In this document: positions 1 through 26,679 of the stretch, piece by piece
How the letters are laid out: each line of letters begins with the position of its first letter
Numbering within the stretch: position 1 is the stretch's first letter
IMG/VR virus record: IMGVR_UViG_3300025168_000553
Span: 1 to 26,679 of that record
From: a virus
DNA length: 26,679 nt
Strand: one strand, 5' to 3'
Position numbers and translations under genes: made by a program
The notes under the pieces: model-generated
The model's database searches: none
Told to the model about the DNA's origin: nothing
Seen by the model: the letters and a program-made list of their open reading frames with translations, nothing else

Positions 1-1141
1 CAGATATAATAACGTGACCAACTTGTGCTTTTTTAATTGACCCACCCATCATATCTGTGGTTACAACTTCAGAACTTATAGAGGTTCTATTTCCTTGGGT
101 TGCTGTCCATCCTGCTATATCTAACTCATGACACATACCTTCAAATTTCCTCATAACGGAACCTTCACCTTTCCATTCATCATTAAATGCACGGTCTGGT
201 AATATACAATCGATATAATCAATTAAAATCATATCAATTTTTGTACCTTCTGATATAATTTTTCTTACTTGGTTTTTAATTTGTAACATACTCATCTCAT
301 CAGATGGTAGTTTTTTTAGTATTAGTTTACCACCTGTTTTTTTCATTTCATCAGCTTTATCCAATACAGTTTCTTTGTGTTCACTTAACTTATCGTTTGG
401 TATACCGGTCCAGCAGGTAAAATGTTTTCTTTGTATTATTTTAGGGTTATCCTCAAAAAATATTTGTAGTACGTTGTATCCCATGTTAAATGCTGTGTTA
501 GCAAATCTAGTTAACATAGTTGTTTTACCAACACCTGTAGGTGCCAGAATAACACCAATTTCTCCTTTAGCTAATCCACCATTTAATATATTATCTAAAC
601 CATCAACACCTGTAGGTACTGGGTGCCTATAATCTTCCTCTAATAATTTTTCTAATTCTGTAAAAATTTCAAAACTACCTTGGTCTCCGTCACCTATCTT
701 AATAGCATCACGAATTAGTTCCTCACATTTATCATAACTTTCAAAATCACCTTTTTCCATTATACTTTCAACTTTCCTAATAGCTTTTTTAAGCTCTTGT
801 TGTTTACAGAAATTTAAACCTTTCTCTTTAATAAAAAGGTGGTCTTCAAAAGAAGCTTCTTTTATTTCTTTCAACATGTCGAAAACGTATTTTTGAGCCA
901 TTTCAGAAGAAATTTCTATTCTTGTTAACTGGTCAAGTGCATCTAAAGAAGGTGCGATTTGGTATTTTTCATAATATTCCTTAATTAGTTGCATTATTAA
1001 CCTAAAATATTGATTGTCAAAATATTTTGGTGTGATAGCGTCGATAATTGATTGGAAAAATTGATTATCGGTTATGATTAGGTTAATAAGTTTTAATTGG
1101 AAATTATATCCCAGGTAACCGAAGTTTTTATTTTCATTCAT
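1..1141 (-). CDS. Replicative DNA helicase, DnaB/T4 gp41 type (3' end beyond window)
   Basis: Partial gene: 380 codons are visible and the frame is open at the left edge. The protein should be a hexameric helicase that unwinds the replication fork 5' to 3' and partners with primase. Residues 1-150 form the helical N-terminal region. A RecA-like motor follows, with Walker A APTGVGKT at about residues 200-207 and Walker B MILIDYID with Asp near 308. WTATQGNR downstream fits the conserved DnaB Q/R region, and the last visible residues (GGSIKKAQVGHVI) resemble the DnaB-family segment before the arginine finger. T4 gp41 is 475 aa, so about 95 residues are probably missing. The start is the ATG at 1141; a second ATG lies two codons later in another frame. 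A TATTTATA box sits 16 nt upstream, directly after the stop of the preceding gene, so this gene may have its own promoter within the replication operon. Confidence 0.93.
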   Translation of the reverse strand, partial: MNENKNFGYLGYNFQLKLINLIITDNQFFQSIIDAITPKYFDNQYFRLIMQLIKEYYEKYQIAPSLDALDQLTRIEISSEMAQKYVFDMLKEIKEASFEDHLFIKEKGLNFCKQQELKKAIRKVESIMEKGDFESYDKCEELIRDAIKIGDGDQGSFEIFTELEKLLEEDYRHPVPTGVDGLDNILNGGLAKGEIGVILAPTGVGKTTMLTRFANTAFNMGYNVLQIFFEDNPKIIQRKHFTCWTGIPNDKLSEHKETVLDKADEMKKTGGKLILKKLPSDEMSMLQIKNQVRKIISEGTKIDMILIDYIDCILPDRAFNDEWKGEGSVMRKFEGMCHELDIAGWTATQGNRTSISSEVVTTDMMGGSIKKAQVGHVIIS

Positions 1142-1157
1142 TTAAAATTTCTTTAAT

Positions 1158-1165
1158 TATAAATA
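1158..1165 (-). promoter_or_regulatory. TATTTATA box upstream of the helicase gene
   Basis: Reading on the minus strand, TATTTATA ends 16 nt before the helicase ATG and begins just after the stop codon of the upstream gene. It is followed by an A-rich leader (ATTAAAG). The same 8-mer occurs at six other sites listed here, mostly 13-24 nt before start codons. Function as a promoter -10 element is inferred from position and recurrence. No TTGACA-like -35 is visible 17 nt upstream. Confidence 0.45.
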
Positions 1166-1170
1166 CATTA

Positions 1171-1611
1171 TTAGTCTACAATGAGACTGTAATCTTGGTA
1201 GTTAGTGGTAACTTTTTTTCTTGAGAGTACCTCTGTCAATTCTCTTAGTATAGCAGATATTCGTGGTCTGATATCTACCGTATATCTAACTTTCGGGGGA
1301 TAGATGTCGGCATGAAGAATTCTAGAGTATATAGACTTGCTACCTTTTTTAATTGTTATCGTAAAATTCTCTTCTTCTTCACTGTTTTTATTTTCATAAT
1401 TTCTACCACCACACTCTGATAAAAGTAGTGTTTTCCATTTTAATTCCTCTTTCATGTTGTCACATATATCCGAAATTGCGTAGTGTAAATCTAACGAATT
1501 AGTCGCTAAATTATTAAAATTTCTTACACTAAAGTATCTCTGACATACGATGTTATCATTTAATTTTAGAATGAATTCACATTTTTGCATATTTTCTGTT
1601 TTAAATTTCAT
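1171..1611 (-). CDS. Unknown protein, 146 aa, in the replication operon
   Basis: I do not recognise a family. The protein is mixed charged/hydrophobic with no signal peptide or membrane segment. It has a central acidic run (NSEEEENF) followed by a basic TITIKKGSKSIY stretch and a C-terminal half that alternates like beta strands (YTVDIRPRISAILREL). Its start ATG overlaps the end of the 5' nuclease gene by 11 nt, which suggests coupled translation and the same transcript. An alternative start at Met8 cannot be excluded. The position between a 5' nuclease and the replicative helicase suggests, but does not show, a role in replication (T4 has small accessory factors such as gp59 in comparable places). 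Coding status is well supported by the uninterrupted frame and tight packing. Confidence 0.75.
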   Translation of the reverse strand: MKFKTENMQKCEFILKLNDNIVCQRYFSVRNFNNLATNSLDLHYAISDICDNMKEELKWKTLLLSECGGRNYENKNSEEEENFTITIKKGSKSIYSRILHADIYPPKVRYTVDIRPRISAILRELTEVLSRKKVTTNYQDYSLIVD

Positions 1612-2617
1612 TATTTTTAGTTTTATTTTTTTTATAAAAATCTTTTTCTATTCGGGATAACCTTAAAAAAGGTTTAATAAAGTCCACCCAAGAATCACCC
1701 CCCTTAGGTAAAATATTAAGAATTCCATCTGACATCATCAAGTTTAATGCATTTTTCCAATCTCTACCCTCAGGGTCTAAAGATTCTTTACTTAAACCTA
1801 ATACACCTTCTTTAGCTTTGTCAGTTAAAAAATCTTTACCCATTTTTATTATTTCTAGGTTTTTTTCTAATATGGGTAAACCTAATGTACCCCTTTTAGT
1901 TACTCCGTTTATTATATTAGTTTCTCTTTTATTTAATTTTTTTTTATTACTTATATTTTCTATGATATAATTTAAGTCTACTTCCTTGTCTTTAATTTCA
2001 GGTATCATATTTAATAATGACTTTACACCAACTAAACTTATACCGTGTATATTATCAGAAGAGTCACCACAGACTGCTTTAACTAACCTAACATTTTCTG
2101 GTATTATAAAACAACCGTTTAAGGGTACCAAGTCTCCTTTTTTGAATAACTTGTTTATGGACATTATATATACCGATACGTTTTTTGAAATAAGTTGGAG
2201 TAGGTCTCTATCTAATGTAAGTATTATGGTTTCCTCTTTTGTTAGGTTGCAATACTCCGCTATCATATCATCAGCTTCGCACATCTCAAACTCTCCTTGC
2301 CTTACATAAAGTTCTTCTAGGTACTCTTGTACTCTTAATTTTTGTCTATAAAATGAGTCTAGTTCTTCTTGTGGTTTGTTAGAATTTCTTCTATTTTCTT
2401 TGTATTCTGGATATATTTTTCGTCTAAAAGATGCATTATCTTTCCCATCCCAAAAAACAACTGTTTTTGTTATTACGTTATTTTCTATCTGAAATGCTAA
2501 TGTTTTTAGGAAATGGAATAACCCACCTATGTGAGCGTCACCATTGTACATATTTTTAATTCCGTGAAAACCAGTTTTTAATAGTGAGTTACCATCAACT
2601 AGGAGTGTTCTTTGCAC
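1601..2617 (-). CDS. 5'-3' exonuclease / flap endonuclease, RNase H type (T4 Rnh-like)
   Basis: Predicted FEN-1 family nuclease that removes RNA primers and 5' flaps during lagging-strand synthesis. The expected acidic metal ligands are visible in order: Asp8 (LLVDGNS), Asp57 (VVFWDGKD), Glu114, Asp116 and Asp117 (EADDMIAEY), Asp136 and Asp138 (LTLDRDLL), then Asp185 and Asp188 (GDSSDNIHG) leading into the helix-hairpin-helix region (GISLVGVKSLL). FRRKIYPEYKENRR matches the DNA-binding arch region. Length is 338 aa against 305 for T4 RNase H. The motif spacing is closer to bacterial Pol I-type 5' nuclease domains. The start is GTG at 2617: an in-frame TAG lies a few codons upstream, and the next Met (residue 23) would remove the essential Asp8. 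It lies 33 nt after the FKBP gene and overlaps the 146-aa gene by 11 nt. Confidence 0.92.
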   Translation of the reverse strand: MQRTLLVDGNSLLKTGFHGIKNMYNGDAHIGGLFHFLKTLAFQIENNVITKTVVFWDGKDNASFRRKIYPEYKENRRNSNKPQEELDSFYRQKLRVQEYLEELYVRQGEFEMCEADDMIAEYCNLTKEETIILTLDRDLLQLISKNVSVYIMSINKLFKKGDLVPLNGCFIIPENVRLVKAVCGDSSDNIHGISLVGVKSLLNMIPEIKDKEVDLNYIIENISNKKKLNKRETNIINGVTKRGTLGLPILEKNLEIIKMGKDFLTDKAKEGVLGLSKESLDPEGRDWKNALNLMMSDGILNILPKGGDSWVDFIKPFLRLSRIEKDFYKKNKTKNNEI

Positions 2618-2650
2618 ATTATAAATCTAAAGGGTTAAACAATTTTTTTA

Positions 2651-3082
2651 CTATACTACTTCAACAAGTTCTATTTCAAACTTAAGTTCTTCACCAGCTA
2701 ATGGGTGGTTTAAATCTACATTAATAGATTCTTCTAGGACTTTAATTATCTGTCCTTGGATTGGTCTGCCCATGCTGTCTTGGCCTTGTACGAATCCATT
2801 TTTTTCAAATTTAAACCCTTCTGGAAATTCTTTTTTCTCTACTAATACTACAGCTTCATCCATATAGGGGCCATAAGCTTCTTCTGCTTTTAAGTTTATT
2901 TCTACTTTATCACCAACATCTAAGTTTTTTACCGCCTCATTAAAGCCCTTTAGTAACTTACCATCGTCTATAGCAAATTCCAATGGCTCTTTTCTATCTC
3001 TACTATTATCAAAAACTTCACCGTCTTTTAAAGTTCCTACATAGTGTACTTTTACTTTATCACCTTCTTTTAATTTAGTCAT
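2651..3082 (-). CDS. FKBP-type peptidyl-prolyl isomerase, SlyD-like
   Basis: Cytoplasmic prolyl isomerase/chaperone. The FKBP half is split as in SlyD: VHYVGTLKDGEVFDNS (residues 12-27) and GFNEAVKNLDVGDKVEI come first, then AYGPY starts the insert-in-flap chaperone domain (about 67-120), and the chain returns to FKBP with the SlyD-type NHPLAG motif at residues 125-130 and a final beta strand. Length 143 aa matches a SlyD core, and the His/Cys-rich metal-binding tail of E. coli SlyD is absent. Its ATG overlaps the uvsX stop by 8 nt (ATGACTAA), so it should be translated by coupling to UvsX. The family call is strong. Its role in a phage replication operon is unknown; folding or stabilising phage replication proteins, or modulating a host protein, are possibilities. 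Confidence 0.95.
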   Translation of the reverse strand: MTKLKEGDKVKVHYVGTLKDGEVFDNSRDRKEPLEFAIDDGKLLKGFNEAVKNLDVGDKVEINLKAEEAYGPYMDEAVVLVEKKEFPEGFKFEKNGFVQGQDSMGRPIQGQIIKVLEESINVDLNHPLAGEELKFEIELVEVV

Positions 3083-4079
3083 TTTCTTTTTCTATTTTTA
3101 AATCGAAATCACCACCTACGCCTAATTGTTCAGACCAAAATGTAGCATTTTCTTGTTTATAATTATCTATTGATTTCTTTTCCTCACTAGCTTCTCTACC
3201 AGCTATAAATCCGTGTGGTGTTATAAGTATTTTTCCATCTTCATACCCTAAACCATTAACATGATTTTTCATAATTGTTATTTTAGTTCTAGTAGCAAAC
3301 TTCACCTTTCTTTTTTCTTTTACAGCCGAAATATTAGTTGTTCCTGCATTTTTTTGATTACCGAATCTAAATACTAGTGTTGAGTTTAACCATAGCGATT
3401 CACCACCTTTGGCTTTGATTTTTGGTTGGCCAAATGGGTTGTCGGGTAATTCTACCCAAGGTTGATTTACAACGACTAGTGTATTTGTGTGTTTAGAGTC
3501 TTGTCTTCTAGATTTACCTATTCTTTGGTTAAGTCCCATTCCAATCTTATCAGCTAAGGTAGCTGCGTTATGCATTTTACCACCTTTACCATCAAAAGTC
3601 ATTTTACAAGGTACTGAACCTACTGAATCCCACAAAAATAATAAATCATACTCTAACTCACCTTTATCTTGAGCGTCTAATAATTCATTTACATAATCAG
3701 TAATCTGTTCTATGTATTGGAAATCATTGTTGAATAAGAAGAACCCATCCCAATCTATTTCACCGGTAGTTTCATCCACAACTTCTTCACAATCAAAACC
3801 TAAAAGTTTAGCGTGTTCAAAGCCCCATTTTTGTTCTGTAATTATTAATACTGGTAATATTCCCTTACTTTGTGCATCAACAGCTGCCTTTATTAAAGCT
3901 GTGGTCTTTCCTGTGTCTGAATGACCTAGGAACATTTGTAAATGACCCATAGCTGGACCTGGTAAACCAGTAGCATCAAGGAAAGCTTCCCCTAAATCAA
4001 AAAATCTTTCTGGTTTAAAGTTAGCTTTCTTTGAGAACTTGCTTTTTAATTCTGAGAATGTTCTTTTTTTCAATGCCAT
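3075..4079 (-). CDS. uvsX: UvsX-like RecA-family recombinase
   Basis: ATP-dependent strand-exchange protein for recombination-dependent replication and repair, which in T4 acts with gp32 and UvsY. The P-loop GHSDTGKT is at residues 52-59, a candidate catalytic Glu is at 82 (IITEQKWGF), and Walker B LLFLWDSVGS has Asp151. VVVNQPW near residue 208 corresponds to the RecA sensor-Gln region, and KAKGGESLWLNSTLVFRFG is the following L2/core strand, as in UvsX. Length is 334 aa against 391 for T4 UvsX. It begins 9 nt after the gp32 gene and overlaps the FKBP gene by 8 nt. The chain ends in a charged tail (KIEKEND). A distant bacterial RecA is less likely given the gp32 neighbour and the shape of the P-loop. 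Confidence 0.93.
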   Translation of the reverse strand: MALKKRTFSELKSKFSKKANFKPERFFDLGEAFLDATGLPGPAMGHLQMFLGHSDTGKTTALIKAAVDAQSKGILPVLIITEQKWGFEHAKLLGFDCEEVVDETTGEIDWDGFFLFNNDFQYIEQITDYVNELLDAQDKGELEYDLLFLWDSVGSVPCKMTFDGKGGKMHNAATLADKIGMGLNQRIGKSRRQDSKHTNTLVVVNQPWVELPDNPFGQPKIKAKGGESLWLNSTLVFRFGNQKNAGTTNISAVKEKRKVKFATRTKITIMKNHVNGLGYEDGKILITPHGFIAGREASEEKKSIDNYKQENATFWSEQLGVGGDFDLKIEKEND

Positions 4080-4088
4080 GTCTCTTAA

Positions 4089-4955
4089 TTAAAATGGTAA
4101 ATCTGTATCCTGTGGGTCGTTTGCTTGTGGGTCAGCACTACCTAAAGTTGTTGTTTGTGTAGTATTCTGTACAGAATTAGGGTCATCGTACACATACTTC
4201 TTAAGTTCTGAATCCCATACTGGGTCTAAACCTTTAGATATTGCTTCTAGATATTCTACTGGTTTTTGTGAGTATACATCTCTCCAAGTTCTTTCATCAC
4301 CTGACCACTCTTTTGCTTGAGCTGGGTCTGTCGATAATACTCCTGGGTCTTCGTACATAACTGAAGATACTGTTGTGTATTCACCTCTACCACCTGGTAA
4401 TGGTACCGCTTGTAAGATTAGTATTAAATCTCTACCTTCATTAATATCGGTCACGTCACCTTTATTTCTCCAGATTGGTATAATCTTATCGATTGGTCCG
4501 TCACCTTTCCAATTATGTTTAAATCTCCAAAACTTAACACCATCTTCTTCATTATCTCTATCCACAACTTTTACAATGTAAAATTTTTGTGAACGATAAG
4601 AACGTGCTAATTCTTTTGATTGTGCGTCACCCGCTAATCTTAAAGCTTCTTCAACTTCATTTAATGGACTTCTTTCACCGGATGGTTTTCCAGTTTCATC
4701 TTTTCCTGGGTCATAAAGTTTTTGCCACCTTCCCTGTACTTGTACATTGTGGAAAAATACTTCTTTAAATGGTGATGAACCATCTGTTGTAGGTACTATT
4801 CTGATTCTTTTTTCCCCTTGTTTTGTTCCTTTTGGTAACATTATAGAAAGATATTGTTTCATTCTTTCTTCTGATGTCATTTGTGGTTTCGTGGAACCAC
4901 CACTTTGTTTGTTTTTCTCATATTGAGCTAAAACCGCGTCTAAACTATTACTCAT
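4089..4955 (-). CDS. Single-stranded DNA-binding protein, T4 gp32-like, Cys-free
   Basis: Coats ssDNA at the fork and supports UvsX filament formation. The call rests on length (288 aa, T4 gp32 301), the adjacency to uvsX, and the gp32-like OB core: IRIVPTTDG, VFFHNVQVQGRWQKLYDPG (about residues 67-85), SQKFYIVKVVDRDNEEDGVKFWRF and the GRDLILILQ region. The N-terminus (SLDAVLAQYEKNK) stands where T4 has its cooperativity domain. Two differences from T4 gp32: there is no cysteine at all, so the zinc site is absent and replaced by a polar loop, and the acidic low-complexity tail (NDPQDTDLPF) ends like the bacterial SSB tip. An 88-nt leader with a sigma70-like promoter precedes it, making it the first gene of the replication operon. 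Confidence 0.88.
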   Translation of the reverse strand: MSNSLDAVLAQYEKNKQSGGSTKPQMTSEERMKQYLSIMLPKGTKQGEKRIRIVPTTDGSSPFKEVFFHNVQVQGRWQKLYDPGKDETGKPSGERSPLNEVEEALRLAGDAQSKELARSYRSQKFYIVKVVDRDNEEDGVKFWRFKHNWKGDGPIDKIIPIWRNKGDVTDINEGRDLILILQAVPLPGGRGEYTTVSSVMYEDPGVLSTDPAQAKEWSGDERTWRDVYSQKPVEYLEAISKGLDPVWDSELKKYVYDDPNSVQNTTQTTTLGSADPQANDPQDTDLPF

Positions 4956-4996
4956 AAAATTATTTTTTAATTATTGTTAATAAAACTATATAGGTA

Positions 4997-5025
4997 ATAA
5001 TAGTAAACGATTTTTATATTGTCAA
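4997..5025 (-). promoter_or_regulatory. Sigma70-like promoter of the gp32/uvsX operon
   Basis: On the minus strand TTGACA (5025-5020) is followed by exactly 17 nt and then TATTAT (5002-4997): a perfect -35 box and a one-mismatch -10 box at ideal spacing. Transcription would start near 4990, giving about a 35-nt leader to the gp32 ATG. It lies in the only larger gap of the replication region. This differs from the TATTTATA sites elsewhere and may be an early promoter. Confidence 0.6.
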
Positions 5026-5043
5026 ACTATTTTGGTGGATTTT

Positions 5044-5796
5044 TTACTCGTCTTCAGAATCTGGGTCAAAACTATTTTTAATGTCACTTTCATTGTAATC
5101 ATTAACATCTTCAGGTTTTAAAATATACTCTTTTTTTCCTGTCTTATCAAAGACTTCTTCTTTATCGTTAAAAAAGTCACTTAATGTTTTGTTGAATGGT
5201 CCACTATCATATTTTCTTAGACCAAGTTTTTCTTCTTGGGTCTTTGGTCTGTACTCTTCTAGTTTATCTTCTAAACTACTTATTTTACTTACCATATCAT
5301 CCATAGATGTTAGGTGCGTTTCTAAGTCAGATAATTTACTCATTAGGTCATCTAAACTTTCAGTATTTTTAGCTAATATATCTTTTTGGTCGGATAGTTC
5401 AGTATTTGTTTCATCTTGTTTTGTTACCAAATCAGTAACTTCTAGTTCTGTAGTATCTTCAGTAGATTCTGTACCACTTAAATCTGTGGTGTCATCAATA
5501 TCCACACTCATGTCTTCAATATCCCCTTCACCATCTACTTCAGTATCTACTTCAGTATCTACTTCAGTATCCACTTCCGCATCTGGGTCTAAAGGAATAT
5601 CTAAATCTTCTTCCTCTTGTTCACCCATTTCTTGTTGTCGGTTAACGAATTTTTTTAAAGTGTCTGAAGCACCTAACTTATCTTCAAATCCAGAACCACT
5701 ATTAATCATTTGTTCTTCTAAGTTATTAGCGTTGTGAGATAGGTTGTTAAACCTAGCCAACTCCTGTAAAAGTTTTTCTTCTAATTCTCTAGCCAT
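5044..5796 (-). CDS. Acidic coiled-coil protein of unknown function, 250 aa
   Basis: No family function recognised. The N-terminal helix (about residues 1-30) is followed by an extremely acidic Asp/Glu/Thr/Val linker (60-125) holding a four-residue TEVD repeat. A heptad-rich predicted coiled coil follows (about 125-185: hydrophobics spaced in SLDDLMSKLSDLETHL and MVSKISSLEDKLEEY). The conserved-looking C-terminal part (EYRPKTQEEKLGLRKYDSG, then DFFNDKE and YILKPEDVNDY) is probably the folded functional region. No signal or membrane segment. It overlaps the upstream 79-aa gene by 8 nt and closes the unit that begins at 6028. The elongated, acidic, coiled-coil design would suit a scaffold or a virion assembly factor, but this is only inference. 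Confidence 0.8.
   Translation of the reverse strand: MARELEEKLLQELARFNNLSHNANNLEEQMINSGSGFEDKLGASDTLKKFVNRQQEMGEQEEEDLDIPLDPDAEVDTEVDTEVDTEVDGEGDIEDMSVDIDDTTDLSGTESTEDTTELEVTDLVTKQDETNTELSDQKDILAKNTESLDDLMSKLSDLETHLTSMDDMVSKISSLEDKLEEYRPKTQEEKLGLRKYDSGPFNKTLSDFFNDKEEVFDKTGKKEYILKPEDVNDYNESDIKNSFDPDSEDE
5533..5580. repeat. 12-nt tandem repeat encoding TEVD
   Basis: Plus-strand unit atctacttcagt occurs three times without a mismatch (5533-5568), followed by a degenerate fourth copy (atccacttccgc). The period of 12 keeps the reading frame and encodes Thr-Glu-Val-Asp on the minus strand, inside the acidic linker of the 250-aa protein. Copy number could vary by slippage. Confidence 0.9.
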
Positions 5797-6028
5797 TTAA
5801 TAATTGTTTTACGTCCCCTGAAGGTGATTCCACCTGCACTTTACGATTTACTCTTATAGAGTTCTCAACCCTTTCTATTAAACCATCTCTACTTCTAATA
5901 GTGTAACAAACTCCAGTATCTAAATCACAAACTTGTTGCCCTTCTGAGTTACTACCATTTTCCGCAATATTATCTGTTTTTTTGCCTAAAAAATTACCTA
6001 GCTTTTGTTTTATACTTTCTGAAATCAT
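5789..6028 (-). CDS. Small unknown protein, 79 aa
   Basis: Unrecognised. The N-terminus is an amphipathic basic helix (SESIKQKLGNFLGKK), then a polar Asn/Ser/Glu linker. A short motif with two cysteines follows (CDLDTGVCYTI), then a charged beta-like part (RSRDGLIERVENSIRVNRK and VQVESPSGDVKQLL). The C-terminal 45 residues look like a compact small domain. The start is ATG at 6028, 24 nt downstream of a TATTTATA box that has a TTGACT at 17-nt spacing. It overlaps the next gene by 8 nt and would be the first gene of a two-gene unit. Coding status is supported by the packing and the promoter-like upstream sequence. Confidence 0.72.
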   Translation of the reverse strand: MISESIKQKLGNFLGKKTDNIAENGSNSEGQQVCDLDTGVCYTIRSRDGLIERVENSIRVNRKVQVESPSGDVKQLLNG

Positions 6029-6052
6029 AATGTTTTGTTTTTTTTGTATACC

Positions 6053-6083
6053 TATAAATATATTAAAATGTAATAATAGTCAA
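6053..6083 (-). promoter_or_regulatory. Promoter with TTGACT and TATTTATA boxes
   Basis: Minus strand: TTGACT (6083-6078), 17 nt, then TATTTATA (6060-6053), 24 nt before the ATG of the 79-aa gene. This is the only TATTTATA site with a recognisable -35 at standard spacing. That supports the idea that the 8-mer acts as a -10-type element. The boxes lie in the 62-nt gap between the hub gene and the 79-aa gene. Confidence 0.55.
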
Positions 6084-6090
6084 CCTATTA

Positions 6091-9000
6091 CTATAAACCG
6101 TAAAAAAACGGTAAAAAATTAGCTGGGTCTAAAATATGTTCTACAACTATTTTCTTAACTTCACCCTCTATTTCCTTTTCAACAACAACGCCCCTTCTTA
6201 TTTCAAAGTGTAAATGTATACCTGACGAAGGACCACTATTACCTAGGATACCAATTTCTACAGCGTTAGATGCCGCACCAAATCTTTGTTGGTCTGTTAT
6301 GTTGTCGCCAACCTTAGCTTTAATACCATCCCTTAAAAAGGCATGTATTGTTTTGTAGTAAACTGTACCCCCATCATCTGGAAGTTCTTGGTATTCTATG
6401 CTTAGCCCACCTTCGGGGTTGTCTATGTATTCTGCGTTAACCGCTAAATCGGTTATTTCTATAAAATTACCATATTTCCCACAACCATCTTCTTTATCCT
6501 GAGGTTTACATCCATTTTTTACTTTGGTTACAGTACCTTTTATAGCGGTATACACTTTAATACCCTGATTACTATTAGATTTATCAACCATATTACTTTT
6601 TACTATTAGGTCAACACCCAAATGTCTGTGTTCTTCTCCTAATATAGGTGGGGTTAAAGTATACTCTGGATTTATAACGTCTGTAAATACTATGTTGTCA
6701 TCCGTAATTTCTGGACTTTCTTTAGTTAAAAGTGATAAATATCCATTACTGGTTCCACTTAATTGTTCCTGTGCTGGTGTTGCATTTAGTCCATCGTAAA
6801 AAACATCATCTGTTGTAGGTACAGCTTCTTCAGCTTTCTCAAATAGGCTTTCATTAACTCTTTGTACTAAGTCGGTAACTTTTGGTAATTGTGGTATAGG
6901 AACTCTAATGCCATCAAAAGAAGTTTCTATATTGTTTGGTGTTATATTATGTTCTACGTTTACAATTAAATACGGACCTTTAAACATAGGTAAGTACCTT
7001 AGTTGAAAATATTGTGTAGGTTGTATGGTAACATTACCCATACAGGTAATTTTAGCTGTATATGACCTGTTAGCGTAGATATTAAATAGGGATGTTGAAG
7101 CCATGGAGGTTGCTCCCCCACCACCAGAATCCGCCATTTCTTGTAGTATTTTAAAACTTTCTGACGTGTCTTGGTATTGTGATTGGTCTAGGGTTACTGA
7201 CTCAAAAATATTTTGGTTAGGTAAACCGAAATCTACTGTGAAACCCATAACTTTATTAGATAAGTTTTCATCGAAACATTTACCTTCCGATATTAATGGG
7301 TTTGGTGTTGCTTTATTAAGAGCAAAGGTATCGTTTGAAAATCCATTGTTAGTTGTTTTAATATCTAATTGTGTTGATGGTGGTCCAACATACTGACATA
7401 AAAAAGCCGGACTAGATTGTAAATAATCCACAGTATTAAAAGTACCAAACATGGCGTTTCCTTGGAGTTGTGCTGATTTTTCTGGTATATTAAAAAAGTT
7501 TATGTAAGCTGGTAGTGGTATAAAATTAAAATAGTTAGTAGCTAATATAGTACTAATATAACTAGCTACGCTTTGGGTTAGTGTTTTGGAGTTTGTTCCA
7601 GCAAATGGTGAATCTAACTGTATGATGTCCCATATACTAACTATCGCATCATTACCTATATCTCTATTAGCCCTATCAAAAAATAAGAATTTTTCAAATA
7701 GTGTCTCATTACTAGTAAAATCAATTCCAGAAACCCACCTGTCATTTATAACTTTAAATTGGTTGTACAATTCTAACTTTAAATTATCACCTTCTATTTT
7801 TGTTCTATCGTCACTTTTTTTACTTTTATTTTTTTCATCATCAACCGCATCTTGTGATGTTATAATTTTTTTTAGATTTTTTGTTAAATTATCGATATAG
7901 TCACCCATATTTTCTTCTTGGGAAGATAGGTCATTTAAAAATATATTTAAAAATTGTTTTGCACTAATAGGTCCGTTTACGGCACAATAAGTTCCATAAA
8001 GTTTAATGAATGGTGCAAATGATTCTATGTTGGCACTGTTAAATTCAATACCTGGTCCTGGTAAATTTATTGTTTGGAAAAACGAATAGTATGGATTTGT
8101 TATGTCATTCACCTGTAATAATCCTGGTATGGCGTAATCAATCCCGTCCATACCACCAATTACGTGATGTCTCATATCCACTAAAACCTGTGGGTTACCA
8201 ACAAACGTATTACCAGCACTTGGAATTGTAACCGTACTAGACGAGTAAAATCCAAACGTTTGATTTATTTGATTTTTATCAAAGGTTTGTAAAATATTTA
8301 ATCTTTGTAGTAGGGTTGTGGTTTGACTTTCAAAATCTAAATTTGTTGTTGATTTGTGTGCGTATTCTATATCTAAATTTAAAAAATTCATTATTTTTTC
8401 GTTAAACTTAAGTAGTTGTGCATCTGCCAGAGCTTCAGATAATTTACCCTCTGAACTGGTGGTATTGGAGACCCTGTCTACGTATGTCTTTTCAACGACT
8501 ATAGTGTCTTTTAATATTGTTTTAAAACTACCCCCAATATCCACACTACCTACAGGTGAAGAAAACTCTAAAAACATACCCTCAAAGGTATCTAGTTCTT
8601 GTTTAGTAAAAGTAGCTAATAAGTAATTTATAGAAGCTGAATCAATATTTTGGTTAAATGACCAGGATTCTTGTTCTTCATTAAAAGCGTCTATTTTTTT
8701 AATGTGTTGTGATGGTGATTTTCTATACCCTAAATTATTAGTGAAAAAACCGTAATTAGAAAGTCCCCATAGAGTCCTTACAGCTCCATTATGTAAATTA
8801 TTATTACCAAATAAGTTTTGGTAGTATTTTGCTGTTGTGTCTCTCAACCCACCAGAAGAAGGGTATAAAATATAGTAACTAGATGGTGCTGCGTTATTAA
8901 AGTCCACACCATAGTTTGGGTTGGTTACATTTGTTCCTTTTAAGTAGACATCGTAGAACTTAATTTGTGTACCAGCATTATCAGTTAATGATATTTCACT

Positions 9001-12000
9001 ATTATTTTCTATGTCTAAGTTTACACCAATAATATTGGATTCAAACATAGGGTTAGGTATCCCACCTATGTATTGTAATATGTTTGAGTCTGTGGCTATA
9101 TAGTGAAACGCGTCTACTACTTTAGCATAAAGACCTACCGACATAGAGTTGTTAACACCGTCTTGTGATATAAACTGGTATGGTTGTCCATCACTTGTAT
9201 CTGTTACCTGGTAGTTATAGTTTAAGTTTTGGGTTACGGGTTCATATACATATCCTGGGCCAGTAGCACTTGGTATACCACCAATAGTACCCAAATCATT
9301 CCAAACACTAGCTAAAGGGTCTCCAAGAATTAAATTTTCGTTATTTGATGATGCAGTCTTATATCTCCACCAAACAGACCCCATTTTTAATAAGAAAGCT
9401 ACGGGTACTTTATGTAAAGCAGGCATTTGGTTAAATACTTCAGATATATAGTCTCCCCTTGTGGAGTCATTTATAGAACTATTTTTTACTATAGTTAATT
9501 CTCTTAGTGTTGGTATCGGTAAGGAATTAAGAAATAGGTACGCGGCATTAGTATATGGGTTAGTGGTACCAGCTCTTTCATTTTCTACTCCTTGTATAAC
9601 CGCGTTTACAAAGTATGGTGTGTTTAACATGGAGGTTACTTCTCTTTGTATCGTAGCGTCAAATATATTAGTGTCAAATGTTGCACTACTTAATGGTGGT
9701 AGATTAGTGTTTCCTAAATTATAATGTAGTTCTCCTTCTGTTAAAAATAATTCTTTTGGTTGTAGGGTTTCTAGGTATTCTTGAAAAAGTTCCATACTAC
9801 TGAATACATCTACATTACCTTTAGATTTTCTCATTATTGCTTTTACGACATCTGTTTCATCCATGAAACAATACTTTGTAGAAGTAAAATACTTAGTGTT
9901 GAACTTATCCGTTAGAACATTACTATTATTTGTATCATATATTAAACTATTGTGTATATCATAAAAATTCCAATTTGGTCTAACCATACCTCCCGCTATA
10001 CCCATTTTTCTAGTTGCGTTCATCCTTAGTGGCTCCAAATCAAAGTTATTGGGTGTCTTTTTAAGTCTTATAGCTTCTTCACACAAAGTAAATTGTTGCG
10101 GTATAACTGAATATGGTAGTGGGGAATTTATTAACTCGTAACTAGATGTTATTAAGAATGGTGTTACGAGACCAAAGGTCCTATAGACCAAGTATTTTTC
10201 TGGGGATTCTTTTTCTAAAATATCTTGTATGGTACCAACATCTAAATCAGAATTTTTAAAATACTCTTTTAGTTTTTTATAGTCTTTTATCTGTTGGTAT
10301 AGGTTATTTGCGTCATACTCTGCTAGTTCGTTAATCGCTGGTGAAATTTCTTTTGTGTTAGAGTATCTAGTACTTAAACTACCATATAGTATGTTTTGTT
10401 GTGCCCTATCTAATATTTGAAATAATAAATCTGTTATTTCTAATATTCTGTAAGGTGTATTAGTTGGGGGCCAATCTTTTAAACTTATCGGTGTAAAATC
10501 TTTTAGTACTCCCACATTATTTGTTGGGAAATTAAAATCTGTAAACTTATATGCGGCACTCTTAGTGTATTCTTCCACAAATTCTACCTCAGGCCAAACT
10601 TCTTCGTTATCACCTTCAGTTATGTCCACCACATCATCAGCTCCAATATATGTTAATATAGATGATGTTACACATTCATTTTCTTCCTGGACGGTATAGT
10701 ATTGTGGCCATGGATATACTGTATCGGCATTTTCACTGTCGTTGGATACTTTTGCTACACTTAGTCGTTTGTGGTCATTTCTTTTTGCAAATGCTTTAGT
10801 GTGAACCTCATCTAATAATCTCAAAAAAGTATCCGCACCGGCAATTATAACAGCAAAAACATTTCTGATAGTTGGTTTGAATCCTAGTTCGGATTCTAAT
10901 CTACTATTTAGTTTTGCGGTAATCTTATCCGACATTTTTTTAGATTGTTTTTGGAATTGTTGTTCGGTTTTTTTCCATTGGCCATCAAAGCTTCTAGGGT
11001 GTACATCAAATACCAACCAAGGTGCTAATGACGAACCAAATTCCTCTTCTTTTTTTCTAATAGTTTCACCACCATCTATTAATGAAATGTCACTACCCAC
11101 CACCGAATGATTATAGATATTATAATCCATGGAAGCTAAAATAGTTGGTACTGGGTAATCCCCAGAAATATTGTTAAAGGTTGGGTTATTTTGTAATTGA
11201 AATGCGTATTTATTTGATAATTGTTTTAAACTTTCTTTAGCGTCTTTAACTATCAATTCTTTATTTTGTCTAGCAGCTTCTAAATCAGAATTATCTATGG
11301 TTGTCACCCCTTTTAATGGATAAGCCAAAATAGTTCTAGTTCTACCAGTACTACCATCTAAACTTGCTGTTTTAACATTAACTTTACAAGCAAAATCTTT
11401 AGCCAAATTATTTTCCATCCAACCCTTCTTACCACTAACAGATTCTTTATATTTTTTTAAAACATTTTTATAATCTAACCTATCGGAAGTTGCACTTAGG
11501 TCCGCTTGACCGAATAATTTTGCTAGGTCTCTATCTAAATTTTTTACTTTTTCTATTAATTCTACAAGAGTATATTCTGGAAAACTTTTATCTATTAGAT
11601 TCTTTTTTTTATATATGTCATATACTTCAGTCATCACCTCCCTGCCTTTGGTGGATGTAATTTTACTTCCCGTACTTCTATTAGGGTACATATAAGGAGC
11701 TGTTATAGCTTCATGCATATTAATATCCCTTAATAAGGCTATATGATTACCTTTAAAGTCACAAGATACGATGTAATCACCACTACTGGGGTCAAACCTA
11801 GATACAAATTTTTGTAATGTTAATTGGTATCTAACCGCTTTACCATAGTAACCCTTAAGTGTTAAAAAAAATGTTGGGTATGGTAAGTGAAAAAATGCTG
11901 TATATGGGGTATTTCCTCTAGCTTGTTCAAATAATGTTTTACCACGAATGTCTGTAAAATTTATACTTACCTGTGGTATGTAGGAAGAATTAATTTTAAC

Positions 12001-12381
12001 ACTTATAGATGTTATCCCAAATCCTTGAAAATCGTTACCTCCTTTTGATTTTGGTGAGTTTCCGGTGGTGAATCCTGGTTCGGTAAAAGCGTCTGTCCAA
12101 TCACTATCAAATTTAGACTTACCTTCTGGTTTTAAAAAATTAAGTTCCCCGTCTGCAATATCTATATTTATCTGGTCACCACTACCACCCCCAGCTATTA
12201 TTTTACTTCTTGGTGTTATTTTTGCTGTTAAATTTGCATACATAACCAAATCTTCCGGATTGACCAGTCTATCTTGGACTTTACCGTTAATAACAACTTT
12301 GTTTGGGTCTATTACAACTACGTTATTACCCACAGCATTTGTTAGTATGTCACCAGAATTTTTTAAAATCTTATCTGCCAT
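6091..12381 (-). CDS. Giant baseplate hub-like protein with C-terminal M23 endopeptidase
   Basis: 2096-aa virion protein, probably the central baseplate hub/tail-tip enzyme that cuts peptidoglycan during entry. Residues 90-240 (SVKINSSYIPQVSINFTDIR, then the GYYGKAVRYQLTLQKF part) and a segment before the enzyme (YFQLRYLPMFKGPYLIVNVEH, ending in RVPIPQLPKV) resemble gp27/late-control-D-type hub modules. The long middle is unassigned. From about residue 1915 there is a LytM/M23 metallopeptidase with its motifs intact: HLGVD (His1920, Asp1924), His2013 (TIHAFL) and HLHFE (His2056, His2058). These are the expected zinc ligands and catalytic histidines of D,D- or glycyl-endopeptidases. T4 divides such work between gp27 and gp5 (lysozyme plus beta-helix). 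No triple beta-helix repeat is visible here. It overlaps the gp53-like gene by 11 nt. Confidence 0.85.
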   Translation of the reverse strand: MADKILKNSGDILTNAVGNNVVVIDPNKVVINGKVQDRLVNPEDLVMYANLTAKITPRSKIIAGGGSGDQINIDIADGELNFLKPEGKSKFDSDWTDAFTEPGFTTGNSPKSKGGNDFQGFGITSISVKINSSYIPQVSINFTDIRGKTLFEQARGNTPYTAFFHLPYPTFFLTLKGYYGKAVRYQLTLQKFVSRFDPSSGDYIVSCDFKGNHIALLRDINMHEAITAPYMYPNRSTGSKITSTKGREVMTEVYDIYKKKNLIDKSFPEYTLVELIEKVKNLDRDLAKLFGQADLSATSDRLDYKNVLKKYKESVSGKKGWMENNLAKDFACKVNVKTASLDGSTGRTRTILAYPLKGVTTIDNSDLEAARQNKELIVKDAKESLKQLSNKYAFQLQNNPTFNNISGDYPVPTILASMDYNIYNHSVVGSDISLIDGGETIRKKEEEFGSSLAPWLVFDVHPRSFDGQWKKTEQQFQKQSKKMSDKITAKLNSRLESELGFKPTIRNVFAVIIAGADTFLRLLDEVHTKAFAKRNDHKRLSVAKVSNDSENADTVYPWPQYYTVQEENECVTSSILTYIGADDVVDITEGDNEEVWPEVEFVEEYTKSAAYKFTDFNFPTNNVGVLKDFTPISLKDWPPTNTPYRILEITDLLFQILDRAQQNILYGSLSTRYSNTKEISPAINELAEYDANNLYQQIKDYKKLKEYFKNSDLDVGTIQDILEKESPEKYLVYRTFGLVTPFLITSSYELINSPLPYSVIPQQFTLCEEAIRLKKTPNNFDLEPLRMNATRKMGIAGGMVRPNWNFYDIHNSLIYDTNNSNVLTDKFNTKYFTSTKYCFMDETDVVKAIMRKSKGNVDVFSSMELFQEYLETLQPKELFLTEGELHYNLGNTNLPPLSSATFDTNIFDATIQREVTSMLNTPYFVNAVIQGVENERAGTTNPYTNAAYLFLNSLPIPTLRELTIVKNSSINDSTRGDYISEVFNQMPALHKVPVAFLLKMGSVWWRYKTASSNNENLILGDPLASVWNDLGTIGGIPSATGPGYVYEPVTQNLNYNYQVTDTSDGQPYQFISQDGVNNSMSVGLYAKVVDAFHYIATDSNILQYIGGIPNPMFESNIIGVNLDIENNSEISLTDNAGTQIKFYDVYLKGTNVTNPNYGVDFNNAAPSSYYILYPSSGGLRDTTAKYYQNLFGNNNLHNGAVRTLWGLSNYGFFTNNLGYRKSPSQHIKKIDAFNEEQESWSFNQNIDSASINYLLATFTKQELDTFEGMFLEFSSPVGSVDIGGSFKTILKDTIVVEKTYVDRVSNTTSSEGKLSEALADAQLLKFNEKIMNFLNLDIEYAHKSTTNLDFESQTTTLLQRLNILQTFDKNQINQTFGFYSSSTVTIPSAGNTFVGNPQVLVDMRHHVIGGMDGIDYAIPGLLQVNDITNPYYSFFQTINLPGPGIEFNSANIESFAPFIKLYGTYCAVNGPISAKQFLNIFLNDLSSQEENMGDYIDNLTKNLKKIITSQDAVDDEKNKSKKSDDRTKIEGDNLKLELYNQFKVINDRWVSGIDFTSNETLFEKFLFFDRANRDIGNDAIVSIWDIIQLDSPFAGTNSKTLTQSVASYISTILATNYFNFIPLPAYINFFNIPEKSAQLQGNAMFGTFNTVDYLQSSPAFLCQYVGPPSTQLDIKTTNNGFSNDTFALNKATPNPLISEGKCFDENLSNKVMGFTVDFGLPNQNIFESVTLDQSQYQDTSESFKILQEMADSGGGGATSMASTSLFNIYANRSYTAKITCMGNVTIQPTQYFQLRYLPMFKGPYLIVNVEHNITPNNIETSFDGIRVPIPQLPKVTDLVQRVNESLFEKAEEAVPTTDDVFYDGLNATPAQEQLSGTSNGYLSLLTKESPEITDDNIVFTDVINPEYTLTPPILGEEHRHLGVDLIVKSNMVDKSNSNQGIKVYTAIKGTVTKVKNGCKPQDKEDGCGKYGNFIEITDLAVNAEYIDNPEGGLSIEYQELPDDGGTVYYKTIHAFLRDGIKAKVGDNITDQQRFGAASNAVEIGILGNSGPSSGIHLHFEIRRGVVVEKEIEGEVKKIVVEHILDPANFLPFFYGL

Positions 12382-12688
12382 AGTATAGGAAATATTGGTC
12401 TAGGTTGGTTTTATAGTCCTGCAAAGATTGCATTAATGGAAATGGTACTGTTATTATTGCACCATTAGGTATGTCCCATTCTTGTCCTCCATATGAAGGG
12501 TTTGCTTGCATTATTAACCAACCATAATAAGGTGAATCATAAAATTGTTGTGATAATTTATCTAACCTAGTTTTTCCTACTCTATAGTTTATTTTTCTAT
12601 CTGATGATTTTGCAGGAATTCTAACCTGAGGTACTATTATGTAGTCCCCATTCACAACAAATTCATTATATCTATTATAGTATGTCAT
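12371..12688 (-). CDS. Baseplate wedge protein, gp53/LysM-like, 105 aa
   Basis: Small baseplate protein with a LysM-like core: RVGKTRLDKLSQQFYDSPYY, the GWLIMQANP segment and IPNGAIITVPFP. The 'Leu-Ser-x-x-Phe-Tyr-x-x-Pro-x-Tyr-x-Trp' pattern followed by 'NP...G' parallels T4 gp53, where a LysM-type fold joins wedges to the hub. Length is about half of T4 gp53 (196 aa), so it would be a minimal version. The N-terminus (YNRYNEFVVNGDYIIVPQV) is beta-like. It sits 2 nt downstream of the 364-aa gene and overlaps the giant hub gene by 11 nt, consistent with a baseplate operon. It could also be compared to tail protein X (gpX, also LysM-like) of P2-type phages. Confidence 0.78.
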   Translation of the reverse strand: MTYYNRYNEFVVNGDYIIVPQVRIPAKSSDRKINYRVGKTRLDKLSQQFYDSPYYGWLIMQANPSYGGQEWDIPNGAIITVPFPLMQSLQDYKTNLDQYFLYYGR

Positions 12689-12690
12689 TT

Positions 12691-13785
12691 TTAACTAATA
12701 TATAATTGTAAAAGTTTTTTAAAATTTACTTTGTTATCGTCAGTACCCTCAATTCTATTCTGTAAATTTACTCTGATTAAATTTTCCGCTGTAGTTCCTG
12801 TAATAGTACTATATCCTACTTTATAATCACTATAAAAATTATTTACGTTATCATTAAAAACACCCAAACCTATATCAATACCCTTAGTTACTTTTTTTTG
12901 CATTGAGTTTAAGTCGTATTTAACCCAAACTTTAACTATCTCATTTAACTTTGGTTTAAATCTTAGTAATGTTTTATTTGTCAATCCGTTAATACCATTT
13001 TTATCTTTTTTTAACAAATCATCATATAGAGTACTACCCCTATAAGATATTAATTCTTTTAATTGTTTAAAGTAATTACTTCCTAAATTAAATGATAAAA
13101 GTTCATTTGTATATATTTGGTTCGATAATAATAAGTATTCTTCTCCACTTGGGTATTCTTTGGGGAAGTTTGTTATAAAATAATTATTTATATAGTCATT
13201 TAGTTGGGTTCCTGTAGATTCAAAATCTGTTTTAACCCTATTTAATGTTGTTGTGCCTGTAAGATTAAAAACGACAACCCTACCTCCATCTCTGTTTAAA
13301 TAACTACCGTCTCTAGATTGTATTGTTACTAAATTTAACTTATCTACATCGTCAGTTAAATTCTTTTGTTGTGACCTAAAATTTTGTACTATGTTATTTA
13401 TTTCACTTGTTAACATAGTAAATTGATTTTCTAAATGTTGGTTCATCACACTTTTAACATAGTTAACCTCTGAATCTAATGGTGAACAACTTTTTAGTTG
13501 TGTTTGGATGGATGTATTGTGATTATTTATTTTGTAGTTTAGTTCTTTGTAGTAATTGATTAGTCTGTCAAATATACCTTCTGGCATTCCCAATAAAGTT
13601 ATTCCTGTAGTTAATGCACCCCAAGTACCTGTTTTAAATCTTCTATTTAACATAAACTCCTCAACACACCCTAAATTATAGTATAAAAATAATTTTTTTA
13701 TTCTATTATTAACATCTAACGCATAAGTTTTAGTATGGTCTACCATACTATTTAATAAAACTTTATAATTAATATTGTCTGCCAT
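12691..13785 (-). CDS. Probable baseplate/structural protein, 364 aa, unknown family
   Basis: Not recognised. The first 45 residues are hydrophilic and helical (NSMVDHTKTYALDVNNRIKK). A long helical, Asn/Gln-rich centre follows (about 90-150, HLENQFTMLTSEINNIVQNF) that may form a coiled coil. Then comes a beta-like patch around GGRVVVFNLTGTTTL, and a helical C-terminal half. No signal peptide or membrane helix. It begins 1 nt before the end of the region used by the 1000-aa gene and ends 2 nt before the gp53-like gene, so it is transcribed with baseplate genes. A wedge component or tail-fibre attachment protein is plausible from context alone. Confidence 0.75.
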   Translation of the reverse strand: MADNINYKVLLNSMVDHTKTYALDVNNRIKKLFLYYNLGCVEEFMLNRRFKTGTWGALTTGITLLGMPEGIFDRLINYYKELNYKINNHNTSIQTQLKSCSPLDSEVNYVKSVMNQHLENQFTMLTSEINNIVQNFRSQQKNLTDDVDKLNLVTIQSRDGSYLNRDGGRVVVFNLTGTTTLNRVKTDFESTGTQLNDYINNYFITNFPKEYPSGEEYLLLSNQIYTNELLSFNLGSNYFKQLKELISYRGSTLYDDLLKKDKNGINGLTNKTLLRFKPKLNEIVKVWVKYDLNSMQKKVTKGIDIGLGVFNDNVNNFYSDYKVGYSTITGTTAENLIRVNLQNRIEGTDDNKVNFKKLLQLYIS

Positions 13786-13786
13786 A

Positions 13787-16700
13787 TTATCCTACTTGAT
13801 TTAAATATTGTTCAGCGTTAAACTCAGAGTTACCTGCTGCTCCACCGGTATTTGAATTATTAGTACCTGTTCCGGTAGTATTATTAGCTGCGTTAGTTTG
13901 TAAAAAACTTAGCAGTTCTTGTGTTGTTACACTATCATCTGGTTCTGTTACAATACTAGATGGGTCATAAACTTCTGTATTCGCAAAATAGTTTGATGAT
14001 AACGCGTTTTGTAATTGTGATACTGGTTCTTTTAACCCCTGACCACCAATATACTTAAAGTTCATTTGAACATTTGCTATCATAGGTTGTACCCCAATAC
14101 CTTCAGGATTTAAATCTAATATTAGTGGGTCATAACTAAAACTTACAGAATCAATAGCTATTTTTGTGTGGTAAAAATCTCCTATTCTTAAAACACATAT
14201 TGGTGGTGCACCAAAAGCGGTATTATCAGCATCTATATCTGTTGGTCCCGTATCTGGGTTTACTGTTGGTATCGTTCTACCCGGTCTAGTACACTGTAGT
14301 AAGAATGTTAATCTACTGTTTAATCCCTCTGGTGTCATCGAGTGAAATGAAGGACTAAAATATTTTAATTTTCTTTTTAGTGAGTCATATAAAAATTCGT
14401 CATTATCTTCAATGTGTTTAAAGTAGTTTTGTTCACCTAATAATTTTGCAAGTATTTTTGTTGTACTAATACTTTGGGAGTCGTCTGTAGAGTTATTATT
14501 ATTTTGTACTTGTTGTGCATCTTCTGGTATTTCTTCACCGGTTGGTGTATTGACAGCTCCCACACTTAGTCCATCACCCATTACACTTCCTTGTCCAACA
14601 CTTAGACCGTCAGATGTGGTAGCTGAGGGATTTACCGCTAAATTAGTTTGTGAGTTAGCAAATGAGTTCATAACATCCTCGGCACCGCTATTGAAAGCGT
14701 CGGTAACGTCATTTTGGACTGATAAAATTTCATCTAAGGATAGGTTGGTGTACTGACTAGCTAATTCATATATATCATATTTTTTACAACCAGCGAAAAA
14801 TGATTCTAATACTTGGTCTGCTGTGTAATCGTCTGTACCCTTTAACTCTTTTTGTGCTATAACATTTAAAACCGAAGGGTGGTCAACAATTATTTTAAAA
14901 CTTAGTGTACCAATTCTTTCAGTGTAGTTATAAGTGTATACTGGTTCTGGCCTACCTAAAAATGTGGTAGAGTTCCATTGTGCTGAGTTTGTGTCACCTA
15001 CACTGATGTCGTAGGGTGGAAACCACATTATCCTACCACCATTAGGTCCTCTTTCAGACTGTGGTAGTTTTATTAATTCTGGGGTACCTCTCCACGCTAA
15101 ATTTTCTATAGAGAACATGAATTTTTTAACATTTTTAGTTTCAGCATCCTTATCTACATTTACACCCATTACAGGGGCTATGTTTAAATTGTAGGTATTA
15201 TCTAAGATAGAACTTGTTTTTTTTCTGTCATTACCCCTAAATCTTTGTAGATTTTCCATTTTATAGTAAGGGTTGTCTTTTGTCCAAGTTCTACAAAATT
15301 CTTCAGGGCCTAATAGACCTACCGCTCCTGGTGTAATAACCCTAGCTCCAGAACCCTTAGAAATCCTTTTATACCCATCATCAAATATTTTAGATGTCTG
15401 GTCTATTGCATGACCCGCGTGTTTTCTTCTAGCACCACCCAGTAAAGGTGCAGAATCTATTATTTTTTGTGTTTCGTCTAATATGCCACCTTTTCTTTTA
15501 GGTTTGTTAGAAGAACGAGTGTATAACATACCTGAAGGTGCATTTAATGAAGCAAAAGAATAATTACCAAACCAAGTCCAACCACCCGCAAGACCACCAC
15601 CGTCCATGTATGTAGAACCGTTTAGACCAAATTGATAAAAATGCCATAGAGGCAATCCGTTTACTGTTTCTAGTTCTTTTGCTAATGTAGAAGGTCCATA
15701 CACTATAGCTCCAGTACTTCTACCAAATTCGTCTCTTGGTGTCGCGTCTTTAGGACTATCTATTTGTCCTGGTTCATTACTTTTAGAACCAACATAATAG
15801 AAAGGTGTTATATTATCAACACCTGGTTGTAGTTGTACTCGTGAATAATCTGGTCTATATATATTATAAGTTAAATTACTAAATAAAGCAGTTTGTTGTC
15901 TTTTACCCATATAGTTTATTAGGGTATCACTAGGTGTTGGTTTATTTGAATTTGTGGTTGGTACGTTATTTGTACCAAATATAGAGTTACTTAGAGCGTC
16001 TGCCGTAGCTTCTATATTATTAGTTAAGCTTGATTTATAACTTACTCTATTTAGTTGTAACCCATTAATGTCTGGTACAAAAACTTCACTTACAAAATTA
16101 CCTGGAATTGTTGAGTAGCCAAAATATAAATTAGTTATTCTTGACATAAAATCCGTACCTTTTAGAGTTATTTGATTTGGTGACGTTGTCACATTGAAAT
16201 CTGCTGGCACTAGTCCATTTGTTTCACTATTAACTTCAAATAGGTATTGGCTTTGTTTATACCCTAGGTTCTCCCTTAGATATCCACTAGATTGTTCTTG
16301 TAATATACTATCATTTAATATTTTATTATTTATTGTGTTAATAATTCCGTTAGTTATGTTAACGGTTTCTAGTATTTCTGCTGGGGTATAATTAGAGGAT
16401 ACGAAAGACTGTGGGGTAACCGTATTCGGTGCAACATATCCTTGACCTGTTCTGGGTAATACTTTATCCACATCTATCAACCTTACATCCTTATAACCAC
16501 CCATAGGGCCATATTTGTTATCTAAAAATAGTGATTTTTGTATATTAACCCCCTCTTCTTGTACAGTGTCTTGGTCTATTGTTGCCTTATCAGATAGATA
16601 GGTGTATGAGAAGTCTCCTGGTTTTTGAATTCCGTAAAACGGTGTTATGGGATTTCCGTCAGCTAAGTACGAACTTTCTAAATTTTTACCTAAAAGCATT

Positions 16701-16789
16701 GTCCTAACAGGGCTAGTACTAGTAATATTGATACTATAATCTCCTTGACCGTATGGGTTTTGTATTCCTGTATTTGCTCCAGTACTCAT
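13787..16789 (-). CDS. Large baseplate/tail structural protein, 1000 aa
   Basis: Virion protein by context. Two regions stand out. Residues 550-650 hold FMFSIENLAWRG, then PPYDISVGDTNSAQWN and YTERIGTLSFKIIVDHPS. Residues 830-950 hold PPICVLRIGDFYHTKIAID, then VSFSYDPLILDLNPEGIGV and ANVQMNFKYIGGQGL. The latter has the rhythm of a tube-like beta domain, as in tube and tube-initiator proteins (T4 gp19, gp48, gp54), so a role at the baseplate-tube junction is possible. The C-terminus (from about 960) is low-complexity Asn/Thr/Gly. The start ATG lies 14 nt downstream of a TATTTATA box in a 35-nt gap after the tape measure gene, so this gene likely opens the baseplate unit. Homology was not tested. 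Confidence 0.75.
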   Translation of the reverse strand: MSTGANTGIQNPYGQGDYSINITSTSPVRTMLLGKNLESSYLADGNPITPFYGIQKPGDFSYTYLSDKATIDQDTVQEEGVNIQKSLFLDNKYGPMGGYKDVRLIDVDKVLPRTGQGYVAPNTVTPQSFVSSNYTPAEILETVNITNGIINTINNKILNDSILQEQSSGYLRENLGYKQSQYLFEVNSETNGLVPADFNVTTSPNQITLKGTDFMSRITNLYFGYSTIPGNFVSEVFVPDINGLQLNRVSYKSSLTNNIEATADALSNSIFGTNNVPTTNSNKPTPSDTLINYMGKRQQTALFSNLTYNIYRPDYSRVQLQPGVDNITPFYYVGSKSNEPGQIDSPKDATPRDEFGRSTGAIVYGPSTLAKELETVNGLPLWHFYQFGLNGSTYMDGGGLAGGWTWFGNYSFASLNAPSGMLYTRSSNKPKRKGGILDETQKIIDSAPLLGGARRKHAGHAIDQTSKIFDDGYKRISKGSGARVITPGAVGLLGPEEFCRTWTKDNPYYKMENLQRFRGNDRKKTSSILDNTYNLNIAPVMGVNVDKDAETKNVKKFMFSIENLAWRGTPELIKLPQSERGPNGGRIMWFPPYDISVGDTNSAQWNSTTFLGRPEPVYTYNYTERIGTLSFKIIVDHPSVLNVIAQKELKGTDDYTADQVLESFFAGCKKYDIYELASQYTNLSLDEILSVQNDVTDAFNSGAEDVMNSFANSQTNLAVNPSATTSDGLSVGQGSVMGDGLSVGAVNTPTGEEIPEDAQQVQNNNNSTDDSQSISTTKILAKLLGEQNYFKHIEDNDEFLYDSLKRKLKYFSPSFHSMTPEGLNSRLTFLLQCTRPGRTIPTVNPDTGPTDIDADNTAFGAPPICVLRIGDFYHTKIAIDSVSFSYDPLILDLNPEGIGVQPMIANVQMNFKYIGGQGLKEPVSQLQNALSSNYFANTEVYDPSSIVTEPDDSVTTQELLSFLQTNAANNTTGTGTNNSNTGGAAGNSEFNAEQYLNQVG

Positions 16790-16803
16790 AGTTATTCTTT
16801 TAT

Positions 16804-16811
16804 TATAAATA
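16804..16811 (-). promoter_or_regulatory. TATTTATA box upstream of the 1000-aa baseplate gene
   Basis: Sense-direction TATTTATA followed by ATAAAAG, 14 nt before the ATG at 16789, in the gap after the tape measure gene. No -35-like hexamer is visible at 17 nt. Belongs to the recurrent motif set described in the findings. Confidence 0.5.
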
Positions 16812-16824
16812 TTTTACTTATTGT

Positions 16825-18957
16825 TTACGCGTTGGAAGCCTTAACTATAACTTGACTTAGTGCTTGAGCTGAACCTGTATTCTGTGTTAGTCTGGTTATA
16901 AACCTATTAATGTCGACTTCCGTAGTGTCACTACCACCCTCTAATTTGATTGTTCCCTCAATTAAAACTTTACCTCTTTGCCCACCTGACGAACCTTGTC
17001 CACCGTACGCATTTTCTATGTTTGTGGTTCTATTATTTATTGCTTGGGCTTCACTCATAAGGCCAGTACCACCAATAATTAAATCATCTTTATTAAATTT
17101 TATTGGCTCCTCTCCAGGTCTTAATATAAAATCATCTACTGGAATACCTAATTTACCGAACCCGTCTTTAAGGATTTTTGACATAGGTTCGGTTGCTCTT
17201 GCGGCTATCTCTTCTAATATTAATTTTTTCTCCGCAGCTGTTACAGCTCCAGACGTATCCATTAATTTTTCTTTTTCTGCAGCGGTAGGACCCATGTCCT
17301 TAGGCATTGATTCTGCAATCATCTGTGATATAGTTTGTACATCCGCATTACCTAATGCTTTTTGTCCACCCGACATTCTTAATTGTTCCCTAATAGCTGA
17401 TTCTATACCAGCTAGGTATTGATTTGTTTTTTCGGATACTGTTATCTGTTGGTCATAGAAGGCCTCATCTGTCATGTTTGCAGATGTTAATTCTGATATC
17501 ATCTCTGGTGTTAAATCTTCAACATCCATCATTTTATCTATACTAGGTATCTTAACTTGTGCTACACCACCTTTACCTATTGTAGCTAGAGACGCGATTA
17601 GGTCTTTTGATTCTTCTGGTATATCAGCCCCAAACTGGTCAAATACATTTGCCCTCCTCGCCGATTGTATGGCTGTATCTGCTAGTTCTTGGTACGACAT
17701 ACCCATTTGTTCCGCCATGGCTTTTAACTGTCGTCTCTGGTCTGGAGATATAGAGAACTTTCCTTTCTCTTTATCAAAATGTACAGCTGCGGCAGCGGTA
17801 TCAGCAATTGCATCTTGTAAACCTTCTAGGTCGTTAGTAGCCATATACATTAACTTAAATGGGTCAGCTAAATCACCTACAGCACCCCCGATTACTTGCA
17901 TATTTGCTGCAAAATCAATTGCCCCTTCTGGGTCAAAGAATTTATCAGCTAAACTTGTTACTTTACCCATTTCCAACCCAAGGATTTGTCCCTTTGCTGC
18001 CATTCTAGATAAACCTTCAATTCCACGGTCAAATCCGTATGTGTTCACTAGTTTTAGTTGGTCACTAGCAGTACCTATGTAAGCTTCCATAACAACCCCG
18101 AACTCCCTACCAGTTTGTAGTATTTCTGACATGGCACTATCGGTATTATTAACTTCACCCATAGCATCTTTTAGGTTCATACCTATACTATCAAAAGCTG
18201 CTCCAAATTTACCAGCGTCAAAACCTTTTAATGTTTTAGCTAATAAACTTGCTCTTTTTAGGGTTTCTTGTGGAATTCTCATATTCCTACCAACCTCAGT
18301 GGTGATACTCATGAAAGTTTTAAGAACTGCGTTTGCTCTTATCCCAAACTCAGAGGTAGCGTCGGCAGCAGCATTAATATCTTCAATCATGTCTACCTGT
18401 TGAGCGTTGGTCACCCCTAAGGTTTTAGATATGTCTACTCTTAGGGTATCTTCTAATGCAAGTAAGGAAGTTATTTTATCAATATTAGCCGCAACATCTA
18501 TAGTACCAGTTCTCATTTGACCAATCATGTTTAACATTTCTTCCATGTCAGCTACTGATAGGTCAGAAGCTGGTACTTTGTCTGTTGATAGTGTCTTTAG
18601 TGTTCTAGCTATTTCCTTCATTGGTCCGGAACCTGTAATTTCCCTCTCAGACCTTTTACCCAATACATCCGCTATTGCTTTATCTATCCTTTTTTCTATC
18701 TCATCTTCTTGGTCTGGAGTAAATGTTACGAATGACGGTATCGGGTTTTCTATACCTAATTTTTCCGCTATCTTTCTGGATAGTCGGTTTCCTTCTTTAC
18801 CTAATTTATTAATAGATTTTTTTCTGTCTTGGTATGTTGGTTCGTCTTTGGTATTAAAGACACCTATGGGAACTCCCAATTCTGGGTGAGACGCAAGATA
18901 AGACCTGGAACCAGATAATATTCTTTCTACTAAAAGTTGTATTCTAAAATTTAACAT
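16825..18957 (-). CDS. Tail tape measure protein
   Basis: Sets tail length and occupies the tube lumen until DNA ejection. Predicted 710 aa, mostly helical and alanine-rich. The central region has the typical tape-measure look: KTLKGFDAGKFGAAFDSIG, then GLEMGKVTSLADKFFDPEG, then IDFAANMQVIGGAVGDLAD. The C-terminal part DFILRPGEEPIKFNKDDLII plus GGTGL is a motif I know from tape measure proteins of T4-like phages, followed by a short beta-rich end. At about 0.15 nm per residue the length predicts a tail near 105 nm, close to T4 (gp29, 590 aa). The gene lies directly downstream of the chaperone pair, the classical order for long-tailed phages. No strong transmembrane stretch is evident. A TATTTATA box is 14 nt upstream of the ATG. 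Confidence 0.85.
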   Translation of the reverse strand: MLNFRIQLLVERILSGSRSYLASHPELGVPIGVFNTKDEPTYQDRKKSINKLGKEGNRLSRKIAEKLGIENPIPSFVTFTPDQEDEIEKRIDKAIADVLGKRSEREITGSGPMKEIARTLKTLSTDKVPASDLSVADMEEMLNMIGQMRTGTIDVAANIDKITSLLALEDTLRVDISKTLGVTNAQQVDMIEDINAAADATSEFGIRANAVLKTFMSITTEVGRNMRIPQETLKRASLLAKTLKGFDAGKFGAAFDSIGMNLKDAMGEVNNTDSAMSEILQTGREFGVVMEAYIGTASDQLKLVNTYGFDRGIEGLSRMAAKGQILGLEMGKVTSLADKFFDPEGAIDFAANMQVIGGAVGDLADPFKLMYMATNDLEGLQDAIADTAAAAVHFDKEKGKFSISPDQRRQLKAMAEQMGMSYQELADTAIQSARRANVFDQFGADIPEESKDLIASLATIGKGGVAQVKIPSIDKMMDVEDLTPEMISELTSANMTDEAFYDQQITVSEKTNQYLAGIESAIREQLRMSGGQKALGNADVQTISQMIAESMPKDMGPTAAEKEKLMDTSGAVTAAEKKLILEEIAARATEPMSKILKDGFGKLGIPVDDFILRPGEEPIKFNKDDLIIGGTGLMSEAQAINNRTTNIENAYGGQGSSGGQRGKVLIEGTIKLEGGSDTTEVDINRFITRLTQNTGSAQALSQVIVKASNA

Positions 18958-18971
18958 ATAGATGTTTTATC

Positions 18972-18979
18972 TATAAATA
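18972..18979 (-). promoter_or_regulatory. TATTTATA box upstream of the tape measure gene
   Basis: Sense-direction TATTTATA followed by GATAAAA, ending 14 nt before the tape measure ATG at 18957. It starts 1 nt after the stop codon of the chaperone extension ORF. No -35 box seen. Confidence 0.5.
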
Positions 18980-18980
18980 C

Positions 18981-19193
18981 TTAGAATCTGTTTTTACTTT
19001 TATTATTAGCTTGCTCAATCGCTTCATTTTTCTTATCAAATTCTTCTATTAAAGAATTTACATAAAAACGTCTTTCAAAGGTTGGCATTTGTAATAAATC
19101 GGAATAAGAGAGGTGTAAATGACGCATTAGGTGGTAAAACTCTTTCAAGAGGGCATTCCTATATGCCGTAGAAAGGACGAAAAAACTCAACAC
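18981..19193 (-). CDS. Tail assembly chaperone extension (probably made by +1 frameshift)
   Basis: A short frame whose first 35 nt overlap the end of the 252-aa chaperone gene in the +1 frame. As a free-standing gene it would need the GTG at 19193, inside the upstream coding region and with no ribosome-binding sequence, or an internal ATG. The helical, charged protein (YRNALLKEFYHLMRHLHLSY, then LLQMPTFERRFYVNSLIEEF, then a Lys/Asn-rich end) looks like the second half of a tail assembly chaperone, equivalent to lambda T in gpGT or to T4 gp51-type factors. Its place between the first chaperone frame and the tape measure gene is where such extensions occur. The aromatic, conserved-looking sequence argues for a genuine coding region. 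Whether it is made as a fusion or separately is inference. Confidence 0.72.
   Translation of the reverse strand: MLSFFVLSTAYRNALLKEFYHLMRHLHLSYSDLLQMPTFERRFYVNSLIEEFDKKNEAIEQANNKSKNRF
19159..19193 (-). other. Candidate programmed +1 ribosomal frameshift window
   Basis: Both frames are open here between the +1-frame TAA (just upstream of 19193) and the 0-frame TAG at 19161-19159. The run GAG TTT TTT CGT (19188-19177) allows tRNA-Phe to slip from TTT to TTC, entering the +1 frame at GTC. The 0-frame stop ATA TAG G 21 nt later is a second possible slip or pause point. The fusion would be about 312 aa. A -2 shift would reach the same frame. Confidence 0.5.
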
Positions 19194-19917
19194 CCAATGA
19201 AATCCTTACTTTCATTTCTTCTCCTGATGGTGTTGTTGTTGGTATATTAAGGTCTAGTGATGGTGTGTTATCTCTGATAACTTTCCTGATTTGTTGTGCG
19301 TCTATAATAGGCATTGTTTGAATGAATTGTGCTATTGTCATTCTATCTCTAACACCGTCAATTTCTTTAACCATCATTTCTAATTGTTTAGTCATGTATG
19401 GTGTTTGTGGGTCATTTTTGTACTGAGCGTTTATTTCTGTTAGTTTTTGTTCGTCTTGTGGTGAAATAAAAGATAGTTTAGCTTTTTTATTAGATTTTTC
19501 TAGTAAGAACTCAAACTCCATATTTGTGTCCAATTTAACACCAATATCTTTAGTTCTCAAAACAGATAGGTCTAATTTTGTCTTGAATGGTTCTTTGGTT
19601 TTTTTGTCCACCAATTCAACTTCGTACTCACTACCAAAAGCAGTATTTCTTAAAAATATTAGTATAGCTTCTTTATCACAAGACGGTAATTGTCCAGATG
19701 TAATATCTTTATCTAAAACCTTTCTATCTATTAAAGAATCGACTAATTTACCAGTACTTAAAAGTGCTTGTGAAGATAAAAGATTTTCATCTGAAGCATT
19801 TAGATACGTTACCTTCACTGTTTTTTTACCGTTAGTAAATATTCCTTGTGATGGTAAAGTAACCACGTCATAAGGTAGTAGTGTATCGTTATTTGGTGTT
19901 AAATTATCCTCTAGCAT
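19159..19917 (-). CDS. Tail assembly chaperone / baseplate hub factor, T4 gp26-like
   Basis: 252-aa protein of the T4 gp26-type family (the 'T4 baseplate' family, to which many tail chaperones of T4-like phages belong). Recognisable features are the N-terminal LPSQGIFTNGKKTVKVTYL strand pair, the central LPSCDKEAILIFLRNTAFGS then EYEVELVDKKT (about 90-115), which is the most typical segment, and a helical C-terminal half (QDEQKLTEINAQYK to TIAQFIQTMPII). It probably binds the tape measure protein before tube polymerisation. It follows the tube gene and a terminator, and the chaperone extension overlaps its 3' end in the +1 frame. The start ATG is preceded by a very AT-rich leader without Shine-Dalgarno sequence and without an exact TATTTATA (the nearest is TATTTACA). 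Confidence 0.82.
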   Translation of the reverse strand: MLEDNLTPNNDTLLPYDVVTLPSQGIFTNGKKTVKVTYLNASDENLLSSQALLSTGKLVDSLIDRKVLDKDITSGQLPSCDKEAILIFLRNTAFGSEYEVELVDKKTKEPFKTKLDLSVLRTKDIGVKLDTNMEFEFLLEKSNKKAKLSFISPQDEQKLTEINAQYKNDPQTPYMTKQLEMMVKEIDGVRDRMTIAQFIQTMPIIDAQQIRKVIRDNTPSLDLNIPTTTPSGEEMKVRISLGVEFFRPFYGI

Positions 19918-20080
19918 ATTATTAATTTAGTTTATATATTATATATTGTAAATATATTAATTATTATTTTATGTAATAAATTATATAATATATTATTATT
20001 TACGCATTAAGTAATATATAATTATTAATTTAAAGTAAAGTCTTTAGTTGGGGGAGATATTAACATCTTTAATTAGACAT
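19918..20080 (-). promoter_or_regulatory. Extremely AT-rich intergenic leader upstream of the chaperone gene
   Basis: The largest gap on the minus strand. Positions 19921-20040 hold only 9 G/C in 120 bases. It contains several TATA-like strings, including TATATTTACAATATATAA close to the chaperone ATG, that could be a promoter. At 20055-20068 there is a near-palindrome AGATATTAACATCT beside a GGGGG run, which stands out in this background and could be a protein-binding site. No open frame of note is seen. Since a terminator lies just upstream, a promoter for the chaperone/tape-measure unit is expected here. Confidence 0.45.
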
Positions 20081-20106
20081 AAAAAAAGTCCTCGTGTGAG
20101 GACTTT
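20081..20106 (-). terminator. Intrinsic terminator after the tail tube gene
   Basis: Minus strand: 9-bp stem AAAGTCCTC / GAGGACTTT around a 4-nt ACAC loop, running directly into a T tract (seven T in total, shared with the stem foot). It lies about 23 nt after the tube stop codon. Tube protein is needed in many copies, so ending its transcript here fits. Confidence 0.88.
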
Positions 20107-20128
20107 AATTTTAGTTATAAAAATTTTA

Positions 20129-20617
20129 TTAGTAAACTAATATACATCTGTCTGGACGTAATGTAGCTGAAATTGTCGCTAGACCATCATCACTGTAACC
20201 TAAACTATCAAAGTTAACATCAGTTAAGAAGGTACCCTGCATAATCCACTTTTCCACAACTACTCCGGTTGGGTCTAGTAACTCTAAGTCTATATTTTTC
20301 TTATACCCTGCAGCGTAACCCATTCTACCTGTTACTGATTCTGCGTGTAATCTTACCCACTCCATTAACGCTTGTGCCGCGGATGGACCGATAGGGTCTC
20401 TAAATGTCACATTAACTGTGTTCCATGTAAATCTACCAGCTACGTAAGTAGAGGTGTTAAGAAACGGTACTTCTACAGAGTTAATAGTAACCTGTGGTCT
20501 TGAAGTACTTTCTACATACCATTCGTTAATTCCCAAAGAAGAGTCGAATCTTAGAATAAACCTATTCTTTTTCTTCGGTTCATAAGGTATAGGCATTTTC
20601 ATCAATAAGTCAGCCAT
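20129..20617 (-). CDS. Tail tube protein, T4 gp19-like
   Basis: Polymerises as stacked hexamers to form the inner tail tube through which DNA passes. Length 162 aa, nearly identical to T4 gp19 (163 aa). Family pattern visible: MPIPYEPKKKNRFILRF at the N-terminus, then the beta-strand region (WYVESTSRPQVTINSVEVPF), the GRFTWNTVNVTFRDPIGPSA segment with AALMEW-like helix (AQALMEWVRLH), and C-terminal strands (GTFLTDVNFDSLGYSDDGLA, ISATLRPDRCIL). It has its own TATTTATA box and is followed by a strong terminator, so it can be transcribed as a single-gene unit, appropriate for a major virion protein. The 36-nt leader after the box is A-rich without Shine-Dalgarno. Confidence 0.93.
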   Translation of the reverse strand: MADLLMKMPIPYEPKKKNRFILRFDSSLGINEWYVESTSRPQVTINSVEVPFLNTSTYVAGRFTWNTVNVTFRDPIGPSAAQALMEWVRLHAESVTGRMGYAAGYKKNIDLELLDPTGVVVEKWIMQGTFLTDVNFDSLGYSDDGLATISATLRPDRCILVY

Positions 20618-20653
20618 ATCTTTTTAATTTTTTTTTTACTTTTTTATTATACC

Positions 20654-20661
20654 TATAAATA
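20654..20661 (-). promoter_or_regulatory. TATTTATA box upstream of the tail tube gene
   Basis: Sense-direction ATATTTATAGGTATA, ending 36 nt before the tube ATG, within the 66-nt gap after the HAD gene. The flanking string ATATTTATAGGTATA is shared with the site at 6053-6060. No -35 hexamer at 17 nt. Confidence 0.5.
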
Positions 20662-20683
20662 TACGGGTAATTAAAAAAATGTT

Positions 20684-21538
20684 TTAATTTGCTTGTTTTA
20701 GTACTATTTTATTCATCCCACCTTCAGATGTGTCATAAACAACAAAATCTACATCTGGAAATTCTACTTGTAAAACCTCTTTAATAAAAGGTACTATAGC
20801 GTTTATATTACCTAAATCGTCATCACTAAAACCCACAGATAGTTTTTCTGTACCACTATATACCATTTCTGAAACTTTTTTAACTATATTAGACACATAG
20901 TCTCTTAAAGCTATTTTTTTGTTTTCTTCAGGATTTGCGGCAGAACCACCCTCCAAACCAAACTTATCAGTAAATATTTTAGATGTTACTGGGTGATACT
21001 CGTGTGAGTCTAAATATGTTTTTAATATTTTTTCCGGTGTTTCCCCGTCTAATTCTGGGTTAGTTTGTTGTATATTATCAATCATCCTACCTAATTCTTC
21101 TTCATTAAAAGTATTGGATATAACTAGGTCCATACCCTTTCTTAGGGCTGTTGGGTTGTGTCCTCTTGCTGTGATTATGGATATTGGATTTGCGTAGATT
21201 AGAGCCTCTTTAAATTTATCGAAAGAGGGAGCGAAAGAATTGGTTTCTAGTGCTTTCCCTAAATCAGATAAAAATGACTCGTCGTTAATAAAGTTATCAA
21301 AAGCTCCTTCTCCTAATTTATAGTTTTTATTGTCCCTGACCATAGCAAACTCTTCGGTACCAACCTCTGTGGGTGCCCAACCATCATCAGACCTCTTTAA
21401 CATCTTTATTGTTGTTGGCATTTTAAGGATGTTATCATCCCAATCAAAACTATAAGCTCGTATATAGTTATTCTGTTCATCCAAGATAACCCCAATCATT
21501 TTTAATTGTTTTTCCGTTATTAATATTTGTTGTGACAT
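20684..21538 (-). CDS. HAD-superfamily phosphohydrolase-like protein with N-terminal tag
   Basis: 284 aa. HAD motif I is AYSFDWDDNIL, with the nucleophile candidate Asp32 and acid/base Asp34. Motif II is SIITARG (Thr123). A lysine for motif III may be Lys207/Lys208, and motif IV is VGFSDDDLGNI (Asp239-Asp241). All the residues for Mg-dependent phosphoryl transfer seem present, so it is likely active, but the substrate is not evident. The N-terminus carries ILITEKQLKMIGVIL, a short amphipathic helix also found in the two small neighbours at 22643 and 23041. It lies between the plus-strand island and the tube gene. The ATG at 21538 is only 4 nt from a TATTTATA box. If that box is a promoter, the mRNA would be leaderless or translation would begin at Met14. 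Confidence 0.8.
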   Translation of the reverse strand: MSQQILITEKQLKMIGVILDEQNNYIRAYSFDWDDNILKMPTTIKMLKRSDDGWAPTEVGTEEFAMVRDNKNYKLGEGAFDNFINDESFLSDLGKALETNSFAPSFDKFKEALIYANPISIITARGHNPTALRKGMDLVISNTFNEEELGRMIDNIQQTNPELDGETPEKILKTYLDSHEYHPVTSKIFTDKFGLEGGSAANPEENKKIALRDYVSNIVKKVSEMVYSGTEKLSVGFSDDDLGNINAIVPFIKEVLQVEFPDVDFVVYDTSEGGMNKIVLKQAN

Positions 21539-21542
21539 ATAA

Positions 21543-21550
21543 TATAAATA
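21543..21550 (-). promoter_or_regulatory. TATTTATA box in the divergent intergenic region
   Basis: Exact match to the recurrent 8-mer, 4 nt before the ATG of the HAD gene on the minus strand. The spacing is shorter than at the other sites. Seen from the plus strand it reads TATAAATA, 44 nt before the lipoprotein gene. Least certain member of the set. Confidence 0.35.
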
Positions 21551-21558
21551 CCAATTAA

Positions 21559-21590
21559 TTTGGTTTAATCGTTTTTATTACTTATCTTTG
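21559..21590 (+). promoter_or_regulatory. Bacteroidota-type promoter for the plus-strand island
   Basis: TTTG (21559-21562), 20 nt, TATCTTTG (21583-21590). This matches the known Bacteroidota housekeeping promoter, -33 TTTG and -7 TAnnTTTG, at the usual spacing. The -7 box ends only 4 nt before the lipoprotein ATG at 21595, so the transcript may be leaderless or nearly so. It is the only clear match to the host consensus that I noticed in the window. Confidence 0.75.
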
Positions 21591-21594
21591 TAGT

Positions 21595-22167
21595 ATGAAA
21601 AATATTATAAAACTATTATGTGTCCTAGTGTTGGTGTCTTGTGAAAAAGAACCCTTCTATATTCCTTGTAATAACTCCCAACCAACAACACAAAATCCAT
21701 CACAACCAAACAACGAAGAATTTATAGATGGCTGTTGGTTATTAAAGGGTGGTAAGATGTATATGGAAAACCTGGAGACTTTAGAAGTTACTGAATTACC
21801 ACACTTTATGGTTAATGACACAAGTAGTTTACGTTATGGTAATCCTATGTATGAATTTGAGGTTGTCATTAGAAACTCCACGTCTTGGTGTTTTAATCTA
21901 CCCCCAAACATCCCAGGTATGGGTGATTTTGTACTAAATGGGGACAGTCTAACACCTTATGGGTTATCTGTTACGGGAAGTAATATTACAGTAACTGAAC
22001 CTTTAGTGGGTGGTTACCTATTACTTGGTGGTTCTGGTAGACCAATACTATATGAGGTTGTTGATTTTGGGGAGAATATCATTATGGTATATGTCCAAGA
22101 AAGTTACGAAAATATAAACGGATATAACCACAAATACTACTCTAAACTTAAATTTAAAAAATACTAA
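21595..22167 (+). CDS. Secreted lipoprotein of unknown function, 190 aa
   Basis: Exported lipoprotein: MKNIIKLLCVLVLVSC is a type II signal sequence with a lipobox ending LVSC, so Cys16 would be lipidated. The residues after it (EKEPF) are charged and may act as a surface-export signal of the kind described in flavobacteria (inferred). A Gln/Asn/Pro/Thr-rich linker (about 22-40) precedes a beta-rich domain starting DGCWLLKGGKMY and ending YYSKLKFKKY, which has a faint lipocalin-like rhythm. I cannot name a family. It is on the opposite strand to all phage genes, with a host-type promoter, and is coupled to the next gene by a 1-nt gap. Infection-related roles such as receptor masking against superinfecting phage (compare T5 Llp) are a hypothesis. 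Confidence 0.85.
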   Translation: MKNIIKLLCVLVLVSCEKEPFYIPCNNSQPTTQNPSQPNNEEFIDGCWLLKGGKMYMENLETLEVTELPHFMVNDTSSLRYGNPMYEFEVVIRNSTSWCFNLPPNIPGMGDFVLNGDSLTPYGLSVTGSNITVTEPLVGGYLLLGGSGRPILYEVVDFGENIIMVYVQESYENINGYNHKYYSKLKFKKY

Positions 22168-22168
22168 A

Positions 22169-22579
22169 ATGAAAAAAATATATTCCTTACTACTGTTCTT
22201 TTTACCTATTATAGTAAACTCTCAAACTATGCAACTATATCAAAAAAGTTTTGTGATTGAGACCAAAAAACCTATGGAATCTTTAGATTACCAACAACCA
22301 ACCCTTAGTTATTTGTACACACTTAGTGTTGATACTGTTAATGGTGAAGTTTTTATACATAGAAATGATTTAACTAGTAACTGTGTTGAGGACGTGTCTT
22401 TTAAAATAACTGGTGAGTCCACTGATTATTTTAATACAACGTATACTCTTTATGATAAATCACAACAAAAAGACGGTTTTCTTGTCATATCTGGTGGTGA
22501 TTTAGTTATATTTGGTTTTTTTAACGACACAGCCAAAAAATATGTTGGGTTTATGGGGTATGTTAAAAATATTCTATAA
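22169..22579 (+). CDS. Small secreted protein with signal peptide, 136 aa
   Basis: MKKIYSLLLFFLPIIVNSQ is a Sec signal peptide. Predicted cleavage after Ser18 leaves an N-terminal Gln, a common pattern in Bacteroidota. The mature protein (about 118 aa) is beta-rich (LSYLYTLSVDTVNGEVFIHR, FLVISGGDLVIFGFF) with one Cys; no known domain recognised. It begins 1 nt after the lipoprotein stop (TAA A ATG), so the two are probably co-translated and may act together at the envelope or periplasm. A bidirectional terminator follows. The plus strand, promoter type and secretion signals set this pair apart from its neighbours and suggest acquisition from a host or another mobile element. Function unknown. 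Confidence 0.82.
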   Translation: MKKIYSLLLFFLPIIVNSQTMQLYQKSFVIETKKPMESLDYQQPTLSYLYTLSVDTVNGEVFIHRNDLTSNCVEDVSFKITGESTDYFNTTYTLYDKSQQKDGFLVISGGDLVIFGFFNDTAKKYVGFMGYVKNIL

Positions 22580-22598
22580 CTTTATGTTACTAAATAGA

Positions 22599-22620
22599 AA
22601 AAGGTCCATAAGGACCTTTT
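22599..22620. terminator. Bidirectional intrinsic terminator between convergent genes
   Basis: 9-bp perfect stem AAAAGGTCC / GGACCTTTT with a 4-nt loop (ATAA). T tract on the plus side TTTT, on the minus side TTTTT. It is 20 nt after the plus-strand island and 23 nt after the stop of the minus-strand 131-aa gene, so it can end both. Confidence 0.87.
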
Positions 22621-22642
22621 AATATATAATATAAACTTTAAC

Positions 22643-23038
22643 TTATTTTTTTCTTTGTTTAATAACTTTTTCTATAATATTAATAAGTTGACTTTCCGTT
22701 AATTTTAAACTTTTCTTTTTAGATTCGCCCATTCTTTGTTTTCTAATGTCTGAATCCACACCAACAACTCTAGATTTTCTACCATCAAACTCATCTCTAT
22801 CTTCGTGGTCCATTTTTTTGTAACCTTTATGACCTTCTTTGGTTTCCATTTCATCCATTTCCATTTCATCCATGTCATCCTCCTCCTCAACATCATCCTT
22901 TTCAAGGAGTTCTTTATATTTGGCGGAAGGTGTACCCATTAATGGAAATATTTGACCTACGCCATTAGATAAATTTTCTTTAACTAATTTTTCTATTAAA
23001 TCTACTAACTCAGATTCTTTTAATGTAATTTTTTTCAT
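22643..23038 (-). CDS. Charged protein with helical tags at both ends, 131 aa
   Basis: Unknown function. Two related amphipathic helices bracket the protein: ITLKESELVDLIEKLVKE at residues 4-21 and LKLTESQLINIIEKVIKQ near the C-terminus. Between them is a disordered acidic part (VEEEDDMDEMEMDEMETKE, about residues 50-68) and a mixed charged His/Lys/Asp part. No signal or membrane segment. It starts 2 nt after the 196-aa gene ends, so they share a transcript. The sequence looks like a scaffold or prohead-core-type protein (T4 core proteins are also small and highly charged), and the location below the sheath gene fits a virion-assembly role. That is inference from composition and place. Confidence 0.75.
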   Translation of the reverse strand: MKKITLKESELVDLIEKLVKENLSNGVGQIFPLMGTPSAKYKELLEKDDVEEEDDMDEMEMDEMETKEGHKGYKKMDHEDRDEFDGRKSRVVGVDSDIRKQRMGESKKKSLKLTESQLINIIEKVIKQRKK

Positions 23039-23040
23039 TT

Positions 23041-23625
23041 TTATATTTTTGAAATTGGTTTTATTATTTGTTTCATCTTTGTGATGTCTTCTCGTATTAG
23101 TCTTTCTTTTTCTTCTTTTGATTCTTCTATGTTATTTGTATCGTGTATATGGTCATAGTGCATATCATCTTCTAAGTCATCTATATGGTCTTCACTACCA
23201 CCATCATGTTTTAAATCATAAAGTTCTTTATCGTCGTGACCTTCATCTTTACCATAGTTCATAGCTTCATCATGACCAGAATCTTCTTTAACCTCTTTAG
23301 CCGCTTTTTTCATAGACTCTTTTTTATCCCCATCACCATCAAGGTCTAGAAAATCAGGTTTTGCCCCTTCGTCCATTTCTTTTTTATCTTTAGCCGCTTT
23401 TTTCATGGATTCTTTTTTATCACCATCACCATCAAGGTCTAAAAAATCTGGTTTAGCATCTTCTTCTAAATTTATTTCTTGCCACTGTTCTTGGATTGTG
23501 CCTAAAACTCTATCTAACTGTTCTTCACTAATAATAATATTTTGTTTTTTACCATCAGTAAAAGTTTTTTCACTATTAGATTTTTTGTTTAGGGTTTTCA
23601 CCAACATTTTTTTATTAAATTTCAT
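23041..23625 (-). CDS. Acidic repeat protein with two EF-hand/dockerin-like DLDGDGD loops
   Basis: About 194 aa from the ATG at 23625; an in-frame TTG two codons upstream is less likely. An N-terminal basic stretch (KFNKKMLVKTLNKK) is followed by the tag IIISEEQLDRVLGTI. Then come two copies of a 31-residue unit, AKPDFLDLDGDGDKKESMKK plus AAK and linker. The loop D-x-D-x-D-G fits the first half of an EF-hand or dockerin calcium loop, but position 12 is Met rather than Glu. The C-terminal half is rich in His and Asp (DEGHDDKELYDLKHDGG, DDMHYDHIHD), which could bind metal. KPDFLDLDGDGDKKE-type strings are familiar to me from predicted proteins of marine phages (from memory, unchecked). Probably an assembly or prohead-core-type protein. 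A TATTTATA box lies 13 nt upstream. Confidence 0.8.
   Translation of the reverse strand: MKFNKKMLVKTLNKKSNSEKTFTDGKKQNIIISEEQLDRVLGTIQEQWQEINLEEDAKPDFLDLDGDGDKKESMKKAAKDKKEMDEGAKPDFLDLDGDGDKKESMKKAAKEVKEDSGHDEAMNYGKDEGHDDKELYDLKHDGGSEDHIDDLEDDMHYDHIHDTNNIEESKEEKERLIREDITKMKQIIKPISKI
23296..23458. repeat. 93-nt period tandem repeat, two copies, in the acidic repeat gene
   Basis: Two copies of an approximately 70-nt highly similar block, starting at tttagccgcttttttca (23296 and 23389). The offset is 93 nt (31 codons). The copies differ at a few mostly third-codon positions while the core DLDGDGDKKESMKKAAK is unchanged, which points to an in-frame duplication kept under protein-level selection. 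Confidence 0.88.
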
Positions 23626-23638
23626 AATCAAGTTTTGT

Positions 23639-23646
23639 TATAAATA
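23639..23646 (-). promoter_or_regulatory. TATTTATA box upstream of the acidic repeat gene
   Basis: Sense-direction TATTTATA followed by ACAAAAC, 13 nt before the ATG at 23625 and directly adjoining the sheath stop codon (23647-23649). No -35 hexamer at 17 nt. Confidence 0.5.
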
Positions 23647-26600
23647 CTATATATCTTCAAAAGATGCCCCAGTAGGTGTTATCAAGAACTCAACAAATAT
23701 GTATTCTAAAGCTCTTGTAGGTTTAATGTAGATTTTACCATTCATTTCATTTCTATCTATTTCTTCTGGGTCGTTGGAAAGAACCACTCTAAAGTCTGTT
23801 AAACCTCTATCTCTTCTAATTGAGTCTAGGATTGGGTTTACTAAATCTAAGAATTGTTGTCTAACAACTTCATCGTTTTGTTCGAATATTAATCTTACTG
23901 CTACCGCTGATATTAATTTTCTTGTTTGTAAAAGAAGTCTTCTAACATTAATTCTATCTAAAGCCGACTCTCTAACTTGAAGTGTTTTATTCCCCCAGAT
24001 GATTGGTCCCGTATCACTGTATGTAGCAATTGGGTTTATCCTACCAACATACAGTGTGTCCCTCTCATCTAATGTAAGTTTCTTTCTAGCTTTTACAGCG
24101 TTTACCAATCCTCTAGTATAACCAGCTGATGCAAACCACGGGAACGATACATTATCAGTTAATGCTATGTTTCTCATTACTTCTGCTGTTGGTGGTATAA
24201 ATATTTGTTTGTTGTTGGCTGCGTCTCTTATTTGAATCCACGGATAGTAAGTTGCTGTATAGTTAGAATCTATTAACGAGTCTTCTAAATTATCTACCGA
24301 TTCTTCAGGTGTAATCATATTAGCTGGGTCAGTAGTAGTTTGGACAAACATATTATAGTCCGGTGATGTTACAACATACAGTGAATCCGCTCTATCATCC
24401 TCAACCATATCTATAGCTTCACTAACCAAACCTAAATTATCTACATAATCTATTCCAGGTGTCGCGAACACATTAATATTAACAGCTTCCGGGTTAGAAA
24501 ATTCCTCAATACCCCTTAAAAAAGCGTAATAATCAGTATTCGATTCTGTCGTACTTAATTTTTTAAACGTACCACTACCAGTTGCTGTTGGGAATTCCAC
24601 GTCAACACAGAAACCATTTAAGAATCCTGTTAATCCCATCTTATAGTCGTCTGTATTAGACCTTGTTTTTCTGTATATGTCCCACCCATCAAAACCACCG
24701 TGAGGGGCTAATGTAAATTTACGACTTCTTATTTTTTTGTAAGGGTCTGTATTTAATGTAGGTTCTTGATTAAACCCAGCAACACCACAATCAAATACAC
24801 TCTTATTATTTAAGTTAGTACCTGACCACGCTATATAATTTCCAGCACCACCCACAACTACTGTCGCTCCAGAATCCATGTGGAAACCAGTTGTGTATAC
24901 AGGCCAATCACTACCAGTGTTTTGTGTACATACATTAGATGGTGTTATTTTACCTTTAAATAGGAAGAAATCATTATCGTAAGCTGCTCCCATTGTATCT
25001 GAAATACCTAAGTAAGTTTTAGTTACTTTATCACCACCACTTTTAACTTGGTTATTTCCTGTTCCACTACCAAAAGGTGGGTCATAAACTACTTCACCTG
25101 GTGTATAATATTTTGTTTTATAAACTATGTATGGGTTTAAAGCACAATTTCCATAACTTCTAAAGTTGTAACCCTCGAACCCACAAGGTAATGAACCTGT
25201 GAATACCCCATCTAACATTCCCTCACCTAAGAATAACATAACGTACTTAGACCTTAATTCAAACTCACCAGTAGAAGTACCTATTTTTCTACCTATAAAC
25301 GATACTTTTGTTGGGTCTAAACTACATCTAGTGTATTTTTCTAAAACTTGTGGACTTGCGTCTGTGTCATAAAAATCACGAACTATAACATCGAACTCAC
25401 CTCTTTCGAAAGAAAGGTTAATGATAGACACTTTATATTCTCTGTTAGCTGATGTACCATCTGAAATTGATACAAATTTAAATAATCTAAATACGTCAGT
25501 ACCCTGTAGTTCTGAAACTACCCATGGTGTTTCTGGTGTTTGCCATTGGTTCATGTACCAACCTATCGAATTTAAATTAGCGTTATTGAATCTTGCTGCT
25601 GGTTTATAATTTACACAACACTGTAAACCTCTAATTTTATTTTTTCTATATCCATCTTTAAGTATTCCTGGGTAAACTTCTTCTACAAAAATTGGAACTT
25701 CTTCTTGTTTCTTATCAAAAGGTGTAGTACCAAACACTCTAGGTGCGTAATTTTGTTTTCCAGCGTCTATAGAAACCGCGAAAGTAAATGTTTGGTTTCC
25801 ATCTGTTTTTGCACTAATCCCAAAAGTCTCTAAAGGATTTTCTAATACCTTAGAATATGGTCCAGTACAATTAAATTGTACACCACCGACCATGTCACTA
25901 CCAGTATCTGTTGTGTCTGCACTAATAGCGTAAACTGGACCACCACTATTTAAATCACTTAAACCTCTAGACCTCAATGTCATCATTACTACATTGTCAT
26001 AAGCTTCATAAGGTTTGACACCCATATATGTTACCATATCTACAATTGCGTTACCGGAATAGACTGTAACCGCACTCCCCACAAATCCTGGTACACTAGT
26101 ACTAGTACCCGTAGATGTTCTATAACTAGAACTTCTACTACACGCCGATAAATCCATTACGGATGAACCTGAACTATATATTTGGAACGATACTCCAGAG
26201 TAGGTTGTTCCGGTGCAACAAGCTGTGTCACCAGTATATTCAAATAACCCGTAGTACCACGCATCATTTCTATAGTCATCATTAAGACCTACCGAACCTA
26301 ATCTATTATATACTTGTGTTGTTCCAGTTGCAGATAAAGTATTGAAGGTTGTAGCTGTAGCAGCTTGAGTCATGTAATTTGGAATGTATCCGTACTGGAA
26401 TACAGCTCCATTATTTGTACCCCCACTATTAGTCATACCACTTAAACAAGAACTAGGGTTAATTATTGGACCAGATAAACTAGTACTAAAGTAATTCATT
26501 ACGTCATCCTTAAGTGTTGGTAACGTACCACCACTTGTACTAAATATTATTTGACAGTCGTCGTTATATGTACAATCTGATAAGGCTGCTGTTCCTTTTG

Positions 26601-26679
26601 TAAAATGTTTTGTAATTTCATAAGGTAACGTACCAAAGAAATCACCAGTCATAGCTAAATTACTAAAAGCCATATTACC
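23647..26679 (-). CDS. Contractile tail sheath protein, enlarged, N-terminus probably outside window
   Basis: Forms the contractile outer tail. The C-terminal third is diagnostic: FTLAPHGGFDGWDIYR, the NVSFPWFASAGYTRG segment, RINPIATYSDTGPIIWGNKT, then LQVRESALDRINVRRLLLQT and a closing YIKPTRALEYIFVEFLITP. These match the conserved sheath core of T4 gp18-type proteins. At least 1008 aa are visible against 659 in T4, so large extra domains are present in the N-terminal two-thirds. The frame stays open to the window edge. ATG at 26673 is possible, but the usual N-terminal SPGV-type motif is not found, so the true start is probably beyond the edge. There are 15 cysteines, all in the first two-thirds. 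It is followed immediately by a TATTTATA box for the next gene. Confidence 0.9.
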   Translation of the reverse strand, partial: GNMAFSNLAMTGDFFGTLPYEITKHFTKGTAALSDCTYNDDCQIIFSTSGGTLPTLKDDVMNYFSTSLSGPIINPSSCLSGMTNSGGTNNGAVFQYGYIPNYMTQAATATTFNTLSATGTTQVYNRLGSVGLNDDYRNDAWYYGLFEYTGDTACCTGTTYSGVSFQIYSSGSSVMDLSACSRSSSYRTSTGTSTSVPGFVGSAVTVYSGNAIVDMVTYMGVKPYEAYDNVVMMTLRSRGLSDLNSGGPVYAISADTTDTGSDMVGGVQFNCTGPYSKVLENPLETFGISAKTDGNQTFTFAVSIDAGKQNYAPRVFGTTPFDKKQEEVPIFVEEVYPGILKDGYRKNKIRGLQCCVNYKPAARFNNANLNSIGWYMNQWQTPETPWVVSELQGTDVFRLFKFVSISDGTSANREYKVSIINLSFERGEFDVIVRDFYDTDASPQVLEKYTRCSLDPTKVSFIGRKIGTSTGEFELRSKYVMLFLGEGMLDGVFTGSLPCGFEGYNFRSYGNCALNPYIVYKTKYYTPGEVVYDPPFGSGTGNNQVKSGGDKVTKTYLGISDTMGAAYDNDFFLFKGKITPSNVCTQNTGSDWPVYTTGFHMDSGATVVVGGAGNYIAWSGTNLNNKSVFDCGVAGFNQEPTLNTDPYKKIRSRKFTLAPHGGFDGWDIYRKTRSNTDDYKMGLTGFLNGFCVDVEFPTATGSGTFKKLSTTESNTDYYAFLRGIEEFSNPEAVNINVFATPGIDYVDNLGLVSEAIDMVEDDRADSLYVVTSPDYNMFVQTTTDPANMITPEESVDNLEDSLIDSNYTATYYPWIQIRDAANNKQIFIPPTAEVMRNIALTDNVSFPWFASAGYTRGLVNAVKARKKLTLDERDTLYVGRINPIATYSDTGPIIWGNKTLQVRESALDRINVRRLLLQTRKLISAVAVRLIFEQNDEVVRQQFLDLVNPILDSIRRDRGLTDFRVVLSNDPEEIDRNEMNGKIYIKPTRALEYIFVEFLITPTGASFEDI

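What the first reader, a model, noticed from the sequence alone, without database searches (positions are those of the whole stretch)
21595..22579. Plus-strand island of a lipoprotein and a secreted protein under a host-type promoter
Seen: it is the only confident plus-strand pair, with TTTG-N20-TATCTTTG directly upstream, 1-nt gene coupling, export signals on both proteins and a hairpin terminator. It interrupts a minus-strand virion gene cluster. Established: phages carry envelope proteins such as T5 Llp or T4 Imm/Sp that block superinfection. Inference: an autonomous cassette (moron-like) transcribed by unmodified host polymerase, perhaps for superinfection exclusion or alteration of the host surface. 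Neither protein matches a family I recognise, so this may be a new two-component exclusion or surface-modification module.
Basis: partly seen in the sequence, partly recalled or inferred. Interest (0 to 1): 0.7.

Follow-up and report, generated by a model that had tools for sequence, protein, structure and literature searches.

The report
Host-promoter envelope cassette in phage
A T4-like marine phage, probably of flavobacteria, carries between two tail genes a small opposite-strand gene set with its own host-type promoter; it makes proteins sent to the host's outer envelope, is swapped between related phages, and most likely shuts out competing phages, though that function is untested.

Summary
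Window 21595-22579 (+) encodes a lipoprotein (A, 190 aa) and a secreted protein (B, 136 aa), one base apart, behind TTTG-N20-TATCTTTG and before a hairpin terminator, inside a minus-strand tail cluster. In this window alone the promoter match is chance level. Related phages make it real: in 26 other contigs the same slot carries an opposite-strand unit, and wherever the first gene is readable TTTG-N19/20-TA(T/A)(C/A)TTTG-4 nt-ATG is kept, also at a second genomic site. By published flavobacterial start-site mapping, transcription would begin on the A of the ATG: a leaderless message. In 102 kb and 128 kb relatives it is the only such promoter near a gene start; other genes share a different motif, GTATTTATA. 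Contents vary: A-B, A-C, A-B-C, B-C or C alone, C being a 78-aa two-TM protein. A and flank trees conflict, so islands are swapped. A, B and C match no curated family. The best reading is a moron-like cassette, transcribed by unmodified host polymerase from infection's start, placing proteins in the outer membrane, periplasm and inner membrane. Superinfection exclusion, working like T5 Llp but unrelated in sequence, is the likeliest role (about 50%), and is inferred.

The parts
21559..21590 (+). Bacteroidota primary-sigma-type promoter TTTG-N20-TATCTTTG; predicted start of transcription at 21595, the A of the ATG
   Evidence: exact match; kept in all slot loci with a readable first gene and at a second genomic site in L035; the TAnnTTTG box lies at -12 to -5 in F. 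psychrophilum (PMC9723704)
21595..22167 (+). gene A: lipoprotein of 190 aa, lipobox LVSC with Cys16, invariant C-X-K-E after processing; new family
   Evidence: 13-sequence alignment A7; no curated family; purifying selection
22169..22579 (+). gene B: secreted, all-beta protein of 136 aa; divergent family, moderate model resembles a lipocalin-type barrel
22598..22620 (.). symmetrical hairpin terminator AAAAAGGTCC-ATAA-GGACCTTTT between the island and the convergent minus-strand gene
   Evidence: same stem in 20 of 23 loci examined
20684..21538 (-). left flank: HAD-type phosphatase-like gene (motif FDWDDN), start codon 56 nt from that of A; preceded by TATTTATA
   Evidence: family name recalled from the motif, no Pfam match
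22643..23038 (-). right flank: small acidic protein with LKESEL and LTESQL motifs at its two ends, convergent with the island
21543..21550 (-). TATTTATA, the motif found upstream of the phage's other genes, here serving the divergent HAD-like gene

Best explanation
The island is an autonomous accessory transcription unit (a moron-like cassette) held in a fixed slot between the sheath and tube genes of a group of T4-like phages, probably of flavobacteria. Host RNA polymerase with its primary sigma factor reads it from the moment DNA enters, as a leaderless message, independently of the phage programme that serves the virion genes. Its products go to the envelope: A is a lipoprotein of the outer membrane, B a soluble periplasmic barrel, and in most relatives C is a small inner-membrane protein. 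The most likely role is superinfection exclusion: A occupies or distorts an outer-membrane receptor, as T5 Llp does with FhuA, so that later phages cannot adsorb or inject, and B or C add a second barrier in the periplasm or inner membrane. Shown by sequence: the anatomy, conserved promoter and terminator, variable contents, swapping, and export signals. Inferred: early expression, outer-membrane or surface location, and the exclusion function.
For: Promoter kept with a 4-nt spacing to the ATG in all slot loci whose first gene is readable, whichever gene comes first (A, or B-type in L048, L056, L057), and with A at another genomic place in L035. In the 102 kb and 128 kb contigs it is the only TTTG-TAnnTTTG within 45 nt upstream of a gene, while TATTTATA precedes 12 and 14 genes against 0.6 and 0.7 expected. 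Start site from published mapping (PMC9723704). Terminator. Sheath and tube genes are adjacent in Flavobacterium phage immuto, so the slot is an insertion there or a loss in immuto. A tree and flank tree conflict with good support for L028 and L033. Export signals on A and B, two TM stretches in C; invariant C-X-K-E in A resembles part of the Bacteroidetes surface export signal C-X-K-(D/E)2 (PMC5080379). T5 Llp is likewise an early lipoprotein gene beside a tail gene (PMC9586334). Swappable modules and no host homologue found fit phage-phage competition.
Against: No sequence relation to any exclusion protein: the Cor profile touches one A only over its signal peptide at E 0.13, and C does not align with T4 Imm. 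A (about 175 mature residues) is much larger than Llp or Cor. No data on timing, location or phenotype. The second acidic residue of the surface export signal is mostly missing. Ligand binding by lipocalin-like barrels could serve other ends.
Confidence: 0.5

Rival explanations
1. Host physiology: the cassette alters the envelope for the benefit of the infection, for example by binding a small molecule, buffering envelope stress or steering nutrient uptake; exclusion is not its purpose.
For: B model resembles lipocalin-type ligand-binding barrels; C has a weak, sub-threshold similarity to DUF420; relative L057 adds a secreted CAP-domain protein.
Against: No enzyme or transporter in the cassette; model confidence is moderate; contents are swapped and partly dispensable, more typical of competition or defence genes.
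Confidence: 0.25
2. Constitutive function during a carrier or pseudolysogenic state: the host promoter lets the genes be expressed when the phage programme is silent, protecting or marking the carrier cell.
For: The promoter needs no phage factor and is the only one of its kind near a gene start in 102 and 128 kb of sequence; accessory loci of prophages are often highly expressed while other phage genes are silent (abstract of PMC7067206).
Against: No integrase or repressor was looked for, and no persistent state is known to me for these T4-like phages.
Confidence: 0.12
3. Lysis or lysis-timing cassette: C a holin or antiholin, A a spanin-like lipoprotein.
For: C is a small two-TM protein; A is a lipoprotein.
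Against: A has a large conserved domain; a host promoter acting from the start is the wrong timing for holins; C is missing in the window and A or B in others; no holin or spanin family match above noise.
Confidence: 0.08
4. Virion-associated proteins encoded on the opposite strand of the tail cluster.
For: They lie between tail sheath and tail tube genes.
Against: Cleavable export signals, a host promoter instead of the GTATTTATA motif, opposite strand, variable contents.
Confidence: 0.03

Closest known systems
Phage morons (accessory units with their own promoter and terminator inserted between conserved phage genes)
   Same: own host-type promoter, own terminator, opposite strand, inserted between virion genes, swapped between relatives
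   Different: usually described in prophages of lambdoid and related phages; here in T4-like phages, in a fixed slot with exchangeable contents, and with base composition like the flank (32% against 33% GC)
T5 Llp and the Cor lipoproteins (superinfection exclusion by blocking FhuA)
   Same: phage lipoprotein gene beside tail genes, expected to be expressed from the start of infection, sent to the outer membrane
   Different: no sequence similarity; A is about 175 residues mature against 61 residues in the Llp structure; comes with B or C; probable flavobacterial host and unknown receptor
T4 Imm and Sp (superinfection exclusion at the inner membrane and in the periplasm)
   Same: C is a 78-aa two-TM protein like Imm (83 aa, two TM); B is a small periplasmic protein like Sp
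   Different: C and Imm do not align; B is all-beta; in T4 the genes lie among replication genes, not in a tail slot
Streptococcal phage Ltp-type exclusion lipoproteins (PMC3952083, listed)
   Same: phage-encoded, surface-directed lipoprotein for exclusion
   Different: Gram-positive temperate phages; similarity was not specifically tested

Membership tests
phage moron | inserted between genes that are adjacent in relatives | tested here: met
   sheath and tube genes are neighbours in Flavobacterium phage immuto; only one cultured relative compared
phage moron | own promoter and own terminator | tested here: met
   promoter; terminator
phage moron | gained, lost or exchanged independently of the flanks | tested here: met
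   A-B, A-C, A-B-C, B-C, C versions; tree conflict
phage moron | base composition unlike the surrounding phage genes | tested here: not met
   GC 0.320 against 0.331 for the window; often but not always seen in morons, so the label used is 'moron-like'
phage moron | expressed independently of the lytic programme | not testable with these tools
   needs RNA-seq; the promoter type predicts it
T5 Llp / Cor exclusion lipoproteins | sequence or profile similarity | tested here: not met
   no PHROG match for the window's A except a spanin profile at E 0.2; Cor profile at E 0.13 in one homologue, signal peptide only
T5 Llp / Cor exclusion lipoproteins | signal peptide with lipobox, small phage lipoprotein | tested here: inconclusive
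   lipobox cysteine invariant in 13 A sequences, but A is two to three times larger
T5 Llp / Cor exclusion lipoproteins | binds an outer-membrane receptor and blocks adsorption | not testable with these tools
   experiment needed
T4 Imm | sequence or profile similarity of C to Imm | tested here: not met
   hhalign probability 0.2%; no PHROG match
T4 Imm | small inner-membrane protein with two membrane spans | tested here: met
   two hydrophobic stretches in C and in Imm; C is not encoded next to B in the window itself
lipocalin-like beta barrel (B) | eight-stranded antiparallel barrel | tested here: inconclusive
   model pLDDT 64, ten strands; best VIA-align Z 8.7, rmsd 2.9 A, 105 aligned to nitrophorin; Foldseek best E 5e-3
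Bacteroidetes surface-exported lipoprotein (A) | export signal C-X-K-(D/E)2-X after the lipid-bearing cysteine | tested here: inconclusive
   C-X-K-E invariant in 13 sequences, second acidic residue mostly missing (PMC5080379)

The most novel reading that the evidence does not exclude
A new, modular superinfection-exclusion locus of T4-like Bacteroidota phages: one invariant leaderless host promoter in a fixed tail-gene slot, into which outer-membrane lipoprotein (A), periplasmic barrel (B) and inner-membrane (C) modules are exchanged, giving each phage its own envelope barrier in up to three compartments.
Probability: 0.4. Interest if true: 0.72.

Novelty: new variant of a known kind. Interest (0 to 1): 0.52.

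Why it matters
How phages of Bacteroidota, a major group of marine and gut bacteria, exclude one another is poorly known. The locus gives three new envelope protein families and a ready test: a fixed slot with swappable genes under one host promoter, so exclusion specificity can be tested by exchanging modules in laboratory strains. It also offers a conserved leaderless phage message in a phylum where leaderless mRNAs are a small minority (5.5% of mapped mRNAs in F. psychrophilum), and a sequence rule (host-type promoter against GTATTTATA) that separates host-read genes from the rest in uncultured phages.

Tried and rejected
TATAAATA at 21543-21550 looked like a T4 late promoter for the island; rejected because its complement TATTTATA is the motif found upstream of the minus-strand genes. 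Profile search of solved structures with A and C: nothing. A and B as paralogues: hhalign aligns only the signal peptides. C and the 86-aa protein next to A in L005: no homology, only the same kind of protein. Host homologues of A: none found in two scans of genome contigs, a scan that reaches only relatives with the conserved short motifs; NCBIfam Riean_0653 gives weak, sub-threshold matches to 6 of 13 A proteins (best E 0.0036), not followed beyond the window and the control genomes. Annotated phage collection: no match to A or C. Viral structure library for B: no match below E 1e-3. Matches of B- and C-like proteins to unrelated Pfam or PADLOC models at E 0.001-1 were taken as noise.

Full report
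What is there. The window is a 26.7 kb fragment of an uncultured T4-like phage (an IMG/VR record) with tail sheath, tail tube, baseplate, helicase-like and recombinase-like genes, all on the minus strand (the last two named from their sequences, not tested). At 21595-22579 two genes stand on the plus strand: A, a lipoprotein of 190 aa, and B, a secreted protein of 136 aa, one base apart. TTTG-N20-TATCTTTG ends 4 nt before the ATG of A and a symmetrical hairpin closes the unit at 22598-22620.

Is it more than chance? The promoter pattern alone is not: 3 matches in the window against 1.84 expected. Conservation decides. In L003 and L004 the island lies in the same place (A 94% and 77%, B 80% and 52% identical). 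The 56-nt spacer differs at 3 sites between window and L004, while synonymous sites in A, B and the flanking gene differ at 62-70%. Scans with the flanking HAD-like gene, then with A and with C, gave 26 further contigs with the slot. In every one with a readable first gene, TTTG-N19/20-TATCTTTG (TATATTTG in L019 and L024) is followed after 4 nt by the ATG, whether the first gene is A or a B relative. L060, which has only C, keeps the promoter but its ATG has become ATA, followed about 90 nt later by C. L035, from another phage, has A with the same promoter and spacing at a different genomic place, again on the strand opposite to its neighbours.

Which polymerase? TTTG/TAnnTTTG is the primary-sigma promoter of Bacteroidota (PMC7366714); in Flavobacterium psychrophilum the TAnnTTTG box lies at -12 to -5 (PMC9723704). 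That puts the start of transcription on the A of the ATG at 21595. Leaderless mRNAs are 5.5% of those mapped in that species, so an invariant leaderless design is unusual. In two relatives of 102 kb and 128 kb the island's promoter is the only TTTG-TAnnTTTG within 45 nt upstream of a gene, and the strict TATCTTTG form occurs once in each. The other genes share a different motif, GTATTTATA, usually 13-16 nt before the start codon (12 and 14 genes, 0.6 and 0.7 expected). These contigs are not complete, so early regions may be missing. In the 362 kb phage of L005, which has A elsewhere, such promoters are common (28).

What varies. Slot versions seen: A-B (window, L003, L004); A-C (most); A-B-C with the A and B frames overlapping (L047); B-C (L019/L024, L048, L056, L057, the last with an added secreted CAP-domain protein, PF00188 E 8.5e-5); C alone (L060, L061); A with another secreted protein (L028). 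C is a 78-aa protein with two hydrophobic stretches. B relatives are divergent: window B matches L057 B at E 0.007 and L057 B matches L024 at E 7e-14. Trees of A and of the flanking gene conflict with good support: L028 joins the window group by A (98/96) and L033 joins the L010 group by A (98/96), yet both fall in another clade by the flank (97/98). So the island is exchanged while the flank stays.

What the proteins are. None has a curated match in Pfam, PHROGs, NCBIfam or PADLOC. A keeps C-X-K-E right after the lipid-bearing cysteine in all 13 sequences, part of the known surface export signal C-X-K-(D/E)2-X (PMC5080379); surface exposure is plausible, not shown. B's model (pLDDT 64) is all-beta and resembles lipocalin-type barrels (VIA-align Z 8.7, rmsd 2.9 A over 105 residues; Foldseek E 5e-3), near the level where a match may mean only a common arrangement. 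The model of A is unusable. No host homologue of A was found.

How it most likely works. Shown: an autonomous unit with host-type promoter and terminator, exported products, exchangeable contents. Inferred: host polymerase reads it on DNA entry; A sits in the outer membrane, B in the periplasm, C in the inner membrane; together or singly they keep out later phages. The closest working model is T5 Llp, an early phage lipoprotein encoded beside a tail gene that jams the receptor FhuA from the periplasmic side (PMC9586334). C recalls T4 Imm in size and two spans but does not align with it. Superinfection exclusion gets about 50%; other effects on host physiology 25%; a carrier-state function 12%; lysis 8%; virion parts 3%.

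Verdict. 'Two-component' is too narrow, and the function remains untested. New variant of a known kind (moron-like envelope cassette).

Noticed in passing
window 1158-1165, 6053-6060, 16804-16811, 18972-18979, 20654-20661, 21543-21550, 23639-23646 (minus strand): TATTTATA (longer form GTATTTATA) lies upstream of 7 minus-strand genes here and of 12 and 14 genes in two long relatives, usually 13-16 nt before the ATG: probably this phage group's own middle or late promoter element, differing from T4's TATAAATA.
   Followed up: partly
window 20684-21538, 22643-23038, 23041-23631; L005 4303-4740, 7891-8232; L023 536-1138: Many proteins begin or end with a motif like I/L-T/S/K-E-S/K/E-Q-L (LTESQL, ISEEQL, ITEKQL), others with NLNESEKNRIRxLHG. 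L/I-X-E is also the cleavage rule of T4 prohead protease, so these may be capsid-targeting tags of internal, injected proteins.
   Followed up: no
window 20684-21538: The HAD-like flanking protein (FDWDDN motif) matches no Pfam or PHROG family but has 30-36% identical relatives in uncultured huge phages of 634-735 kb.
   Followed up: no
L057 4388-4978: In one relative the slot carries an additional secreted CAP-superfamily protein (PF00188, E 8.5e-5) after C.
   Followed up: partly
L005 5001-5818 (362 kb contig): A distant A homologue (45-49% identical) is directly followed by an unrelated 86-aa two-TM protein, so the pairing of A with a small membrane protein recurs; this phage has 28 promoters of the form TTTG-N-TATCTTTG, many with an extended TTTGGTAGATT start.
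   Followed up: partly
L060 and L061, 3896-3995: The slot promoter is kept where the first gene is gone and its ATG is ATA; C follows about 90 nt downstream, a likely remnant of a lost first gene (L060 read; L061 near-identical).
   Followed up: partly
window 6091-12381: A single ORF of 2096 aa ends in an M23-type peptidase-like region (HRHLGVDL...GIHLHFEIR, recalled motif), likely a tail lysin fused to a very large baseplate protein.
   Followed up: no
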